From the NCBI GenBank assembly GCA_017557425.1, contig JAFYYU010000007.1, forward strand, positions 201,450 through 265,449: a stretch of DNA of 64,000 nucleotides, read 5' to 3'. Numbering within the stretch: the stretch's first letter is position 1; every line of letters begins with the position of its first letter. The notes under the pieces are model-generated. The model saw only the letters and a program-made list of their open reading frames with translations. It searched no databases and was not told where the DNA came from. The DNA comes from Muribaculaceae bacterium. GTDB taxonomy: Bacteria > Bacteroidota > Bacteroidia > Bacteroidales > Muribaculaceae. The position numbers and the translations under genes are program-made. Of this stretch, positions 1 to 64,000 are shown in pieces.

Positions 1-743
1 TTGCCCAGGAAATACACGGTTACGCCATCCACGTTGGGATGGATGAACTCGATGGCCAAGCCGTACATGTGGGCCAGCGGCAACATCGACACCACGGTCT
101 GGCCCGGATGGTTCGGGAAATGCGAGTTCGCGAAGTCGTCGGTATCCGACATGGCACTATAGGTGAGCATCACGCCCTTGGGGTTGCCTGTGGTTCCTGA
201 CGTGTAATTGATGATGGCCAAATCATCCATATTGTCGTCGGGATAGGACACCTGCTCGGGGTACATGCCGTTGGGATGCAGCTGGGCGAAGGCATTTTTG
301 CGGTTTTCCCAGGCATCGGCCACGACCTTGTCCTGGTGCCACAGCAAATGGCCGTCCTTGACATTGATGGCGGCTTTGAGATTAGGCGTCTCGTCGGGAT
401 TCATTTTTGCCCAGATGTCATCATCGACAAAAAGGACAACACTGTCTGAATGGTTCGTCAGGATCGATACCGTATTGGGGTGGAAATCGGCCAACAGCGG
501 GACTGCCACGCATCCGTTGACGTTGATGCCCCAGAAAGTCATCGCCCAGCGGGCGCTGTTGCGGGCGCACAGGGCAATTTTATCGCCCTTATTGATTCCT
601 GCCGCCGAGAAGAAGATGCGGAATCTCTCGACGTTGATGGCTACTTGCGCATAGGTAAAGGAGTCGCCGTTGTAGTCACACAAGGCTTTTTGAGTCCAAT
701 GTTCGCGGACGGTGTCTTCTAGATTCTTAAGATAGTGCCTCAT
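1..743 (-). CDS. Acyl-CoA synthetase (AMP-binding), 3' part cut by window edge
   Basis: N-terminal part of an AMP-forming acyl-CoA synthetase, probably long-chain fatty-acid CoA ligase, which would activate fatty acids with ATP and CoA. The frame starts at the ATG whose complement is 741-743 and stays open to base 1, about 247 codons. Around residue 180 it carries the adenylate-forming signature YTSGTTGNPKG. A TAnnTTTG-type promoter box (767-774) lies 23 bases upstream. It is divergent from the PhzF-family gene. The C-terminal adenylation lid domain is outside the window, so substrate class cannot be judged. Confidence 0.9.
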   Translation of the reverse strand, partial: MRHYLKNLEDTVREHWTQKALCDYNGDSFTYAQVAINVERFRIFFSAAGINKGDKIALCARNSARWAMTFWGINVNGCVAVPLLADFHPNTVSILTNHSDSVVLFVDDDIWAKMNPDETPNLKAAINVKDGHLLWHQDKVVADAWENRKNAFAQLHPNGMYPEQVSYPDDNMDDLAIINYTSGTTGNPKGVMLTYSAMSDTDDFANSHFPNHPGQTVVSMLPLAHMYGLAIEFIHPNVDGVTVYFLG

Positions 744-766
744 AAATCTTGTATTTTTAATTTTCA

Positions 767-774
767 CAAAGGTA
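767..774 (-). promoter_or_regulatory. -7 box of acyl-CoA synthetase promoter
   Basis: Reads TACCTTTG on the minus strand, matching the Bacteroidetes TAnnTTTG box. No well-spaced -33 TTG was found. Confidence 0.5.
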
Positions 775-889
775 CAACGTTTTTTTCAAAATAGTGCCGA
801 AAACAGAAGATTTCTTTGTGTTATCAGTATAGTTATCAACCCTAGCCGATTTTTCGGAGAGGAAGTTATCATGCTGTGAATAAAAATAT

Positions 890-897
890 TAACTTTG
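890..897 (+). promoter_or_regulatory. -7 box upstream of PhzF-family gene
   Basis: TAACTTTG matches TAnnTTTG. Transcription would begin near 901, leaving a short leader before the ATG at 938. The ATG at 911 would have only about 10 bases. Confidence 0.5.
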
Positions 898-937
898 CAC
901 AATAATAATCATGGATCATGAAAAGTGTTTTAGTCGA

Positions 938-1786
938 ATGAAATACTACATTGTTGACGCATTCACCCGTGAGCCGTTCGGCGGCAATCCTGCCGGAGTC
1001 GTCCTGCTTGACGGCGCTTTCCCCAGCGACAAGTTGATGCAACAGGTCGCCGCCGAGTTGCGCTACACTGAGACGGCTTTTGTCTGGCAACAGGGTCCAG
1101 AGGAGTTCACGGTGCGCTACTTCACGCCAGCAGGAGAGGTGGACCTGTGCGGTCACGCGACGATTGCCGCTTTTGGGCTGTTACATCGTTTTGGCATCGT
1201 TCCTGAGGGTGTCACTTGCTTGAACCACACCCTGGCAGGTGACCTCATGGTGAAAATTGATACGCAGGTAATGATGCAGATGGCACCTCCGATGGTGGTG
1301 AACAGGCCCGTTGATGCCGACCGGCTTCACCGCATTATGACGGGAGGCAGAAACGAGGCCGTTTGGCCCGAGATGCCCGTAGAAATCATCTCTACCGGCC
1401 TGCCCGACATCATCCTGCCCGTGGCCAGCCTGGAGGCACTGAATGACCTGCGGCCCGATATGGATCTCCTGGCCGCTTACAGCACCGAGCTTGATGTGGT
1501 GGGAGTTCACGCCTTCGCGTTCTCAAATGATGACTATACCGCCCATGTGCGCAACTTCGCGCCTCGATATGATATCCCCGAGGAGTCGGCCACAGGCACG
1601 GCCAATGCTGCCTTGACCCATTACCTGCAGCGTCATGCGGCAGTCGCTGCCGGCGACAGTTGCCGTTTCCTGCAGGGTGAGGCGATGGCCCGCCCCTCAA
1701 TCGTCATGACAACCCTGGCCCGGGATGGTGATATATGGGTTGGAGGCGAGTGTTGTCTTGTCGCCGAGGGTAAACTTTTATTGTGA
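938..1786 (+). CDS. PhzF family isomerase/epimerase-like protein
   Basis: A 282-residue protein of the PhzF family (diaminopimelate-epimerase fold), which includes phenazine-biosynthesis isomerases and many uncharacterised enzymes. The N-terminus MKYYIVDAFT, the segment FGGNPAGVVLL, and the Glu in RYTETAFV (the family's proposed acid/base) are visible. GEVDLCGHATIAAFG and ESATGTANAALTHY are also typical. The start at 938 was preferred over the in-frame ATG at 911 because family homology begins there. No phenazine genes are nearby, so the substrate is unknown. Confidence 0.9.
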   Translation: MKYYIVDAFTREPFGGNPAGVVLLDGAFPSDKLMQQVAAELRYTETAFVWQQGPEEFTVRYFTPAGEVDLCGHATIAAFGLLHRFGIVPEGVTCLNHTLAGDLMVKIDTQVMMQMAPPMVVNRPVDADRLHRIMTGGRNEAVWPEMPVEIISTGLPDIILPVASLEALNDLRPDMDLLAAYSTELDVVGVHAFAFSNDDYTAHVRNFAPRYDIPEESATGTANAALTHYLQRHAAVAAGDSCRFLQGEAMARPSIVMTTLARDGDIWVGGECCLVAEGKLLL

Positions 1787-1812
1787 TTTGAAAGAAAATT
1801 CCAAAAATATTG

Positions 1813-1842
1813 TTGATATTTGTCTGAATATGATTATTTTTG
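1813..1842 (+). promoter_or_regulatory. Promoter of DUF4923 lipoprotein gene
   Basis: TTG at 1813-1815 and TATTTTTG at 1835-1842 are separated by 19 bases, a good fit to the Bacteroidetes -33/-7 arrangement. The start codon follows 55 bases later. Confidence 0.6.
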
Positions 1843-1897
1843 CGACAGAATACAATTTAGATGAAATGAAGATGAATTCCTAAACAGATTAAAGATT

Positions 1898-2587
1898 ATG
1901 AAAAAAATTTCCAGTTTAATGTTAGCAGCAATGATGTTGCTGTGTTCGGGCTGCAACACGGGACTGCTCAGTGGTCTGGGCGGCCTGGGCGGCCTTGGTG
2001 GCGATGACGGTACAGGTAGCGGTGGTACGCTGGGCAGTGTGTTGGGCGGCATCCTGGGTGTATTGGGTTCGCAAAACACGGTTGATGGCCTGCTGGGTCT
2101 GGTTATCGGCAGCGTCACGGTTCAGGAGAATGAGCTGTATGGCGCTTGGTATTACACAGAGCCGGGCTGTGCCTTCACCAGTGAGAACCTCCTTGCAAAA
2201 GCCGGCGGCGCTGTTGCTGCCGAGACCTGTAAGGAAAAACTTCAGCCTGTGTATAACACCCTGGGCATCAGTTCTCAGAACACCCAGTTCCAGTTTACTC
2301 AGGATCACCAGTTTGCAGCCTATGTCAAGGGAATTCCCTTGAGTGGAACTTACACTTATGACCCGTCAACGGCTACCATCAAGCTCAAGACGACGCTCTT
2401 CAGTGCCAATATGTATGTGACCCGCACTACCCATGGGCTGGGCTTCACCTTTGAGAGCAAAAACCTGTTGAAGGTCCTGCAGGCCATTGCCGCCATGAGT
2501 GGCAACAGCACCTTGCAGACTGTGGGCGACCTGAGCAAGCAGTATGACGGAGTGCGCCTAGGCTTTGACATGGCTCCGATGAATTGA
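1898..2587 (+). CDS. DUF4923 family lipoprotein
   Basis: A 229-residue predicted lipoprotein. The signal peptide ends in the lipobox LLCSGC, making Cys19 the likely lipidated residue. The residues after Cys19 are not acidic, so there is no surface-export signal. A low-complexity Gly/Leu-rich stretch (residues 20-60) precedes a compact domain that I recognise as DUF4923 (GAWYYTEPGCAFTSENLL, then a short beta-rich region). Function is unknown. It has its own promoter and a strong terminator, so it is a single-gene unit. Confidence 0.8.
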   Translation: MKKISSLMLAAMMLLCSGCNTGLLSGLGGLGGLGGDDGTGSGGTLGSVLGGILGVLGSQNTVDGLLGLVIGSVTVQENELYGAWYYTEPGCAFTSENLLAKAGGAVAAETCKEKLQPVYNTLGISSQNTQFQFTQDHQFAAYVKGIPLSGTYTYDPSTATIKLKTTLFSANMYVTRTTHGLGFTFESKNLLKVLQAIAAMSGNSTLQTVGDLSKQYDGVRLGFDMAPMN

Positions 2588-2616
2588 CGAGCAGCCATAG
2601 TCCGTAGATGAGATTT

Positions 2617-2650
2617 AAAGTTAAGGGGCACGTTGGTGTCCCTTAACTTT
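2617..2650 (+). terminator. Terminator after DUF4923 gene
   Basis: A 15-bp stem (2617-2631 with 2636-2650, one G-T pair) closes a 4-base GTTG loop and ends in TTT, 30 bases after the stop codon. Confidence 0.75.
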
Positions 2651-2841
2651 TGGCCCCCGCCTTGGGTGTGATGATAAGAGTAATGAGGTGATTCACAGTC
2701 GATTGCGTTTTTAAAACAGGTTGGTTGCCATTCCGTTACCGTGCCGGGTGACGGTCCCCCATTGGTTGATGAATATCAATAATTTGTTGAATTTCAAAAA
2801 AATTTGAACAATCCATAGGCCTGTTTCTCGCTAAATATATA

Positions 2842-2849
2842 TAATTTTG
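2842..2849 (+). promoter_or_regulatory. -7 box of the VTC operon
   Basis: TAATTTTG fits TAnnTTTG. Its end is only 7 bases before the GTG at 2857, which predicts a leader of about 4 bases. No clear -33 TTG is seen. Confidence 0.5.
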
Positions 2850-2856
2850 CAGTTCT

Positions 2857-3648
2857 GTGGACACCATAATCAGGACATATGACCCGATTACCCTTGATGA
2901 GATGAGTGGCATCAAGTTGATGAACCGTACCGACACTAAATTTGTCACAACGGTTGACCGACTGAAGCTTTTGTTGATGCTTGCCCATGATGATTATCGT
3001 GCGCAGGATATTGACGGTAAGCGTATTGCATCATATTATACTGCTTATTTCGACACTCCTGACTACAACATGTATATCGTTCATCAGAACGGTCATGCCG
3101 GGCGTCAGAAGCTTCGCATCCGCTCTTATGTGGACTCGGGTCTCAATTTCCTGGAGGTGAAAACCAAGAACAACCACGGGCGTACCAAGAAGAAACGCGT
3201 CGACATGGTGGGCTTTGACCCCAAGCATCCTGACCACGGCATCCGCTTCATGCGCCAGGATACCCAGTACAGGGCCTATGACGAATTCCTGCGCAAGCAC
3301 TTGCGCTATGATCCCACGGTGCTGAGTGAGAAGTTGGAGAACCACTTCAACCGCATCACGCTGGTCAATAAGGCCAAGACCGAGCGCTTGACCATTGACA
3401 CCGACCTGTGCTTCCACAACCTGATTACGGGACATGATGTGGACTTGACGGGCCTGGCCATCATAGAACTGAAACGTGACGGCTTGCAGCCGTCTCCCGT
3501 CTTGGATAGGCTGCTCGAACTGCGCATCAAACCATGCGGCTTCAGCAAGTATTGTATGGGCTCGGCGTTAACCAACCCGTCGTTGAAGCGCAACAATTTC
3601 AAGGAACGCCTCCGTCTTGTCGAGCGTTTCCTGTCTCAGGTGAACTAA
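2857..3648 (+). CDS. Polyphosphate polymerase (VTC) domain protein
   Basis: A 263-residue VTC-domain protein. The eukaryotic VTC4 relative makes polyphosphate from ATP in a basic tunnel; bacterial members are mostly untested. Visible features are NRTDTKFVT near residue 26, the basic strand KLRIRSY, LEVKTKNNHGRTKKKR, and the acidic AIIELKRDG. The start is GTG at 2857: no in-frame ATG lies upstream, and a later ATG would cut the conserved ITLDEM segment. It is first gene of an operon, with DUF4956 39 bases downstream, a pairing seen in many bacteria. Catalytic activity is inferred only. Confidence 0.88.
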   Translation: MDTIIRTYDPITLDEMSGIKLMNRTDTKFVTTVDRLKLLLMLAHDDYRAQDIDGKRIASYYTAYFDTPDYNMYIVHQNGHAGRQKLRIRSYVDSGLNFLEVKTKNNHGRTKKKRVDMVGFDPKHPDHGIRFMRQDTQYRAYDEFLRKHLRYDPTVLSEKLENHFNRITLVNKAKTERLTIDTDLCFHNLITGHDVDLTGLAIIELKRDGLQPSPVLDRLLELRIKPCGFSKYCMGSALTNPSLKRNNFKERLRLVERFLSQVN

Positions 3649-3687
3649 CAATTAAGGACTTAAAACAAGAGAATAAAAACTATAAAT

Positions 3688-4425
3688 ATGATACTACTAC
3701 AAGATTTAGGACTGGAAAACGGCGCTGAGACCGTTGAGGAGGCCGTGCAAACCGTGGTTCACGGTTTCCGGTGGTATGATGCCGCCGGAGTCACCGAGAT
3801 GCTGTTGCGCTTCGGGTTTTTCTTGCTGGTATTGTTTTTTATCGTCTATCTGCTGTATTACCGCAAGACCCATCGCCGTGATTACTTCTTCACACTCGTG
3901 TTGCTCAGTGTGAGCATCTTCTTCCTGATCTATCTGTTGGGCAGTGTGAAGGTGAAAATTGGCTTTGCGCTGGGTTTGTTCGCGATATTCGGCGTTCTGC
4001 GATACCGTACCGAAACGATACCCGTCAGGGAAATGTCCTATATGTTTGGCGTCATCAGCCTGTCGGTCATTAATGCGCTTGCCGATGCTTTGAGCTTTGT
4101 TGAGCTGTTGCTGCCCAATTTGGCGATAGCATTGCTCATCTGGATGTTCGAGGCGTGGGTGCTGCGTGGTAACCTGGCGAGCAAGCTGATACAGTATGAC
4201 CGCATCGAGTTGATCAAACCTGAGCGTCGAGAGGAACTGCTTGAGGATCTGCGCAATCGCACCGGCCTGAATATCACCAAGGTGAATGTGGGTTCCGTCG
4301 ACTTCCTGAAAGACACTGCGATTCTCAAGATCGAGTACGAAAACGACTGTGTGAATGTCAGCCACGTAAATAATACGCTGAAGATACCCAGATACGAATG
4401 GGAGGATGTAAAGCAAAACAACTAG
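3688..4425 (+). CDS. DUF4956 membrane protein
   Basis: A 245-residue integral membrane protein of the DUF4956 family. Hydrophobic segments lie at about residues 38-58, 66-84, 88-106 and 120-155. They are followed by a soluble C-terminal domain of about 75 residues (after IQYDRIELIKPERREELLED). The family commonly sits beside VTC polyphosphate-polymerase genes, as here, suggesting they work together at the inner membrane. Its mechanism is unknown. The 3' end overlaps the next gene by 28 bases, suggesting coupled translation. Confidence 0.85.
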   Translation: MILLQDLGLENGAETVEEAVQTVVHGFRWYDAAGVTEMLLRFGFFLLVLFFIVYLLYYRKTHRRDYFFTLVLLSVSIFFLIYLLGSVKVKIGFALGLFAIFGVLRYRTETIPVREMSYMFGVISLSVINALADALSFVELLLPNLAIALLIWMFEAWVLRGNLASKLIQYDRIELIKPERREELLEDLRNRTGLNITKVNVGSVDFLKDTAILKIEYENDCVNVSHVNNTLKIPRYEWEDVKQNN

Positions 4426-5159
4426 TACTCAGCCTGTTGTTGCTAGGTGCCACAATGCTGCCGTTGAAGTCCCGTGCCGATGACTCGGGACTCATCGTCA
4501 GTGCTGAGGCGTCACATAAAATCAAAAAAGGTATGAATGTGGATTTCGGGACCGAATTCCGCTCCCGTAACAACTTCCGCACGGCCGACCGCGTCAGCCT
4601 GGGCGCCAGCATCAGTTACAAGGTGCTACCGTGGCTCAAGGCCAGTGGCGGCTATGACCTGCTCATCGACAATAATCATGAAAAAATCACCTATCAGGAC
4701 GATGGCGTGAGCTATAATAATTGGCGTCCCAGCTATTGGGGCGTGCGCCACCGTTTCAATGTCACACTCACGGGCAGCTACAAGGTTCAGCGAGTGGAGT
4801 TGAGCCTGCGAGAGCGCTGGCAATACACTTACCGCCCGTCTAAGCTCATCGACAATTTCGACTTTGATGAGGGCGAGTGGGAAGACCATGAAGTGCGAGG
4901 CAAAGGGAAAAATGTGCTGCGCAGCCGCCTGCAGTTGGATTGGGACATCCCCAAGTGCAAATTCGACCCGTTTGCCAGCGTAGAATTCCATACGACCGAC
5001 ATCTTGGAGAAGACGCGCTTCATAACAGGCGTGAAACACACCGTCAAGAAGATTCACAGTTTCAAGCTTTATTACCGTTACCAGAATGTGAACCGCAATG
5101 GTGACGATGATGAGCCTAATATTCACCTGGTGGGCTTGGGCTATACCTATAAATTCTGA
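4398..5159 (+). CDS. DUF2490 outer-membrane beta-barrel protein
   Basis: A 253-residue secreted protein with a signal peptide ending near SRA-DD (residue 27). Alternating polar/hydrophobic strands follow, for example FNVTLTGSYKVQRVELSLRE and HLVGLGYTYKF, the last ending in a terminal aromatic residue typical of outer-membrane barrels. The DUF2490 assignment comes from the strand pattern and length. It overlaps the DUF4956 stop and lies 5 bases before the next gene. It may provide the outer-membrane component of this operon (inference). Confidence 0.75.
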   Translation: MGGCKAKQLVLSLLLLGATMLPLKSRADDSGLIVSAEASHKIKKGMNVDFGTEFRSRNNFRTADRVSLGASISYKVLPWLKASGGYDLLIDNNHEKITYQDDGVSYNNWRPSYWGVRHRFNVTLTGSYKVQRVELSLRERWQYTYRPSKLIDNFDFDEGEWEDHEVRGKGKNVLRSRLQLDWDIPKCKFDPFASVEFHTTDILEKTRFITGVKHTVKKIHSFKLYYRYQNVNRNGDDDEPNIHLVGLGYTYKF

Positions 5160-5164
5160 CCGTT

Positions 5165-6382
5165 ATGAAGAAGGTTTTACGATATAGTCTGTTACTGTCC
5201 GCCCTGGCCCTTGCAATGGTGTCGTGCCAAAAAGATGACACCGACATGGCCGCCATTCTCGCCGAGTACCAGGTCGAGCCTGCATCGGTGGAGCTGGATT
5301 TCACCGAGCTGACTGAGGCGCCTGACGTGCCAGTTACCGACGAGAACGATTCTGCCTTCAACGATTACGAGGAGAACAGCCCTTGGAACAAGGTCATAAA
5401 TATCGCATTTGACGGCGAGAATGCCACGGTCAGCGGTAGCGTGCCAGGTGTGGCTATTCAAAGTGATGGGGCTCACTTGACAATCCTGAATCTGTCGGGG
5501 CCAGTGAAGTTTGTGGTGAGTGGCAAGACCACTAACGGGTCGCTCAAGTTCTACGGCGACAAGCGTTTCCAGATTTTGCTCAATGGTGCCGAAATCACCA
5601 ATCCCCATGGTGCTGCCATCAACAACCAGGGCAGCAAGTCATTGTATGTGGTGCTGGCCGATGGCACGGTCAACCGTTTGCAGGATGGTACTTCCTATGT
5701 CATGGTGGACGAGGAAGACCAGAAAGCTGCCCTGTTCAGTGAGGGACAAATCATCTTTAGCGGGCACGGCGAGTTGAGCGTTATTGCCGTAGGGCGCGGA
5801 GGCATCCGCAGCGATGACTACGTCCGCATCCGCCCCGGTGTGAAGATTTACGTCAACAGTTCGGCCCTTGATGGCCTGCGTGCCAACGATGGCATCATTG
5901 TTGACGGCGGTGTCGTCAATATCGAGACCACGGGGGCTGGCGCTAAGGGCGTGCGCAGTGGCGGCGTGATGACCGTTAACGGCGGTCGCATGATTGCCGT
6001 AAGTGCCGGTGACACGCGCGTAGGGCTTGACGACGATGGCCTGACCGATACCACGGCATGCGCAGCCTTATACTGTGACACATTGCTTACCGTCAAAGGC
6101 GGCGTGCTCAAATTTAAGGCTACCGGCGATGGCGGTAAAGGCCTTAACAGCAAATGGGATGCCCAATTCCAGGGCGGAACGTTCATTGCCGTGGCCACGG
6201 GAACCCGTATGGTCAAGAAACCAAAGGGCGTGAAACTGGATGGCTCCCTCTACATCAGCGGCGGTTACTTTTATAGTTATAGTAAGCGCAGCGACCCTGT
6301 GGAGACAGGTGGAACGATGCATGTGGCCACGGGCTACACGACTTATTCCCTTGGGCCGAAAGTAGTGACAATAGCCTTTTAG
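5165..6382 (+). CDS. Surface lipoprotein, Cthe_2159-type carbohydrate-binding domain
   Basis: A 405-residue lipoprotein with lipobox MVSC and Cys21. The residues after it, QKDD, resemble the lipoprotein export signal known from Capnocytophaga, so it is probably displayed on the cell surface. From about residue 70 to the end it is a parallel beta-helix protein of the Cthe_2159 family (DUF4353). That family's founding member binds acidic plant polysaccharide. The hallmark ITNPHGAAINNQ is shared with the next gene. It belongs to the VTC/DUF4956 operon, with the next gene 39 bases on. Ligand is unknown. Confidence 0.85.
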   Translation: MKKVLRYSLLLSALALAMVSCQKDDTDMAAILAEYQVEPASVELDFTELTEAPDVPVTDENDSAFNDYEENSPWNKVINIAFDGENATVSGSVPGVAIQSDGAHLTILNLSGPVKFVVSGKTTNGSLKFYGDKRFQILLNGAEITNPHGAAINNQGSKSLYVVLADGTVNRLQDGTSYVMVDEEDQKAALFSEGQIIFSGHGELSVIAVGRGGIRSDDYVRIRPGVKIYVNSSALDGLRANDGIIVDGGVVNIETTGAGAKGVRSGGVMTVNGGRMIAVSAGDTRVGLDDDGLTDTTACAALYCDTLLTVKGGVLKFKATGDGGKGLNSKWDAQFQGGTFIAVATGTRMVKKPKGVKLDGSLYISGGYFYSYSKRSDPVETGGTMHVATGYTTYSLGPKVVTIAF

Positions 6383-6421
6383 GTATTACATTGAATAATA
6401 ACCAATAACCAACGATACACT

Positions 6422-7768
6422 ATGAGAAATTTTTTATTGCTTGCATGCTTGATGACGGCGGTTTTTGCTTCTGGCGCGGTCAGGGGCGACGTTAATGACG
6501 ATCAAGAGGTTAACATTGCGGACGTCAATGCGGTAATTGAAATCATCTTTTTGAACCTGCCTGACATGGCTGCCGACGTGAACAGTGACGGTGAAATCAA
6601 CATTGCCGACGTCAATGCTATCATCGACATCATTTTGGGCGATGGAGAAGAAGAGATTACCCCCAAGGAAATTGCGCTCGACTACAGTGACCTGGAAGAA
6701 CCGGCTGAGACGATTCCTGAGGATGAAATGGCGAGTGACTATGGCGACTATGTCGAGAACACCGCTTGGAGCACGTCGGTGCACATCAACTTTGATGGGG
6801 ACACAGCTATTGTGACAGGAGGCAGCACATCTATCTTCGTTAATGTCAGTGGTGCCCATGTAAAGGTGACCAGTGCCACCAAGCGCGTGCGTTTCATCGT
6901 CTCGGGAAGCACGTCCAATGGCTCTCTCAAGATCTACAGCGAGCGCAAGTACCAGCTGCAACTCAATGGTGTGGATATCACCAATCCCCATGGCGCCGCC
7001 ATCAACAACCAGTGTGGCAAGTCGTTGTATCTGGTTGTCAACGAGGGCACCGTCAACACCCTGCGTGATGGTGACACCTATGAGATGATTGAGGGCGAGG
7101 ACCAGAAGGCGACAGTCTTCAGCGAGGGCCAGATTCTCGTCAGCGGCAAGGGTCAGCTCAACATCTACAGCACGGGCAAGAGCTGTATGACCAGCGATGA
7201 CTATATATTTGTGCGCCCGGGCACCAGGTTGTATTGCAACAGCACTAGCGGCCACGGCATCAAGGCCAAGGATTTTGTCTATATCAAGGGTGGTGTCATC
7301 AACATGGAAATTGCCGCCGATGGCGCTAAGGGCATCAATTGTGACAGCCTGGTTTACATTACTGGCGGCCGCACCACGATCATCAACAGCGGTACCACCG
7401 AGTTAAGCCTCGATAGCTTGGCCAATGTGGTATCGACGGGTGCAGCTGGTGTAAAGACCGACTGGAACATGACGATGACTGGCGGCACGCTCAATATCAA
7501 GTGCACCGGCGATGATGCCAAGGGCTTGAACGTGACAGAGCCGCTGCTGTTCTCAGGCGGAGAGCTGAATGTGGTCCTGACGGGAAAGAATGCCACGATG
7601 GACCCCAAGGGTGTGAAGTGTGACACCGACTGCACCATCAGGGGTGGGTCTTTCTACAGCTGTGCTCTTCAAGGCCGGGCAATGGACGTTAACGGAACCT
7701 TGACGGTCGTGCCTGGTTATACCGTCCTCAACGACAAGAATTATCACCTCTTCGAGGTCAAATACTGA
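6422..7768 (+). CDS. Dockerin plus Cthe_2159-type carbohydrate-binding protein
   Basis: A 448-residue secreted protein with a signal peptide to about residue 20. Two dockerin-type calcium-loop repeats follow immediately (GDVNDDQEVNIADVNAVI and ADVNSDGEINIADVNAII). A beta-helix domain closely related to the preceding lipoprotein fills the rest (ITNPHGAAINNQ; repeated GG-hxh units). It is the last gene of the operon, before a bidirectional-looking hairpin. The dockerin suggests attachment to another protein, but no cohesin is visible in the window. An extracellular role is inferred. Confidence 0.87.
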   Translation: MRNFLLLACLMTAVFASGAVRGDVNDDQEVNIADVNAVIEIIFLNLPDMAADVNSDGEINIADVNAIIDIILGDGEEEITPKEIALDYSDLEEPAETIPEDEMASDYGDYVENTAWSTSVHINFDGDTAIVTGGSTSIFVNVSGAHVKVTSATKRVRFIVSGSTSNGSLKIYSERKYQLQLNGVDITNPHGAAINNQCGKSLYLVVNEGTVNTLRDGDTYEMIEGEDQKATVFSEGQILVSGKGQLNIYSTGKSCMTSDDYIFVRPGTRLYCNSTSGHGIKAKDFVYIKGGVINMEIAADGAKGINCDSLVYITGGRTTIINSGTTELSLDSLANVVSTGAAGVKTDWNMTMTGGTLNIKCTGDDAKGLNVTEPLLFSGGELNVVLTGKNATMDPKGVKCDTDCTIRGGSFYSCALQGRAMDVNGTLTVVPGYTVLNDKNYHLFEVKY

Positions 7769-7792
7769 CGCGAACAATCTATTAAAACAGAT

Positions 7793-7820
7793 AACCGCCT
7801 TCACATGATGGCGGTTTTCT
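7793..7820. terminator. Terminator between convergent genes
   Basis: A 7-bp stem AACCGCC/GGCGGTT (7793-7799 with 7810-7816) is followed by TTCT on the plus strand. It lies between the operon end and a convergent minus-strand gene. Confidence 0.6.
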
Positions 7821-7833
7821 GTTTTCTTATGCT

Positions 7834-8538
7834 TTATTCATCAGGGTTGATCCATCGGTCCCAAGGTTCAAAAATCTCGTTGGGATCGTCGGTGCTGACG
7901 ACGTCTTCGTCGGAATAGTAGTTGCGGACGGTGTAGCGGTGCGTCACATGGTAATTGTCATAACAGGAACTGTCGCCGATAATCAGGAAAGTCTCCTCGC
8001 TCTGGAGGTCGGTGCCTTGCCAGATCATCATCGTGTAGGTGGTCTCGGCTGCCGAGCTGGACGTCCTGCGATAAACCACCATGCGGTTCGGATCGTAGAA
8101 GAAGTCGCCGTTGAATACACTGAAGCCGTCATTGGTGGCACGCGCCCAGCAATTCTCCTCACGGTCCCACAGGATCAAGGCACTGTACTCGCGGTTACAA
8201 CCTGGACCGATCAGGATATCGACATTGCCGTCGAAATTGGCATCAAAGAAGTGCACTTCGTTGCGGGTGATGGCGTCCTCCTCCCTGATGGGGAGGCTCC
8301 GCATCAGCATCCCTTCGGCATAAATCTGAATCTTGTCAATGCAGTATTCTCCCTCATGCAGTTTCACCTCAAGCGTCTCGTGCGTCGTCGGGCAGTCGGC
8401 CACCATGAACGTCCCGTACTGGTCGAGAGTCACGGCCGGTACTGCCAGGGGATTAGACTCTTGTGCCTGGGCAAAAATTACCATCAACGAAAAGACAAAC
8501 AACACGCCAAAATGTCTGAAAATATCAACTGTTCTCAT
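7834..8538 (-). CDS. Secreted protein of unknown function
   Basis: A 234-residue protein with a signal peptide (MRTVDIFRHFG to AQAQ, about residue 26). The mature part contains DANFDGNVDILIGPG, which resembles an FG-GAP or VCBS calcium-loop motif, within a beta-rich sequence. The start at 8538 is preferred over the ATG at 8559 because an AGGA-like site lies about 10 bases upstream of it, while 8559 sits almost on the promoter box. I do not recognise a named family. Confidence 0.7.
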   Translation of the reverse strand: MRTVDIFRHFGVLFVFSLMVIFAQAQESNPLAVPAVTLDQYGTFMVADCPTTHETLEVKLHEGEYCIDKIQIYAEGMLMRSLPIREEDAITRNEVHFFDANFDGNVDILIGPGCNREYSALILWDREENCWARATNDGFSVFNGDFFYDPNRMVVYRRTSSSAAETTYTMMIWQGTDLQSEETFLIIGDSSCYDNYHVTHRYTVRNYYSDEDVVSTDDPNEIFEPWDRWINPDE

Positions 8539-8560
8539 ATCAATTATTCCTTTTCTCATG

Positions 8561-8568
8561 CAAACTTA
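8561..8568 (-). promoter_or_regulatory. -7 box of secreted-protein gene
   Basis: Reads TAAGTTTG on the minus strand. It ends 22 bases before the chosen ATG at 8538. Confidence 0.45.
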
Positions 8569-8655
8569 CATCTATTTCATCAAATGACCAAATCACCTCT
8601 CCAGAAAAGTCTAATTGAACAAGACTATCATGGGGCAATGCATGTAAAACACACT

Positions 8656-8803
8656 ATACGGGACGGGGATACAAGCTGTCGCTTGCATTACTGGACGCTA
8701 CTGTCGCGCGTTATGGGACGGGGTGCAAGCTGCCAGCTTGCAATACTTTGACTACCTGGGGTGGGGTGGTTTTTACGCGTTGGCAACGCGTAATACGGGA
8801 CGG
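8656..8803. repeat. Cluster of palindrome-plus-GGGACG elements
   Basis: Several related elements occur in 150 bases. A CAAGC/GCTTG hairpin is at 8672-8685. A perfect TGCAAGCTG/CAGCTTGCA palindrome is at 8724-8742. ACGCGTTG/CAACGCGT is at 8775-8791. They are followed or preceded by variants of ATTACGGGACG (8657-8665, 8691-8697, 8711-8720, 8792-8803). The stem sequence varies while the GGGAC tail is kept. They resemble REP-like mobile hairpins. Confidence 0.75.
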
Positions 8804-9775
8804 ATTGTCGTCGGACAGGTGGGGCGGAAGTGTTAATGAATTGTTAACGCTATTGAGGTTGTTGTTGGGTTCCAGTTGGTTAGAGGTGTGGGGCGTGCTG
8901 CTGTCGCAGCACTCGTGGTGGGACTCTGGTACGTCATCGATGGTCTTGTACTTGGGGTCGCGTTGGGCTTCGTGGGGGAGGTTGTCGTCGCCGATGGTGA
9001 AGCGGTACTCGGTGTCGTCGGGGGAACGGCTGAGGTCGTAGCTCCTGACGAGGCGGACGGTGGTGACTTCGCGCTGGGTGGAGAGGGAGAAGACGTCGGA
9101 GGCGTCGAGGAAAAGGTATTTGCCGAGGTTGCCTGTGGTGCTGGCTTTCTTGCCGAGGTGGTTGTAGCCGATGAAGAGGAAGGCGGTCTCGGTGTGGTTG
9201 GTGACGTCGCGGACGATACGGCAGAACTCTGTGGCCACGTGTACGCCGCAGAAGGGCATGAAGTGGTCGATGTCGTCGATGACAACGAGTTCGGGCTTAA
9301 ACTGGCGGATGAGGGCTTCGATGTTGCGGTTGATGGCGTAGACGTTCTCGCGCTGGGAGCCGAGGACGTCGAGGCAGACGAAATGGAGGTTTTCCTTGGC
9401 GGGGGCGTGGGCGACGAGCTCGTGGTAGATGGCGGTGCAGATGTGGGGGCCGTGGAGGGTGTCGATCCAGAGGACCTTGCAACCGTTGTGCAAGCTGGCA
9501 GCTTGCATTACATCGACCGCCTGCCTGGGGGTGCTGGTGAGGACCTTGATGGCCAAAAACTTGGCGAAGTGGTGGGCGCGACAGGTTTCCTTGCCAGTGA
9601 GGTAGGTGCTGTGGTGCTGGCGGATGACGGGCTGGCGGTTGAGTGTGACTAACGGTTTGACTTCGGTGAAGGGACTGAGGTCGGTCTCGTGGGTGAATTG
9701 GCAGTTCTGCCAGGACTCGTCTTCGCCTTGGGCGTTGGGATAACGGTAATAGTTGATGTTCATGGTGTTTTTCAT
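8711..9775 (-). CDS. RecA/AAA-like P-loop protein carrying repeat-derived peptides
   Basis: A 354-residue protein, start taken at MKNTMNINYY (9775); 9763 is also possible. It resembles RecA-fold ATPases: LTGKETCRAHHFAK sits in the Walker A position but lacks a canonical GxxxxGK(T/S), LVVIDDIDH looks like Walker B, and TAFLFIGYNH follows. The body ends near TIGDDNLPHE; a low-complexity Asn/Thr/Ser-rich tail follows. Copies of the local palindromic repeat encode an internal MQAASLHNG and roughly the last 25 residues. Function is unknown, possibly a RepA- or DnaB-like element remnant. The antisense frame is also open through GC bias. Confidence 0.6.
   Translation of the reverse strand: MKNTMNINYYRYPNAQGEDESWQNCQFTHETDLSPFTEVKPLVTLNRQPVIRQHHSTYLTGKETCRAHHFAKFLAIKVLTSTPRQAVDVMQAASLHNGCKVLWIDTLHGPHICTAIYHELVAHAPAKENLHFVCLDVLGSQRENVYAINRNIEALIRQFKPELVVIDDIDHFMPFCGVHVATEFCRIVRDVTNHTETAFLFIGYNHLGKKASTTGNLGKYLFLDASDVFSLSTQREVTTVRLVRSYDLSRSPDDTEYRFTIGDDNLPHEAQRDPKYKTIDDVPESHHECCDSSTPHTSNQLEPNNNLNSVNNSLTLPPHLSDDNPSRITRCQRVKTTPPQVVKVLQAGSLHPVP
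9489..9507. repeat. Palindromic repeat inside coding sequence
   Basis: A perfect 9-bp-arm palindrome TGCAAGCTG-G-CAGCTTGCA followed by ATTACATCGAC, the same family as at 8724. It lies in frame inside the P-loop-like gene. Confidence 0.75.
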
Positions 9776-9795
9776 TTTAAACTTGGTTATTATTT

Positions 9796-9848
9796 TACAA
9801 GCTGTCGCTTGCATTACGGGACGCCACTGTTGCTTGCATTACGGGACG
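9796..9848. repeat. Palindrome-plus-GGGACG repeat, one full and one partial copy
   Basis: A full unit (CAAGC-TGTC-GCTTG then ATTACGGGACG, 9796-9823) is followed by a partial unit lacking the left arm (9824-9848). Both lie upstream of the P-loop-like gene start. Confidence 0.75.
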
Positions 9849-9909
9849 CGGTGCAAAGGTAATATATTTAAGGGCGGTTGTCAAGAGGAACAGGGGGGGA
9901 TTATTGATG

Positions 9910-9944
9910 TAGAGGAGCGTGGATGGTTGTTCCACGCTCCTCTA
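9910..9944 (-). terminator. Strong hairpin downstream of yebC
   Basis: A perfect 14-bp stem (9910-9923 with 9931-9944) with a 7-base loop. It lies 66 bases after the yebC stop. Its core GGAGCGTGGA is shared with the hairpin after tonB at 15521. The U-tract is weak. Confidence 0.65.
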
Positions 9945-10010
9945 GTTCTTTGGTGCCCGCTTGGAATCTGTTGTCTATTAATTCACCATGAGGGTGATAT
10001 AGTGGCGGGA

Positions 10011-10745
10011 TTACTCGTCGTCGCCGCCTTCGGCCTCGGCCATGGTGGTGAAGACGTTCTGGACGTCGTCGTCTTCCTCGACGGCCTCGATGAGGGCCTC
10101 TACGTCGGCGCGCTCGGCGTCGGTGACGTCTTTGTAGTCGGCGGGCTCATAGACGAACTCGCTGCTCTTGATTTCAAAGCCGTTGTCCTCGAGGTACTTC
10201 ATGATGTCGCCGTTTGCAGCAAAGTCGCCCGAGATGAGGATTTCCTCCTCGTCCATGGCAAACTCCTCGGCTCCGCAGTCGATGAGCTCGAGTTCAAGTT
10301 CGTCGGGGTCGATGCCGTCCTTGGGTGCCACGTGGAAGTAGCACTTGTGGCTGAACATGAAGGCTACGCTGCCCGAGTTGCCCAGGCTGCCGCCCTTCTT
10401 GTTGAAATAGTTGCGCAGGTTGGCCACGGTGCGGGTGGTGTTGTCGGTAGCAGTCTCAACGAGGAACGCGATGCCGTGAGGGCCAAATCCCTCGTAGATC
10501 ACCTCCTTGTAGTCGCCGGCATCCTTCTCGCTGGCACGCTTGATGGCGCGCTCGATGTTCTCCTTGGGCATGTTGGCTGTCTTGGCGTTGGCGATCAACG
10601 CGCGCAGGCGTGAGTTACCTTCGGGATCGGGACCACCGGCCTTGACGGCGATGGTGATTTCCTTGCCGATACGTGTAAACGTGCGGGACATGCTGCCCCA
10701 GCGTTTCATCTTTCTTGCTTTGCGGTATTCAAAAGCTCTTCCCAT
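10011..10745 (-). CDS. YebC/PmpR family protein
   Basis: A 244-residue member of the YebC/PmpR (TACO1) family, which is described as DNA-binding regulators and, more recently, as translation factors acting at proline-rich stretches. Visible signatures are MGRAFEYRKARKMKRWGSM at the N-terminus, GGPDPEGNSRLRALIANAK, and NMPKENIERAIKRA. YEGFGPHGIAFLVE and the acidic C-terminal tail (EAVEEDDDVQNVF) complete the family pattern. Full length. A heptamer repeat array separates its start from the pheT stop. Confidence 0.96.
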   Translation of the reverse strand: MGRAFEYRKARKMKRWGSMSRTFTRIGKEITIAVKAGGPDPEGNSRLRALIANAKTANMPKENIERAIKRASEKDAGDYKEVIYEGFGPHGIAFLVETATDNTTRTVANLRNYFNKKGGSLGNSGSVAFMFSHKCYFHVAPKDGIDPDELELELIDCGAEEFAMDEEEILISGDFAANGDIMKYLEDNGFEIKSSEFVYEPADYKDVTDAERADVEALIEAVEEDDDVQNVFTTMAEAEGGDDE

Positions 10746-10763
10746 TGTGTTATTATAGTTTTA

Positions 10764-10798
10764 AGTTTCTAGTTTCTAGTCCCTAGTTTCTAGTCTTT
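10764..10798. repeat. 7-bp tandem array between pheT and yebC
   Basis: Five consecutive heptamers: AGTTTCT, AGTTTCT, AGTCCCT, AGTTTCT, AGTCTTT. The array ends 2 bases from the pheT stop codon. Confidence 0.8.
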
Positions 10799-10800
10799 AG

Positions 10801-13266
10801 TTATCTTAGTTTGGCGCCCAGTTCGGTTTCCAGGTTCTTGATGATCTTGGTCATGATGGCGTCGATCTGCTTGTCGTTGAGGGTCTTCTCGTTGTCTTGC
10901 AGAATCATGCTGATGGCGTAGGACTTCTTGCCGGCCTCCAGCTTGTTGCTCTCATAGACGTCGAACAGGGTCATTGACTTCAACAGCTTTTTCTCGCTGT
11001 TCTCGACCACGCGGCGGATGTCGTCATAGGTCACCTGACGGTCCACCAGCAGGGCCAGGTCGCGGCGCAGGGGCAGCGTCTTGGGCAGGTCGGTGTACTT
11101 GATGTCCTTCTTCATCGCCACCTTGCAGGCGAGGTTCCAGTTCACCTGAGCGTAATAGACGGGCTGGTCGATGTCAAACTTCTTGGCTAATGCCTCGTCC
11201 ACAACGCCCATCACGGCAATGACCTTGCCGCCGCGGTTGCTGTAGCGCAGGGCGGGGTTCACCGTCTCGTCCTCGAACTGCTCCACCACCAGGTCGCGCA
11301 TGGCGATGCCCATGTTGGCGAACATGTTCTCGAGATCGGCCTTCAGGTCATAGACGTTCAACGGCCTCACCTTGTCGGCCCACGACTCGTCGTGGTTGTT
11401 ACCGGTGAGCCACATCGCCATCTGGGTGCTCTCGCTGTAGGGCGCGAGGGCTTTCTCCTCCTGGCTGATGCTGCCGTCGTGGCTATAGATGTTGCCGAAC
11501 TCATAGAGCCGCAGGTTGGGGTTCTTGTGGTTGATGTTGCGTGCGATGCTTTCCAGACCGCCAAAAAGCAAGGTCTGGCGCATCACGTTCAGGTCGCTGC
11601 TCAGCGGGTTCATGATCTTCACGCAAAGGTCGGCGGGATAGGTCGTCAGGCCCTCGTAATAAGCGCCCACGGTCAACGAGTTGTTCATAATCTCGTGGTA
11701 GCCCACGCTGGTGAGCTGGTTGCTCACGGTCTCCTGCATGTCGTCGCGCCAGTCCACGTCGGTCTTGTTCGACAGGCTGCTGTGGACCTCGTTGGTCAGC
11801 TCGATGTTGTTGTAACCGTACACGCGCAGGATGTCCTCGACCACGTCGCAGGGACGGCGCACGTCCACGCGGTAGGTGGGCACGACGAGCTGCATTTTCT
11901 CGTCATCCTCGGCGGTGATTTCCATCTCCAGGCTCTTGACGATGTCGCGGATGGTGTCGTGGGGGATGTCCTTGCCGATGAGGCCCGTCACATAGTCGTA
12001 ACGCAGCTCCACGGGGAAGCCGGGGAAGTCATGGGCCTTCACGTCAACGATGTCGCCGCAGATCTCGCCACCGGCAATCTCCTTGACGAGCATGGCGGCC
12101 AGCTTGAGGTTATAGATGACCTCGTTGGGGTCGATGCCGCGCTCGAAGCGGAACGACGCGTCGGTGTTCAGGGCGAAGCGGCGTGCCGTCTTGCGGATCC
12201 ACGTGGGGTGGAAGTAGGCCGACTCCAGGAAGATGTCGGTAGTGGTCTCGGTAACGCCCGAGTCCAAGCCGCCGAACACGCCACCGATGCACATCGGCTC
12301 CTCGCCGTTGCAGATCATCAGGTCGCGGTCGGTGAGCGTGCGCTCCACGCCGTCGAGGGTGACAAACTTGGTGCCGGGCTCCACGGTGCGAACCACGATG
12401 CGGTCGCCCTTTACCTTGCTCAGGTCAAAGCAGTGCATGGGCTGTCCGGTGCCTAGCAATATGTAGTTGGTGATATCGACGATATTGTTGATGGGACGCT
12501 GGCCCACGGCGAGCAGCAGGTCCTTGAGCCATTTGGGGCTCTCCTGCACCTTGACGCCGCGCACAGTCAGGCCGGCATAGCGAGGGCAGGCCTCGGCATT
12601 CTCGACGGTCACGGGGATGCCGCCGTCAGCGCGGTCGCTGGCAAAGGCCTCGACACTGGGCTTGTGCAGGTTGCCGTCCATGCCGTGGCGCTTCATCCAA
12701 GCCGCGAGGTCGCGGGCTACACCGTAGTGCGAGCCGCCGTCGATGCGGTTGGGAGTGAGGTCCACCTCGATGAGGTAGTCGTTCTCGATGCCGTAGTATT
12801 CGGCAGCGGGGGTGCCCACCACAGCGTCCTCGGGCAGGACGATGATGCCGTCATGGCTGGTACCCACACCGATTTCGTCCTCGGCGCAGATCATGCCCAG
12901 CGACTCCTCACCGCGCATCTTGGAGCGCTTGATGGTGAACTCCTGGTCGCCGTCATAGAGCTTAGTGCCCAGGGTGGCGACGATGACCTTTTGGCCAGCG
13001 GCCACGTTGGGAGCGCCGCACACGATCTGTACGGGCTCGTTGCCGTCGCCCAGGTTGACGGTGGTGATGTGCAGGTGGTCGCTGTTGGGATGGTCGATGC
13101 AGGTAACTACCTGTCCCACAACCAGTCCACGCAAGCCGCCCTTGATGGTTTCAACTTGTTCGACCGCACCCACTTCGAGTCCCAGCGAGGTCAGCGCCTC
13201 GGCCACCTGGTCGGGTGTCAAGTCGGTGTCAATATAGCGTTTGAGCCATTTATAGGAAATATTCAT
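10801..13266 (-). CDS. pheT: Phenylalanine--tRNA ligase beta subunit
   Basis: An 821-residue beta subunit of phenylalanyl-tRNA synthetase, of normal bacterial length. The order is an N-terminal MNISYKWLKRYIDTDLTPDQ, a tRNA-binding (EMAP-like) domain at about 40-155 (VVGQVVTCIDHPNSDHL), and a B3/B4 editing domain at about 210-370. A B5 domain lies at about 405-475, followed by a catalytic-like core and a C-terminal ferredoxin-fold anticodon-binding domain (about 728-821). It acts with PheS, which is not in the window. Confidence 0.98.
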   Translation of the reverse strand: MNISYKWLKRYIDTDLTPDQVAEALTSLGLEVGAVEQVETIKGGLRGLVVGQVVTCIDHPNSDHLHITTVNLGDGNEPVQIVCGAPNVAAGQKVIVATLGTKLYDGDQEFTIKRSKMRGEESLGMICAEDEIGVGTSHDGIIVLPEDAVVGTPAAEYYGIENDYLIEVDLTPNRIDGGSHYGVARDLAAWMKRHGMDGNLHKPSVEAFASDRADGGIPVTVENAEACPRYAGLTVRGVKVQESPKWLKDLLLAVGQRPINNIVDITNYILLGTGQPMHCFDLSKVKGDRIVVRTVEPGTKFVTLDGVERTLTDRDLMICNGEEPMCIGGVFGGLDSGVTETTTDIFLESAYFHPTWIRKTARRFALNTDASFRFERGIDPNEVIYNLKLAAMLVKEIAGGEICGDIVDVKAHDFPGFPVELRYDYVTGLIGKDIPHDTIRDIVKSLEMEITAEDDEKMQLVVPTYRVDVRRPCDVVEDILRVYGYNNIELTNEVHSSLSNKTDVDWRDDMQETVSNQLTSVGYHEIMNNSLTVGAYYEGLTTYPADLCVKIMNPLSSDLNVMRQTLLFGGLESIARNINHKNPNLRLYEFGNIYSHDGSISQEEKALAPYSESTQMAMWLTGNNHDESWADKVRPLNVYDLKADLENMFANMGIAMRDLVVEQFEDETVNPALRYSNRGGKVIAVMGVVDEALAKKFDIDQPVYYAQVNWNLACKVAMKKDIKYTDLPKTLPLRRDLALLVDRQVTYDDIRRVVENSEKKLLKSMTLFDVYESNKLEAGKKSYAISMILQDNEKTLNDKQIDAIMTKIIKNLETELGAKLR

Positions 13267-13301
13267 AACGTTGAATAAAATTATAATCGCTTAAAAACGT
13301 G

Positions 13302-13332
13302 CAAAATTACTAATAAATGAGGGAACAACCAA
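13302..13332 (-). promoter_or_regulatory. Promoter of pheT
   Basis: Minus strand TAATTTTG (13309 to 13302) with a TTG (13332 to 13330) 20 bases upstream. It lies 35 bases before the pheT start. Confidence 0.6.
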
Positions 13333-13345
13333 AACTCATCTGATA

Positions 13346-13383
13346 AAAAGTGAGGTGGCCGACCTATCGCAGGCCAACCACCC
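13346..13383 (-). terminator. Probable terminator after LytTR regulator
   Basis: Arms GGTGGCC (13354-13360) and GGCCAACCACC (13372-13382) pair with a two-base bulge. On the minus strand they are followed by TCACTTTTT. Confidence 0.5.
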
Positions 13384-13451
13384 AGGAAAAGCTATGAGAA
13401 ATTAATAATCGTTGTGCGTGAAGTGATTTTTCGTGTCCTTGGGCACGAATA

Positions 13452-14195
13452 TCACTTGGTGAGTATTTTGCTGTTCACGTAGTTCATGAAAGCGTCCTTG
13501 TAGTTGTCGCCGATGGGCAGTGAGACGTCACCGTCGAGGATGACATGGTTTTTCTTTACCTCATTGATTTTCTTGAGGTTGATGATGAACGAGCGGTGGA
13601 TGCGCATGAATGAGCTTGAGGGCAGGTGCTCCTCGATTTTCTTCATGCTCAACAGCACGATGACGGGTTTGTCGCGGTCGTCACAAGCGATGCGCAGGTA
13701 CTCGCTCATGGCTTCGATGTAACGGATATTCTCGATGACGATGCGCACGATCTTGTAGTCGCTCTTGACATAGATGATACCCTCGTCGTCACTTTGCGTC
13801 GAGACCTCGGTCATCGCCTGATGGCGTATCTCGTGGATGTCCTTCACCTTCTGGGCCGCTGCTTCAAATTCGTCGAAGCCGTAGGGCTTCAGCAGGTAAC
13901 CCACTGAGTTGGCCTTGTAGCCCTCGATGGCATACTCGCTGTAGGCCGTGGTGAACACCATGAGGGGACCCTGGCTGTGTCCCTGCTCCAGCGATTTGGC
14001 AAAGTCCATGCCGTTGAGGTCGGGCATGTTGATGTCGAGAAACACGGCGTCTATTTCCTGCTCATCGATCACTTTTTGTGCCTCGATGGCGCTTCGGCAC
14101 TCGGCCACAAGCTCCAGGTAGGGGATTTTCTTGATGTAGGTCACCAGCTTTTTCAGAGCCAGCGGCTCATCGTCGATTGCAATACATTTGATCAT
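13452..14195 (-). CDS. LytTR family response regulator
   Basis: A 247-residue two-component response regulator. The receiver domain (1-120) has the acidic pocket DDE at 8-10 and the phosphoacceptor Asp54 in VFLDINMPDLNG; the LytTR DNA-binding domain occupies about 142-243 (EYLRIACDD, FMRIHRSFIINLKKI). It is transcribed after the histidine kinase with a 26-base gap containing a heptamer repeat array, so the two form a cognate pair. Targets are not evident. Confidence 0.95.
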   Translation of the reverse strand: MIKCIAIDDEPLALKKLVTYIKKIPYLELVAECRSAIEAQKVIDEQEIDAVFLDINMPDLNGMDFAKSLEQGHSQGPLMVFTTAYSEYAIEGYKANSVGYLLKPYGFDEFEAAAQKVKDIHEIRHQAMTEVSTQSDDEGIIYVKSDYKIVRIVIENIRYIEAMSEYLRIACDDRDKPVIVLLSMKKIEEHLPSSSFMRIHRSFIINLKKINEVKKNHVILDGDVSLPIGDNYKDAFMNYVNSKILTK

Positions 14196-14208
14196 AGCTT
14201 TTCTTTTT

Positions 14209-14230
14209 AGTCTTGGAGTCTTTAGTCTTT
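14209..14230. repeat. Short 7-bp-type array at kinase stop codon
   Basis: AGTCTTG, an extra G, then AGTCTTT, AGTCTTT. It overlaps the stop codon of the kinase gene (14222). Confidence 0.55.
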
Positions 14231-15322
14231 GGGTTGGAAGTCGGCCGCTCGCCGTACGGGCAGGTCTAGCCGCACGTCGTAGGTGGTGTCCCCGTCTTGG
14301 ATGTCAAGGGAGTAGTCGTTGCCGTAGATGAGTTCCAGCCGCTTGGTGACGTTGTTGATGCCCACACCGCCAAACTCATGCTTGACATTGCTCTTGGTAT
14401 TGCGGCAATGGAAGATGAGGCGTCCATTCTTTTTCTCGATGTCGATGTCGATGTCTGACGGCTTGCCGTAGGTTACCCCATGCTTGAAGGCATTTTCGAC
14501 AAAGGGGATGAACACCAGGGGTGCCAGCACGATATCCTCCTGGGTGTTGTCGGGCACGTCAAGGTTGATGTTGACCTGGTCGGTGTAGCGCAGTTTCATC
14601 AGGTTCAGGTACTTCTTCAGGAAGATGACGGCATTGTTGAGCGACACATACTGGTTATCGCTGTCATATAGCAGGTAACGCATCATCCGTGACATGTCCA
14701 CGATGCTGTCCTTAGCTTGCTCGGGGTCAATGTCCACGAGGGCGTGGATATTGTTGAGCGTGTTCATGATGAAGTGCGGGTTGATCTGGTAGCGCAGGTA
14801 GTCCAGCTCCTGTTTCAGGCTCTGCTCTTTGAGTTGGGCTAAGTGCTTCTTTTCCTCCTCGTTTATGAAATAGTACTTCACGCCCAGGTTGGCTCCGATC
14901 ATCAGAACGACAATGAAAAATATCGAGAGGTCGTGTTTGTCGATGGGTGGCGGACCATTAGGAGGTGGGGGTGGGGGAGGCGTCTCGCTCATGTTGAGCG
15001 TGGTCATGGGACGACCGTCGGGCTGGCGGGCGCATTGAGCCAATTGAAAAACGGCGACCAAAGCGACACAGCAGAGGAGGTAGAGCGTTATGCGCTTGTG
15101 CTTCACGATTATAGGCGCCAACACATGATTATGGATGAGAAACACGATGAAAAAGGCCATTATGGAGCCATAAGTGTCCATCAGCGAGCGCTTTATCCAG
15201 TCGGGGTCAAGGTTGGCGTCATAGTTCATGAACAGGCTCACCAGCGGCGACAAGAACAACACGATCCACACGACGGTGTAGATGACGGTTTCCTGCTTGG
15301 TCTGTTTGTTGAAAATGCTCAT
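14222..15322 (-). CDS. LytS-type sensor histidine kinase
   Basis: A 366-residue membrane histidine kinase of the LytS/YpdA type (His_kinase plus HATPase). Four hydrophobic segments lie at about 12-31, 50-68, 79-96 and 131-149. The loop before the fourth holds a polyproline run (about 115-126). The phosphoacceptor motif is QINPHFIMNTLNNI with His183. The ATP-binding part shows VENAFKHGV and the glycine-rich FGGVGINNV. It forms an operon with the LytTR regulator. The input signal is unknown. Confidence 0.93.
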   Translation of the reverse strand: MSIFNKQTKQETVIYTVVWIVLFLSPLVSLFMNYDANLDPDWIKRSLMDTYGSIMAFFIVFLIHNHVLAPIIVKHKRITLYLLCCVALVAVFQLAQCARQPDGRPMTTLNMSETPPPPPPPNGPPPIDKHDLSIFFIVVLMIGANLGVKYYFINEEEKKHLAQLKEQSLKQELDYLRYQINPHFIMNTLNNIHALVDIDPEQAKDSIVDMSRMMRYLLYDSDNQYVSLNNAVIFLKKYLNLMKLRYTDQVNINLDVPDNTQEDIVLAPLVFIPFVENAFKHGVTYGKPSDIDIDIEKKNGRLIFHCRNTKSNVKHEFGGVGINNVTKRLELIYGNDYSLDIQDGDTTYDVRLDLPVRRAADFQPKD

Positions 15323-15347
15323 GAGCCTATCAATCAGTTAGCTGTAA

Positions 15348-15355
15348 CAAAATTA
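15348..15355 (-). promoter_or_regulatory. -7 box of kinase-regulator operon
   Basis: Reads TAATTTTG on the minus strand, 26 bases before the kinase ATG. Confidence 0.5.
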
Positions 15356-15442
15356 GAGATTTTGAGTGAAGTCGCAAAATTTTTTCAGCCATTCTTGGGA
15401 TAGTTTCAATGAATTGCCCGGAAAGGGGGGTAGGGGTGGTTG

Positions 15443-15503
15443 TACAAGCTGTCGCTTGCATTACGAGACTCGTTTTACAAGCTGTCGCTTGCATTACGGG
15501 ACG
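15443..15503. repeat. Two palindrome-plus-GGGACG repeats
   Basis: Two tandem copies of the CAAGC-TGTC-GCTTG hairpin unit (15443-15470 and 15476-15503). The first has ATTACGAGAC and the second ATTACGGGACG. They are nearly identical to the 9796 copy. Confidence 0.8.
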
Positions 15504-15520
15504 TGACGGGAAATAAATAA

Positions 15521-15553
15521 ACAGGAGCGTGGAACAATCATCCACGCTCCTGT
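15521..15553 (-). terminator. Terminator after tonB
   Basis: A perfect 13-bp stem (15521-15533 with 15541-15553) with a 7-base loop, followed on the minus strand by TTATTTATTT. It shares its GGAGCGTGGA core with the hairpin at 9910. Confidence 0.8.
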
Positions 15554-15575
15554 GATCTCTAGTGGCTGCTTGATA

Positions 15576-16463
15576 TTAATGCCAGATGTAGGTGATGGTG
15601 CCGAAGGCCTCGGTCATGGTGTTCTTGGGAACCGAGAAGCGGGACTTGAGGGCGGCTTGCTCGCAGGCGCGGCGCACCTCGGGGTGCGAGGCCAGGTCGC
15701 CTGAGGCTCCCGTTGCTGTGGCCTTGATGACCTGGCCGCGCGGGTTGACGGTCACCTGCACGTTGACACGGCCTGACCACTTGCTGTTGGGGACGGGCTT
15801 GGCCCAGTAGTCGAGGGTGTATCCCACGAGTCCGCTGATGCCAGGCTTGCCTGTCAGCACGCCCTGGTTGGAGTTGCCTCCTGCCGAGCCCTGTTGTCCT
15901 CCACCGTTGCCATTGCCGTTGCCGAAGGCGTTCTTCACCCTGTTGCTGGTGGCATTGCTGGTGGGTTTTTGCTCGTTGGTGTTCTTGGCTTTGGTCTCCT
16001 GTGCCTCGGCCTTGTTGTCCTTGGCTTTAGGCTTATCTGTCTTTTTGTCGTTCTCCTTGGTGGGGCCGGACTTCTTGGGCTCGGCCTCCTTGGGTTGTTC
16101 CTTCACCTTGTGTGGCGATTCGGCCTTCTGGGTAATCAGTGGCGGGGTCTTGTGGTTGACCTCGCCGGCATCTTCCATGTCATCGGCGTCGATGTCGGGA
16201 TCATCGCCTGCCTCGGGCGAGGCGCTGGGCTGGGCAGCCTCCTCATCCATGAGGTCGTTTTGCACGTTGTCCAGGGTGTTACCCAGCATCACGAATTCAC
16301 CGCCAAACAAGATGGAATCCTGCGCCAGCTGCGTGAGGTCGGGCAGGTTGGGATCCTGCACGTAGCGCAGCGAGTATTGCAGGAGCAACGCCATCGTGCC
16401 CACCGTGATGAGCAGGGTGAGCAAGAGAGCCCAAAGGCTATTTTTGCGGCGATCTTCTTCCAT
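15576..16463 (-). CDS. TonB family energy transducer
   Basis: A 295-residue TonB-type protein that couples the inner-membrane proton gradient to outer-membrane transporters. A short cytoplasmic start (MEEDRRKNSLW) precedes one membrane helix (about 10-32). A long Lys/Pro/Glu-rich spacer and a Gly/Asn-rich segment then lead to a C-terminal TonB domain (RVNVQVTVNPRGQVIKA to AFGTITYIWH). The start at 16463 was chosen because the longer frame from 16547 would overlap exbD by 74 bases. It is the last gene of exbB-exbD-tonB. Confidence 0.9.
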   Translation of the reverse strand: MEEDRRKNSLWALLLTLLITVGTMALLLQYSLRYVQDPNLPDLTQLAQDSILFGGEFVMLGNTLDNVQNDLMDEEAAQPSASPEAGDDPDIDADDMEDAGEVNHKTPPLITQKAESPHKVKEQPKEAEPKKSGPTKENDKKTDKPKAKDNKAEAQETKAKNTNEQKPTSNATSNRVKNAFGNGNGNGGGQQGSAGGNSNQGVLTGKPGISGLVGYTLDYWAKPVPNSKWSGRVNVQVTVNPRGQVIKATATGASGDLASHPEVRRACEQAALKSRFSVPKNTMTEAFGTITYIWH

Positions 16464-16473
16464 CGTGATTGGG

Positions 16474-16974
16474 TTATAAGGTGGCGGGAACGGGTTCGGT
16501 AACCATTTCTTGGCCAGCTGTCGGCTCCTGGGACTCGACGGGGCCAAACGAGGCTTCGCTGGGCTTGGTGGCGAGGACGATTTTCACGCCCTGCTTGGAG
16601 CCCTTGTCCAGGATCTCGACAATCTTGCCGTAGTTCACTTCCTCGTCGGCATAGACTGCGACAAACTCTTCGGGGTTGCCGGCCTTGAGGGCCTGCATGA
16701 AGCCTTCGAGCTGCTCGGGAGCAATGGGCAACAGGTCGCTCTCGCCGGTCTCGCTCGTCTGGGTGGCATACATGTTGAGGTTCTTGTCCACATAGATGCG
16801 CGTCGAGGGCTTGATGGCGGTCTGCTCACTGCTCTGCGGCAGGTTCACCTCCAGTGCCGACGGGAAGACGAAGGTCGAGGTAACCAGGAAGAAGATGAGC
16901 AGCAGGAAGATGACGTCGGTCATCGATGCCATGCTGAACATCGACAGGGTTTGGTGTTGTCTCTTGAGTGCCAT
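16474..16974 (-). CDS. exbD: ExbD/TolR family biopolymer transport protein
   Basis: A 166-residue ExbD/TolR protein. The cytoplasmic N-terminus is followed by one membrane helix (SMTDVIFLLLIFFLV) carrying the conserved proton-path Asp20. The rest is a periplasmic domain. It acts with ExbB as a proton-driven motor for TonB. The C-terminal tail (after about residue 140) is Glu/Pro-rich. It lies between exbB (16 bases upstream) and tonB (10 bases downstream). Confidence 0.94.
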   Translation of the reverse strand: MALKRQHQTLSMFSMASMTDVIFLLLIFFLVTSTFVFPSALEVNLPQSSEQTAIKPSTRIYVDKNLNMYATQTSETGESDLLPIAPEQLEGFMQALKAGNPEEFVAVYADEEVNYGKIVEILDKGSKQGVKIVLATKPSEASFGPVESQEPTAGQEMVTEPVPATL

Positions 16975-16990
16975 AGTTTTTTACTGTTGT

Positions 16991-17791
16991 TTACTTGGCG
17001 GGCTCGTTGAGCAGATCCATGAATTCCATCGTCTTGCCTTCCAGCTTGTTCATCACCTTGTTGACGCGTGAGGTGAGGAAGTTGTAGGCAAACAGGGCGA
17101 TAATACCCACAATCAGACCGGCTACCGTGGTCACCAGGGCCTGATAGATGCCGCTGGCCAGGATGGTCACGTTGCTGTTGTTGCCTGCGCTGGCAAGCTG
17201 GAAGAAGGCCTGTACCATACCGATTACGGTACCCAGGAAACCGATCATGGGCGCTCCGGCAGCGGTGGTGGCGAGCCAGTTGAAGCCTTTTTCAAGTTTG
17301 GCGACCTCCATGTTGCCGACGTTCTCGATGGCCACAAGCACATCATTCATGGGACGGCCGATGCGTGTCACGCCTTTCTCGATCATGCGGGAGTAGGGGG
17401 TGTTGGTGTCACGGCACAGCGAGAGAGCCTGGTCCACCTCGCCGCGATGGATGTACTCCTTGATGCGGTCCATGAAAGAGCTGTCCTGGCGGTTCGCCTG
17501 GTTGATGGCGAACAGGCGCTCAAAGAAAATGTAGATGCTCACGATGGCCAGCAGTGCCAATGGAACCATAATCCACCAGCCACCGGCCTTGATGAGTTCC
17601 CATGCCGAGAGCTCTTTGACAATGGGTTCGGCGGCCTCGGCTACGGGGGCTGCTGCGGCAGCTAACGCTGCTGCACTGTCGGTGACGATTTGTACGGCAC
17701 TGTCCGCTGCTTGCTGCAGGGTGTCGGCGGCCTGCTGGATCATTGTGTCGGCAGGCGTTACTTGGGCAAGAATCATGTTTAGGATTGACAT
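16991..17791 (-). CDS. exbB: MotA/TolQ/ExbB proton channel protein
   Basis: A 266-residue ExbB/TolQ-type protein. An unusual Ala-rich N-terminal extension (about 20-65) precedes the first membrane helix (GGWWIMVPLALLAIVSIYIFFERL). Two later helices follow (about 160-185 and 205-230), including AAGAPMIGFLGTVIGM, the typical ExbB second-helix motif. It forms the proton channel with ExbD and heads the operon. ExbB is assigned rather than TolQ because tonB follows; no Pal or TolB gene is visible. Confidence 0.93.
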   Translation of the reverse strand: MSILNMILAQVTPADTMIQQAADTLQQAADSAVQIVTDSAAALAAAAAPVAEAAEPIVKELSAWELIKAGGWWIMVPLALLAIVSIYIFFERLFAINQANRQDSSFMDRIKEYIHRGEVDQALSLCRDTNTPYSRMIEKGVTRIGRPMNDVLVAIENVGNMEVAKLEKGFNWLATTAAGAPMIGFLGTVIGMVQAFFQLASAGNNSNVTILASGIYQALVTTVAGLIVGIIALFAYNFLTSRVNKVMNKLEGKTMEFMDLLNEPAK

Positions 17792-17861
17792 GTCTATTCG
17801 TTATTTGGTTATTGTTATTGATTTCTGTTTTTATACTGTTTTAAACGTGAAAACAGCGTTT

Positions 17862-18575
17862 TTATTTTAAACACTCTTTATATGCTTTGACGGTAGCCTC
17901 GAGGCCCAGATACAGGGCATCGGCGATGAGGGCGTGGCCGATGGACACTTCCATCAAGTGCGGCACGTGCTGCTGGAAGAACTTGAGGTTCTTGAGGCTC
18001 AGGTCGTGGCCGGCGTTCAGCCCCAGTCCCACGCTGTGGGCCGTCAGGGCGGCGGCGGTAAAGGGGGCGACGGCGCGCTCGGGGTCGTTCTCAAACTCCT
18101 CGGCAAAGGGACCCGTGTACAATTCGACACGGTCGGCTCCGGTGCGTGCGGCGGCGCGGATGTTGTCCAGGTCGGTGCCCACAAAGATGCTTGTGCGCAC
18201 TCCGGCCTCTTTCAGACGGTCAACGATGCCGGTGAGGAACTCCATGTTGGGCTCCACGTTCCAGCCGGCCGACGAGGTGAGGGCGGTGGGGGCGTCAGGG
18301 ACCAGGGTGGCCTGGGTGGGCCTTACCGCGAGCACAAGTTCCATGAACTGCTCGCTGGGATAGCCCTCGATATTGAATTCGGTGCGCACCAGTGGGCGCA
18401 GGGCATACACGTCGCTGCGGCGAATGTGGCGCTCGTCGGGACGCGGGTGCACAGTGATGCCGTCGGCACCGAAACGCTCGATGTCCATGGCAACTTGCTG
18501 CACATTAGGGATATTGCCGCCTCGCGCGTTGCGCAGGGTGGCTATCTTGTTGACATTTACACTCAGGTTGATCAT
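17862..18575 (-). CDS. pdxJ: Pyridoxine 5'-phosphate synthase
   Basis: A 237-residue TIM-barrel enzyme that condenses 1-deoxy-D-xylulose 5-phosphate with 3-amino-2-oxopropyl phosphate to make pyridoxine 5'-phosphate (vitamin B6). Typical elements are [53 protein letters not shown] and [26 protein letters not shown] and [12 protein letters not shown] complete the pattern. Length is normal and it appears to be a single-gene unit. Confidence 0.97.
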
Positions 18576-18619
18576 GATTACAATTAAAGTCAGTTTGTAG
18601 TGCTATCTCCTACAAACTG

Positions 18620-18627
18620 CAAAAGTA
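18620..18627 (-). promoter_or_regulatory. -7 box of pdxJ
   Basis: Reads TACTTTTG on the minus strand, 44 bases before the pdxJ start. Confidence 0.45.
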
Positions 18628-18685
18628 GCCATTATTTTTCACATAGTCGTGATAAGGAATGTGAATAATGCCTAAAATGGACTAT

Positions 18686-18713
18686 AGACTTTAGACACTA
18701 ACAACTAAAGACT
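18686..18713. repeat. 7-bp-type array at dtd stop
   Basis: AGACTTT, AGACACT, AACAACT, AAAGACT: four degenerate heptamers reaching the dtd stop codon. Confidence 0.5.
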
Positions 18714-19164
18714 ATTCCTTCAACCGACTATCGATAATAATGGTGACGGGGCCGTCGTTGACAAGGGCGACCTGCATTTCGGCGCCGAAGACGCCCTGCC
18801 GGGTGGGTTTGCCCAGCAGTTGTGCCAATTCGTCGCAATAGGCTTCGTACAAGGGCACGGCCAGGTCGTGGCCTGCGGCATGGATGTAGCTGGGGCGGTT
18901 GCCCTTCTTGGTCGATGCGTTGAGGGTGAACTGGCTCACGGCGAGCACCTCGCCACCCGCATCGATGATGCTGCGGTTCATCACGCCCTGCTCGTCGTCA
19001 AAGATGCGCAGGTTGACGGTCTTCTGCGCCAGCCAGTGCACATCGTCGATGGTGTCGCCCTCACGGACGCCGACCAGCACCATCAGCCCGTGGCCGATGG
19101 TGCTGTGCAACTGTCCGTCGATGGTGACCGAGGCTTCGGTCACCCGTTGTATTACGATTCTCAT
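18712..19164 (-). CDS. dtd: D-aminoacyl-tRNA deacylase
   Basis: A 150-residue Dtd enzyme that hydrolyses D-amino acids wrongly attached to tRNA. The N-terminus MRIVIQRVTEASVTIDG, the catalytic-site motif AVSQFTLNAS (family SQFTL) and the Gly-cisPro-type segment near NDGPVTIIID are visible. Full length. Heptamer arrays flank both ends, separating it from the ABC exporter genes upstream. Confidence 0.97.
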   Translation of the reverse strand: MRIVIQRVTEASVTIDGQLHSTIGHGLMVLVGVREGDTIDDVHWLAQKTVNLRIFDDEQGVMNRSIIDAGGEVLAVSQFTLNASTKKGNRPSYIHAAGHDLAVPLYEAYCDELAQLLGKPTRQGVFGAEMQVALVNDGPVTIIIDSRLKE

Positions 19165-19169
19165 TATTT

Positions 19170-19204
19170 AGTTTCTAGTTTCTAGTTTTTAGTCCCTAGT
19201 TTCT
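19170..19204. repeat. 7-bp tandem array upstream of dtd
   Basis: Five exact-phase heptamers: AGTTTCT, AGTTTCT, AGTTTTT, AGTCCCT, AGTTTCT. They lie between the permease stop (19212) and the dtd start (19164). Confidence 0.8.
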
Positions 19205-19211
19205 CTAAGCT

Positions 19212-20516
19212 TTACTTGATCCACTTGAAGAGGTCCTTGAAGCTGGCCTTCTGGCCGTAGTGCAGGATGCCGCGGCGGTAGATGCGGGCGGCAAGCCAGG
19301 TGATGGCAAGCGCGGTGGCAAACAGCAGGACAATGCTCAGTACCAGTTGCCACGTGGGTACGCCGAAGGGCAGTCTCACCATCATCACCACAGGAGAGGT
19401 GAACGGGATGATCGAGCACCACACGGCCATGGGGCCCATGGGATTCTCGGCACAGGCGATGCCGGCATAGAAAGCGATGAGCATTATCAGGATGACGGGC
19501 GTGGTGAACTGTGACGCGTCACTGGCCTGGTCCACGGCCGAGCCGAGACCTGCAAAGAGCGCACTGTAAAGCAGGTAACCGCCGATGAAGTAGAGCACGA
19601 AGTTCAGGATGATGGGCAGATAGTTGATGGACAAGATCTGTTTCATGACATCCTGCATGAATCCAGAGTCTTGGGCCGCAGCCATGGCCTCGGGCGGAAC
19701 GGTGCCTGTGGACATGCTACCAATGCCGAACATGCTGCCTGCAACGGTGCCGACGATGCCCAGCAGGACAATCCAGATGGCCATCTGGGTCAAGCCTACC
19801 AGACCCACACCGATGATTTTGCCCAACATCAGCTGGAAGGGGCGGCAACTGCTCACCACTACCTCGACGATGCGGTTGGTCTTCTCCTCGATGACGCTGT
19901 TCATGATCATGGCGCCATACATGAGGACGAACATATAGGTGATGAACGACAGCAGGAAGCCCAGGCCCATGGCGGCATCGGTCGAGGACTCCTGTTCGCC
20001 GGCCTCGCTCCACTTGATGGAGCGCACGTCAATATCGACGTGGGCCTTCTCGACCATCTCCTGCAGGTTGGGGATGCCCATGGCTGCCAGGTGGGCGTTC
20101 TCGATGGTGTCGTTGAGCGTGTTGCGTATGGTGGAAACCAGCGACGGGGTGATGGTGCCCTCGCTGTAGATGTTCACCACGCCGGTGCTGTCCACATCGC
20201 GCGGGATGATGACCACGGCGCCGATGCTGCCGTTGGCCTTGTCATAGAACTCGCGGGCATTGGTCACGGTGTCGCCCTTGAGGGCCACAAAACTGTACAT
20301 GTCATCGCTGTGCAGGGCTGCGGCATAGCGGCCCGTCTCGTCGATGACGGCAATCTGCTGGACATCGCTGCCCTTGTCGTTGAGGTATGCCAGGCCGACG
20401 GGTACGGCGGCAATGAGCAAAAACAGCAGGGGCATGCCCAGGGTCATGATGATGAATGACTTGCGCCCGACAATCGACATATATTCACGGGCGATGATGA
20501 GGCGAAGCTTATTCAT
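19212..20516 (-). CDS. ABC-2 type exporter permease (NatB-like)
   Basis: A 434-residue ABC-2 permease. One N-terminal helix (about 22-42) is followed by a large extracytoplasmic domain (about 45-190). Five or so helices fill the C-terminal half (for example GLGFLLSFITYMFVLMYGAM and GLVGLTQMAIWIVLLGIVG). The motif NSVIEEKTNRIVEVVVSS is characteristic of the NatB/YhaP group. It overlaps the ATPase gene by 8 bases and forms an exporter with it. The substrate is unknown. Confidence 0.92.
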   Translation of the reverse strand: MNKLRLIIAREYMSIVGRKSFIIMTLGMPLLFLLIAAVPVGLAYLNDKGSDVQQIAVIDETGRYAAALHSDDMYSFVALKGDTVTNAREFYDKANGSIGAVVIIPRDVDSTGVVNIYSEGTITPSLVSTIRNTLNDTIENAHLAAMGIPNLQEMVEKAHVDIDVRSIKWSEAGEQESSTDAAMGLGFLLSFITYMFVLMYGAMIMNSVIEEKTNRIVEVVVSSCRPFQLMLGKIIGVGLVGLTQMAIWIVLLGIVGTVAGSMFGIGSMSTGTVPPEAMAAAQDSGFMQDVMKQILSINYLPIILNFVLYFIGGYLLYSALFAGLGSAVDQASDASQFTTPVILIMLIAFYAGIACAENPMGPMAVWCSIIPFTSPVVMMVRLPFGVPTWQLVLSIVLLFATALAITWLAARIYRRGILHYGQKASFKDLFKWIK

Positions 20517-21429
20517 TGTTCTCTACAGTTTTTTGGGATTTGACGGTTTCGATAAATATCTCGTTCATGCTGGGCAACACCTCGGTGAAGCCCGTGAGGC
20601 GGTAGTGCTCGTTGAGCCATGAGATGGCGTCACGGACGTTCACACCCGGATCAAGCTTGATGAGGGTGCCCTGCCTCTTCGCGGGATCAGGCGGCAAGAT
20701 GGTGAACAATTCGGGGTTGGGCTCGATGGTATCGGCCGTCTGCACGGCGATGATGTTCTTCTTGTGGTGCTGTTTCACCTCGTCAACACTGCCGGTCAAC
20801 ACTACCTTGGCATGGTTGAGCAGGGTAATCTGCTGGCACACCTCCTCGACCGACGCCATGTTGTGCGTCGAAAACAGGATGGTGCTGCCCTGATCACGCA
20901 GTGCCAGAATCTCGGTCTTGAGTTGCTCGGCGTTCACGGGGTCGAAACCCGAGAAGGGCTCGTCGAAGATCAACAGCGGCGGACGGTGGATGACGGTGCC
21001 GATGAACTGCACCTTCTGCTGCATACCCTTGGAGAGGTTTTCCACTTTCTTGTTCTCCCACTCCTTGAGGTCAAAGCGGTCGAGCCACCAGTGCATCGAG
21101 GCCACGGCATCGGCCTTGGTCATGCCCTTGAGGCGTCCCAGATAGACGATGTGGTCGCCCACCTTCATTTTCTTGTACAGTCCGCGCTCCTCGGGCAGGT
21201 AGCCGATGTGTGCAATGTCGTCATCGGTCATCTCCTTGCCGTTGAGCGTTACACTGCCTGCATCGGCAGCGATAATGCGATTAATGATGCGGATGAGCGT
21301 GCTCTTGCCGGCACCGTTGGGTCCCAACAGACCGTAGATGCATCCTTGCTCCACCTGCATGGAAACGCCGTCCAGGGCGGTATGTCCCTCGTAGCGTTTC
21401 ACTACGTTGTTAATATCCAGATAAGGCAT
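20509..21429 (-). CDS. ABC transporter ATP-binding protein (NatA-like)
   Basis: A 306-residue ABC ATPase. Walker A is GPNGAGKST (about 36-44). The Q-loop region is IGYLPEERGLYKKM, the signature is LSKGMQQKV, and Walker B is LLIFDEPFSGFDP followed by the H-loop STHNMAS. The C-terminal 80 residues match the extra domain (DUF4162-like) of NatA-type exporters. It is translated before the permease, with which it overlaps. Confidence 0.95.
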   Translation of the reverse strand: MPYLDINNVVKRYEGHTALDGVSMQVEQGCIYGLLGPNGAGKSTLIRIINRIIAADAGSVTLNGKEMTDDDIAHIGYLPEERGLYKKMKVGDHIVYLGRLKGMTKADAVASMHWWLDRFDLKEWENKKVENLSKGMQQKVQFIGTVIHRPPLLIFDEPFSGFDPVNAEQLKTEILALRDQGSTILFSTHNMASVEEVCQQITLLNHAKVVLTGSVDEVKQHHKKNIIAVQTADTIEPNPELFTILPPDPAKRQGTLIKLDPGVNVRDAISWLNEHYRLTGFTEVLPSMNEIFIETVKSQKTVENNE

Positions 21430-21436
21430 ATTATTA

Positions 21437-21457
21437 AGTTTTTAGTCTTTAGTTGTT
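21437..21457. repeat. Short 7-bp array upstream of NatA-like gene
   Basis: AGTTTTT, AGTCTTT, AGTTGTT in phase, just upstream of the ATPase start and downstream of its promoter box. Confidence 0.6.
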
Positions 21458-21461
21458 AGTG

Positions 21462-21469
21462 CAAAGATA
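21462..21469 (-). promoter_or_regulatory. -7 box of NatAB-like operon
   Basis: Reads TATCTTTG on the minus strand, 32 bases before the ATPase ATG. Confidence 0.5.
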
Positions 21470-21530
21470 ATTGTTTTTTGTCCGTTAGACGTAGCCTTAT
21501 GCCGGAAAACTACAAAAAGTGCATGAAAAA

Positions 21531-21567
21531 TGAGAGCCGGGGTTGCCACAATGGCCCCTGGCTCTCA
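21531..21567 (-). terminator. Terminator after M16 peptidase gene
   Basis: TGAGAGCC (21531-21538) pairs with GGCTCTCA (21560-21567), extended by GGGG/CCCC. The minus strand continues with ATTTTTC. It lies 27 bases past the stop. Confidence 0.75.
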
Positions 21568-21593
21568 AAAGTATCTTGGTGAAGAGAAGTGGT

Positions 21594-24440
21594 TTACTTC
21601 TCAGGACTCATCACGAGTTCGATCTTGTTGCCGGCATTGTAGATCTGACGGGCAAATTCGGCGATGGTCTCAGGCGTCTGTGCCTTGACAATCTGCTCAT
21701 AACCGGTCACCTGGTCAGTGCCATGCATCAGGTACTGCTGCAGGATGGACATCCAGAACCAGTTCTCCTTGACATTGGTGTTATAGTCCTTGATCATGTT
21801 CTCGACGGCCTCGTTCAGTGCAGTGGGGTCGATGGTGTTGCAGGCGTTGGCCATCTCCTCGTTGATGATGTTCAATGCCATTTCCTCAAACTCGGGGTTG
21901 ACGGGGCACACGGCGAGTACCAGCGTCTGGGGCTTGCCGCCCGAGATGCCCACCTGGCCCATGGCCTGGGTAGAGTAGGCTGCACCGGCATCCTCGCGGA
22001 TCTTCTGCAGATAGATGCGGCCCAGCACCTGTCCCAGTATGTCGGCCTTGATCTCGTTCTCGAGGCTGTAAGGCAGGTCGTTGTTGTGCCAGATGACAAC
22101 TTCATACTCCTTGGGCGACTCCATCTTCTTGGCGAAGTGGCAGAGGGTCTGTCCCTTGGGCATCTCCACATCGTTTACCCAGTTGGTCTTGACACCCTTC
22201 TTGGCGGGCAGGCTGGCAATGTACTGCTCGATATAGGGGCGGATAACGGCCTCGTCAAAGTTGCCGACGAAGGTGAAGGTGTAGTTGGCGGCATTGGCCG
22301 TGCGCTCCTTGGCAATCTCGATGATGCGGTCCAGGCTTACCTGCTGCAGGTCTTCGACATTGAAGGGCTTGTGGCGCCAGCTGCGGTTGCTGATGATGTA
22401 CTGCAACGAGTCGCTTAGGGCGCTCTCGGGCATGAGATCCTTGTTCTTGAGCTGGGTCTCCATCAGGCTCATCGTCTGGTTGAACTTCTTCTCGTCCTTG
22501 TTCAGAGCGGTGAAATTGAGGTAGATGAGCTGGAACATGGTCTCCAGGTCCTTGACGGTGCTGTTACCGCTCAGCTGGTCGGTAAAGTCGCTGATGTTCA
22601 GATAGACGCTGGCCTGCTTGCCTGCCAGAGCCTTCTTGAGCTCAGAGTTGGAGAAGTTGCCCAATCCGGTGATTGAACTGAGTGAGCTGAGCATCTCCAG
22701 GTTGGCCCAATCTTTCTCATTATAGAGTGACTGGCCGCCACGCTGGAAGGCCGACATGCGGATTTCGTCCTGCTTGAAGTCGGTCTTCTTGAGGATGACG
22801 CGTGCGCCGTTGCTCAGTTGCAGTTCCTTGTAGCCCAGCGTGTTGTTCTCGCTCTCCTTAACGATTTTACCCTTCTTGGGCATCGTGGTCATCAGGGGCT
22901 CGTTCTTCACATTGTCGACATAGGCCTGGATGTCGGCATTGGAAGCGGCATCAAGAGCAGCCTGCAGGCCTTCGACGGTGGGATAAACGGCATCGTCCTT
23001 CTCCTGGTTGAAATTGGTGATTACCATGTTCTTGCCATCGGTGGAAATGAGTTCAGGCAGTACCATGTTGATCATGTCAACCGTGATGTTGGGGGCAATC
23101 ATACCCATGATCTGGTAGAGCTGTTCAACCGAGGGGATGGGCTCACCGTCCAGGTAGTTGCTGCAGTACTGGCGGCCGTAGTTCTCGTTGGAGACCTTGT
23201 CGCGCTCATTGTAGCGCCTCTCCAGTCGGCTAATGTATTCGTCACGTGCACGGTCATACTCTGTCGAGGTGAAGCCGAATTTGGCGGCACGCAGGGCCTC
23301 GGTGATGAGAACCTGGGCGGAAGCTTCGGTCTGGCCCTCTTTAGGCATGGCCTCCATCGTGAAGGCATCCATCGTGTTGGCCAGGATGTATTCGGCATCA
23401 TAGCAGTCGGCCATGTCGAAGGGGCAATCAGGCTCTTGGGCCATATCGCTCAGTCGCTGGTTGAGCATGCTGACGGCCAGGTCCTTCATATAGTCATACA
23501 GCAGGTAGCTGAGGTCGGTCTTCTCCTCAGGGGTCAAAGCATTATGCTTGAACATCACGCTCAGGTCGCTGTACTGCTGCTCCTTGTCCTTATCGACCAC
23601 GATGATGGGCTTCTCGTTGTCACCCACGGGTTCGGGAACCACCTGTGCGGCGTTGGGGTCGAGCACGTAGCCAGCGTACATCTCCTTGATTTTGGCTTCG
23701 ATGTGGTCCACATCCACGTCACCCACGATGACCAGGGCCTGGTTGTCGGGACGATACCACTTGTGGTAGTAGTCACGCAGCTCGTTGTAGGGGAAGTTGT
23801 CCACCACCTCCATCAGACCGATGGGCAGGCGCTTGCCGAACTTGGAGTTGGGGTAGAGGGTCTCCAGCTGGCGCTCGAGCATGCGCATCTGTGCGCTCTG
23901 GCCCAGTCGCCACTCTTCATGGATGACACCGCGCTCCTTGTCAATCTCCTCGTCGGTGAGCAGCAGGCCAGTGCTCCAGTCCTTGAGGATGAGCAGGCAG
24001 GAGTCGATAGCGCTCTGACGGGTGCTGGGCACGTCGTTGATGTTATAGACGGTCTCGGCAATGCTGGTGTAAGCGTTCAGGTCACCGCCGAAGTTCACAC
24101 CCAGCGAGCGGGTGTAGTCGATGATACTGTGGCCCTCGCCGTTGAAGTGCTCACTGCCGTTAAAGGCCATGTGCTCCAGGAAGTGGGCCAGACCGCGCTG
24201 GCTCTCCTCCTCCTGGATGGAGCCCACACGCTGAGCGATGTAGAAGTTCACGCGGTGCTCGGGATAGTCGTTGTGACGGATGTAATAGGTCAATCCGCAG
24301 TCCAGTTTACCGATACGTACGGCATCGTCCACGGGGATGGGCGGCATCTCCTGTGCCGTCATCATGTTGGCGCTGAATGCCATGAGCATCAGCAGCATCA
24401 AAGCAAATAATTTTTTCACTTTCATAATTGTTTGATTCAT
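21594..24440 (-). CDS. Secreted M16 (insulinase) family metallopeptidase
   Basis: A 948-residue zinc peptidase with two M16 halves. The signal peptide ends near TAQ-EMPP. The zinc motif is HFLEH in GLAHFLEHMAFNG (inverted HxxEH), and the downstream Glu lies near NDVPSTRQSAIDS. The second half (about 510-930) is an inactive-type M16 domain. It probably degrades peptides in the periplasm or outside. The start may instead be Met6 (24425). It has its own promoter and terminator, so it appears monocistronic. Confidence 0.93.
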   Translation of the reverse strand: MNQTIMKVKKLFALMLLMLMAFSANMMTAQEMPPIPVDDAVRIGKLDCGLTYYIRHNDYPEHRVNFYIAQRVGSIQEEESQRGLAHFLEHMAFNGSEHFNGEGHSIIDYTRSLGVNFGGDLNAYTSIAETVYNINDVPSTRQSAIDSCLLILKDWSTGLLLTDEEIDKERGVIHEEWRLGQSAQMRMLERQLETLYPNSKFGKRLPIGLMEVVDNFPYNELRDYYHKWYRPDNQALVIVGDVDVDHIEAKIKEMYAGYVLDPNAAQVVPEPVGDNEKPIIVVDKDKEQQYSDLSVMFKHNALTPEEKTDLSYLLYDYMKDLAVSMLNQRLSDMAQEPDCPFDMADCYDAEYILANTMDAFTMEAMPKEGQTEASAQVLITEALRAAKFGFTSTEYDRARDEYISRLERRYNERDKVSNENYGRQYCSNYLDGEPIPSVEQLYQIMGMIAPNITVDMINMVLPELISTDGKNMVITNFNQEKDDAVYPTVEGLQAALDAASNADIQAYVDNVKNEPLMTTMPKKGKIVKESENNTLGYKELQLSNGARVILKKTDFKQDEIRMSAFQRGGQSLYNEKDWANLEMLSSLSSITGLGNFSNSELKKALAGKQASVYLNISDFTDQLSGNSTVKDLETMFQLIYLNFTALNKDEKKFNQTMSLMETQLKNKDLMPESALSDSLQYIISNRSWRHKPFNVEDLQQVSLDRIIEIAKERTANAANYTFTFVGNFDEAVIRPYIEQYIASLPAKKGVKTNWVNDVEMPKGQTLCHFAKKMESPKEYEVVIWHNNDLPYSLENEIKADILGQVLGRIYLQKIREDAGAAYSTQAMGQVGISGGKPQTLVLAVCPVNPEFEEMALNIINEEMANACNTIDPTALNEAVENMIKDYNTNVKENWFWMSILQQYLMHGTDQVTGYEQIVKAQTPETIAEFARQIYNAGNKIELVMSPEK

Positions 24441-24495
24441 ATTGTCATTAATTTCTCTGGTTGTTCAATGTATTCGGGTCAGTTAAACTGCGGCG

Positions 24496-24526
24496 CAAAT
24501 GTAATAAACTTCAGAAAACCTGTCAA
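24496..24526 (-). promoter_or_regulatory. Promoter of M16 peptidase gene
   Basis: Minus strand TACATTTG (24503 to 24496) with a TTG (24526 to 24524) 20 bases upstream. Confidence 0.6.
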
Positions 24527-24629
24527 ATTTTTGATGCCGAATCATGCAGACCGGTAAAATATTCACCCAAAAGTTCATAGTGATGTTTAGGGTTAAAAAC
24601 TCGAGCTGATGGCTCATTCTGCCGGATTT

Positions 24630-24725
24630 TCACTCCGTGACATGCGTCAGGATGATGCTTGTGATGAAAGTGGCGATGGCGACGACCACTGCGGCGGCGG
24701 TTGCTACAAATTCCTGCTGTTTCAT
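24630..24725 (-). CDS. Possible 31-residue membrane peptide
   Basis: A short frame on the minus strand starting MKQQEFVATAAAVVVAIATF and ending TGA. Residues 6-26 form one hydrophobic Ala/Val-rich helix. An AGAAG stretch 5 bases before the ATG could serve as a weak ribosome site. It follows the ABC/GntR operon and a long hairpin. Not recognised; it might be chance. Confidence 0.3.
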   Translation of the reverse strand: MKQQEFVATAAAVVVAIATFITSIILTHVTE

Positions 24726-24744
24726 AATTCTTCTATTGTTTTTA

Positions 24745-24817
24745 AACTACGAATTACGCGAATTTCACTCATTCGTTATGTCGCATTGTGTGAATTTCAT
24801 TCGCGTAATTCGTAGTT
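24745..24817. terminator. Long inverted repeat after GntR gene
   Basis: Arms 24745-24768 and 24790-24817 pair over 24 bases, with a 4-base insertion in the right arm. It starts 11 bases after the GntR stop, so it probably ends the ABC/GntR transcript. The arm sequence (ACTACGAATTACGCGAA) looks like a dispersed Bacteroidales repeat. Confidence 0.6.
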
Positions 24818-24828
24818 GATGACACGTG

Positions 24829-25191
24829 TTACTTGTTAAGGTAGTCGCTGTAGAGTCCCTGGAGCTCGGCGGGGGTGATGCCCACGGCCTTGAGCTGGCC
24901 CAGGAAGTAGTCCATTTCGCCCTGCATGAGTTGGTCACGGCGTGTGGCTACAATCTTTTCCTCGGCGTCGGGGCTGACGAAGTAGCCCAATCCGCGCTTG
25001 GTGTAGATGACCCCGTTCTGCTGCAGGTGGTCGTAGGTGCGGGCCACGGTGTTGGCGTTGACCTCGATTTCGGCGGCGAGTTCCCGCACGCTCGGCACTT
25101 TTCCTTCAGGCGTCAGTGTCCCCGAGAGGATCTGGTCGCCGATGCGGTCTGCGATTTGCAGATAAATCGCTTTATTATCCTTGAAATTCAT
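24829..25191 (-). CDS. GntR family transcriptional regulator (YtrA-like)
   Basis: A 120-residue short GntR regulator. The winged helix-turn-helix occupies about 8-76 (IYLQIADRIGDQILSG, PSVRELAAEIEVNANTVART, GVIYTKRGLGYFV). A short C-terminal helix replaces the usual large effector domain, as in the YtrA subgroup. It is last in an ABC-ATPase/permease/GntR operon, 3 bases after the permease. The palindrome at 26949 over the operon promoter is its likely operator, implying autoregulation. Confidence 0.93.
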   Translation of the reverse strand: MNFKDNKAIYLQIADRIGDQILSGTLTPEGKVPSVRELAAEIEVNANTVARTYDHLQQNGVIYTKRGLGYFVSPDAEEKIVATRRDQLMQGEMDYFLGQLKAVGITPAELQGLYSDYLNK

Positions 25192-25194
25192 AAC

Positions 25195-26070
25195 TTATTT
25201 CCACCATTTAAGAGAAACAACATCTTTACGCTTAAACAGGTACCATGACAGTCCCCAGTAGAGAATAGCCTGCACGACAGCGAATATCGTCATTGCAATC
25301 ATAATATCCTCCAGATGATTCATTACCCAGAAACCTACGGCCTCCATGTCTTTGATGTTGAAAGCAACGATCATGATGATGATGCCGAGGATGGTCTCGA
25401 AGCCGTAAACGGCAGCAAACGTCTTGAGCAATGAGAGGCGAGGCCACAGGATGCTGCCCAGCAAGAACAGGCCAGGACCAGCCAGCAATCCAATATATAT
25501 ATTGATCGCCAACCATTTGTTGGGATTTCCGGGAGATGCCATTCCAAAGCCAAAGCCATCGACAGCGTCGGGGATGAGATTCAAGAAGTTGATGGGGCCA
25601 GGGACAATGAAGTATTCATTCCTGAAGAACCACAGCGCGGCAATGCGGGTGAGGTCGGCCAACTGGGCGCAGATGAAGAAGGCCACGATGTAGCCAATCA
25701 CATAGATCAATGCATTGACCAAAAATTTTTCGAGCGTCGATGAGGGAGAGGTGAACATCTCGATGCGTCCCGTCTTGCTGGTCAGTTTCCTGAAGGCCAG
25801 CGAAGCGACAATCAATATGGCAAAGGAGAGGAATGCATAGACCATCTTCTGAGGCAAATAGTTCTCCAACGAATCTTTGATAGCGTTGCTGGCATCTGTA
25901 CTTGTGCTAACGCTGATGTTGCCCAGGATCATGATCATCGTGAGCATACCGAAGGTGCCCAACAGGGTGAAAAGGATCGCGCGCTTGTTCTCTACTAATT
26001 CCTTGCGCAGGGCTGCCGTGAAACGGCTCCAGTCGAAAGTTTGATTGACGGTATTCATAGTGGTGTTCAT
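25195..26070 (-). CDS. ABC-type exporter membrane protein
   Basis: A 291-residue protein with six or so hydrophobic segments (about 33-52, 80-98, 118-142, 180-202, 210-235 and 250-275). It has no recognised soluble domain. It overlaps the ATPase gene by 4 bases and precedes the GntR gene by 3, so it is the permease partner. It is similar in layout to ABC-2 permeases of YtrA-controlled operons; exact family not recognised and substrate unknown. Confidence 0.8.
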   Translation of the reverse strand: MNTTMNTVNQTFDWSRFTAALRKELVENKRAILFTLLGTFGMLTMIMILGNISVSTSTDASNAIKDSLENYLPQKMVYAFLSFAILIVASLAFRKLTSKTGRIEMFTSPSSTLEKFLVNALIYVIGYIVAFFICAQLADLTRIAALWFFRNEYFIVPGPINFLNLIPDAVDGFGFGMASPGNPNKWLAINIYIGLLAGPGLFLLGSILWPRLSLLKTFAAVYGFETILGIIIMIVAFNIKDMEAVGFWVMNHLEDIMIAMTIFAVVQAILYWGLSWYLFKRKDVVSLKWWK

Positions 26071-26909
26071 TTTTGGGTGGTGAATAATTGGTTGATAGCC
26101 TCAGGGTTCTGGAGGGTGGCGTTGAAGAGCATCTCCAGGTCAACCTTGGTCTCCTCGCCGTCACGGACGGGAACAGCAACGAGCGAACCCATTGCACTCT
26201 GCTGCACAAAGATGGGTTGGTCGCCCTCGCGCATGGGACGGAAGGCCAGACGGCTTGTCACGTCGGCAAAGCTGGTGTTGAGCAGCACCTTGCTCTGATC
26301 AATGATGGTCACATGGTCGAGGATGTCGCTGATGTCGCGCACCTGGTGGGTCGAGATGAGCATCATCTTGTCGTCGGTCATGCCGGTGGTGACGAGTTTG
26401 CGGAACTGGCTCTTGCTGGGGATGTCCAGGCCGTTGGTGGGCTCGTCCATGATCAGGGCTCGGGTGTTGGTGGCAAAGGCGAAGGCCATAAACACTTTCT
26501 TCTTCTGGCCCATCGACAGCGAGTTGAGCTTCACGTTCAAGTCATCGCCCATCTCGAAGATGTCGAGGTTGCGCTGCATGTCCTCCATGCTGAAGCGGGG
26601 GTAGAAGGGAGCGTTGATGTCCACATACTTCTTCAAGGTCAGGTTAGGCAGCTCAAACTCCTCGGGGACCAGAAAGATGTCGTTCATCGTCTTGGGAAGG
26701 CGTTTGCGCACGTTCTCACCGTCGAAAAGCACCTCGCCGGCTTGCGGAGTGAGCAGACCCGTCATCAGGTAGATGAGCGTTGACTTGCCTGCACCGTTCT
26801 TGCCCAGCAGGCCGTACACGTTGCCAGCGTTCAATTCAAGCGAGAAATCATTGAACAGATTTCCGTGTCGCTTGTTGTAGCCAAAACTTAATTTATTGAT
26901 TGTAAACAT
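26067..26909 (-). CDS. ABC transporter ATP-binding protein
   Basis: A 280-residue ABC ATPase. Walker A GKNGAGKST is at about 36-44, and the signature is LSMGQKKKV. Walker B is ALIMDEPTNGLDIPS, followed by the H-loop STHQVRD. The C-terminal part (about 215-280) is family-variable. It heads an operon with a membrane protein and a GntR regulator. A promoter box and a palindromic operator lie 40-70 bases upstream. Confidence 0.95.
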   Translation of the reverse strand: MFTINKLSFGYNKRHGNLFNDFSLELNAGNVYGLLGKNGAGKSTLIYLMTGLLTPQAGEVLFDGENVRKRLPKTMNDIFLVPEEFELPNLTLKKYVDINAPFYPRFSMEDMQRNLDIFEMGDDLNVKLNSLSMGQKKKVFMAFAFATNTRALIMDEPTNGLDIPSKSQFRKLVTTGMTDDKMMLISTHQVRDISDILDHVTIIDQSKVLLNTSFADVTSRLAFRPMREGDQPIFVQQSAMGSLVAVPVRDGEETKVDLEMLFNATLQNPEAINQLFTTQK

Positions 26910-26948
26910 AATAGATAGATATTTAATGAAATGAATAATTACTTATCT

Positions 26949-26972
26949 AGTGTACTACTCAACTAGTACACT
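26949..26972. promoter_or_regulatory. Palindromic operator for GntR regulator
   Basis: AGTGTACTA and TAGTACACT are perfect 9-base arms around a 6-base spacer. It lies directly downstream of the -7 box on the minus strand, over the expected transcription start. Binding here by the operon's GntR protein would block initiation (inference). Confidence 0.75.
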
Positions 26973-26973
26973 G

Positions 26974-26981
26974 CAAAGGTA
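26974..26981 (-). promoter_or_regulatory. -7 box of ABC/GntR operon
   Basis: Reads TACCTTTG on the minus strand and abuts the operator palindrome. Confidence 0.6.
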
Positions 26982-27042
26982 TAACAAGATGTTTGAACCG
27001 ACCAAATTATTTAACATCTTTTAAGATTTTTCTTTAGAAAGA

Positions 27043-27073
27043 CTAGATTTTCTAGAGGCTCTAGATTTTCTAG
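27043..27073. repeat. Two palindromes CTAGATTTTCTAG
   Basis: Identical 13-base near-palindromes at 27043-27055 and 27061-27073, spaced 18 bases apart. They lie upstream of the ABC/GntR promoter. Role unknown. Confidence 0.6.
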
Positions 27074-27105
27074 ATGGTGTGTGTATAATATAGGGTAATA
27101 CATGA

Positions 27106-27138
27106 GTTGCGCCACTTGAATTTTCCAAGTGGCGCAAC
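27106..27138 (-). terminator. Hairpin after dockerin gene
   Basis: A 13-bp perfect stem (27106-27118 with 27126-27138) and 7-base loop, 36 bases past the stop. There is no strong U-tract. Confidence 0.6.
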
Positions 27139-27173
27139 AACCAGTATAGTATCGTGTGTGTATTATTCTACTT

Positions 27174-27599
27174 CTAATTGGTACCTAAAAGCAGATCGAT
27201 GAGTGCTGTGACATCGGCGATGTTCACGGCGTCATCTCCGTTCACATCCGCTGCGTCCACATTGATATTGGAGGGATCGCCGCCCAGCAGATAGTCGATG
27301 AGCGCGGTCACGTCGGCAATGTTCACTGCATTGTCCTTGTTTACATCACCGATCTGGAAGTCTGTGCCTCCAGCCTCATTGCTGAAGTACATGTTCTGCA
27401 CCTCGGCCAGGGCGATGGTTGTCGTTCCCTCGGCGTTTGTCACGGTGATGTTGCTGTTGCTATAAGTTACCTTGATGCCCTCTACCGAGCAGGTCACGGT
27501 CGAGCCGTTGGTCTTGGTGAACTTCAGGTAGTTATAGGTCTCGGCGCTGGCGCAGATGGCCACCAGTGCGATCAGCATCGTTATAATCGTCTTTTTCAT
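27174..27599 (-). CDS. Small secreted dockerin protein
   Basis: A 141-residue secreted protein, start taken at MKKTIITML (27599), with a signal peptide to ASA. A short beta-rich middle (about 20-80, LKFTKTNGSTVTCSVEGIKV) resembles small beta-sandwich modules common in these secreted proteins. The C-terminus holds two dockerin-type loops (GDVNKDNAVNIADVTALI and ADVNGDDAVNIADVTALI). It lies 45 bases downstream of the 815-residue carbohydrate-binding gene and is probably co-transcribed with it. Confidence 0.82.
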   Translation of the reverse strand: MKKTIITMLIALVAICASAETYNYLKFTKTNGSTVTCSVEGIKVTYSNSNITVTNAEGTTTIALAEVQNMYFSNEAGGTDFQIGDVNKDNAVNIADVTALIDYLLGGDPSNINVDAADVNGDDAVNIADVTALIDLLLGTN

Positions 27600-27644
27600 A
27601 TCTCTAAGTCTTTTTAATGATGTCATTGTTTATAACTACTTGAA

Positions 27645-30092
27645 TTACCAACCGCCACCACTGCTATAGTTCGAAAGTGTTACTGACGAGCCACCAGTGG
27701 CATTGGTGTAACCCTTGCCGCTCCAGAGCGAGGTGCCGGTGCCGGTCACGCCCTTATACAGCGCCGGGGTAGAGGGAGTCGATACAACCATCTTCTTGGT
27801 CGAACTGCTGCCACCAGGGTAGCCGCCACCACCTGAGAAGGTGGGCGTAATGGCTGCGAAGGCGACACTGCTGCCGCTATAGAGCGCATACCAGGTGTTG
27901 CCGCTCACCGAAGCCTGTTTGCAGGTCTGGCTGAGCTGAGCACCGCTCTCAAGGGCTCCCATGGTTGCTCCGACGGCCATGAAGCAGGCACCACTCTGGA
28001 TGTAGAGTTTAGCACCGCCCTCGGTGTTGGCGTCAAAGCCCTCTTCACTACCGTAGCAGAAGATCTTGCCACCACTGACGTACATGTTGCCATTGGAGTC
28101 GATAGCGTCGTTGCCGCTGGCTACCACATAGATATAACCACCCTTGAGGTACATGTGAGAAGCGCTGTTCAAGCCGTCATCATAGCTGGAGATCTCGATA
28201 TATCCACCGTTGATGGTCATGATGCTCTTGGTCTCGATACCTTCGGCACCAGTCTCATTCTGGCCGGGACCACCGCCACCGCCGGTAGAGGAACCGCTCA
28301 TGCCGCCAGTGGTTGTCACCTTGATGGTGCCACCGTTGATGGTGAGGTTGCCCTCGCTGCGGATGCCCTTGGGCGAGGAGTGCTTGTCACTGTTGTCTTG
28401 GCCACCGCCGCCTCCCCAGCCGCCGCCACCGCTGCTGGTCTGGCCGTAACGGCCGCCAGTGGTGGATACGGTGATGTTACCGTCATTGATGGTGAGTGTG
28501 CCGTCAACGTTGATGCCCTTGTCGCCGGCACCGGTAGCCTTGAGGTCGAAGGTACCGCCGTCGATGACCATATTGCCGTCGCACTTGAGGCCTGCGCTGG
28601 CTGCGGTCGTCTGGTCGCTGGCCGTCTCGCCGCCACCACTCACGGTACCGCTGATGTTACCGCCCGTGATGTGCAGGTCGCCCTCGCACTTGACAGCCTT
28701 GCTGGCGGGACCGGTAACGGTGTAGTTGATGGTGCCGCCGGTGATGTCCATGTTGCCCAGGCTCTTGATGCCGTGGTCATAGGTATTGAGCGTCAAGGTG
28801 CCGCCGCTGATGAGGGCGGTGCGCTCGCTGTAAACGCCGATGGCCTCGTTCTTGGTGGTCGTGACCTTGAGGCTGGCTCCGTTCAGGATAAAGGCATAGT
28901 CGGCCTTGGCACAACGCACGCTGCTGGTGTCAACGGTGCTGTAAGCCCAATCGGCGCCCGTGCAGTTGAGGGTGATGGTGCCGGCGGTGCAAGTCATCGT
29001 GCTGTCGCACTTCATGCCGCGCGCGCCATTGCCGGTCATGGTGACATTAACCACAGCCTCTTCACCGTTGATGGTGAGGTTACGGTCAGTGCCGATACCG
29101 GTAGCTTCCTTGATCTTGCTCTTGTCGCTGTCCCAAACGGGGATACCGCTATGGTTCAGCGTTAAGGTGCCGCCCTGGATGTCGATGTTACCCTCGGCCT
29201 TGATGCACTTGGTGCCGGCTGCGCTGCCGTTGATGGTCAGGGTACCGCCCTTGATGAGGACATGGCCATCCTCCTCGGGATTGGTAGTGTCCTCGGCATC
29301 GACCTGGATACCGTCGTCACCGCAGCTCTGGATGTTGATGGTACCGCCGTTCATCTGGAAGTACTGTGCCACATTGATGGCGTCGGCCACCGAGCTGACG
29401 ATGGTAATCGTGCCCACGGTCTTCTTGACCTCCATATACTCGTTGCAGGCCAGTGCATGCTTCTTGTTACCCGTGATGGTCAGCGAGCCGCCCTTGGCAA
29501 ACTCGGCATGGCCCTTCACGAGGAAGGCCGCCTTCTTGCTGTTGCTGCTGCCGTCGGCCAGGGTGTTGGTCGTGCCGTCGGCCAGCTGCACAGCGATGCG
29601 CTTGCTGTTCTGGATGTTGATGGCGGCGCTGTCGGGGTTGGTGAGGTTAACACCGTTCAGCACGAGCGTCATCTTGTAGGCGCCCGCATGGTAGAAGCAG
29701 CCGCTGCTGCTCGTTCCCTGCAGGGTGTAGGTGTACTCGCTGGCCACGCTGGCGTCCTGCATGACGGCTACGCGTGCGCCGTTCACCTGGGCCGTGATGT
29801 GGTTGGCGATATTACCGGCAACATACACCTCGGCGGTGTTGCTGCTGTACTTGACGAGGACATTGTCGTCGGCAAACGTCTCGTTGGCGACGGTAATACT
29901 GTCCACATCGGCAAGGGTGAAACCCTTCTCAAGCACGGTGAGCAGGTTGGCCGAGCTGTACGGCATCGTGCCCACCGATTCAGTGTTATAAGCCCAATGC
30001 ACATGACCCGTGTGGACCCACATGGTCTGCTGTGCATAGCCCAAAACACCCGTGATAGCAATTAATGTTGCTAGAAGGACTCGTTTTGTCAT
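27645..30092 (-). CDS. Large Cthe_2159-type carbohydrate-binding beta-helix protein
   Basis: An 815-residue secreted protein with signal peptide (to YAQQ). From about residue 85 it is a long parallel beta-helix with many repeated GGxhxhxG rungs and the family signature LTNPDSAAINIQ. Two Gly-rich segments interrupt it (about 555-575 and 605-620), and the C-terminus is Gly/Ser-rich, ending SSGGGW. Related to the proteins at 5165 and 6422 but about twice as long. No catalytic motif was seen, so binding is inferred. Confidence 0.85.
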   Translation of the reverse strand: MTKRVLLATLIAITGVLGYAQQTMWVHTGHVHWAYNTESVGTMPYSSANLLTVLEKGFTLADVDSITVANETFADDNVLVKYSSNTAEVYVAGNIANHITAQVNGARVAVMQDASVASEYTYTLQGTSSSGCFYHAGAYKMTLVLNGVNLTNPDSAAINIQNSKRIAVQLADGTTNTLADGSSNSKKAAFLVKGHAEFAKGGSLTITGNKKHALACNEYMEVKKTVGTITIVSSVADAINVAQYFQMNGGTINIQSCGDDGIQVDAEDTTNPEEDGHVLIKGGTLTINGSAAGTKCIKAEGNIDIQGGTLTLNHSGIPVWDSDKSKIKEATGIGTDRNLTINGEEAVVNVTMTGNGARGMKCDSTMTCTAGTITLNCTGADWAYSTVDTSSVRCAKADYAFILNGASLKVTTTKNEAIGVYSERTALISGGTLTLNTYDHGIKSLGNMDITGGTINYTVTGPASKAVKCEGDLHITGGNISGTVSGGGETASDQTTAASAGLKCDGNMVIDGGTFDLKATGAGDKGINVDGTLTINDGNITVSTTGGRYGQTSSGGGGWGGGGGQDNSDKHSSPKGIRSEGNLTINGGTIKVTTTGGMSGSSTGGGGGPGQNETGAEGIETKSIMTINGGYIEISSYDDGLNSASHMYLKGGYIYVVASGNDAIDSNGNMYVSGGKIFCYGSEEGFDANTEGGAKLYIQSGACFMAVGATMGALESGAQLSQTCKQASVSGNTWYALYSGSSVAFAAITPTFSGGGGYPGGSSSTKKMVVSTPSTPALYKGVTGTGTSLWSGKGYTNATGGSSVTLSNYSSGGGW

Positions 30093-30145
30093 AAATGAGA
30101 TAATTTAGTTGTGTTTAATTGTGATTAATACATGATTTTATCCCG

Positions 30146-30153
30146 CAAAACTA
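30146..30153 (-). promoter_or_regulatory. -7 box of large carbohydrate-binding gene
   Basis: Reads TAGTTTTG on the minus strand, 53 bases before the start codon. Confidence 0.45.
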
Positions 30154-30369
30154 TGTATTAATATAATAAGGTGCAATTCTTTTCAATCAAACCGCGGTTT
30201 TCATCGGTTAAATTATGAATTATGATAAAAAATCAGGGCACAGCAGGGATTGAAAACCATTATTTCGAAGTTGCATGTTATTGCTGGGGCGGTCAGGTTA
30301 TTGGTGGTTTTGCTTTTCATTTTATGTTTTTTTAGAGATTATGTTGCTAACAAATTGAAATAGATTGCC

Positions 30370-30377
30370 TACATTTG
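30370..30377 (+). promoter_or_regulatory. -7 box of secreted paralogue genes
   Basis: TACATTTG, 61 bases before the ATG at 30439. A TTG lies 23 bases upstream. Confidence 0.45.
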
Positions 30378-30438
30378 CCGACTAAAATCTCTGATTTTTT
30401 ACAGATAGACATTAATTTACCAATAAAAATCATCAAAA

Positions 30439-31320
30439 ATGAAACAAATAGTACGACTGTTATCACTGGTGATGGCTGTTCTCTACTGCTCATCGGCATT
30501 TGCTGCCGTTGACCCCTATGATGCATTGACAGTCACCCCTGCCGAGGGCTTCGTAACGAGCCTGCATAACTTCACCATCACTTTTGCCGACCTGCCTGTT
30601 ACAGTGAATGAAAGTGCCATACCCACCTTGGAAAAAGGCGGCGGCGCAACCTATGAAGGCAGCATGCGTGCCGATGAAGACGGCAAAACAGTGTTGGTGG
30701 ATTTTGATGTGACCTGCACCGCATCAGGAGAGTATTTCCTGAATCTCCCCGAGGGCTCCCTCACGGTCAATGGCCAGCGGCTTCTACCGATTACCCTCAG
30801 GTTCATCATCGAGGGCGATATGGAGTCGTTCTATGCACAAATCACCATCGATCCTGCCGAGGGCGAAGTGGAGAGCCTTCAGAATTTCATCATCTCTGTA
30901 CCGGAATATATCGGCGAGATCGATTATGGCAGCATGGCCACATTGACCAACACCACTACGAATAATTCCTATCAGGCCGAGATGTATGGTGTGGGCTTCA
31001 ACGTGCTGGTGTACTTTGCCGATGAAATTACCGAGCCGGGCCAATATGTCCTCAGCCTTCCTGCCGGTGCCATCATCATCTATACGCTCGAAGAAGATGT
31101 GCATGAGCTCAACTTCAATTACACGATTGCAGGAGGCGCCGAATTCAAGCGTGGTGATGTCAACGGCGACGGCAGCGTGAACATCGCTGACGTGACGGCA
31201 CTGATCGATATCCTGTTGAGTGGAACTGCCGCCCCCGAGGCTGCTGACGTGAACGAGGATGAGGCCGTGAATATCGCCGACGTGACCGCTCTTATCGATT
31301 TACTGTTGAGCGGCAACTGA
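30439..31320 (+). CDS. Secreted two-domain protein with C-terminal dockerin
   Basis: A 293-residue protein. The signal peptide ends at AFA. Two Ig-like beta domains of about 100 residues follow (about 24-125 and 128-232), each opening with a PAEG-xVxSLxxF motif. The C-terminus (about 236-293) has paired dockerin loops GDVNGDGSVNIADVTALI and ADVNEDEAVNIADVTALI. The following gene begins with nearly the same two domains, so the pair arose by tandem duplication. Function is unknown; extracellular assembly is suggested. Confidence 0.82.
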   Translation: MKQIVRLLSLVMAVLYCSSAFAAVDPYDALTVTPAEGFVTSLHNFTITFADLPVTVNESAIPTLEKGGGATYEGSMRADEDGKTVLVDFDVTCTASGEYFLNLPEGSLTVNGQRLLPITLRFIIEGDMESFYAQITIDPAEGEVESLQNFIISVPEYIGEIDYGSMATLTNTTTNNSYQAEMYGVGFNVLVYFADEITEPGQYVLSLPAGAIIIYTLEEDVHELNFNYTIAGGAEFKRGDVNGDGSVNIADVTALIDILLSGTAAPEAADVNEDEAVNIADVTALIDLLLSGN

Positions 31321-31370
31321 TTAACACCAAATTGACATAAAATCATAACACATAAACTAAAAACATAGAA

Positions 31371-34250
31371 ATGAAAAGAATTGCACAACTATTGACCTTG
31401 TTGATGGCTGTCTTCTATAGCTCGTCGGCTTTTGCGGTGGTTGACCCGTATGAAGTGTTGACATGCACTCCTGCCGAGGGCGTTGTGACCAGCCTGCAAC
31501 ATTTTGCTATCACCTTTGCCGACCTGCCTGTAACGGTGAATGAAGAAGCCATCCCCACCTTGCAGAAAGGTGGCGGCGCCACTTATGAAGGACACATGAA
31601 GGCCGATGAGGCGGGCACAACCGTGCTGGTGGATTTTGATGTGACCTGTACTGCTTCTGGCGACTATTATCTGAATTTGCCCGAAAACTCTCTCACGGTC
31701 AATGGCCAGCGTCTTCTCCCGTTGACCCTCAGATTCACGATTGAAGGTGATATGGACTCATTCTATAGTCAGATTACCATTGATCCTGCCGAGGGCGAGG
31801 TGGAGGCCATGCAGTATTTCACGATTTCTTTCCCTGAATATGTAGGCGAAATTGATTATGGAAAAAGGGCGACATTGACTAACACCACGACCGATAAAAC
31901 CTATAATGGTGAGATGATCAGCTCAGGCTACACCGCGATTGTGTATTTTTCTGATGAGATTACCGATGCTGGCGATTACACCCTCACCATTCCCGCCGGT
32001 GCGGTAGTTTTCTATGGATTGGACGAGGATGTGCATGAGCTGAATTTCAATTACTCCATTGCGGGCAGCGCGTCATCATTCTATGATGAAATCACCATCA
32101 ATCCTGCCGAGGGCAGGGTGGAGAGCCTGCAGAATTTCACCATCACCTTCCCGGAATATGTGTCAGAGATTGCCCCTGGCAGTAAAGCCACGCTGACCAA
32201 TAACACGACGGGTACGACCTGTGAGGCCGAGATGAACGACGTGGGTTATAACGTGCTGGTGAACTTTGCCGAGGAAATGACTGAGGCCGGAAGATATACC
32301 CTGACTATTCCCGCCGGTGCCATCGTCATCAATGCGCTGGACGAAGAGGTGCATGAACTCCAGTTCAATTACTCTATCCTGACGGAGGAAATGCCCGAAT
32401 TCACCATCAACCCTCCTGAAGGCGAAGTCTATAAGCTGCAGTACTTTACCATTGATTATGGCCAGAATGTGCTCGTTAACGAGGATATCCATCCTACGCT
32501 CTCCAATGACGATACCGGGCAGACGATCAGTTGCAATTGGTTGGTTCTTGGAGGCAACGCCGTTGCCTATATGGTATATCCCCTGACCACTCTGGGAAGC
32601 TATACGCTGAATATCCCCGCTGGATGCATCGTGATTGAGTCAACCATGCAAACCAATCCCGAAATGGAATTCCATTATGATATTATCGAGAAAGAGACCT
32701 TTGTGCCCACTGTCATCGAGGACCAGCCTGAGGGCGAGCTGCGACTGTATCACCGCAGCGGAGGCGTCGTCAGGGAAGTGGAGAAGGATTATACTATCGA
32801 AGAGGGCGAGAACCCATACGAACTTGTATTTGAGCAACAGAACGGATCGTTGAGCATCGTGTTTGCCGAGAATAACAAGGTGTATATCCAGCGTCCCGTT
32901 TCCTGGTCCTATTACAATGGCTGGGTCGAGGGAACCCTGAGCGAAGACGGCAAAACCATCACGGTGCCCATGGGACAGTATATCGCCTATACCAAGTCGC
33001 TGGAAATGGCCGTGCAGGTAGGAGTCTTCGTTTATGACAGTTTTGAGGATACTTACCTCTATGATGAGTCGATCGATGAAATGATTTATACCATCAACGA
33101 TGACGGATCCATTTCTCTGGAGGGTACCAACGAGTATGTAATCCTGGGAACGATGAACCGGGCATTCGGCGACGTGTTCCAGTATCTTGACTACGAGTGG
33201 TTGCAGGCTGGTGACTACGAATCGGTTTATTATCCTGCCACCGAGCAACCCGTGGCTCCCCCCGATGGCCTGGTAACTGAGGAATACCATCTGACAACTG
33301 CCGTCAACGACGGCATGGGATGGGATGGCTATCATTGCATCGTGACGATGGGATTTGACGGTAATGACGCGTGGTTGAAGGGTATATGTGAGTATCTGCC
33401 CGGGGCATGGATAAAGGGCACCCGCGACGGCAATACGGTTACATTCCCCAACTCGCAGCTGCTGGGCTCTTATGAGGTGTTGCTTTACTTCAAGTGCGCC
33501 GAGGTAGATCCCACAAACGGCAACACGACGCAGAAGGACATGGTGTTGACCTTTGACGGAGAGGACACCTTTACCACCTTTGACTACGTCTTCATCACTG
33601 CCGACAAGGACAATTTGTTCTATCTCAATTACTACCAGGGACTGACCATTTCCAAGCATCCCGATACGCTGGTAGAGGTGCCCGAGGATCTGGAAGTCAA
33701 GGAGTATGACTACGACTTCACGACAACCTTTGACGGTACCAATATCACCGAAGAGCACCAGAGCGTCAATATCGGCTTCGTGGGTGACGAGGTCTATATC
33801 CAGGGCCTGTGGATGTACATGCCCGAGGCATGGGTGAAGGGACGGCTCATTGACGGTCAGCTCGTGATTGACGTGCCGCAGTATCTGGGTACCTATGAGG
33901 ACGAGACCAACACCGTTTATCCCATTTACATCGACTGCTTCGAACGAAGCACCGGCACCTTGCTCGAACAGCTGATTTTCAACTATGATCCGGCGACAGG
34001 TATCTTCAGCAATCCCAGCAATGCTTTTGGTGTCGGCATCAACAAGACGGGTTATCTGAATGTTCAGGACATCTATGACGCTACGCTGACTCCCGTTTCC
34101 AACGCGCTGAACGACATTCAGGCCGATGGAACGTATCCTGTCGAGCATTATGACCTGCAGGGCCGCCGCATTATCGACCTCAGCAATGCCCGTGGCATCA
34201 TCATCACCCGCAATGCCGACGGCAGCGTAACCAAGACGTACAGGAAGTAA
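31371..34250 (+). CDS. Large multidomain secreted paralogue with sorting-type C-terminus
   Basis: A 959-residue secreted protein (signal peptide to AFA). Four consecutive Ig-like repeats (about 24-425) are homologous to those of the preceding gene. Three or so beta-rich modules follow (about 440-890) with recurrent VYIQ-x-W-x-KG-x-L patterns. The last 40 residues (HYDLQGRRIIDLSNARGI to KTYRK) resemble a type IX secretion C-terminal sorting domain. It has no dockerin, unlike its neighbour. It lies 50 bases after it, probably in the same transcript. Confidence 0.82.
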   Translation: MKRIAQLLTLLMAVFYSSSAFAVVDPYEVLTCTPAEGVVTSLQHFAITFADLPVTVNEEAIPTLQKGGGATYEGHMKADEAGTTVLVDFDVTCTASGDYYLNLPENSLTVNGQRLLPLTLRFTIEGDMDSFYSQITIDPAEGEVEAMQYFTISFPEYVGEIDYGKRATLTNTTTDKTYNGEMISSGYTAIVYFSDEITDAGDYTLTIPAGAVVFYGLDEDVHELNFNYSIAGSASSFYDEITINPAEGRVESLQNFTITFPEYVSEIAPGSKATLTNNTTGTTCEAEMNDVGYNVLVNFAEEMTEAGRYTLTIPAGAIVINALDEEVHELQFNYSILTEEMPEFTINPPEGEVYKLQYFTIDYGQNVLVNEDIHPTLSNDDTGQTISCNWLVLGGNAVAYMVYPLTTLGSYTLNIPAGCIVIESTMQTNPEMEFHYDIIEKETFVPTVIEDQPEGELRLYHRSGGVVREVEKDYTIEEGENPYELVFEQQNGSLSIVFAENNKVYIQRPVSWSYYNGWVEGTLSEDGKTITVPMGQYIAYTKSLEMAVQVGVFVYDSFEDTYLYDESIDEMIYTINDDGSISLEGTNEYVILGTMNRAFGDVFQYLDYEWLQAGDYESVYYPATEQPVAPPDGLVTEEYHLTTAVNDGMGWDGYHCIVTMGFDGNDAWLKGICEYLPGAWIKGTRDGNTVTFPNSQLLGSYEVLLYFKCAEVDPTNGNTTQKDMVLTFDGEDTFTTFDYVFITADKDNLFYLNYYQGLTISKHPDTLVEVPEDLEVKEYDYDFTTTFDGTNITEEHQSVNIGFVGDEVYIQGLWMYMPEAWVKGRLIDGQLVIDVPQYLGTYEDETNTVYPIYIDCFERSTGTLLEQLIFNYDPATGIFSNPSNAFGVGINKTGYLNVQDIYDATLTPVSNALNDIQADGTYPVEHYDLQGRRIIDLSNARGIIITRNADGSVTKTYRK

Positions 34251-34276
34251 CCGATACTGTTTTACGGTTCCAGAAT

Positions 34277-34308
34277 AAATCACCCTGGCCAGCGTGTCAG
34301 GGTGATTT
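34277..34308 (+). terminator. Terminator after 959-residue gene
   Basis: An 11-bp stem (34277-34287 with 34298-34308) followed by CTATAATAAAAA, 26 bases after the stop. Confidence 0.65.
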
Positions 34309-34356
34309 CTATAATAAAAAACAGGAGTCTTTGTCGTCAGATTTCAAAAAATGTAC

Positions 34357-34364
34357 TATATTTG
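34357..34364 (+). promoter_or_regulatory. -7 box of GYF_2/CD225 gene
   Basis: TATATTTG, 50 bases before the ATG at 34415. Confidence 0.45.
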
Positions 34365-34414
34365 CCAACAGAAAACTAGCTTTTTTGTTGAAATACTTAT
34401 AATTCCCAAGAACG

Positions 34415-35116
34415 ATGAAATACTATATTGCAGAAAACGGCCAGCAGGCCGGCCCGTTTGAGCCTAGCGAACTGCTGCAGCACGGGTTGACAGTGAATTC
34501 GCTGGTATGGTGTGAGGGAATGGCAAGCTGGACGTCGGCGAGCCAGGTTCCCGAGTTGATGGCCTTGCTGAATGGTCAGACGTTCAATCCCGGCAGCATC
34601 GACACGCAGCTGCCCCCAGTGCCGCAAATGCCCCCGATGGGTGACACGCAGTTGCCGCAAGTGCCGCCCGTGGGTGGAGGTACACAGCAGTCACAGCCGC
34701 TTCCCCAGCCGCAAGCGCCCACCGGCACCCCCTACGGACAGGGGACGACCAATCAGCCGTATGCTCCCCCTCAATACGGGCCGAGCACCAACACGCCGAC
34801 CAACCAAGTGATGCCCAAGACGTGGCTCACCGAGTCGATTCTGGCTACGGCGGCCTCGTTGCTGTGCTGTTTTAACATCGTGGGCATTGTCACGGGCGTA
34901 TTGGCCATCTTCAAAGCCAACGGCGTCAAGTCAAAGTTCATGAAGGGCGACACTGCAGGTGCCAACCAGGATTCAGCATCGGCCAAGAAATGGATGATGA
35001 TTACCGTTGCCGTGGGTGTAGTATGGACGTTGATTCAAGCCTATCGCCTGATTAGCGACCCCTCACTGCTGCAGCAGATTCAGGAAGGTACCGTAGGGTC
35101 GTTGTACAGTTTTTAG
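34415..35116 (+). CDS. GYF_2 plus CD225/dispanin-like membrane protein
   Basis: A 233-residue protein. The N-terminal GYF_2 (DUF4339) domain (about 1-52) shows MKYYIAENGQQAGPFEPSEL and LVWCEGMASW. A Pro/Gln-rich linker (about 60-130) follows. The C-terminal domain has two hydrophobic helices (about 140-165 and 190-210) with a Cys-Cys pair, resembling CD225/dispanin proteins. Such domain pairs are common in Bacteroidetes; function is unknown, probably at a membrane. It converges on ribH. Confidence 0.82.
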   Translation: MKYYIAENGQQAGPFEPSELLQHGLTVNSLVWCEGMASWTSASQVPELMALLNGQTFNPGSIDTQLPPVPQMPPMGDTQLPQVPPVGGGTQQSQPLPQPQAPTGTPYGQGTTNQPYAPPQYGPSTNTPTNQVMPKTWLTESILATAASLLCCFNIVGIVTGVLAIFKANGVKSKFMKGDTAGANQDSASAKKWMMITVAVGVVWTLIQAYRLISDPSLLQQIQEGTVGSLYSF

Positions 35117-35142
35117 ACTTTAGACCTTAGACTTTAGGGTTT
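35115..35142. repeat. 7-bp array between convergent gene ends
   Basis: AGACTTT, AGACCTT, AGACTTT, AGGGTTT in phase. It starts inside the stop of the GYF_2 gene and ends in the ribH stop. Confidence 0.75.
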
Positions 35143-35638
35143 AGTGGCAGAAGTTGCGTGAGAAGTGGGCCATCTTGATGGCCGCTTCGGCAGCTTCTGT
35201 GCCTTTATTGCACAGGCTGCCGCCTGCACGGTCAAGGGCCTGCTGCATGTCGTCACAAGTGAGTACGCAGAAGATGATGGGCACTTGTTGGGTGGCGTTT
35301 AGGTAGGCGCAACCTTGTGTGACGCTGTCGCACACATAGTCGAAATGCGGCGTCCCGCCCCTGATGACACAGCCGATGATGATGACGGCGTCATAACGGC
35401 CGCTGCGAGCCATCTGTGCAGCGCCAAAGGTCAGTTCCACTGTGCCGGGCACATGGGCGACGGTGATGTTCTCGCGGGGGTACCCCTCGCGGTTAAACAA
35501 GTCAAGTGCACCCTGGAGCAGGGCTCCGGTTATCTGGTCATTCCACTCGGCGCAGACGATGCCCACAGTGAGGCCATCGACATGGGGCACAGTATGGAGG
35601 GCGCTGGCGCCCTCTTGTTTATTCAGTTCTGTTGACAT
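35141..35638 (-). CDS. ribH: 6,7-dimethyl-8-ribityllumazine synthase
   Basis: A 165-residue enzyme of riboflavin synthesis that joins 5-amino-6-ribitylaminouracil with 3,4-dihydroxy-2-butanone 4-phosphate. Characteristic elements are VGIVCAEWNDQIT (substrate Trp), VPGTVELTFGAAQMA, and IIIGCVIRGGTPHFDYVCD. The catalytic His lies in GGTPHFDY. The N-terminal ~20 residues are extra. It lies 34 bases after the GDPD part of the upstream fused gene. Confidence 0.96.
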   Translation of the reverse strand: MSTELNKQEGASALHTVPHVDGLTVGIVCAEWNDQITGALLQGALDLFNREGYPRENITVAHVPGTVELTFGAAQMARSGRYDAVIIIGCVIRGGTPHFDYVCDSVTQGCAYLNATQQVPIIFCVLTCDDMQQALDRAGGSLCNKGTEAAEAAIKMAHFSRNFCH

Positions 35639-35672
35639 GATTTCTGCTCTCGGTTTTCAGTCTGAGAGAGGA

Positions 35673-37451
35673 CTATAATTCTTTGGGAAAACGGGCATTG
35701 GTGGTGATGAAATCAACGCCCATGGCCTTGACGCGCTCAAAGTCCTCGACTTTGTCCACGGTCCACACGTTGACCTTGAGACCTGCGGCATGCATGGCGT
35801 CAACGGCCTCCTTGGTGACGATGGTGTGCACCACGTCCAGGTCCATTTTATACTGTTTGCACCATTCCACCCAATCCATGATGGGGCCGTCCTCGTCTCC
35901 TGCGAGTACCTGGACGGTCAGGTCGGGGTAGTGGCGGTGGATGAATTCAACCACGCCGGGCATGAACGAGATGATGACGGCCTTGTCGGTGAGTCCTTTT
36001 TGGTCAATGAGGTTGACCAGGGCGGGAATGCCGTCAAACACAGGCTCGTTTTCGGCTTTGGTATTGCTGTGGATGCTCGTGCTCACTTTAACCTCAATCA
36101 CCGGCACCACATCATATTCCTTGCAGATGTCGAGGAACTCGCCCAGCGTGCAGGGCGTGCCGGCATAGGTGATGCCATGACGCTTCTGGGTGAGCGGGGT
36201 GGCAAGCACACTGGCGGTGCTCATGTCGGCAATCTGTGTTTCGGGTCCTCCCAGGCGCTTGTAACTGGCGTCGTGGCTCACGACAAAAGTGCCGTCGCCC
36301 GTTACCCTGATGTCACATTCCAGTCCCCATGCACCGGCATTGGCTCCGTTGATAAAGGCGGCACGGGTGTTCTCCACCCCCCATTGTGAGCCGCGGTGTC
36401 CCACGATGAGCTGGGCATTCATCCCCAGTGACCCCAGGATGATGAGCGTGGCGGTGAAAATACTCTTGAGCAGTGTCATAATATTCACGTTTTTATTCTT
36501 GTTGTTGAGCAGGTCCTGAATTTCGTGGGCCTCGGCAGTGGCATCAAGCCGCTGTGCCAGGGGCAGCAGTGAGCGCAACAGTTGTTCGGCTGCGGCGCGT
36601 CGGTTGATGAGCCTCATGAGCGCCTTAGCCAGCCCGATGGACAGCACCAGTTCACGATGACCCATTTTTTCGCCCAGTTTCTTTTGGTAGCGCAGGGCCT
36701 TGGTGTAGTATTTGACGGCATTGCGGCTGTTGCCCATTTCCAGCATGATGTCGCCCTCCTTGCCCAGGGTATCCACCAGGTTGGACATGGCTGTACGGGT
36801 CTCGTTGGCATCGCCGTTGTTCAGTTCGCTCATGTAGAGCTCACTGGCACTCTGGTAGTGGGCGAGGACGTTCATCTGTTTGGTCTTGGACTTGATAACC
36901 TCGGTCGAAGCTTCGACGGCCATAAGCAGCAGGGCGCTGAAACGGGCCTCGTTGCGCTTCGACAGACGTTCCAGCAGTTGCTGGGCCTTGGTCAGCTCTT
37001 TAGCAGCACGGCTGTTGTCGCCCATGTCGTGGTGGGCAAGGGCCAGGTTATAGAGCAGCGCCGCCACGATGGCGTTGAAGTCCTCGGTTTTCTTGCCCTG
37101 ATGGGCTGAAAGCACGAGTAGCGCGTTCTCGGCCGATCCGAGTGATAGAGAGGGATTGCCGCCGTCGATGAGCAATGCCATTCGGGCGAGCCATAGCCAA
37201 GCGGCATAGAGTTCGGGCAGCGACATCATGCGCTCGTCGTCGTAGATGAACTCCTCGATCACCTGCTCGGCCTCCAGGTCGCGCTTATTGCTGATCAGGT
37301 ATTCGGCATAACACATCTGCATCTCGGTGACGATGTCTTCTCCCAGGCCCTTGCTGGGCGGCATGGTCCCACTCATGGCCATTTGAGCGCGGGCAATGGT
37401 CATGTCGTTCTTGAAGTGTGGTAATGCGACAGAGACAGGCAGATGGTTCAT
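35673..37451 (-). CDS. TPR protein fused in frame to glycerophosphodiester phosphodiesterase
   Basis: A continuous 592-codon frame. Residues 1-324 are TPR-type helices (cytosolic in character). Residues 325 onwards begin MTLLKSIFTATLIILGSLG, a typical signal peptide, then a GDPD domain (VGHRGSQWGVENTRAA, LECDIRVTGDGTFVVSHDA, VIEVK, VNVWTVD) that cleaves glycerophosphodiesters. A separate GDPD start at the ATG at 36479 is plausible. Either two genes lost the separating stop, or translation starts internally. The TPR portion resembles genes found beside ribH in Bacteroides. Confidence 0.72.
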   Translation of the reverse strand: MNHLPVSVALPHFKNDMTIARAQMAMSGTMPPSKGLGEDIVTEMQMCYAEYLISNKRDLEAEQVIEEFIYDDERMMSLPELYAAWLWLARMALLIDGGNPSLSLGSAENALLVLSAHQGKKTEDFNAIVAALLYNLALAHHDMGDNSRAAKELTKAQQLLERLSKRNEARFSALLLMAVEASTEVIKSKTKQMNVLAHYQSASELYMSELNNGDANETRTAMSNLVDTLGKEGDIMLEMGNSRNAVKYYTKALRYQKKLGEKMGHRELVLSIGLAKALMRLINRRAAAEQLLRSLLPLAQRLDATAEAHEIQDLLNNKNKNVNIMTLLKSIFTATLIILGSLGMNAQLIVGHRGSQWGVENTRAAFINGANAGAWGLECDIRVTGDGTFVVSHDASYKRLGGPETQIADMSTASVLATPLTQKRHGITYAGTPCTLGEFLDICKEYDVVPVIEVKVSTSIHSNTKAENEPVFDGIPALVNLIDQKGLTDKAVIISFMPGVVEFIHRHYPDLTVQVLAGDEDGPIMDWVEWCKQYKMDLDVVHTIVTKEAVDAMHAAGLKVNVWTVDKVEDFERVKAMGVDFITTNARFPKEL

Positions 37452-37476
37452 CAGATGGGTGATTGGGTTTGCTGAT

Positions 37477-38409
37477 TCAATGTTTTAACTCTGCTGCATA
37501 GCGGGCTGCCAGTGCCTCGTCGATGCAGTTGTCAGGGTTGGCGCAGGCCGATGCGATGGCTTGTGCCCCGGTGACGATATCGACCCATGCGGTGCGCGTC
37601 AATTGGTGGACATTGGCATGAGTCACCTCGTTCTTCAGGAGCCCGTAGATGACGCCTGCCGTAAATCCTGCCTGCCATCCCAGCATGTGCTTTGTGGGCA
37701 TGCCGATGGCCGGATGGGTCAGTGCCTTGCCGCCCTTGTCAAAGCGGGTCACCGACAGGTCGGGGTGGATGTGGAGGTAATTGTCGCAGTAAAACTCGAC
37801 ATGATTGGTATAGGCCTGCTGGGCGGTTTCACCAGGATAAACGTCACGCAGGTCTCGCTCGTGGGCAATGACCAGGTCGCTCACTTCCAGATTCTCGAGG
37901 ATGGCGGGCATGACATGGGCAATGTGGAAATTGATGCCGTGCTGGAAACCGGGCAGATACAGAATGATAGCCTTGCGCTCGGCAGCATAGTTGACCAGCT
38001 CAAACAGCGCCTTGCGCTGCGGCTCGGTGATGGCATACAGGGAACCGAACACCAAGATGTCGTCCTCGTCGATGCGCGGCCACACCACGTCAAAGCGTTC
38101 CTTGGGGTACACACCATAGTTGACGAGGGTATCCTTGCCGCCGTCGTTGAAGATGACCGACATGGCGGTGGCTCCGGATGTGTAGCGGTCGATAGATGCC
38201 ACATCGACATGGTGGCGCGTCAGGTAGTCGATGATGATGTCACCCACGCGGTCGGCACAGCACTCGCTCACCAGGGCAACAGGCAGTCCCAGGGTGCCCA
38301 GAATGGCGGCGGCATTGGCGATACGTCCGCCCACAAAGGAGCGTGTGGGCTGGTTATTACTATAAATGGTGTCGAGCACCGATTCGCCGATGGCTATTAT
38401 TTTCCTCAT
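37477..38409 (-). CDS. PfkB-family carbohydrate kinase-like protein
   Basis: A 310-residue ribokinase-fold protein. The N-terminal sugar-side motif is GGRIANAAAILGTLG; an ATP-side region lies near TRFDKGGKALTHP. At the place of the catalytic GAGD motif (about 37660-37685) the sequence reads LGWQAGFTAG, so the catalytic Asp is replaced by Ala. This suggests a non-catalytic or altered enzyme, unless the alignment is shifted. It lies downstream of kdsD, with a palindromic repeat between them. Confidence 0.82.
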   Translation of the reverse strand: MRKIIAIGESVLDTIYSNNQPTRSFVGGRIANAAAILGTLGLPVALVSECCADRVGDIIIDYLTRHHVDVASIDRYTSGATAMSVIFNDGGKDTLVNYGVYPKERFDVVWPRIDEDDILVFGSLYAITEPQRKALFELVNYAAERKAIILYLPGFQHGINFHIAHVMPAILENLEVSDLVIAHERDLRDVYPGETAQQAYTNHVEFYCDNYLHIHPDLSVTRFDKGGKALTHPAIGMPTKHMLGWQAGFTAGVIYGLLKNEVTHANVHQLTRTAWVDIVTGAQAIASACANPDNCIDEALAARYAAELKH

Positions 38410-38440
38410 TGTATTACTGGTTACTTCTTGATGGTTGATG

Positions 38441-38491
38441 GCCGGAGCTCAGCTCCGGCACGGGGGACCCATTAGTATCGCGGGGGACCCC
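38441..38491. repeat. Palindrome-plus-GGGGGACC element
   Basis: A perfect palindrome GCCGGAGCT-C-AGCTCCGGC (38441-38459) is followed by ACGGGGGACCC (38460-38470) and CGCGGGGGACCCC (38479-38491). It resembles the 8656 family in layout but has a different stem. It lies between kdsD and the kinase-like gene. Confidence 0.65.
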
Positions 38492-38492
38492 A

Positions 38493-39101
38493 TTAATATT
38501 CTGTGCCTTTGGCCTTGCTGCCCAGGTAGCCGCCGTGGTGGCGCAGGGCATAGTCCTCGCGGGTGAAGCCTGTGGCACGCATGGTGTTGACCACCAGCAC
38601 GTCGCCGATGACCGTCATCACTGTGGTCGAGGTGGTGGGGGTGAGTCCTAACGGGCAAACCTCTTGGGTATTGCCGGTCCACAGGCAGATGTCGGCCAGG
38701 TGTGCCAGCTTGCTGTCCTTGTTGCCGGTGATGACCACAATCTTGAGTTGAGGATAAAGGTTGTGTGCCAGATCGACAAGGGCACAGATCTCGTTGGTAC
38801 GGCCCGAATTGGACAGCAACAGCAGCACGTCATGGGGTTGCACCACGCCCAAGTCACCGTGCTGGGCTTCGCTCGGGTGCAGGAAAATGGCAGGAATACC
38901 TGTCGAGGAGAAGGTGGTGGCAATGTTGTCGGCGATTTGGCCGCATTTGCCCATGCCCGAGGTGACGAGTTTGCCTCCCTCGTGCTTCACTTGCTCGACG
39001 ATGAGCTTGACCGCCTCCTCATAGGCATCGGTGATGGGTATGCTTTGGACAGCCTTGCTCTCGGCCTCCAGAATATCATGCATTGACTGTTTGACGTCCA
39101 T
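38493..39101 (-). CDS. kdsD: Arabinose-5-phosphate isomerase, CBS-free short form
   Basis: A 202-residue SIS-domain protein that would interconvert ribulose 5-phosphate and arabinose 5-phosphate for Kdo synthesis in lipopolysaccharide. Visible parts are VTSGMGKCGQIADNIA, FLHPSEAQHGDLGVV, LLLLSNSGRTNE, and GLTPTTSTTVMTVIGD. It lacks the C-terminal CBS pair of E. coli KdsD; a CBS-free isomerase is known from Bacteroides fragilis. Its promoter is very close to consensus. Confidence 0.9.
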   Translation of the reverse strand: MDVKQSMHDILEAESKAVQSIPITDAYEEAVKLIVEQVKHEGGKLVTSGMGKCGQIADNIATTFSSTGIPAIFLHPSEAQHGDLGVVQPHDVLLLLSNSGRTNEICALVDLAHNLYPQLKIVVITGNKDSKLAHLADICLWTGNTQEVCPLGLTPTTSTTVMTVIGDVLVVNTMRATGFTREDYALRHHGGYLGSKAKGTEY

Positions 39102-39127
39102 AATTGATAAAGATAGTATTGATTGTG

Positions 39128-39157
39128 CAAAGGTAGTGCAAGCCGAGGACAGAACAA
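39128..39157 (-). promoter_or_regulatory. Promoter of kdsD
   Basis: Minus strand TTG (39157 to 39155), a 19-base spacer, then TACCTTTG (39135 to 39128). It lies 26 bases before the kdsD start. Most of it falls in a directly repeated segment. Confidence 0.75.
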
Positions 39158-39277
39158 AAAGAATTTATTCTTTTTTTATGTCGAGGCGCCGCCTACTTTC
39201 GAGGGCAACAGCCCTCAACGCTAGTGCAAGCCGAGGACAGAACAAAAAGAATTTATTCTTTTTTTATGTCGAGGCGC
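39134..39277. repeat. 56-bp perfect direct repeat upstream of kdsD
   Basis: 39134-39189 and 39222-39277 are identical, separated by 32 bases that contain GAGGG/CCCTC. Each copy holds AAAAAGAAT-TT-ATTCTTTTT and the spacer plus -33 part of the kdsD promoter. The outer copy has lost the -7 match (TAGCGTTG). Confidence 0.85.
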
Positions 39278-39309
39278 ATGTGTATGGACCAAAAAAACGG
39301 TGATTTTAC

Positions 39310-39339
39310 TTGAAAATGTCAAAAAAATGAGTAATTTTG
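39310..39339 (+). promoter_or_regulatory. Promoter of 529-residue secreted protein
   Basis: TTG (39310-39312), a 19-base spacer and TAATTTTG (39332-39339). The start codon follows 65 bases later. Confidence 0.65.
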
Positions 39340-39404
39340 CCTTTTACAGCAATTATAAATGAACACCTGGAACATAAATACTTAACAATCAAATAAATAC
39401 AAAG

Positions 39405-40994
39405 ATGAAAAAATTATTTTTACTTTTTGCGTTAATCTCCATTGCTCTCTCGGCAATGGCACAATTCGACCCGGAACCGAATGACGGGGAATTGTACTAC
39501 TATGGTTTTCATCGCTCAAGTCATGGCGGTGCCGTCAATCCTGTAACCCACACTACGTATGTACAGCAGGCCGGACCTTTTGAGATTTTGTCGAACGTTC
39601 CGCTTGATTTCGGTGGTGATGCATGCGCAATAGGGATTAAGAACATCGTTTACGGATCGGAAGTAGAGTTGGGAGATTACTATGTGGAAGGCGGTTGGTG
39701 TGCCGGTCAGATTATGGTGCCTATACCACAAGTGATCGACACGGGTGCTAAAGGCGGTGGCAGAGCCGTGCTCACGTGGGGAACCGTCAGCTATGACGCG
39801 ACAACAGGAGAGACCACGTTTGTCGTGGACAGTTCGGTAGAATATATTTTCTATAACATGGAAAATGACAGGATCATTATCGAGGGCTCAAGCGGTCCCG
39901 TTGTTGTTGAGGGACCAGACAATGTGTCGTACGAATCCACTGGACCTGCTATCATATGGATGGAAGAAGATGGTGAGGATTACGATTGGGCCGGATATTG
40001 CGAATGGTACACTGAAGTATGCATTGCCATGGATGAAGAGCCCGAGGGCGAGTCGAAGATCTACAAACGCACCAGCGACTGTATCCATTTCGGTGACGAT
40101 GACAGCAAGTCCGTCTCGATCCATTATCCCACCGCCTACCCTGAGCGGATGGAAGATCAAGCCGAAATCGTATTCAGCAATGATGGCAAGACTGTTTACT
40201 TCAAGAACCCGCTCCAGTCGATGAACTATGACACCTGGATCATGGGCACGCTCAATGAAGACAAAACCCGCATCAAGGTTGTCCTGCCGCAGTTCCTGAA
40301 TTTTGAGAATGGTGTTGACTTTGGTGTTCCCTTACAGAAGGGTGAAAGCAAGATGAACCAAGATAATATTTTTGAAGTCACAAGCGAAGAACTCTATTAT
40401 GAGATCAGATACGCTATTGACGGAAATACGATTAAGCTGGTGGCAACTTGGGCCGACTTTACTGCCCCGTATCCCGATAATTTCGTGGCTGACGGCATTT
40501 GTGCCTATGATTCATACGAGGGCGTAGGAAATATCGAAGCCAATATTGTATATACCTTGGAATCGGATACTCCCGAACCTACCGAGAAGACCGAAGAACC
40601 TGTCATCAATGGTTATCCCATGGACAATGGTACAGCCTATTGTGTTGAAATCGTTCCGTCAGAGCCCAGTACTATCTACTACCGTGTACAGAAAGACAAT
40701 GAGCCTTTCACCAACTGGACAACTTACGCCAATGATCTGATCTTCAACAATCGCGGTATTTATCTTGTCGAAGCCTATGCCAAGGCTGACGATAAACTTC
40801 CCAGTAATCATCTTTATCATGAGTTCGAAATTAGTCTGTCCACTGGTGTCGACGAAATGACCGCCGGCAAACAGATTGTGGAATCACGTTACTACAACGT
40901 GATGGGACAAGAGATTCAGCAGCCCGACGGTGTGACGATCATCGTTACTACTTATAGTGATGGTACGACTACCGCTACTAAGGTGATGAAGTAA
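39405..40994 (+). CDS. Secreted protein with sorting-type C-terminus
   Basis: A 529-residue protein with a signal peptide to AMA. A middle segment (EEPEGESKIYKRTSDC to VYFKNP, then DTWIMGTL) is homologous to a module of the 959-residue protein at 31371. It is followed by a chitobiase/fibronectin-like beta region (about 400-480). The last 40 residues (YYNVMGQEIQQPDGVTII to KVMK) match the sorting-type tail seen at 31371 and 53940. Function unknown; probably exported across the outer membrane. Confidence 0.75.
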   Translation: MKKLFLLFALISIALSAMAQFDPEPNDGELYYYGFHRSSHGGAVNPVTHTTYVQQAGPFEILSNVPLDFGGDACAIGIKNIVYGSEVELGDYYVEGGWCAGQIMVPIPQVIDTGAKGGGRAVLTWGTVSYDATTGETTFVVDSSVEYIFYNMENDRIIIEGSSGPVVVEGPDNVSYESTGPAIIWMEEDGEDYDWAGYCEWYTEVCIAMDEEPEGESKIYKRTSDCIHFGDDDSKSVSIHYPTAYPERMEDQAEIVFSNDGKTVYFKNPLQSMNYDTWIMGTLNEDKTRIKVVLPQFLNFENGVDFGVPLQKGESKMNQDNIFEVTSEELYYEIRYAIDGNTIKLVATWADFTAPYPDNFVADGICAYDSYEGVGNIEANIVYTLESDTPEPTEKTEEPVINGYPMDNGTAYCVEIVPSEPSTIYYRVQKDNEPFTNWTTYANDLIFNNRGIYLVEAYAKADDKLPSNHLYHEFEISLSTGVDEMTAGKQIVESRYYNVMGQEIQQPDGVTIIVTTYSDGTTTATKVMK

Positions 40995-41016
40995 ACTTAT
41001 TCCGCCGAAAAAATCA

Positions 41017-41061
41017 GTCGGCTATGGTTGTTCTGATACAGCCATAGCCGACAGTTTTTTT
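41017..41061 (+). terminator. Terminator after 529-residue gene
   Basis: An 11-bp stem (41017-41027 with 41042-41052) followed by AGTTTTTTT. Confidence 0.85.
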
Positions 41062-41077
41062 ATTGATGGGTGTGGGG

Positions 41078-43594
41078 TTATTGGTTATTCTGTTCCTTCC
41101 ATTGTTTATAGGCCTTGTTGATCTGCTGTTTTTCTTCTTTGGTGATCTGTTTGACACCGAAGGTGAAGCCCAGCTTCTTTTCAAAGTGATGCTTGGTGAT
41201 GACGCCATCCTTCATCAGTACGAGGTCCTTAGGGGACTCCCTTAATTCAGAAGCCCTGCTGAACAGTGACGTCTCACTGTCCTGGTTCCAGTCGGCAAAT
41301 GCCAGCAAAACATACTCGCCCGAAAAGCCCTGTGAAGCGGCAAATCCACCGTTATTCACAGTGGCGGTAAGGCAATGGTTGCCCATAAAGCTTTTGAGTT
41401 TACCTGTTGACAAGGCTTGCAGGTATTGTGTCAAGAGGATATTCTGCTTGAGGTAAATGACCTCCTTGCTGTCCTCTCCCTTGAGCGTGGCAAGGATGTC
41501 ATGGGCCTTCTGGTAATACTCCAGGGACGACGAGAAATTATTCAGTTTATAATAGTTGTTGGCAATGCTCTGGTAGGTCTTGGCAGTGGCAGGGCTGTCA
41601 TTTCCGTTGATCTGTTCCCGCAGGGCGGCACTCTTCAGCAGGTGTTCCAATGAGCGCTCACTTTCTCCACTGCTATAGAGCACCATACCCATATATTCAT
41701 AGGAATCAGCCAGTCCCGCCTTGTCGTCGCTATGGGCCGTCTCTCTGGCCGACAATGCCTGGGAGAAACATTCCAGAGCATGGGCATAATCTTTTTGGGC
41801 ATAATAGATCATTCCAATGTTCTCCAACGACTTGATGGTTGAAGGATGATTGTTGCCCAGCGAGTTCTGCTTGATGTCAAGAGATTTGTTATACCACTCG
41901 AGGGCCTTGCCAAAATCCCTCTGTCGTTCATAGACCAGGCCGATGTTATTACAGCAGATGGCCACATCAGGATGTTCGTTACCCAGCACTTTCTCGGTGA
42001 TGGCCAACGCCCTGGTATAAGATTCCAGCGCCTTGTCATAATCAGCCAAACCCAGGTAGGCCATGCCAATGTTGTTGATATTCTCAGCGATAACAGGATG
42101 CCCCTCTCCCAACACCTGCTGACGGATGTCGAGTGCACGGTTGAAATACTCCAGTGCACGGGTATGGTCCCCCATGGCATTGTAAACCGATCCGATATTA
42201 CTGTAGGAGTTGGCTACATCCGGATGGTTTGCATCCAGTTTGTTCTGTTGAATGGCCAAGGACTTGTCGTAACACTCCATCGCCTTATTCAATTCACCAC
42301 GCGAGTAATGGAGCGCTCCCAGGTTGTTGTAGGATGTAGCAACGGTGATATCCTCTGTTCCCAACACTTTTTCCTCGATGGACAGGGCTTTGAGGTAGTG
42401 TTCCAGTGCCTTGGGGGCATCACCCTGTGTTTTCAGCAATAGGCCTAAGCTGTTGTGGGTCTTTGCAGTAACAACATTGTCGTCTCCCAGCGAATTCTCG
42501 CAGATAGAGAGCGCCTTGAGGTGATTGTCCATCGCCATGTCGTAATTGCCTTGTTCGCGGCAAACGCCACCAATGCGGTTATAGATTGAAGCGACAAACT
42601 CGTCATTTTCACCCTTCTGGTCGATGGCATGGGCAAGAGCCCGCTTGTAATAGCTGAGCGCCCTGGGGTAATCGGCCAGATATTCACGGACGAAGTCACC
42701 AGCTTCGGTCAGCCATGTGACATTGGTGGAATCAAGCTGGACGCGCTGCTCCAGGTAATAGGCCGCCGAGTCATTGTTGTGCTCCAGCTTGAATTTCTCA
42801 TAGAAATGGTAACAGTCCTGGGCAATGTCATCCTTGGTAGCCTGGGTGCCGGCTTTGCTCTCTTCCAGCCGCTGTTGCCGTTCGGCAAGCTCGGCAGCCT
42901 CGGCCGCTTCGATGGCCTCGGCCTTGTGGACTGAGGCTATACGGTCCTTGATGTCACCTTTGGACCGTAGCAGCGAGTCGGCTTCGGCGAGTCGCCCTTC
43001 CAGGATGCAGTCGCTGATGCGCGTGTTGAACTCATCCATCAGGTCGTAATCGAGCTGGGAATAGTGCTCTGCCATCTCACCGATGAGTTTTTCGTTAGTC
43101 TCCTGTTGGGCATATAGTTGCTGGAGCGCCTTCTGATACTCTTCCCGGGTGAGTTTGTTCTGCTCTTTGAGATCCTCGATCTCGTCTTCACGTTGCTGCA
43201 GCTGGCGTTGCAGGGTGCGTCTTATCTTGCGTTCCGAGGCCAGTTTGTCATCTGTCAGCTGTTCGGGTGTTTCCAGGACAAGAATCAGCGGATTGGTGGA
43301 GAACACATACTGCTTGGTGAGCATCTCGGGGTCGGTGAGCACATATCCTTGCTTTTTCACGTTCTGGATATAGAACTTATTGGCGGGAATGGGAAACGAA
43401 AACACGCCGTTGGCCTGAGAGAGTACCGCAGTTCTTCCCTTGACCTGAACAGTGGCCCCGGCAATGCGTTTGCCCGGGATAACGGTTCCATCACTGCTTT
43501 TACGCCCCTTGGTCTTGACATAGCCCTGCTGGGTCTGGGATGCCGCGCCAAGCGCCAACAACACACTGAGTGATAGCCATAAAAACCTTTTCAT
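41078..43594 (-). CDS. Large secreted TPR protein with coiled coil
   Basis: An 838-residue protein. Signal peptide (to GAA) and a carboxypeptidase-regulatory-like beta domain (about 20-110, GATVQVKGRTAVLSQANGVF) come first. A charged coiled coil (about 118-260) follows. About ten kinesin-light-chain-type TPRs span about 290-690 (repeated LGNEHPDVAxxxNNIGxVY units). The last 100 residues include FGVKQITKEEKQQ. It probably scaffolds proteins in the periplasm; partners unknown. Confidence 0.82.
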   Translation of the reverse strand: MKRFLWLSLSVLLALGAASQTQQGYVKTKGRKSSDGTVIPGKRIAGATVQVKGRTAVLSQANGVFSFPIPANKFYIQNVKKQGYVLTDPEMLTKQYVFSTNPLILVLETPEQLTDDKLASERKIRRTLQRQLQQREDEIEDLKEQNKLTREEYQKALQQLYAQQETNEKLIGEMAEHYSQLDYDLMDEFNTRISDCILEGRLAEADSLLRSKGDIKDRIASVHKAEAIEAAEAAELAERQQRLEESKAGTQATKDDIAQDCYHFYEKFKLEHNNDSAAYYLEQRVQLDSTNVTWLTEAGDFVREYLADYPRALSYYKRALAHAIDQKGENDEFVASIYNRIGGVCREQGNYDMAMDNHLKALSICENSLGDDNVVTAKTHNSLGLLLKTQGDAPKALEHYLKALSIEEKVLGTEDITVATSYNNLGALHYSRGELNKAMECYDKSLAIQQNKLDANHPDVANSYSNIGSVYNAMGDHTRALEYFNRALDIRQQVLGEGHPVIAENINNIGMAYLGLADYDKALESYTRALAITEKVLGNEHPDVAICCNNIGLVYERQRDFGKALEWYNKSLDIKQNSLGNNHPSTIKSLENIGMIYYAQKDYAHALECFSQALSARETAHSDDKAGLADSYEYMGMVLYSSGESERSLEHLLKSAALREQINGNDSPATAKTYQSIANNYYKLNNFSSSLEYYQKAHDILATLKGEDSKEVIYLKQNILLTQYLQALSTGKLKSFMGNHCLTATVNNGGFAASQGFSGEYVLLAFADWNQDSETSLFSRASELRESPKDLVLMKDGVITKHHFEKKLGFTFGVKQITKEEKQQINKAYKQWKEQNNQ

Positions 43595-43678
43595 AATCGT
43601 TTTCCTTTAAATCCAACGGTCCAATACTGCCGAAGGCTCTTTATCGCTTGATGGGCATTAAGAGCCTCGATCAAATCA

Positions 43679-43686
43679 CAAAAGTA
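43679..43686 (-). promoter_or_regulatory. -7 box of TPR protein gene
   Basis: Reads TACTTTTG on the minus strand. The 85-base leader that follows contains an 8-bp hairpin AGGCTCTT/AAGAGCCT (43634-43667). Confidence 0.45.
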
Positions 43687-43832
43687 AATAAAAACTCCAA
43701 ATCATTAGCGATAAAACAGTGCAATCACGCCAAAATGTGATAAATAACGCCTAAAGAGCGCCCGTTGATTCAGTTTTTGGCCTTCTGGGTCGAGTTTTGG
43801 AACAACATCCGCCGCCGAATGGTAAAAAATTG

Positions 43833-43840
43833 CTACTTTT
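43833..43840 (+). promoter_or_regulatory. -7 box of DUF3667 gene
   Basis: TACTTTTG lies downstream of an alternative ATG at 43797 and 25 bases before the ATG at 43866, supporting the later start. Confidence 0.5.
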
Positions 43841-43865
43841 GTGCCCATCTAAAAATGCACAGACG

Positions 43866-44861
43866 ATGAACAAACAGCGACTTAAGGAAAAACTGGAGCA
43901 ATTCAGGCAGTGGCAAGAACAGCCCTATGACTATACCTACTCCCCTGACAAGGTGGTGCACTGCAATAACTGCGGCCATGACTACAGGGGCAACTTCTGT
44001 CCCGTGTGCTCACAGAAGGCGGGCATGGGGCGCATCAGTTGGCGTAGCGTCCATCAGGGCATCATGGACATCTGGGGGCTGGGGACGCGCTCGCTGCTCT
44101 ACTCCGTTTGGCAACTGCTGTTGCGGCCTGGCCACATCATCAGTGACTATATTGACGGCAAGCGCCAGGTGAGTTTCCCGCCGGTGAAGATGCTGTTCAT
44201 CATTGCGGTGCTTTATTCCATGATTTATTACTGGTTCATCCCTTCGGTCCTGGGCATCAATGTGGAGTCTGAAATCTCCCCGGAGCAACAGGCCATATTG
44301 GGTGACTTTACCGAACAGTTAAAGGCCAATTACAGTTGGTTTGCACTAGTTATGGCGTTGCTCGCCGTCATACCCACGTGGATGATGTTCCGCTATTCGC
44401 CGCGCCACACTGCTCATTCTTTACCTGAGGGATTCTTTATCCAGATATTCCTTGCGGTGCTGATGATCGTGCTCAGTTTTCTGTTCATGCCGTTAGGCAT
44501 GGTAGACATCATGATCTACTCCAGTGTCGTTTATCTCCTTTACGGGGTTTATTACATCATTGTGTATAAATACCTGTTCGGCTATTCGCTGTGGGGCACT
44601 TTGTGGCGCAGCGGATTCATCTTGACGACGGTCGTCCTCTTAATGACGGCAGGTATCTTTCTGGGCTCCAACCTCAATCAGGCTATCATCGAGGCCCAGA
44701 TGAAAAAACAGATAAGCCAAGAGCAGATTCTTCAAGCCAAGGCATTCACCGTTGGAGGCCTATTGATTTTCACCTCGATGGTGATGGCGGTCGGCTATGT
44801 CATCAATTTGATTGCCACAAGGAAATTCCGCCGCGAGCGCAAGCGCAATCCAAAGACATAA
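43866..44861 (+). CDS. DUF3667 zinc-ribbon membrane protein
   Basis: A 331-residue protein. A zinc ribbon CNNCGHDYRGNFCPVCSQK lies at about 31-49. The following SWRSVHQGIMD and LLRPGHIISDYIDGKR are typical of DUF3667. Five or so hydrophobic helices fill the rest (for example KMLFIIAVLYSMIYYWFI), with a basic C-terminal tail. The start at 43866 was chosen because the promoter box lies after the longer frame's ATG. Function unknown. Confidence 0.85.
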   Translation: MNKQRLKEKLEQFRQWQEQPYDYTYSPDKVVHCNNCGHDYRGNFCPVCSQKAGMGRISWRSVHQGIMDIWGLGTRSLLYSVWQLLLRPGHIISDYIDGKRQVSFPPVKMLFIIAVLYSMIYYWFIPSVLGINVESEISPEQQAILGDFTEQLKANYSWFALVMALLAVIPTWMMFRYSPRHTAHSLPEGFFIQIFLAVLMIVLSFLFMPLGMVDIMIYSSVVYLLYGVYYIIVYKYLFGYSLWGTLWRSGFILTTVVLLMTAGIFLGSNLNQAIIEAQMKKQISQEQILQAKAFTVGGLLIFTSMVMAVGYVINLIATRKFRRERKRNPKT

Positions 44862-44934
44862 ACCCTATCATCTAAATATCTTCGCTCTTTCTTATCGGCG
44901 GATTATTCGGATTAAACGGATTTGGTTCAATTTC

Positions 44935-44951
44935 TCCGTGCAAAGCACGGA
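44935..44951. terminator. Short hairpin between convergent genes
   Basis: TCCGTGC-AAA-GCACGGA. The flanking GGATTATTCGGATTAAACGG looks repeat-like. Confidence 0.4.
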
Positions 44952-44958
44952 TCGGTTA

Positions 44959-45408
44959 TCACGTGTCGAAGGCGTGGCCTTCAAAGGCGACGATGGCGTC
45001 ACGCCACACCTGCGGGATGGGGCTGGGCTGGTTGGTGTTGGGGTCGAGGTTGACCATCACGGTGGCGCAGGTGCATTTCAGCTCGCGCGTCTCGCTGTTG
45101 ACCAGATGCTGCAACAGTGTCAGGCTTTTGTTGCCCAGGCGTGCGCATTGGGTGAGCACCTCGACGGGCTCGTTGAACAGCGTCGGCGCCAGGAAACTGC
45201 AGTTCACGTTAGCGATGATGACCGTGGGTCGGCGCCAGTCGATGTCGGCCTGCACGTTCAATCCTTTGAAGTATTGTGTCTTGCCTAGGTCAAAAAACTG
45301 GAAATAGACCGAGTTGTTGACGTGCCCCAGCGCATCGATGTCGTTGAAACGCAGCTGGAGTGGGGTTGAGCACTTGAAAGGATATTGAGCTTCGATAGCG
45401 TGGTTCAT
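44959..45408 (-). CDS. 4HBT-type acyl-CoA thioesterase
   Basis: A 149-residue hotdog-fold thioesterase. The catalytic region is DIDALGHVNNSVYFQFFD, with the 4HBT Asp and Asn/His cluster, followed by ANVNCSFLAPTLFNEPV. It hydrolyses acyl-CoA or related thioesters; substrate unknown. It precedes the DUF721 gene on the minus strand, separated by a 60-base gap with TTAAAGN repeats. Confidence 0.9.
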   Translation of the reverse strand: MNHAIEAQYPFKCSTPLQLRFNDIDALGHVNNSVYFQFFDLGKTQYFKGLNVQADIDWRRPTVIIANVNCSFLAPTLFNEPVEVLTQCARLGNKSLTLLQHLVNSETRELKCTCATVMVNLDPNTNQPSPIPQVWRDAIVAFEGHAFDT

Positions 45409-45423
45409 ATTTTAGTTTAATGC

Positions 45424-45444
45424 TTAAAGTTTAAAGGTTAAAGA
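45424..45444. repeat. Short 7-bp array between thioesterase and DUF721 genes
   Basis: TTAAAGT, TTAAAGG, TTAAAGA in phase; resembles the AGTYYYT arrays in period but not in sequence. Confidence 0.5.
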
Positions 45445-45468
45445 CGGCATCCGCGTTCCTGGAATTCC

Positions 45469-45759
45469 TTATTTGAAGATGATTTCATGGATGATGTCGC
45501 GGCCCAGGGCCTCGTTGATGCGTTGGATGATGCTGGCGCGGATGAGCATGAGCTCGTTGGCCAGTGACGCTGACGACAGGCGCACGGTCATCACGCCGTC
45601 CCGCACGCTGCGGGAGATGGTGTATCGGTTGATGCCGTCGCCCACGATCTGGGGCCACAGGGCGCTGGCGCGGTGCTCGTCAAGGGCGACGTCAAGGTTT
45701 TCCTTCTTGAGCAGGTCGTTGATGATCTGCCCTACGTTCTTGGCCTCGGTGCGTTTCAT
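45469..45759 (-). CDS. DUF721 (DciA-like) protein
   Basis: A 96-residue protein of the DUF721/DciA family; DciA loads the replicative helicase in many bacteria that lack DnaC. Conserved parts are LKKENLDVALDEHRASALWPQIVG and VRLSSASLANELMLIRASI. It overlaps the recF stop by 4 bases, a common Bacteroidetes arrangement. A role in replication is inferred from the family, not shown here. Confidence 0.9.
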   Translation of the reverse strand: MKRTEAKNVGQIINDLLKKENLDVALDEHRASALWPQIVGDGINRYTISRSVRDGVMTVRLSSASLANELMLIRASIIQRINEALGRDIIHEIIFK

Positions 45760-46868
45760 GCCGTCTCACCTCCTTTCATGATAGTGACGTTGCCGTTTTC
45801 GACCTGCATCAGGCAGTGCCCGCCGCCATGACGGGCGACGATTTCGTCGAGGTGGGTGCGGTTGGTATCGGTGATGAAGATTTGGCCGAACCGGTTGCTC
45901 GACACGACATCGACAATGCGCTCGACGCGGCTAGCATCGAGACGGTCAAAGATATCGTCGAGCAGCAGGATGGGCACAGCGGCGTTGTTCGCCTTGAGGA
46001 AGTCGAACTGAGCGAACCTGAGGGCGATGGTGTAGGTCTTGCACTGCCCCTGGCTGCCCGTGCGGCGCATGGGATAGCCGTCCAACATCAGTTCCAGGTC
46101 GTCGCGGTGGATGCCGCGTGTGGTATGCCCGATGATGAGGTCACGCTCGCGAGTGGCCGCCAGGTGCTCCAGCATCGTGCCGTCGTTGAGGTGGCTCTTG
46201 TAGTGAAGGCTCACGGTCTCGTCATCACCTGCCACGGCCTTGTAGTAGTGCATGAAAATGGGCATGAACTGCTCTACCCACTGGCTGCGCCGCTGGTGAA
46301 TCAAGGTGGCGTGCAGTGCCATGGCCTGTTCGACGGTCTCATAGAGGAGAGGGTCGCGCATTTCCTGCCTGATCATGGCGTTGCGCTGCTCGACGGCCTT
46401 GTTGTAGCGGATGAGGGCGTCGAGGTATTCGCTGTCGTTCTGCGAGATGATCAGGTCCATGAAACGTCGGCGTTCCTCACCGCTGCCGCGCACCAGGTCC
46501 CAGTCCATGGGCGACACCATGACAACGGGCAGCAGGCCGATGTGTTGGCTCAGCCGCTGGTATTCCTTGCCGTCGCGGCGCACGATCTTGCGCTTGCCGC
46601 GCTGCAGGGCGACGCTGACTTCCAGCGGCGTCTCGCAGCGGGTGTAACTGCCCTGGAGCATCATGTAGGGCTCGCCGTGACGGATGACGGCGCTATTCTC
46701 GCCCGTCGAGGCAAAGCTGCGGCACATGCTCAGGTAATAGATCGCGTCGAGTACGTTGGTCTTGCCCTGCCCGTTGTTGCCGATTAGGCAGTTCAACTTG
46801 GGCGAGAACTCCAAACGAGCCTCGGCGATGTTCTTGTAGTTGACTATGGTGGCCGTATTCAGTGTCAT
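45756..46868 (-). CDS. recF: DNA replication and repair protein RecF
   Basis: A 370-residue ABC-type ATPase that helps load RecA at single-strand gaps. Walker A is GNNGQGKTN at about 31-39, the signature region is RTGSQGQCKT, and Walker B is ILLLDDIFDRLD. The start is taken at MTLNTATIVNY (46868), since the longer ATG at 46877 lies inside the promoter box. Predicted leader is only about 3 bases. It overlaps the DUF721 gene. Confidence 0.96.
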   Translation of the reverse strand: MTLNTATIVNYKNIAEARLEFSPKLNCLIGNNGQGKTNVLDAIYYLSMCRSFASTGENSAVIRHGEPYMMLQGSYTRCETPLEVSVALQRGKRKIVRRDGKEYQRLSQHIGLLPVVMVSPMDWDLVRGSGEERRRFMDLIISQNDSEYLDALIRYNKAVEQRNAMIRQEMRDPLLYETVEQAMALHATLIHQRRSQWVEQFMPIFMHYYKAVAGDDETVSLHYKSHLNDGTMLEHLAATRERDLIIGHTTRGIHRDDLELMLDGYPMRRTGSQGQCKTYTIALRFAQFDFLKANNAAVPILLLDDIFDRLDASRVERIVDVVSSNRFGQIFITDTNRTHLDEIVARHGGGHCLMQVENGNVTIMKGGETA

Positions 46869-46874
46869 GATGTG

Positions 46875-46882
46875 CAAAGGTA
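46875..46882 (-). promoter_or_regulatory. -7 box of recF
   Basis: TACCTTTG on the minus strand, 6 bases before the recF ATG. Confidence 0.55.
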
Positions 46883-46926
46883 CTCTGTTTTCTTTAATTT
46901 TTGATGAAGTAAAGGGAATTATTTAT

Positions 46927-46934
46927 TACCTTTG
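46927..46934 (+). promoter_or_regulatory. -7 box of pgeF
   Basis: TACCTTTG, 7 bases before the ATG at 46942. It is divergent from the recF box 45 bases away. Confidence 0.55.
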
Positions 46935-46941
46935 TCATTCT

Positions 46942-47730
46942 ATGATGGAACTGGAAATACTATCTTTCATAAAGCCCTTGTTGGGGGTGGAGGCTTTCTC
47001 GACGACGCGGGGCGAGGTGGATAGGCGCAATGCCTATTCGGGAGTGAACCTGTGTGACTATGTGGGCGATGATGCCCTGCGGGTGCTCGACGTCAGGCTC
47101 ACGCTGGCGATGCAGCTGGGCGTGGACCTTGACGACTTGGTCATGCCGAGGCAGACGCACTCGTGCCGTGTGGCCGTCATCGATGAGCGTTTCCGCGCGC
47201 TGGATATCGATAAACAGGAGGCTGCTCTTGAGGGTGTTGATGCGCTGGTGACATCGCTCAAAGGGGTTGTTATCGGGGTGAATACCGCCGATTGCGTGCC
47301 CATCGTGCTGGTTGACGGGCAAGCGGGTGTCATTGCCGTGGCTCATGCGGGATGGCGTGGCACTGTCGGGCGCATTGGAGAGGCTGTCGTGAAGGAAATG
47401 TGCCGTCAAGGCGCTATCGCCGACCATATCCAGGCTGCCTTGGGCCCCAGCATCTGCCAGGAGTGTTTTGAGGTGGGTGACGAGGTTGTCGAGGCCTTCA
47501 AGCAGGCTCATTTTAACCTCGATAACATCGTGACCCGTAATGCCGCGACGGGCAAAGCGCACATCGACCTGCGTGCCGCCAACCGTGCCGTGCTGGTTGC
47601 CGCTGGTGTGCCTGTGGGCAATATCGTCGAGTCGCAGCATTGTTCGCGCTGCGAGCACGACCGCTTTTTCTCAGCCCGCCGTCTGGGCATCAACAGCGGC
47701 CGCACTTTCACCGGAATTTACAGGAAATAA
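46942..47730 (+). CDS. pgeF: PgeF/YlmD family (laccase-domain) protein
   Basis: A 262-residue protein of the Cu-oxidase_4/DUF152 family, related to purine-nucleoside-cleaving LACC1/YlmD enzymes and to E. coli PgeF, which corrects a cell-wall precursor error. The zinc-site residues lie in NTADCVPIVLVD, AVAHAGWRG and GPSICQECFEVG. The start is taken at 46942 (46945 also possible) because longer frames pass through the promoter. It is divergent from recF. Confidence 0.93.
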   Translation: MMELEILSFIKPLLGVEAFSTTRGEVDRRNAYSGVNLCDYVGDDALRVLDVRLTLAMQLGVDLDDLVMPRQTHSCRVAVIDERFRALDIDKQEAALEGVDALVTSLKGVVIGVNTADCVPIVLVDGQAGVIAVAHAGWRGTVGRIGEAVVKEMCRQGAIADHIQAALGPSICQECFEVGDEVVEAFKQAHFNLDNIVTRNAATGKAHIDLRAANRAVLVAAGVPVGNIVESQHCSRCEHDRFFSARRLGINSGRTFTGIYRK

Positions 47731-47749
47731 CCTTAAAGCGTGAAATAGC

Positions 47750-47788
47750 AACGATGCCCACACCAATCAAGGTGCGGGCATCGTCGTT
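47750..47788. terminator. Terminator between pgeF and metallopeptidase
   Basis: AACGATGCCCACACC (47750-47764) pairs with GGTGCGGGCATCGTCGTT (47771-47788), with small mismatches. Shared by the convergent genes. Confidence 0.65.
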
Positions 47789-47811
47789 AATCATGTTGGA
47801 GTAAAGCCGGT

Positions 47812-48678
47812 TTACAGGGTGGCGTCGCTCTCCTGGAAGGTGGTAGCTTGACGCACGTCGCCGGTTTGGTAACCCTTCTTGAACCACTTCATGCGCTGGG
47901 CGCTGGTGCCGTGGGTGAAGGTTTCGGGCGAAGCGTATCCCTGGCCACGCTTCTGCAAGTAGTCGTCACCGATTTTCTGTGCGCAGTCGATGGCTTCCTG
48001 CAGGTCTCTGTCACTGATGGAACCGAACATCTGGCTCTCATAGTGTGCCCACACACCGGCATAGAAGTCAGCCATCAGCTCCAGACGAACGCTGTACTTG
48101 TTGGCATTGGTCTGGTTGGTGGCCTGCATGCGCTGGTGAGCTTTGTCCAAAGTACCCATCAGGTACTCAATGTGGTGGCCAACCTCATGGGCGATGACAT
48201 AGGCCTTGGCAAGGCTGGAGTTGTCACCCTTCACGCCCAATTGACTGTCCATCGTCTGGAAAAATGACAGGTCGAGGTACACATTTTGGTCACCTGAGCA
48301 GTAGAAAGGACCCATTGCGGCCTGACCCTGTCCGCAAGCGGTTTGGGTACCACCACGGTATAAAACCAATGTGGGAGCAGGATACTCACCGATACCATAC
48401 TCCTTGAATATCTGCGACCAGATATCTTCGGTGCTGGCCATTACCTGCCTGGAGAACTTATCAAGCTCTTGTTCCTCTTGGGTCATTTCCTGTGGTGCTA
48501 CTGAACCACCTTCCTGCATACCCATCTGCAACACGTCTGTGATATTGCCACCCATCAGCAGGGTGATAAGTCCGGCAATAATCAGTCCGCCGATGCCACC
48601 TAAACCAACCTTGGTACCGGTGCTCATACCGCGGCGATCTTCAACATTTTCGCTTTCGCGTCTTCCTTCAAGTCTCAT
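47812..48678 (-). CDS. Neutral zinc metallopeptidase, YpfJ-type
   Basis: A 288-residue membrane-anchored metallopeptidase. A basic N-terminus (MRLEGRRESENVEDRRG) is followed by a membrane helix (about 27-48), then the peptidase domain with HEVGHHIE (HExxH variant) at about 166-173. The motifs GQAAMGPFYCSGDQNVYLD and LELMADFYAGVWAHY are typical of YpfJ. Substrate unknown. Confidence 0.92.
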   Translation of the reverse strand: MRLEGRRESENVEDRRGMSTGTKVGLGGIGGLIIAGLITLLMGGNITDVLQMGMQEGGSVAPQEMTQEEQELDKFSRQVMASTEDIWSQIFKEYGIGEYPAPTLVLYRGGTQTACGQGQAAMGPFYCSGDQNVYLDLSFFQTMDSQLGVKGDNSSLAKAYVIAHEVGHHIEYLMGTLDKAHQRMQATNQTNANKYSVRLELMADFYAGVWAHYESQMFGSISDRDLQEAIDCAQKIGDDYLQKRGQGYASPETFTHGTSAQRMKWFKKGYQTGDVRQATTFQESDATL

Positions 48679-48725
48679 AGTGATAATGCTATTTTTAAGT
48701 TGTTAATATCCTTTGCAATAAAGTG

Positions 48726-48733
48726 CAAATTTA
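48726..48733 (-). promoter_or_regulatory. -7 box of metallopeptidase gene
   Basis: TAAATTTG on the minus strand, 47 bases before the start. Confidence 0.4.
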
Positions 48734-48861
48734 GTGTTTTTTTCAATATCCCATCACATTCTTGCGTTTTTTCTTCATTTTTTATTATTGTTTTGCAATC
48801 GTTTTCTGCTTCGGATTGCAAAAAACGGGCCAAACTACTAGGAAGATTGTCGGTTAATTTG

Positions 48862-48869
48862 TACCTTTG
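48862..48869 (+). promoter_or_regulatory. -7 box of glgB
   Basis: TACCTTTG, 32 bases before the glgB ATG. Confidence 0.5.
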
Positions 48870-48901
48870 TGGTCAACCATTTAACCAAGAACTGACCGAT
48901 T

Positions 48902-50986
48902 ATGAGGAAGAAAAAGAATCTTGCGATTATCAACGACGACCCGTGGCTGGAACCGTATAGCGACGCCATCAACGGTCGCCATCAGGATGCTGTGAACAAG
49001 ATAGCCGAGCTCACGGGAGGGACGGGCAACCTCGTGGAGTTTGCCAATGCCTACAATTATTATGGCCTTCACCGTTCAAGTGACGGCGGCTGGGTGTTCC
49101 GCGAATGGGCGCCCAATGCCACCGAAATCTACCTTATCGGGCAGTTCAACGACTGGCGTGAATGTGCCCCTTATAGGTTGAAGCGTCTGGAAGGCGGCAA
49201 TTGGGAAATCAAATTGCCCAAGCGAGCCATGCACCATGGCGACCTTTACAAATTGCGCATTCACTGGCAGGGTGGGGAAGGCGAACGCATTCCGGCCTAT
49301 GCCACGCGTGTGGTGCAGGACAATAAGACCTACATCTTCTCGGCCCAGGTATGGGCTCCCGAGGAGTCCTACGAGTTCAAGGTCAAGGATTTTGTCCCCA
49401 ACACCAAGCCGTTGCTCATCTATGAGTGCCACATCGGCATGGCACAGAACCGCGAGGGTGTGGGCACCTACGAGGAGTTCCGCGTGAACGTGCTACCGCG
49501 CATTGTTGCCGACGGCTATAACGCCATCCAGATCATGGCCATCCAGGAGCACCCCTATTACGGCTCCTTTGGTTACCATGTTTCGAGTTTTTACGCCGCC
49601 TCGTCGCGTTTCGGCACTCCCGAGGAGTTGAAGCACCTCATCGACGATGCTCATGCCGCTGGCGTGGCCGTCATCATGGATATCGTCCATTCTCATGCGG
49701 TTAAGAACGAAGTCGAGGGTCTGGGCTGCTTCGACGGCACTGGCGATCTCTATTTCTACGGCGATGACAAGCGCGAGCACCCCGCATGGGACTCGTTGTG
49801 TTTTGACTACGGCAAGAATGCCGTGCTGAACTTTTTGCTATCCAACTGCAAGTTCTGGCTGGAGGACTATAAGTTTGACGGTTTCCGCTTCGATGGCGTG
49901 ACCTCGATGCTCTACTACAGTCACGGATTGGGACAAGCCTTCGGCAGCTACGACGACTACTATAACGGTGGCGAGGATACCAACGCCATCATTTATCTGA
50001 CCCTCGCCAACGTTCTCATCCATGACATCAACCCCAATGCCATCACCATCGCCGAGGAGATGAGCGGCATGCCGGGTCTGGCGCGCACCTTCAAGGACGG
50101 TGGCATCGGCTTTGATTACCGCATGGCAATGGGTATCCCCGACTACTGGATTAAGACCATCAAGGAGCGCAAAGACGAAGACTGGAAACCCACTTCCATA
50201 TTCTGGGAACTGACCAACCGCCGTGCCGACGAGAAGACCGTTTCCTATGCCGAGAGCCACGATCAGGCTCTGGTGGGCGACAAGACCATCATTTTCCGAC
50301 TCATCGACAAGGAGATGTACTGGCATATGATGACGGGCGACCATGACGGCACCGTGGACCGTGGTATGGCGCTACACAAGATGATACGCCTCGTGACGGC
50401 ATCTCTCATCAATGGCGCCTACCTTAACTTCATGGGTAACGAGTGGGGACATCCCGAGTGGATCGATTTCCCCCGCGAGGGAAACGGCTGGAGCTACAAG
50501 TATGCCCGTCGTCAGTGGGATTTGGTGGACCGCGAGGACCTGAAGTACCAGTTCCTCAACAACTGGGACAACGACATGATACACCTCATCGGCGGCGTGA
50601 AGAATTTCCAACAGTTGCCGGTGCGCAAACTATGGGACAAGGACGATGATCAGGTGCTGGCATACATGCGCGGCAACCTCGTCTTCGTGTACAACTTCAG
50701 CCCCACCCAGTCGCATGTCGATTATCCCATGCTGGCACCCGAAGGCGAGTATGAGGGCGTGTTCGACAGCGACGATGCCCGCTATGGCGGATACGGCAAC
50801 ATCGACAGCAGTATCAGTCATTTGACCGAATATGACGGCCTGTATGCCGATGCCCATCTGGGATGGCTCAAGCTCTACTTGCCGGCCCGCAGTGCCCAGG
50901 TATTGCGCCTCAAGGCACCCAAGCCCCGCAAGACGAGTGCCAAAGCCAAGTCCACCCCAAAAAACAAGAAAAAACCTGCCAAATAA
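48902..50986 (+). CDS. glgB: 1,4-alpha-glucan branching enzyme
   Basis: A 694-residue GH13 enzyme that makes alpha-1,6 branches in glycogen. A CBM48 domain (about 55-140, FREWAPNATEIYLIGQFNDW) precedes the catalytic barrel. The nucleophile Asp is in DGFRFDGVTSM, the acid Glu in ITIAEEMSG, and the third carboxylate in YAESHDQALVG. The layout resembles the eukaryote-like GH13_8 type. A Lys/Pro-rich basic tail (last ~24 residues) is unusual. Confidence 0.95.
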   Translation: MRKKKNLAIINDDPWLEPYSDAINGRHQDAVNKIAELTGGTGNLVEFANAYNYYGLHRSSDGGWVFREWAPNATEIYLIGQFNDWRECAPYRLKRLEGGNWEIKLPKRAMHHGDLYKLRIHWQGGEGERIPAYATRVVQDNKTYIFSAQVWAPEESYEFKVKDFVPNTKPLLIYECHIGMAQNREGVGTYEEFRVNVLPRIVADGYNAIQIMAIQEHPYYGSFGYHVSSFYAASSRFGTPEELKHLIDDAHAAGVAVIMDIVHSHAVKNEVEGLGCFDGTGDLYFYGDDKREHPAWDSLCFDYGKNAVLNFLLSNCKFWLEDYKFDGFRFDGVTSMLYYSHGLGQAFGSYDDYYNGGEDTNAIIYLTLANVLIHDINPNAITIAEEMSGMPGLARTFKDGGIGFDYRMAMGIPDYWIKTIKERKDEDWKPTSIFWELTNRRADEKTVSYAESHDQALVGDKTIIFRLIDKEMYWHMMTGDHDGTVDRGMALHKMIRLVTASLINGAYLNFMGNEWGHPEWIDFPREGNGWSYKYARRQWDLVDREDLKYQFLNNWDNDMIHLIGGVKNFQQLPVRKLWDKDDDQVLAYMRGNLVFVYNFSPTQSHVDYPMLAPEGEYEGVFDSDDARYGGYGNIDSSISHLTEYDGLYADAHLGWLKLYLPARSAQVLRLKAPKPRKTSAKAKSTPKNKKKPAK

Positions 50987-51034
50987 GGCAAGTATTATAT
51001 TGTATCAAATTATTAATCAACCAATAGCATTATC

Positions 51035-53845
51035 ATGATGAGCCAATTAAATCTTTCTATCAAGCGATTGGCGTTACTGCTTGTCGCTGTGCTGGGCATG
51101 ACCACTGTGTCATGGGCCAGCGGTTTTGGCACACCGCAACTTTTCAATGAAACTGAAACAGGTGTTGCACCTCAATCCCATAGAGGTATGCTTCAAGGCA
51201 ATAGACAGGCCTTGGAAGCCGCCGTTGTAGGCGATGTTGACCGTGACGGGTCAATGAACATCGCCGATGTCACCTCACTCATCGATGCCTTGCTCTCGGG
51301 TTACGTGGGCCCCCTCAACGGAGATGTGGATGGTGACGGCATCGTTTCAATCGCCGACGTGACTAACCTCATCGACCGACTGCTCACCGGCACGGTGGAG
51401 ACGCGCCTCTCGACAGTCGAACTGGCTTTAACGTTAGGCGATATTTACCGCTCGATGCATACGGCAGGCTGGTCTACCCTTGTCAACACTCACCAGTGCT
51501 TCGGTATCAGTGCTTATAACCTGATGGCTGAGCTTATGGGTGAGGACTTCATTATGGGTGCCATGGGTTCGGGCTGGTTTTGGTATGATGCAGGCTATAA
51601 CATGAAGACCCGTTACACCAGTGTTGGATTTCGCAGCTATGACTTGTGGATGGCTTACTATACCTGGATTGCTGAGGCCAACAGTATAATCGCCAAGAAA
51701 AACGAGATCACCGGTGATGCCGCCAAGGTGAACTACTACGTGGGGCAGGCCTATGCCATCCGCGCTTACAGTTACTTCATGCTGGCGCAGACGTTTGCCC
51801 GCACCTATAAGGGCCACGAGAGTGACCCCTGCGTGCCGATTTTCAACGGTACGGCTTTCGCTGGTTCGACAGGGCAACCCCGCTCAACTGTGACTCAGGT
51901 CTATGCCCAGATTAACTCGGACATCACCCAGGCCATCAACCTGTTGAACGGAACCACACAGTTGAAGCCCGATCATATCGGCTATGCCGTAGCTAAGGGT
52001 CTGCAAGCCCGAATAGCGCTTGTTAAAGAGGATTGGGCAACTGCCTACAGTGCGGCAGTCGCTGCTATCAATGCCAGCGGCAAGAGTATTCAAAACGTGT
52101 CCGATTTCATGGGCATGAATGATGTCACTGCCGGCAACGTGTTGTGGGGAGCTGACATCCCGACCCAAGAGAATGGTGAGTATGGCTCGTTATGGTCTCA
52201 CATGCTCCCAGACGAGATTCATGCTTATGGGCTATCCGCTCCCAAACAGATCTCGAAATGGTTGTATAACAAGATGAGTGCGACCGATACCCGCCTCAAT
52301 TGGTGGAAGCCTAATACGACGGGTGTTGGCTCGGATGCTTATATCCAAAATAAATTTGATGTTCTCCCCGGCACCGTATGGGATGGCGATTACATCTACA
52401 TGCGTGTCGAGGAAATGTACCTCACCGCTGCCGAGGCCGCTTGCCGTCGCGGGCAGACGACGACTGCCAAGAACTACCTTAACCAGCTGATGGCGAAACG
52501 TGTTCCCGGTTACACCTGCAACAAGACGGGTACCTCATTAGGCGCTCTCACGACCGATGAAACCGGCTCTCTGCTGGAGGAAATCCTTATCCAGCGCCGT
52601 CTGGAGCTGTGGGGCGAGGACGGCCGCATCTACACCATCCGCCGCCTGCGTCAAGGCTTTGAGCGTACTACCGATAATGGATGGCCCTTGTCATTGACGG
52701 GCGGACACGCATGGAATGATCCTGAATGCTATGCATGGGTGCTGACGATACCCCAAAGCGAGTTTGACGGCAACAGCAACATGGATGAGGTGGTGGACCA
52801 GAATCCGTTGGGCGACTATTCTGCCAATGGTCAGAACGTGACATTTGAGACGGCCTCGATGAGTGTGAATACAGTGCAGTATGATCAATCGATCCCTGTG
52901 AAATTAAAGCGCACCAACACCAATGGCAGTTACATTATACGGCTGAAAGTGGTCGAGAGTGATATTGTCACCAGTAAGACGGTCACGGCGACGTTTGCCG
53001 ATGGCTCGAATGAAGTTCAGGCCCTGGTGCCCTTCGATGGCATGGACCTGGGGACCAATTACTATTGCGTGCTGCAACTCTCACCGATTGATGTGACCGG
53101 ATCGTCAAGCCAGATTACACAGACTCGTATCGATGTGGTTTGCGTCAACGGTGACCCCACAGGGCAGAAGATCTCATTTGAATCAGCGACAATGGATGTG
53201 GAAGCGGAAAGACAGAGTATGAGCATCTCTATACCGTTGACGCGTGCCATTACCACAGGTGATTACCGAGCTACCGTCTCTAAGGTGGAAGGCGATGAGC
53301 AAATGATGCTCTATAGTGAAGCGGTCATCTTTCAGAACGGACAAAACAGCGCTACTGCCTCCTTGTGGGTAAAGGACATGGAAAAAGGCAAGACCTATAC
53401 GTGCAAACTCCGGCTTTCGGATGCCGATGCGGCAACTGGCGGCCAAATTACAACCATGGTCGTTACGGTCACGCGCTCAACTGCCGACTGGGTTTATTTG
53501 GGCATTTGCGTGTATGATATAGGCATGTTTGGCAGTAATTCTTACTACATGACAGTCCAGAGGGACGGAACTACCAACAGATACCGGATGCTGAATTTTG
53601 CAGAAGAAGGATATAATATCGTTTTCACTATTGATGACAGCAATAAGGTTTACATTGAATCTCAACCGAGCTTTGATTATTCCCAATATGGCACCTGCTA
53701 TATGATGGGCTTTGCCAATGCCGATGATACGGGCTATGCGGGGAATTATGATCCCAACACCAAGAAAGCTGAATTGGAGGTGCGTTACTATTACCCTGGT
53801 ATAGGGGCTTACCCGACCAGTTCTGATGTGTTGACGATGCCGTAA
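51035..53845 (+). CDS. Orphan SusD/RagB-like protein with N-terminal dockerin
   Basis: A 936-residue secreted protein. The signal peptide (to SWAS) lacks a lipobox cysteine, unlike usual SusD proteins. Two dockerin-type loops lie at about 68-120 (GDVDRDGSMNIADVTSLI; GDVDGDGIVSIADVTNLI). A SusD/RagB alpha-helical domain follows (about 125-590, YYVGQAYAIRAYSYFMLAQT and RRLELWGEDGRI). Three beta-rich modules (about 605-840) and a lipocalin-like end complete it. No SusC partner is adjacent. It may bind a nutrient or protein outside the cell. Confidence 0.85.
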   Translation: MMSQLNLSIKRLALLLVAVLGMTTVSWASGFGTPQLFNETETGVAPQSHRGMLQGNRQALEAAVVGDVDRDGSMNIADVTSLIDALLSGYVGPLNGDVDGDGIVSIADVTNLIDRLLTGTVETRLSTVELALTLGDIYRSMHTAGWSTLVNTHQCFGISAYNLMAELMGEDFIMGAMGSGWFWYDAGYNMKTRYTSVGFRSYDLWMAYYTWIAEANSIIAKKNEITGDAAKVNYYVGQAYAIRAYSYFMLAQTFARTYKGHESDPCVPIFNGTAFAGSTGQPRSTVTQVYAQINSDITQAINLLNGTTQLKPDHIGYAVAKGLQARIALVKEDWATAYSAAVAAINASGKSIQNVSDFMGMNDVTAGNVLWGADIPTQENGEYGSLWSHMLPDEIHAYGLSAPKQISKWLYNKMSATDTRLNWWKPNTTGVGSDAYIQNKFDVLPGTVWDGDYIYMRVEEMYLTAAEAACRRGQTTTAKNYLNQLMAKRVPGYTCNKTGTSLGALTTDETGSLLEEILIQRRLELWGEDGRIYTIRRLRQGFERTTDNGWPLSLTGGHAWNDPECYAWVLTIPQSEFDGNSNMDEVVDQNPLGDYSANGQNVTFETASMSVNTVQYDQSIPVKLKRTNTNGSYIIRLKVVESDIVTSKTVTATFADGSNEVQALVPFDGMDLGTNYYCVLQLSPIDVTGSSSQITQTRIDVVCVNGDPTGQKISFESATMDVEAERQSMSISIPLTRAITTGDYRATVSKVEGDEQMMLYSEAVIFQNGQNSATASLWVKDMEKGKTYTCKLRLSDADAATGGQITTMVVTVTRSTADWVYLGICVYDIGMFGSNSYYMTVQRDGTTNRYRMLNFAEEGYNIVFTIDDSNKVYIESQPSFDYSQYGTCYMMGFANADDTGYAGNYDPNTKKAELEVRYYYPGIGAYPTSSDVLTMP

Positions 53846-53868
53846 CCTGTCAAAAGGGCCTGAAGATA

Positions 53869-53906
53869 AACGGGTGGCCCTGGAATTCGCTCCAGGGCCA
53901 CCCGTT
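53869..53906. terminator. Bidirectional terminator between convergent genes
   Basis: A perfect 16-bp stem (53869-53884 with 53891-53906) with a 6-base loop, flanked by ATTTTG on one side and TTTATC on the other. Confidence 0.85.
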
Positions 53907-53939
53907 ATTTTGTGGAAACCGGGTTAGCTGCAATGGCGG

Positions 53940-55772
53940 TTATCTGATAACCTTGATGACACTGCGGGTGCCGTCGGTATAGCGAGTAACCACGATGTTA
54001 ACGCCGTCAAAGGGCTTGTCGCTCGACATGCCGGCAAGGTTATACCAGGTGCGGCCGAGTACTTGCTTATCGACCGCAAGCTGGTCGCTGCTGGTCTGCG
54101 AGGATGCGGTGAAACTGAGCACGGGAGCCATGGCGAGCGAGAGGGGGTCGTCGGTGTTCTGGTACCAAGTGCCGGTCTCGAGGTATTCGTAGCCTTCCTC
54201 ATCATAGACGAAGTGATAGCCGGTGCACTTTTCGCCCACGTTGCGACGGCACAACAGCATGGCGATATCATCATTCATATCGTTGGGGAAGGGACCGATG
54301 ACAGCAAAGAACTCGGTACCGGCAGGGATTATCACGGGATCGTCAAAGACAAACTCGGTTGCATTGACCGTGGTCGGGTCATAGGCCAGATCGCCAGCCT
54401 TGACGCTCGTGACACCCAGCACTTGGGCGGGCATGCCATCGTAATCGGCAGTCATGATTTTCATCACGATATCGGCATCGGTCGAGGCTGCTGTGGTCTT
54501 GCCGAAATAGACATTCACCTGCTTGATTTGAGCATCGGTGACAGGGGCGTCAAAGTGCTCGGCAAACTCGCCTATACCCAGCCAGTTAGTGCCTGCATAG
54601 TTGCCATACCAACCCATCTCAATCATCGTCAGGTCGCCGTTCTCTTCGGGGGCAATGTTCCAGATTTCCTGTTCGCCTCCAGCCTGGATGGCTGTGTTCA
54701 CATATTCATCGACACTCGACCCCACTTCGTTAGCCACCTCGAGCTTCAGGCCATAGGTACCCTCTTGGAGATAGGTCACAGTGGGTGTCTGGAGGTCGCT
54801 GGTGGTGATGTCGGTACCCTCAAAGGTCCACAACCACGAGGTGGGGTTGCCGGTAGAGGCATCCTTGAAGGTCAAGGGCACTTGGATGGGAACAAACATC
54901 ATAACCCAGGGCGAGTAGTAGGCACCGTCGGGCAGGCCGACATGGGCAACAGGAGCCTCGGCGTGAACAATGACATAGGCATCGCGTGACTTGGTGTCGG
55001 TAGCGGTTCCGTCACCCACGGTGAGGGTCACGGCATAGGTGCCGGCTTGGTTGTAGGTCACCACGGGGTTCTGCTCGGTGCTGGTAGCAGGTTCGCCGCC
55101 CTCAAAGGTCCAGTTCCAAGAGGTGACGTTGCCAGTGGAGAGGTCCCTGAAGTGAACACACTCCCCCTCGTTGATGTTGATGACGGCGTCGTCTCCGTCA
55201 TTGGCCTGCAGGATCCTGAAGCCGTCGATGGCCTCGTCCTCGCCATAGTCGCCCTGGTAAACAAATGAGAACTGCACCTGCTTGCCTGCAAAGGCGGCAA
55301 GGTCAACAGTAAACCGTTCCCAGCTGGGTCCTTCATAGCCGGTATCCTGAGCCCATTGGAACTGGTCGATGAGTAGGGTGGACGAGCCGTCAACAGTGGC
55401 AAAGAGTTTCCATGCGCCATATACCAGGTAGATGCCACTGGCATAGCAGTAGAACTCAAGCGTGCTGTTAGGCCTGATCTCGATGGCAGGGGAAGTGGCA
55501 GTCTCATTTTGGTTACTGGCATAGTTGAGAATCATCGAGGCCGTGCTGGTCGGGTCGATGATCTGGAACGATGGCTCGCGGTTCCCTAGTTTCCAGGTGC
55601 TGCTGCTGGTGGACTCATAGGTCCAGCTTGCAAACTCATCGGCTGTGTCCCAGCCCATCTGATAATAGGGCACCGAGGCCTCGTCGGCAGCGAATGATGC
55701 TGACAGGGGCTGTCCCCACGCGCTGAATACAGCCATAGCTGCAAACAACGTAACAAATGTAATCTTTCTCAT
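53940..55772 (-). CDS. Secreted PKD-domain protein with sorting-type C-terminus
   Basis: A 610-residue protein. Signal peptide (to WGQ), then a jelly-roll (choice-of-anchor J-like) region (about 35-185). Two PKD domains follow (about 195-275 and 290-372), recognised by TSWNWTFEGGEPATS and GTYAVTLTVGDG. A second beta domain leads to the C-terminal tail (WYNLAGMSSDKPFDGVNI to KVIR), matching those at 31371 and 39405. Probably surface-exposed. Confidence 0.82.
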   Translation of the reverse strand: MRKITFVTLFAAMAVFSAWGQPLSASFAADEASVPYYQMGWDTADEFASWTYESTSSSTWKLGNREPSFQIIDPTSTASMILNYASNQNETATSPAIEIRPNSTLEFYCYASGIYLVYGAWKLFATVDGSSTLLIDQFQWAQDTGYEGPSWERFTVDLAAFAGKQVQFSFVYQGDYGEDEAIDGFRILQANDGDDAVININEGECVHFRDLSTGNVTSWNWTFEGGEPATSTEQNPVVTYNQAGTYAVTLTVGDGTATDTKSRDAYVIVHAEAPVAHVGLPDGAYYSPWVMMFVPIQVPLTFKDASTGNPTSWLWTFEGTDITTSDLQTPTVTYLQEGTYGLKLEVANEVGSSVDEYVNTAIQAGGEQEIWNIAPEENGDLTMIEMGWYGNYAGTNWLGIGEFAEHFDAPVTDAQIKQVNVYFGKTTAASTDADIVMKIMTADYDGMPAQVLGVTSVKAGDLAYDPTTVNATEFVFDDPVIIPAGTEFFAVIGPFPNDMNDDIAMLLCRRNVGEKCTGYHFVYDEEGYEYLETGTWYQNTDDPLSLAMAPVLSFTASSQTSSDQLAVDKQVLGRTWYNLAGMSSDKPFDGVNIVVTRYTDGTRSVIKVIR

Positions 55773-55807
55773 AAGCGGTGAATTTAAGGGTTAATAAATT
55801 GAATACG

Positions 55808-55815
55808 CAAAGATA
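55808..55815 (-). promoter_or_regulatory. -7 box of PKD protein gene
   Basis: TATCTTTG on the minus strand, 35 bases before the start codon. Confidence 0.5.
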
Positions 55816-55882
55816 ATAAAAAACATCGGTTTTCACGCCTGGATGGTAAAAAAGTCAAGGCCGTGCTTATCTTTAATGGCAA

Positions 55883-55914
55883 AAAAAGCGGACACCCCAT
55901 GAATCGGGATGTCC
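55883..55914 (-). terminator. Terminator after FGE-like gene
   Basis: GGACACCCC (55890-55898) pairs with GGGATGTCC (55906-55914) with one bulged pair. The minus strand continues with a T-run. Confidence 0.75.
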
Positions 55915-55974
55915 ACCATTTATTATGTCGCGATCAGGGCCTCATGCCTATCGGCAAAATACAAGTTCCCGTCA

Positions 55975-56937
55975 CTACAAGGCTAAACGGAATCCTAAGT
56001 ATTGTTCACAGCCTATTTGAGAACAAGACCACCTTGCGCTTACACGGCTGTTTGTAACATTGGTGAGATAAAAGCCGCCACGGTGAGCCCGTTGAGAGCC
56101 GGTCTCGGGACCTTGCGGATTGATAGACGGTGATTGATTGTAATAGTAGTTGTCAAAATGGTCATTACACCATTCGGCAGCGTTTCCCGTCATGTCATAC
56201 ACTCCCAACTCGTTGGGCAGCAAGGTGGCCACTTGATGAAGATGATCGTCTGAGTTTTCAGCATACCAAGCTACCTCATTAATGCTGTTGCTGCCAGGGA
56301 AGGTGTAACCCAATGATTTGTTTCCGCCGCGCGCCGCATACTCCCATTCAGCCTCGGTCAGCAGACGGAAATTCATGCCTGTCATCTCGTTAAGTTTCGT
56401 AAGGAACTCCTGCACAGCCTCCCAATTCACGAACACTATGGGATATTGCGGTTTCTTGTTTACGTCGAGAATTTCAGTCGGAAGTTCACCCATCACCGCC
56501 TCCCACAATGCCTGGGTCACCTCGGTCTCGCCTATGGCATACGATGACAAGGAGACTTGATGGATAGGTTTCTCAAAAGCCGAATACGTTCCACCCATCC
56601 AGAAGGTGCCGCCCTCGACAGCAATCATCTTGAAGGACACGTTGTTGACAGTGAACGTCTGGGTTATTGGCGCGCCTGACCATGTGCCGGTCAGCAGGTA
56701 ATCGATCAAGTCAGTCACATCACTGATGTTCACATTACCATCCAGATTTACATCACCGCGATTCTTCCAATCAGAAACATCTGACCAATGACTGGTCAAT
56801 AAGAAATCAATCAAGTCGGTCACGTCACTGATATTCACGTTGCTGTCCACGTTTACATCACCAAGCCGTACGGCCTCGGCATTCGTCGGCATCCAAAACA
56901 TGGCAATAAGGCACAAAAAGAGAAACAATTTCTTCAT
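55975..56937 (-). CDS. Dockerin plus FGE/SUMF1-like protein
   Basis: A 320-residue secreted protein. Signal peptide (to AEA), then two dockerin-type loops (GDVNVDSNVNISDVTDLI, GDVNLDGNVNISDVTDLI) separated by 15 residues. A formylglycine-generating-enzyme (SUMF1) fold follows (about 105-320): VEGGTFWMGG, IGETEVTQALWEAVMG, EWEYAARGGN, GNAAEWCNDHF, ending GFRLAL. The catalytic Cys pair of true FGEs was not clearly identified, so a non-catalytic binding role is likely. Confidence 0.85.
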   Translation of the reverse strand: MKKLFLFLCLIAMFWMPTNAEAVRLGDVNVDSNVNISDVTDLIDFLLTSHWSDVSDWKNRGDVNLDGNVNISDVTDLIDYLLTGTWSGAPITQTFTVNNVSFKMIAVEGGTFWMGGTYSAFEKPIHQVSLSSYAIGETEVTQALWEAVMGELPTEILDVNKKPQYPIVFVNWEAVQEFLTKLNEMTGMNFRLLTEAEWEYAARGGNKSLGYTFPGSNSINEVAWYAENSDDHLHQVATLLPNELGVYDMTGNAAEWCNDHFDNYYYNQSPSINPQGPETGSQRAHRGGFYLTNVTNSRVSARWSCSQIGCEQYLGFRLAL

Positions 56938-57035
56938 AATAATTCAAGTTTAATAATTAATGTATAATATAGTTGTGATAGGCAATTCAGGGGCATGTTT
57001 CCATGATTTTTATGAAAGACTATTCTTCTACTTTG

Positions 57036-57043
57036 CAAATGTA
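57036..57043 (-). promoter_or_regulatory. -7 box of FGE-like gene
   Basis: TACATTTG on the minus strand, about 100 bases before the start, leaving a long leader. Confidence 0.4.
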
Positions 57044-57083
57044 TGAAAACAACGGTTTGACGGACTCTTAAAAATGGAAAAAT

Positions 57084-57109
57084 GACTCCCAAAGCATTTT
57101 TTGAGAGTC
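57084..57109 (-). terminator. Terminator after AraC-type gene
   Basis: GACTCCCAAA (57084-57093) pairs with TTTGAGAGTC (57100-57109) with one mismatch. T-runs lie on both sides. Confidence 0.6.
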
Positions 57110-57193
57110 GTTTTTTTAGTTTTGGGCTGACGACAATGTCGTGGCCTAAGGGGGATGGTCTTGCTGAGGAAAAGCAGCTATTATGTGAACGTG

Positions 57194-58891
57194 TCAGGCT
57201 GTGGTTTGTTTCCAGTCTTTTGGGGTGGCACCGGTGGCAGCCTTGAAGATGCGGTAGAATGATGATTCGCTGGAAAAGCCCGCAGACATCCACACATCGG
57301 TAATCGTGATATCAGGGTTGCTGCGGAGCAGTTCTTGGGCATGGGCCACACGATAGGCGTTCACAAACTGGCGGAAGGTGCCCCGATGTGCGTTGATGCA
57401 ATCTGAAATGGCGCGACGATTGGTTCCTATCATGCCTGCGATATCTGCCACCTTTAAGTTGGGGTTCAAGTAAAGCTGTTTCTCTTCCACCGCTTGGCAG
57501 ATGCGGTTCATCAGGTCGCTGTCTCCCTCACTGTCTAATAGAACTTCTTTGCCTTCTTTTTGAGCGGCAGGAGAGGTCCATGCTCCTTCACGGCGGTTTC
57601 TCTTGTGATGTATAAGCAGTAAAAGCAATGCAATGATTATGAATGCCGCCAGCATACCGATGAACCATCCCCGCAAGGGAAAACCCGTGCCCGCTGCCGC
57701 ATCCTGCGGATTGACGTGGAGCAGCCATGTGGCGGCAGTAGGATGGAAATTGCTGTTCGTCGGATTTCCGCCTGCCAACATCAGGTTTCCGTCATCGGTG
57801 AGAAGGGGGGTGATATCGAAATCATCCAGCACGTCGGTGTAGCCCAGCGTCAGATGGGCGGGGGTGACAGCGTAGTCAATGGTGATGATATATAATCGGG
57901 ATGTAGATTGCGCTGAAGCGTAGGCGTTAGGATCAATCCCAAGGATATATGCACGTTGGCGTTGCCTGTCAGCGAGGATATAATAGTAATACTTGATCTC
58001 ACCCCAGTCACAATTCATCGGAATGGGTACATCGGTGGGTAACAACTGGAACGCCTCACCTGTGGTGCGCGCAATGGCGATTTGCCCCTGGTTGTTCTCG
58101 ACCATCAACAGGTAAGAATAGTTGTCTTTTGCTTCATCTCCGATAAAGGCTGCCTGGGAGGGTATGAACAAGTCACCTAAAACTAACCTCCATTGTTCAA
58201 GTAAAGGGATATGCAAGGGATCTCCATGCAGTCGGTCGGCCACGGGACGGGTGATCAGTCCACCCACGGTATCGCGGCTGTTCAGGATGATGGCATTGTC
58301 CCTTGCCGTGCGCAGGATGAAAGGACAAGAGCGCCCGACACTCACTCCCTTGACAGGCGAGAAACTCTTCTTGCCGTCAAACATCTCGATAGCATCGGCA
58401 TGATGCCAGTTGCCTGAAATGACCGCTCTGCCGCTGTCGAGCGCAAGGGCCGCTGACATCGCCCGCTTGGTGTCGAGACTGGCAAAGCCCTCGGAGGAGT
58501 GCGTCAACGGGTCATAGATTTCGGCCATAAAGGTCTGTCCGATGCCTAACTCTTTCTCGTGGCCACCAGCGATGAGCACTTTACCTGTCGACAGTTCCAC
58601 GGCGCAGCCGTCGTCATGGCTGTAGGCCAGTTGCACCAAGTGCCATGCTCCATTCTTGTAATACTCGGCAGTGGGCGTGGGCACGAAGTGGGTAGTATGT
58701 CCCCCAATCACCGTGGGTTCTCCGTTTACACACAGTGTCATGTGTCCGCTGCGTGGGATATTCAAGTCGGGCAGACGCTCGGCCTTGATTTTCACAACAG
58801 GACACTCCGCCGCCTCATTGATGCGCTGCTGTGCCACCGCTGGCAGCAGTGTCAGGAGAAGATATGATATGGCAACTAGGAGCCTTTTCAT
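57194..58891 (-). CDS. Membrane-anchored AraC-type regulator with Kelch-like sensor
   Basis: A 565-residue protein. Signal peptide (to VAQ), then a Kelch-like beta-propeller (about 45-400) with GHMTLCVNGEPTVIGGH and GKVLIAGGHEKE. One membrane helix (about 415-437, WFIGMLAAFIIIALLLLL) follows, then a cytoplasmic linker and an AraC helix-turn-helix domain (about 465-563, MIGTNRRAISDCIN and SAGFSSESSFYRIFK). This places a periplasmic sensor and DNA-binding output in one chain, without a histidine kinase. Signal and targets are unknown. Confidence 0.87.
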   Translation of the reverse strand: MKRLLVAISYLLLTLLPAVAQQRINEAAECPVVKIKAERLPDLNIPRSGHMTLCVNGEPTVIGGHTTHFVPTPTAEYYKNGAWHLVQLAYSHDDGCAVELSTGKVLIAGGHEKELGIGQTFMAEIYDPLTHSSEGFASLDTKRAMSAALALDSGRAVISGNWHHADAIEMFDGKKSFSPVKGVSVGRSCPFILRTARDNAIILNSRDTVGGLITRPVADRLHGDPLHIPLLEQWRLVLGDLFIPSQAAFIGDEAKDNYSYLLMVENNQGQIAIARTTGEAFQLLPTDVPIPMNCDWGEIKYYYYILADRQRQRAYILGIDPNAYASAQSTSRLYIITIDYAVTPAHLTLGYTDVLDDFDITPLLTDDGNLMLAGGNPTNSNFHPTAATWLLHVNPQDAAAGTGFPLRGWFIGMLAAFIIIALLLLLIHHKRNRREGAWTSPAAQKEGKEVLLDSEGDSDLMNRICQAVEEKQLYLNPNLKVADIAGMIGTNRRAISDCINAHRGTFRQFVNAYRVAHAQELLRSNPDITITDVWMSAGFSSESSFYRIFKAATGATPKDWKQTTA

Positions 58892-58918
58892 TATAAGGGA
58901 ATAATTAATGTGGATTCT

Positions 58919-60169
58919 TCACTCCTTCGGCGGGACGGGTTGCCACAGGTAGAGTTTGTCGCTGGGGCGTATCTTCTTGGGGACGGCGATGGAGAAATGC
59001 TCGCCTTTGACGGTCTTTTCCACGGGTTTGAGATCGACACGTATCTCCTCGACGGTCAGGGGGATGGCGCCCGTGGTGGGGCCGATGATCCATGCTTCGT
59101 CGCCCACGTGCAGCTCGCCGGCCTCCATGAGGAACTCGGCGACACCCAACTTGCTGTAGTAGCGTATGCCCTTGGCAACGTATTTCTTGACACGCGTGGC
59201 GCTGGAGCCGTATTTGGCCGACCATTCGCCCAATCGCTGCCCCATGTAGTAGCCGTCCCAAAAACCGCGGTTAAAGACTTTGGCCAGCCGTTCGGTCCAC
59301 TCGTTGATGCGCTCCTCGGTGTAGGTGCCGTCGCAGATGGCCTGCAGTGCCTCGTCATAGCAGCCTGCAACGGTGCGCACATATTCCGGCCCGCGCGCAC
59401 GGCCCTCGATCTTGAACACCGTCACACCGGCATCCACCATCTTGTTGAGGAAGTGGATGGTTTTGAGGTCTTTGGGCGACATGATGTATTTGTTCTCGAT
59501 GGCCAGTTCGTCGCCGTTCTCGCGATCGGTGACGATGTAGCCGCGGCGGCAGATCTGGCGGCAGGCACCGCGGTTGGCGCTGGTGTTCTCCTGGTGCAGG
59601 CTCATATAGCACTTGCCGCTCACCGCCATGCACAGGGCCCCATGGCAGAACATCTCCAGCCCGACGCGGTTGCCATGAGGGCCACGAATGTCATTTTCCT
59701 CGATGAAATGGGCGATTTTTGTCACCTGCTCCAGGTTCAGCTCACGTGCCAGCACCATGACGTCGGCCCACTGGCTGTAGTAGCGCACGGCCTCGCTGTT
59801 GCTCACGTTGACCTGGGTGGAGATGTGTACCTCCACGCCGATGCTGCGGGCAAACAGGATGGTCGCCATATCGCTGGCGATGATGGCGCTCACCTGGGCA
59901 TCACGGGCAGCGGTGACAATCTGGCGCATGTAGTCCATGTCCTCGTCATAGACGATGGTGTTCACTGTCAGGTAACTCTTCATGCCGTGCTCGTGGCACC
60001 ATTGTGCTATGGTGCGCAGGTCGTCGAGCGTGAAGTTGACGCTCGAGCGGGAGCGCATGTTCAGCCCCTCGATGCCAAAGTAGATGGCATCGGCACCTCC
60101 CTGATGGGCGGCATACAGCGATTCCCAAGAGCCCACAGGGGCCATAATCTCAAAATCAGACCGTTTCAT
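58919..60169 (-). CDS. Peptidase U32 family protein (TrhP/RlhA-like)
   Basis: A 416-residue U32-family protein. Members TrhP and RlhA carry out prephenate-dependent hydroxylation of tRNA or rRNA uridine/cytidine. Visible parts are APVGSWESLYAAHQGGADAIYFG, VNVSNSEAVRYY, the Cys cluster CHGALCMAVSGKC with GACRQICRRGY (possible iron-sulphur site), and KIEGRARGPEYV. Which RNA is modified cannot be told. It follows the AAA ATPase gene by 14 bases. Confidence 0.92.
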   Translation of the reverse strand: MKRSDFEIMAPVGSWESLYAAHQGGADAIYFGIEGLNMRSRSSVNFTLDDLRTIAQWCHEHGMKSYLTVNTIVYDEDMDYMRQIVTAARDAQVSAIIASDMATILFARSIGVEVHISTQVNVSNSEAVRYYSQWADVMVLARELNLEQVTKIAHFIEENDIRGPHGNRVGLEMFCHGALCMAVSGKCYMSLHQENTSANRGACRQICRRGYIVTDRENGDELAIENKYIMSPKDLKTIHFLNKMVDAGVTVFKIEGRARGPEYVRTVAGCYDEALQAICDGTYTEERINEWTERLAKVFNRGFWDGYYMGQRLGEWSAKYGSSATRVKKYVAKGIRYYSKLGVAEFLMEAGELHVGDEAWIIGPTTGAIPLTVEEIRVDLKPVEKTVKGEHFSIAVPKKIRPSDKLYLWQPVPPKE

Positions 60170-60183
60170 ATATTTCAGTTTCT

Positions 60184-61311
60184 TTAGAGGCGTTCCAGCC
60201 AGTGTGAGAAAAAGACGTCGTTGACCGAATAGGTTGTTTCCTTGACGCTGATGTCGTCGTTGAGCAGACCCTTATCGCACAGGGCATCGGCTAGTCGCTG
60301 GGATGTTGACGCAGAGCCTAATTTGTGTCGGCTCAGGAAACCGGCAGCGGTGATTTGGCTCACCGTCCCCTCCTTGGCCACAGCGATGAGATAACTCCAT
60401 TGCTTGACGGTCAGCATCTGCCTGTATTGCAGGTAGATGGCCTCGCCTTGTTGCATGAGCTGCTCGCAGGCTGCCTTGACCTCACTGATGCCGATGTGAT
60501 GCTCTCCGTCAGCAAAAATTGTGTGGCACAGTTGCTGAGTGTAATAAGTGTGCCGACGCGTCCAGTCGAGAATAAAGTCGATAGCTTCGACATCAATGTC
60601 GCGGTCGTACTCGTTAAATAGCCGTTGTATGAATGACGAATAGGACTCGGCGCTGATTTTCCCGAGTGACACAAATGATGTGCTTGAATAGAATGGCTTT
60701 TTCTCGTTGTTAAAAATGTCGGCCATCAGGTGTTTCTTGCTGCCGCAATAGATGAATGTCAGGTTGCTTGTCTGTTGGATGTAGGTGCGCAGCAGTGCCT
60801 CCATGTTCTTCTCGGGATAGTCGCGAATCTGTTGGAACTCATCGATGGCAATGATGATAGGAACTTCCTGACTGTCAAGGAACTCAAGCAGGCCTCTCAA
60901 GGTGTACTCCTTTTCATGTGGACTTTGATAGGCTATCATCAATTGGGGCTCGCCCGTGATGTTGTCAAACGTCAGTTGCGGTCTCATCGTCTTGATGAAT
61001 GTCATCAGTTTCTCGCCGATGGTGGTCTTGGGCTTGAATGACTTCATGGTTGCCTCAGCGAGAAGTTTGATGAAGTCGTCAATATTGCGTGACGAGAAGA
61101 TGTCGAGGTAGATGGTGTGGATGTCGGGATGCACAGTGGCAATCTCATCAAATAACCTCAGTATCAGCCCCGTTTTACCCATACGACGCTGGGAAATCAA
61201 TGTCATGTCGGTGTGGTTAATACTGTTGCGAAGCATTAACTGCAACTCGTTTTCGCGGTCGCAAAAGAGTTCACGCGACTTGTAGGTATTGATAATAAAT
61301 GGATTGTTCAT
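60184..61311 (-). CDS. AAA-type ATPase (archaeal ATPase-like)
   Basis: A 375-residue P-loop ATPase. Walker A is SQRRMGKTGL (about 41-50), Walker B is IIIAIDEFQQI (about 150-160), with an arginine finger candidate after it. The C-terminal third is a winged-helix region (about 290-375, SQITAAGFLSRHKLGSAST). This layout matches the ATPase_2/DUF234-type families often found as orphans. Role unknown. It is just upstream of the U32 gene. Confidence 0.85.
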   Translation of the reverse strand: MNNPFIINTYKSRELFCDRENELQLMLRNSINHTDMTLISQRRMGKTGLILRLFDEIATVHPDIHTIYLDIFSSRNIDDFIKLLAEATMKSFKPKTTIGEKLMTFIKTMRPQLTFDNITGEPQLMIAYQSPHEKEYTLRGLLEFLDSQEVPIIIAIDEFQQIRDYPEKNMEALLRTYIQQTSNLTFIYCGSKKHLMADIFNNEKKPFYSSTSFVSLGKISAESYSSFIQRLFNEYDRDIDVEAIDFILDWTRRHTYYTQQLCHTIFADGEHHIGISEVKAACEQLMQQGEAIYLQYRQMLTVKQWSYLIAVAKEGTVSQITAAGFLSRHKLGSASTSQRLADALCDKGLLNDDISVKETTYSVNDVFFSHWLERL

Positions 61312-61338
61312 CTTTCAATCGCTTTTGTTTTCTAGCCG

Positions 61339-61346
61339 CAAAAATA
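61339..61346 (-). promoter_or_regulatory. -7 box of ATPase-U32 operon
   Basis: TATTTTTG on the minus strand, 27 bases before the ATPase start. Confidence 0.45.
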
Positions 61347-61424
61347 CAACACATTTTTGATTCCGCAAAATGTGTAACACAAAATGTGTAATTATATTTT
61401 ATTGAACTTGAAAACTTATGACTA

Positions 61425-64000
61425 TCAACGTTCTTTCTTGCCGGTGAGGATGCCCTTGATGTCGTAGAGTTTGTTGAGGGCTTCCATGGGCGTGAGGTTG
61501 TTGATGTCGATAGTCAGGATTTCGTCGCGGATTTGGCTCAATACGGGGTCGTCGAGCTGGAAGATGGACAGCTGGTAGCCCGAGCGGCTGCTGGCCACGT
61601 CGCCCAGGTCCTTGGTGATGGCATTGTCGCTGCGGTTGTTGGTCTCGAGCTGCTTGAGCACCTCATTGGCGCGACTGACAATCGATGGCGGCATGCCTGC
61701 GAGCTTGGCGACATGGATACCGAAGCTGTGCTCGCTGCCTCCCTTGACCAACTGCCTGACAAAGACCACCTTGCCGTTGATTTCCTTGACGCTGACGTTG
61801 TAGTTGACAATGCGCTTGAAGGATTTCTCCATCTCGTTCAGTTCGTGGTAATGAGTGGCGAAAAGCGTCTTGGGACGTGTAGCGTGCTCATGGATGTGCT
61901 CGACGATGCTCCATGCGATGGAGATGCCGTCGTAGGTGCTCGTGCCGCGGCCCAACTCGTCGAACAGAATAAGGCTGCGCTGGCTCATGTTGTTGAGGAT
62001 AGAGGCGGCCTCGGTCATCTCGACCATGAAGGTGGACTCACCCAGCGAGATGTTGTCGCTGGCACCCACGCGGGTGAAAATCTTGTCCACCACGCCGATA
62101 CGGGCCTGCTCGGCAGGAACGAAACTGCCCATCTGAGCCATGAGGGTAATGAGCGCCGTCTGCCGCAGCAATGCCGATTTACCCGCCATGTTGGGGCCGG
62201 TAATGATGATGATCTGCTGCTCGTCGTTGCTCAGGCGGATGCTGTTGGGCACATAGGTCTCGCCAGGCGGCAACTGGCACTCGATGACGGGGTGACGGCC
62301 CATGGCGATGTCGATGTCTAGGCTGTCGTCCAGCACGGGGCGGTTGTAGCGGTTTTCCATTGCCACGCGCGTCAAGGCGTTGAGGCAGTCAAGTTGGGCA
62401 ATGATGGCGCTGTCGTTCTGGATGGCAGGGATATACTCGGTTACGGCACTTACCAGCTCATTGAACAGACGGGTCTCGATGATAAGGATTTTCTCCTCAG
62501 CACCCAGGATTTTCTCTTCATACTCCTTGAGTTCCTGGGTCACATAACGCTCGGCGTTGACCAGCGTCTGTTTGCGTATCCATTCCTCTGGCACCTTGTC
62601 CTTGTGGGTGTTGCGTACCTCGATGTAGTAGCCAAACACGTTGTTGTAGGCAATCTTCAGGCTGGGGATGCCCGTCTGCTCACTCAGCGAGCGCTGCATG
62701 GCCACCAGGTAGTCCTTGCCGCTGCTGGAAATGTCGCGCAGTTCGTCAAGTTGCTCGTCCACGCCACGGCAGATGACATTGCCCCTGTTGGTCTGGTTGG
62801 GGGCATCGGGGTTGATTTCGCGCTCGATGCGGTTGCGGATCAGGGTGCAGGGGTTCAGTTGCTCGCCCAGGCTGTTCAGCACATCGCACGCCGCCTGTTG
62901 GCAGTATTGCTTGATGGGCTCGATGGCCTGCAGGGCGCTCTTGAGCTGGACCAGTTCGCGAGGGGTGATGCGCCCCACGGCGGCCTTTGACGTCAGGCGT
63001 TCGAGGTCCCCGATGAGTTCCAGGCGTTCCTTAATCAGTTCGCGTCCCTCGGGGTCCCGCATGAAATGCTCCACCACGTCGAGTCGGCGGTTGATGGCCT
63101 TCACATCCTGCAGCGGGAACAGTACCCAGCGGCGCATCATGCGCCCGCCCATCGGCGAGATGGTGCGGTCGATGACGTCGAGCAGCGACTTGCCGTCGTC
63201 ACTCATGGGCGCTACCAGTTCCAGGTTGCGGATGGTGAATTTGTCCAGGCGCACATAGCGCTCCACCTCGATGCGTGACAGGTGGGTGATGTGCCCCAGC
63301 TGGGTGTGTTGGGTGATGTCCAGGTAGTGCAGGATGGCGCCGCTGGCAATGATGGCATTGTCCATGGCTGTGATGCCGAAGCCCTTGAGGCTGCGGGTCT
63401 CAAAATGCTTCAACAGGCGGTCGTTGGCCGCTTCGAAGGTGAAAACCCAATCCTCGAGCTCAAACGTCAGGTAGCGTGACGAGAAGGTGGCTGCAAACCG
63501 CTGGCGGTTGCTGCGCTCGATGAGCACCTCTTTGGGTGAAAAATTGACGAGCAGTTTGTCCACATATTCCTCGTTGCCCTCGGCGGTGAGGAATTCGCCC
63601 GTACTGATGTCGAGGAAGGCCACGCCCATCGTCTTCTTGCCGAAGTGCACCGCTGCCAGGAAGTTGTTCTCCTTGCGGTCGAGCATCGTTCCGCCCACGA
63701 CCACGCCAGGCGTCACCAGTTCGGTAATGCCGCGTTTGACGAGTTTCTTAGTCAGCTTGGGATCCTCCAGCTGGTCGCAGATGGCGACGCGCTTGCCGGC
63801 GCGCACGAGTTTGGGCAGATAGGTATCCAAGGCATGATGGGGGAAGCCCGCCATCTCGGTTGCAGCGGCAGCGCCGTTGCTGCGCCTCGTGAGCGTGATG
63901 CCCAGGATCTCGCTGGCGGTTACCGCATCCTGCAGGTAGGTCTCATAGAAATCTCCCACACGGAACAACAGTATCGCATCGGGATGTTTGGACTTCATCT
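61425..64000 (-). CDS. mutS: DNA mismatch repair protein MutS, 5' end cut by window edge
   Basis: At least 857 residues of MutS, which recognises mismatched bases. The first visible residues, [21 protein letters not shown], match the internal mismatch-binding segment of the family (Phe-x-Glu), so the true start lies beyond base 64000. Domain order follows: mismatch-binding, connector, core, clamp, and ATPase with Walker [14 protein letters not shown]. The Walker B region is [15 protein letters not shown], followed by FATHYHEL. The C-terminal helix domain is present. Confidence 0.96.

Follow-up and report, generated by a model that had tools for sequence, protein, structure and literature searches.

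The window analyzed here is a stretch of 64,000 nucleotides from a Muribaculaceae bacterium, to which all coordinates below refer. Between positions 2857 and 7768 it carries five co-directional genes on the forward strand, encoding in order a VTC-domain protein, a DUF4956 protein, a DUF2490 protein, a Cthe_2159 lipoprotein, and a Cthe_2159 protein with a dockerin. A preliminary description of this DNA had assigned the genes to these families and placed them at most 39 bases apart or overlapping; our profile scan put all five over their curated Pfam cut-offs, and the spacings agree (39 bases between the VTC and DUF4956 genes, a 28-base overlap between those of DUF4956 and DUF2490, 5 bases from DUF2490 to the lipoprotein gene, and 39 bases between the two Cthe_2159 genes). 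The operon start given there, 2842, is the position of an upstream stop codon and has to be corrected: the first start is the GTG at 2857, the aligned position being ATG in five close relatives. The segment TAATTTTG (2842..2849, forward strand), 7 bases upstream of the start codon, is a TAnnTTTG-type element that we take to be the Bacteroidetes -7 promoter consensus; TAnnTTTG stands 7 to 9 bases upstream of the aligned start codon in all six of the genomes compared. With the element 7 bases from the start, the operon mRNA would be nearly leaderless. Two hairpins on the same strand bound the operon, one at 2617..2650, 3' of the upstream DUF4923 gene (-23 kcal/mol, z -5.56, folding of 2606-2655), and a terminator-like one at 7785..7824 (-21.9 kcal/mol, z -7.75, folding of 7778-7824). 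Both come from folding stretches picked by eye; a consensus terminator scan listed neither of them, and the number of sites that it returned was not above that of shuffled sequence.

The first gene (2857..3648) encodes a protein of 263 aa, predicted to be a triphosphate-tunnel enzyme acting as a polyphosphate polymerase in the cytosol. It matches PF09359 with 95 bits (cut-off 23, E 6.6e-27), VTC being the sole domain reaching its Pfam cut-off, and neither an SPX nor a membrane domain was found in it. An initial profile built from close VTC relatives alone reached yeast Vtc4 at E 0.61 only, and a broader one of 41 sequences matched it at E 8.4e-21. Alignment A1 comprised the window protein and 36 of 37 relatives (L064 was dropped for an in-frame TAG in its VTC gene), and A4 the window protein and 40 of 44 references (L165, L171, L190 and L210 were left out). 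Residues K28, R166, R177, S230 and K231 align with Vtc4 K200, R361, R373, S457 and K458, which we take to be catalytic tunnel residues, and R87, R89 and E204 align with Vtc4 R264, R266 and E426. The latter three Vtc4 positions were those mutated to impair the yeast enzyme (PMC9911596). The tunnel residues, on which the earlier reading had been made to hinge, thus appear to be kept, and the prediction of a polyphosphate polymerase is well supported by sequence.

The second protein (3688..4425, 245 aa) matches PF16316 with 176.5 bits (cut-off 30.6, E 5e-52). Hydropathy indicates a hydrophobic N-terminal part and a soluble C-terminal part, and the protein is a candidate inner-membrane translocation channel. 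R105 and R107 are invariant in the alignment, and K88 and R114 nearly so. The sets A5 and A6 exclude frames containing X, duplicate proteins and a single length outlier per list, and L114 was taken out of A6 by hand. A search of the PDB gave no relative at E 5 or better, and the DUF4956 profile from A5 did not match E. coli YhiD (MgtC/YhiD family), a comparison of low power as it involves one YhiD sequence. The third protein (4398..5159, 253 aa; PF10677, 99.1 bits, cut-off 29.8, E 3.4e-28) has a signal peptide and a C-terminal F, and is a predicted outer-membrane barrel. The C-terminal residue of DUF2490 frames is F in 70/127 and L in 35/127, duplicates counted. Conservation and parity analysis puts most conserved basic positions of the protein on the hydrophilic face of its predicted alternating strands, as measured against random columns rather than other charged columns, K218 having the opposite orientation; barrel matches in the PDB were at chance level only.

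The two Cthe_2159 genes of the operon are paralogues in tandem, whose products share 42% identity over 359 ungapped residues and differ chiefly at their N-termini. The Cthe_2159-type fold that had been proposed for both is borne out by PF14262 matches over the cut-off of 25.8 (133.6 bits, E 1e-38, and 136.6 bits, E 1.2e-39, respectively), and the sequence QKDD after the lipobox cysteine and the two dockerin-type loops, also described before, are present in the translations. The first paralogue (5165..6382, 405 aa) is the beta-helix lipoprotein, in which QKDD is presumably a surface-export signal. The second (6422..7768, 448 aa) has a signal peptide, predicting secretion, and an N-terminal dockerin-type EF-hand pair (Dockerin_1, 28.7 bits, cut-off 22.9, E 1.6e-6); it matches PDB 4peu (E 7.5e-10), which we take to be Cthe_2159 of Clostridium thermocellum. 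A cellulosome reading of the dockerin was rejected, as the whole genome holds one weak cohesin match (26.3 bits, cut-off 24.1), and the protein concerned carries dockerin-like loops of its own. A third Cthe_2159 gene of the genome (27645..30092, reverse strand, 815 aa) may be part of the same system, since the relatives L059, L128, L146 and L155 have a large Cthe_2159 gene immediately 5' of VTC.

Conservation counts across Bacteroidales loci place the gene grouping beyond chance. VTC immediately precedes DUF4956 in 102 of 106 distinct loci, in line with the pairing given in the preliminary description, DUF2490 is within the cluster in 100, and Cthe_2159 is nearby in 53, with 6 of the remaining 53 too short to tell. 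The conserved core is the three genes VTC, DUF4956 and DUF2490, the Cthe_2159 genes being optional, so the expected conservation of the operon in Bacteroidales holds for this core but is not universal for the full five. An apparent VTC-DUF4956 fusion in Bacteroides cellulosilyticus (L083) was rejected because the join crosses a run of N, and it was counted as adjacent only. Among 149 genomes of the family, VTC and DUF4956 are present in the identical 38, and Cthe_2159 in 35 of these 38 vs 18 of the 111 VTC-negative ones. At the level of the phylum (395 genomes), DUF4956 accompanies VTC in 57 of 57 VTC-positive genomes, and occurs without it in 31.

The genome itself gave no match to PPK1 (PP_kinase domain), although it is 85% complete and the gene could have been missed. 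PPK1 was detected in 15 of the 149 family genomes, spread over four genera, and in none of the 38 with VTC, a count that ignores ancestry; of the three control genomes with VTC, two matched PPK1 as well, namely Bacteroides ihuae and Methanosarcina acetivorans.

Broadly, we give about half of our credence to a reading of the operon as an envelope-spanning, PPK-independent unit of polyphosphate synthesis and export, with the beta-helix proteins as binders at the surface. The VTC protein would polymerize phosphate from ATP in the cytosol, and the growing chain would be passed straight into the DUF4956 inner-membrane protein, in the manner of Vtc4 and the membrane channel of yeast VTC. The DUF2490 barrel, through its putatively cationic inner face, would let polyphosphate through or seat the polymer at the outer membrane. 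Both Cthe_2159 proteins, one lipid-anchored and the other secreted with dockerin-type loops, would bind the exported polymer or surface material decorated by it. The neighborhood of the VTC/DUF4956 pair elsewhere also favors this reading: annotated genes for a phosphate transporter or a phytase-like protein follow the pair in Nitratireductor, Aminobacter and Shinella, and in a Deinococcus it has phosphatase and phn transporter genes nearby. That the polymer leaves the cell we infer, and a role of the Cthe_2159 proteins in binding surface polyphosphate is speculative.

The outer part of this arrangement can be compared among relatives. In 44 phylum VTC loci from 38 genomes (hand-picked among 65 VTC places, strong DUF4956 matches first), DUF2490 occurs in 15, an HlyD/AcrA-like adaptor in 21, neither in 8, and both in none. 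In the larger adaptor cluster, only 4 of 18 proteins match HlyD_3 of Pfam; alignment A8 holds 74 of 91 neighbor proteins plus four c9 adaptors (L179, L183, L184 and L211). An OEP/TolC-type protein sits between adaptor and VTC in L211, and another adjoins DUF4956 in L203. A plasmid of Pseudoalteromonas carries an OprO/OprP-type porin gene (Porin_O_P) that begins one base after DUF4956, and in L204 Porin_O_P lies directly 3' of it; no VTC was found beside DUF4956 in these two porin loci. We conclude that the outer-envelope slot is interchangeable between lineages (DUF2490, HlyD/AcrA-like adaptor or porin), a point that is new here. The preliminary description had supposed that an anionic polymer is made or attached across both membranes, and this envelope-spanning reading is strengthened by the adaptor that replaces DUF2490 in relatives and by their porin and TolC-type partners. 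The same loci bear on another, rather unlikely account, by which DUF4956 would move VTC polyphosphate into the periplasm only, as a store or stress buffer, while DUF2490 and the beta-helix proteins would be co-regulated without touching the polymer. Yeast VTC, which delivers polyphosphate to a closed compartment (PMC9911596), speaks for it, as do the 8 of 44 loci with neither outer-envelope partner; the third slot is nevertheless a predicted barrel or a periplasmic adaptor in 36 of the 44, never both, and the OEP/TolC protein of L211 and the Porin_O_P genes beside DUF4956 in other lineages also speak against a periplasmic end point.

A further account, to which we likewise assign a low probability, would have the polymer or its phosphate serve beyond the inner membrane to decorate or phosphorylate glycans or proteins of the surface; the unit would then assist surface polysaccharide or CotH-kinase systems instead of supplying a polyphosphate coat. 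CotH adjoins VTC/DUF4956 in Bacteroidota, Deinococcus and Planococcus, a group of CotH, poly-phosphate polymerase and DUF4956 by Pel clusters has been published (PMC7112168), and Pfam describes the Cthe_2159 family as carbohydrate-binding. Furthermore, CotH is found in 36 of the 38 family genomes with VTC vs 75 of the 111 without it (Fisher p 0.0005, ancestry ignored), with 13 matches in the genome studied. Our estimate was left unchanged despite this enrichment, since it takes no account of ancestry and the CotH genes of this genome lie away from the operon. CotH was not found among the five operon genes and the four flanking proteins scanned, and it is common in the family (111/149), so we rejected it as a fixed partner; the same nine proteins gave no glycosyltransferase family at cut-off, the one match below it (E 0.057) being to the VTC protein. 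Hydrolases and cyclases are also known among tunnel enzymes, and the E of 0.61 to Vtc4 and the missing SPX and membrane domains might suit another enzyme of this kind, a phosphatase or regulator in an operon that senses or turns over phosphate compounds, but the specific VTC family match (PF09359, 95 bits), the conserved counterparts of Vtc4 R264, R266 and E426, and a membrane-protein pairing that suits translocation more than a soluble hydrolase make this very improbable.

Under the preferred reading of synthesis and export, one close known parallel is the eukaryotic VTC complex (Vtc1/3/4), likewise a tunnel-type polymerase with, by alignment, the same catalytic residues, tied to a membrane part; in yeast, polyphosphate synthesis is coupled to translocation (PMC9911596). 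The polymerase chain here differs in lacking both an SPX sensor and a membrane domain of its own, with DUF4956 as the membrane partner and a predicted outer-membrane part added. The CotH - poly-phosphate polymerase - DUF4956 - DUF4832 accessory group described for Gram-positive Pel clusters (PMC7112168) also sets the polymerase next to DUF4956 and is linked to surface polymer genes, whereas the operon has neither CotH nor Pel genes, and instead a predicted outer-membrane barrel together with beta-helix proteins predicted to lie at the surface. Cthe_2159 of Clostridium thermocellum shares its Pfam family with both operon beta-helix genes, the anchoring modules being different. Gonococcal polyphosphate, for its part, is synthesized via PPK and is not known to involve VTC. 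Its presence on the gonococcal surface is documented (PMC10237660), and thus outside a Gram-negative cell as proposed here, in a source whose abstract names no VTC/DUF4956 unit. In Bacteroides thetaiotaomicron, BT3498-BT3499 are adjacent DUF4956 and DUF2490 genes, as in the operon, and the transcript value reported for them in iron depletion (-7.6-fold, P 0.175) is not significant and comes with no functional assignment (PMC10434189). A VTC gene next to BT3498 is expected from the relatives.

More generally, VTC and DUF4956 could form a bacterial device for making and exporting polyphosphate whose outer part is lineage-specific (a DUF2490 barrel, an HlyD-type adaptor with or without TolC, or an OprO/OprP-type porin), and which in gut Bacteroidales without PPK would give a surface polyphosphate layer with dedicated Cthe_2159 binders; we offer this extension tentatively. 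To our knowledge, the route by which polyphosphate reaches the exterior of bacterial cells has no explanation, and VTC/DUF4956 with an exchangeable outer-envelope partner is a concrete genetic candidate for it. Relatives of two of the operon genes, BT3498-BT3499, are available in the tractable B. thetaiotaomicron. If true, the proposal would provide functions for DUF4956 and DUF2490, and a new context for Cthe_2159 proteins in gut Bacteroidales.

The operon occupies positions 2857 to 7768 of the window, where five genes run in one direction and carry, in order, Pfam matches above cut-off to VTC (a predicted polyphosphate polymerase domain), DUF4956, DUF2490, Cthe_2159, and Dockerin_1 together with Cthe_2159. 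Its source is a draft genome (2.58 Mb, 85% complete) whose closest named relatives by DUF4956 are five Bacteroidales assemblies at 80-83% identity; one carries the label roe deer abomasum, and three bear RUG names, which denote rumen genomes. Of the upstream genes, one is of the PhzF family and one encodes a DUF4923 lipocalin-like protein; downstream lie two opposite-strand genes with Pfam matches below cut-off only. Folding places a strong hairpin on either side (2617-2650, z -5.56; 7785-7824, z -7.75), neither being among the sites of a plain consensus terminator scan, and all six aligned genomes have a TAnnTTTG element 7 to 9 bases 5' of the aligned VTC start codon (GTG in the window, ATG in the five relatives); boundary hairpins and shared element together fit one transcription unit. 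Also 5' of the operon, 2766-2790 reads TTGAT-GAAT-ATCAA and then TTTGTTGA; this palindrome, perfect in three of the six aligned genomes (the window and the compared loci L076 and L078) and degenerate in the remaining ones, is a possible operator.

Within the family, VTC was found in 38 of 149 genomes and DUF4956 in exactly those 38. Gene order was compared at 106 distinct loci, merged from 37 other VTC loci and the best 80 found by scanning for DUF4956 (36 selected via VTC, 70 via DUF4956), a sample biased toward close relatives because only those best 80 were taken. VTC lies immediately 5' of DUF4956 in 102 of them (100 under the automated rule; the other two are L083, where a run of N separates the genes, and L107, where 179 bases do), the exceptions being L137, which ends at a contig edge, L144, where VTC is inverted, and L089 and L091, without VTC. 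DUF2490 belongs to the cluster in 100/106 (36/36 VTC-selected, 64/70 DUF4956-selected), directly after by rule in 96, slightly off rule at L086 and L131 and upstream at L048 and L113; among the 106 it was not found at L089, L091, L103, L139, L144 and L150. Two downstream Cthe_2159 genes, as in the five-gene form, were counted at eight of the 106 loci (L045, L076, L077, L078, L080, L128, L138, L152); that form is therefore a local variation on a core of VTC, DUF4956 and DUF2490. The joint conservation to which the preliminary description had tied its five-gene operon holds for this core, to which the Cthe_2159 genes are an optional addition.

A profile built from 41 diverse Bacteroidota VTC proteins matched yeast Vtc4 at E 8.4e-21; one from close relatives only reached it at just E 0.61. 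In the profile alignment, window residues R24, K28, R87, R89, E100, K102, K112, R166, R177, E204, K206, S230 and K231 correspond to Vtc4 R196, K200, R264, R266, E279, K281, K294, R361, R373, E426, K428, S457 and K458, and R264, R266 and E426 are those that were altered in PMC9911596 to impair Vtc4. Loss of the tunnel residues had been named as fatal to the original proposal; judged at sequence level, they are kept, and the protein is likely a polymerase. A Pfam scan found neither SPX nor membrane domains in it, so a partner would have to provide the membrane part. At L064 (G083:C134), the VTC gene contains an in-frame TAG.

The window's DUF2490 protein has a signal peptide and F as last residue. 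All 73 sequences compared have a basic residue at the positions of R119, R138, R175 and R177, and 99% have one at that of R207. Conserved basic residues tend to occupy the hydrophilic face of the predicted strands (random column sets were equally or more extreme in a fraction of 0.007 for alignment A6 and 0.022 for A3), with K218 facing the opposite side and K205 and R65 near neutral. A predicted barrel with a cationic inner face fits this pattern, which is weak evidence by itself, since charged residues in any barrel tend inwards. In DUF4956, R105 and R107 are invariant and K88 and R114 near-invariant, all beside hydrophobic segments; the yeast translocation channel is described as lined by basic residues (PMC9911596).

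Despite their optional presence, the Cthe_2159 genes are still part of the system's story. In 53/106 loci at least one is encoded in the same direction, no more than 2.5 kb downstream or 4.5 kb upstream (six of the other 53 are too short to judge), the domain occurs in 35/38 VTC-positive vs 18/111 VTC-negative family genomes (ancestry uncorrected), and it also adjoins VTC/DUF4956 at L188 and L210, from outside the class. The two copies in the operon are tandem paralogues (42% identity); a third gene (27645-30092, minus strand, 815 aa) lies 20 kb from the operon, and after it comes a small gene with dockerin repeats (150 aa), the two together spanning 27174-30092. A large copy stands just 5' of VTC in L128, L146, L155 and L059, accompanied in the first three by a small gene. 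In many relatives a small protein of neighbour cluster c4 (22 loci; e.g., L132:10457-10939) is encoded either between DUF2490 and Cthe_2159 or ahead of VTC; a type IX sorting domain is matched below cut-off in one member, and dockerin-like loops occur in another. A His_kinase/LytTR two-component pair, whose members belong to clusters c6 (18 loci overall) and c5 (21 loci), follows the cluster at L081, L083, L085, L095, L100, L107, L116, L128, L146 and L155, and is a candidate regulator.

By annotation, the genes after the VTC/DUF4956 pair in Nitratireductor encode an inorganic phosphate transporter and a phytase-like protein; in both Aminobacter and Shinella a phytase-like gene comes after the pair, and a Deinococcus plasmid has phn transporter genes and, on the other strand, an acid phosphatase gene close to the pair. 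CotH precedes the pair in another Deinococcus and comes after it in Planococcus; in the family it too is enriched alongside VTC, occurring in 36/38 VTC-positive vs 75/111 VTC-negative genomes, and our own genome lists thirteen CotH-kinase matches, zero on the operon's stretch. The classical polyphosphate kinase PPK1 was not found in this 85% complete draft, and occurs in 0/38 VTC-positive vs 15/111 VTC-negative family genomes (Fisher p 0.012, ancestry uncorrected, 4 genera). Of three control genomes with VTC, two (Bacteroides ihuae and Methanosarcina acetivorans, but not Corynebacterium glutamicum) match PPK1 as well, which argues against a general exclusion between VTC and PPK1. Published work places CotH, a poly-phosphate polymerase and DUF4956 alongside Gram-positive Pel clusters (PMC7112168), and in Clostridium perfringens it notes genes with a VTC domain in the vicinity of CotH (PMC2879425, PMC11677781). 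Literature searches found neither 'VTC domain' together with 'DUF4956' nor 'polyphosphate polymerase domain' with Bacteroides, nor, judged from the listing, anything on bacterial VTC homologues; subscription papers being mostly outside their reach, this does not prove novelty.

At phylum level, VTC occurs in 57/395 genomes, all 57 with DUF4956, which appears without VTC in 31. Among the 44 of 65 VTC places compared (38 genomes), DUF2490 is in the run in 15, a gene of neighbour clusters c8 or c9 in 21 (20 from clustering, plus L183), neither in 8 and both in none; no further DUF2490 was found anywhere in the 44 stretches, within the sensitivity of a profile made from Bacteroidales sequences. 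Periplasmic adaptors of solved structure are matched by the c8 profile (RND fusion protein, 7.6e-10; AcrA, 1e-7; MacA, 2.2e-6), although Pfam HlyD_3 is found in 4/18 c8 members only; Pfam also classes two c9 members as HlyD-type. L211 reads DUF4956, HlyD-type, OEP/TolC-type, VTC; in loci without VTC, OEP adjoins DUF4956 (L203), or DUF4956, Porin_O_P (E 2.1e-7) and CotH stand in a row (L204). On a Pseudoalteromonas plasmid (L216:7887-9567), a lamin-tail-domain protein precedes DUF4956, which ends at 8474, and an OprO/OprP-family porin (Porin_O_P, E 2.4e-47) starts one base on, from 8476; VTC was not found near this pair. Such exchange of the outer-envelope partner between lineages is, in our view, the strongest indication of product export. 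Export would probably cross the inner membrane, the chances that it also crosses the outer one are about even, and binding of the exported polymer at the surface by the beta-helix proteins is a more tentative suggestion.
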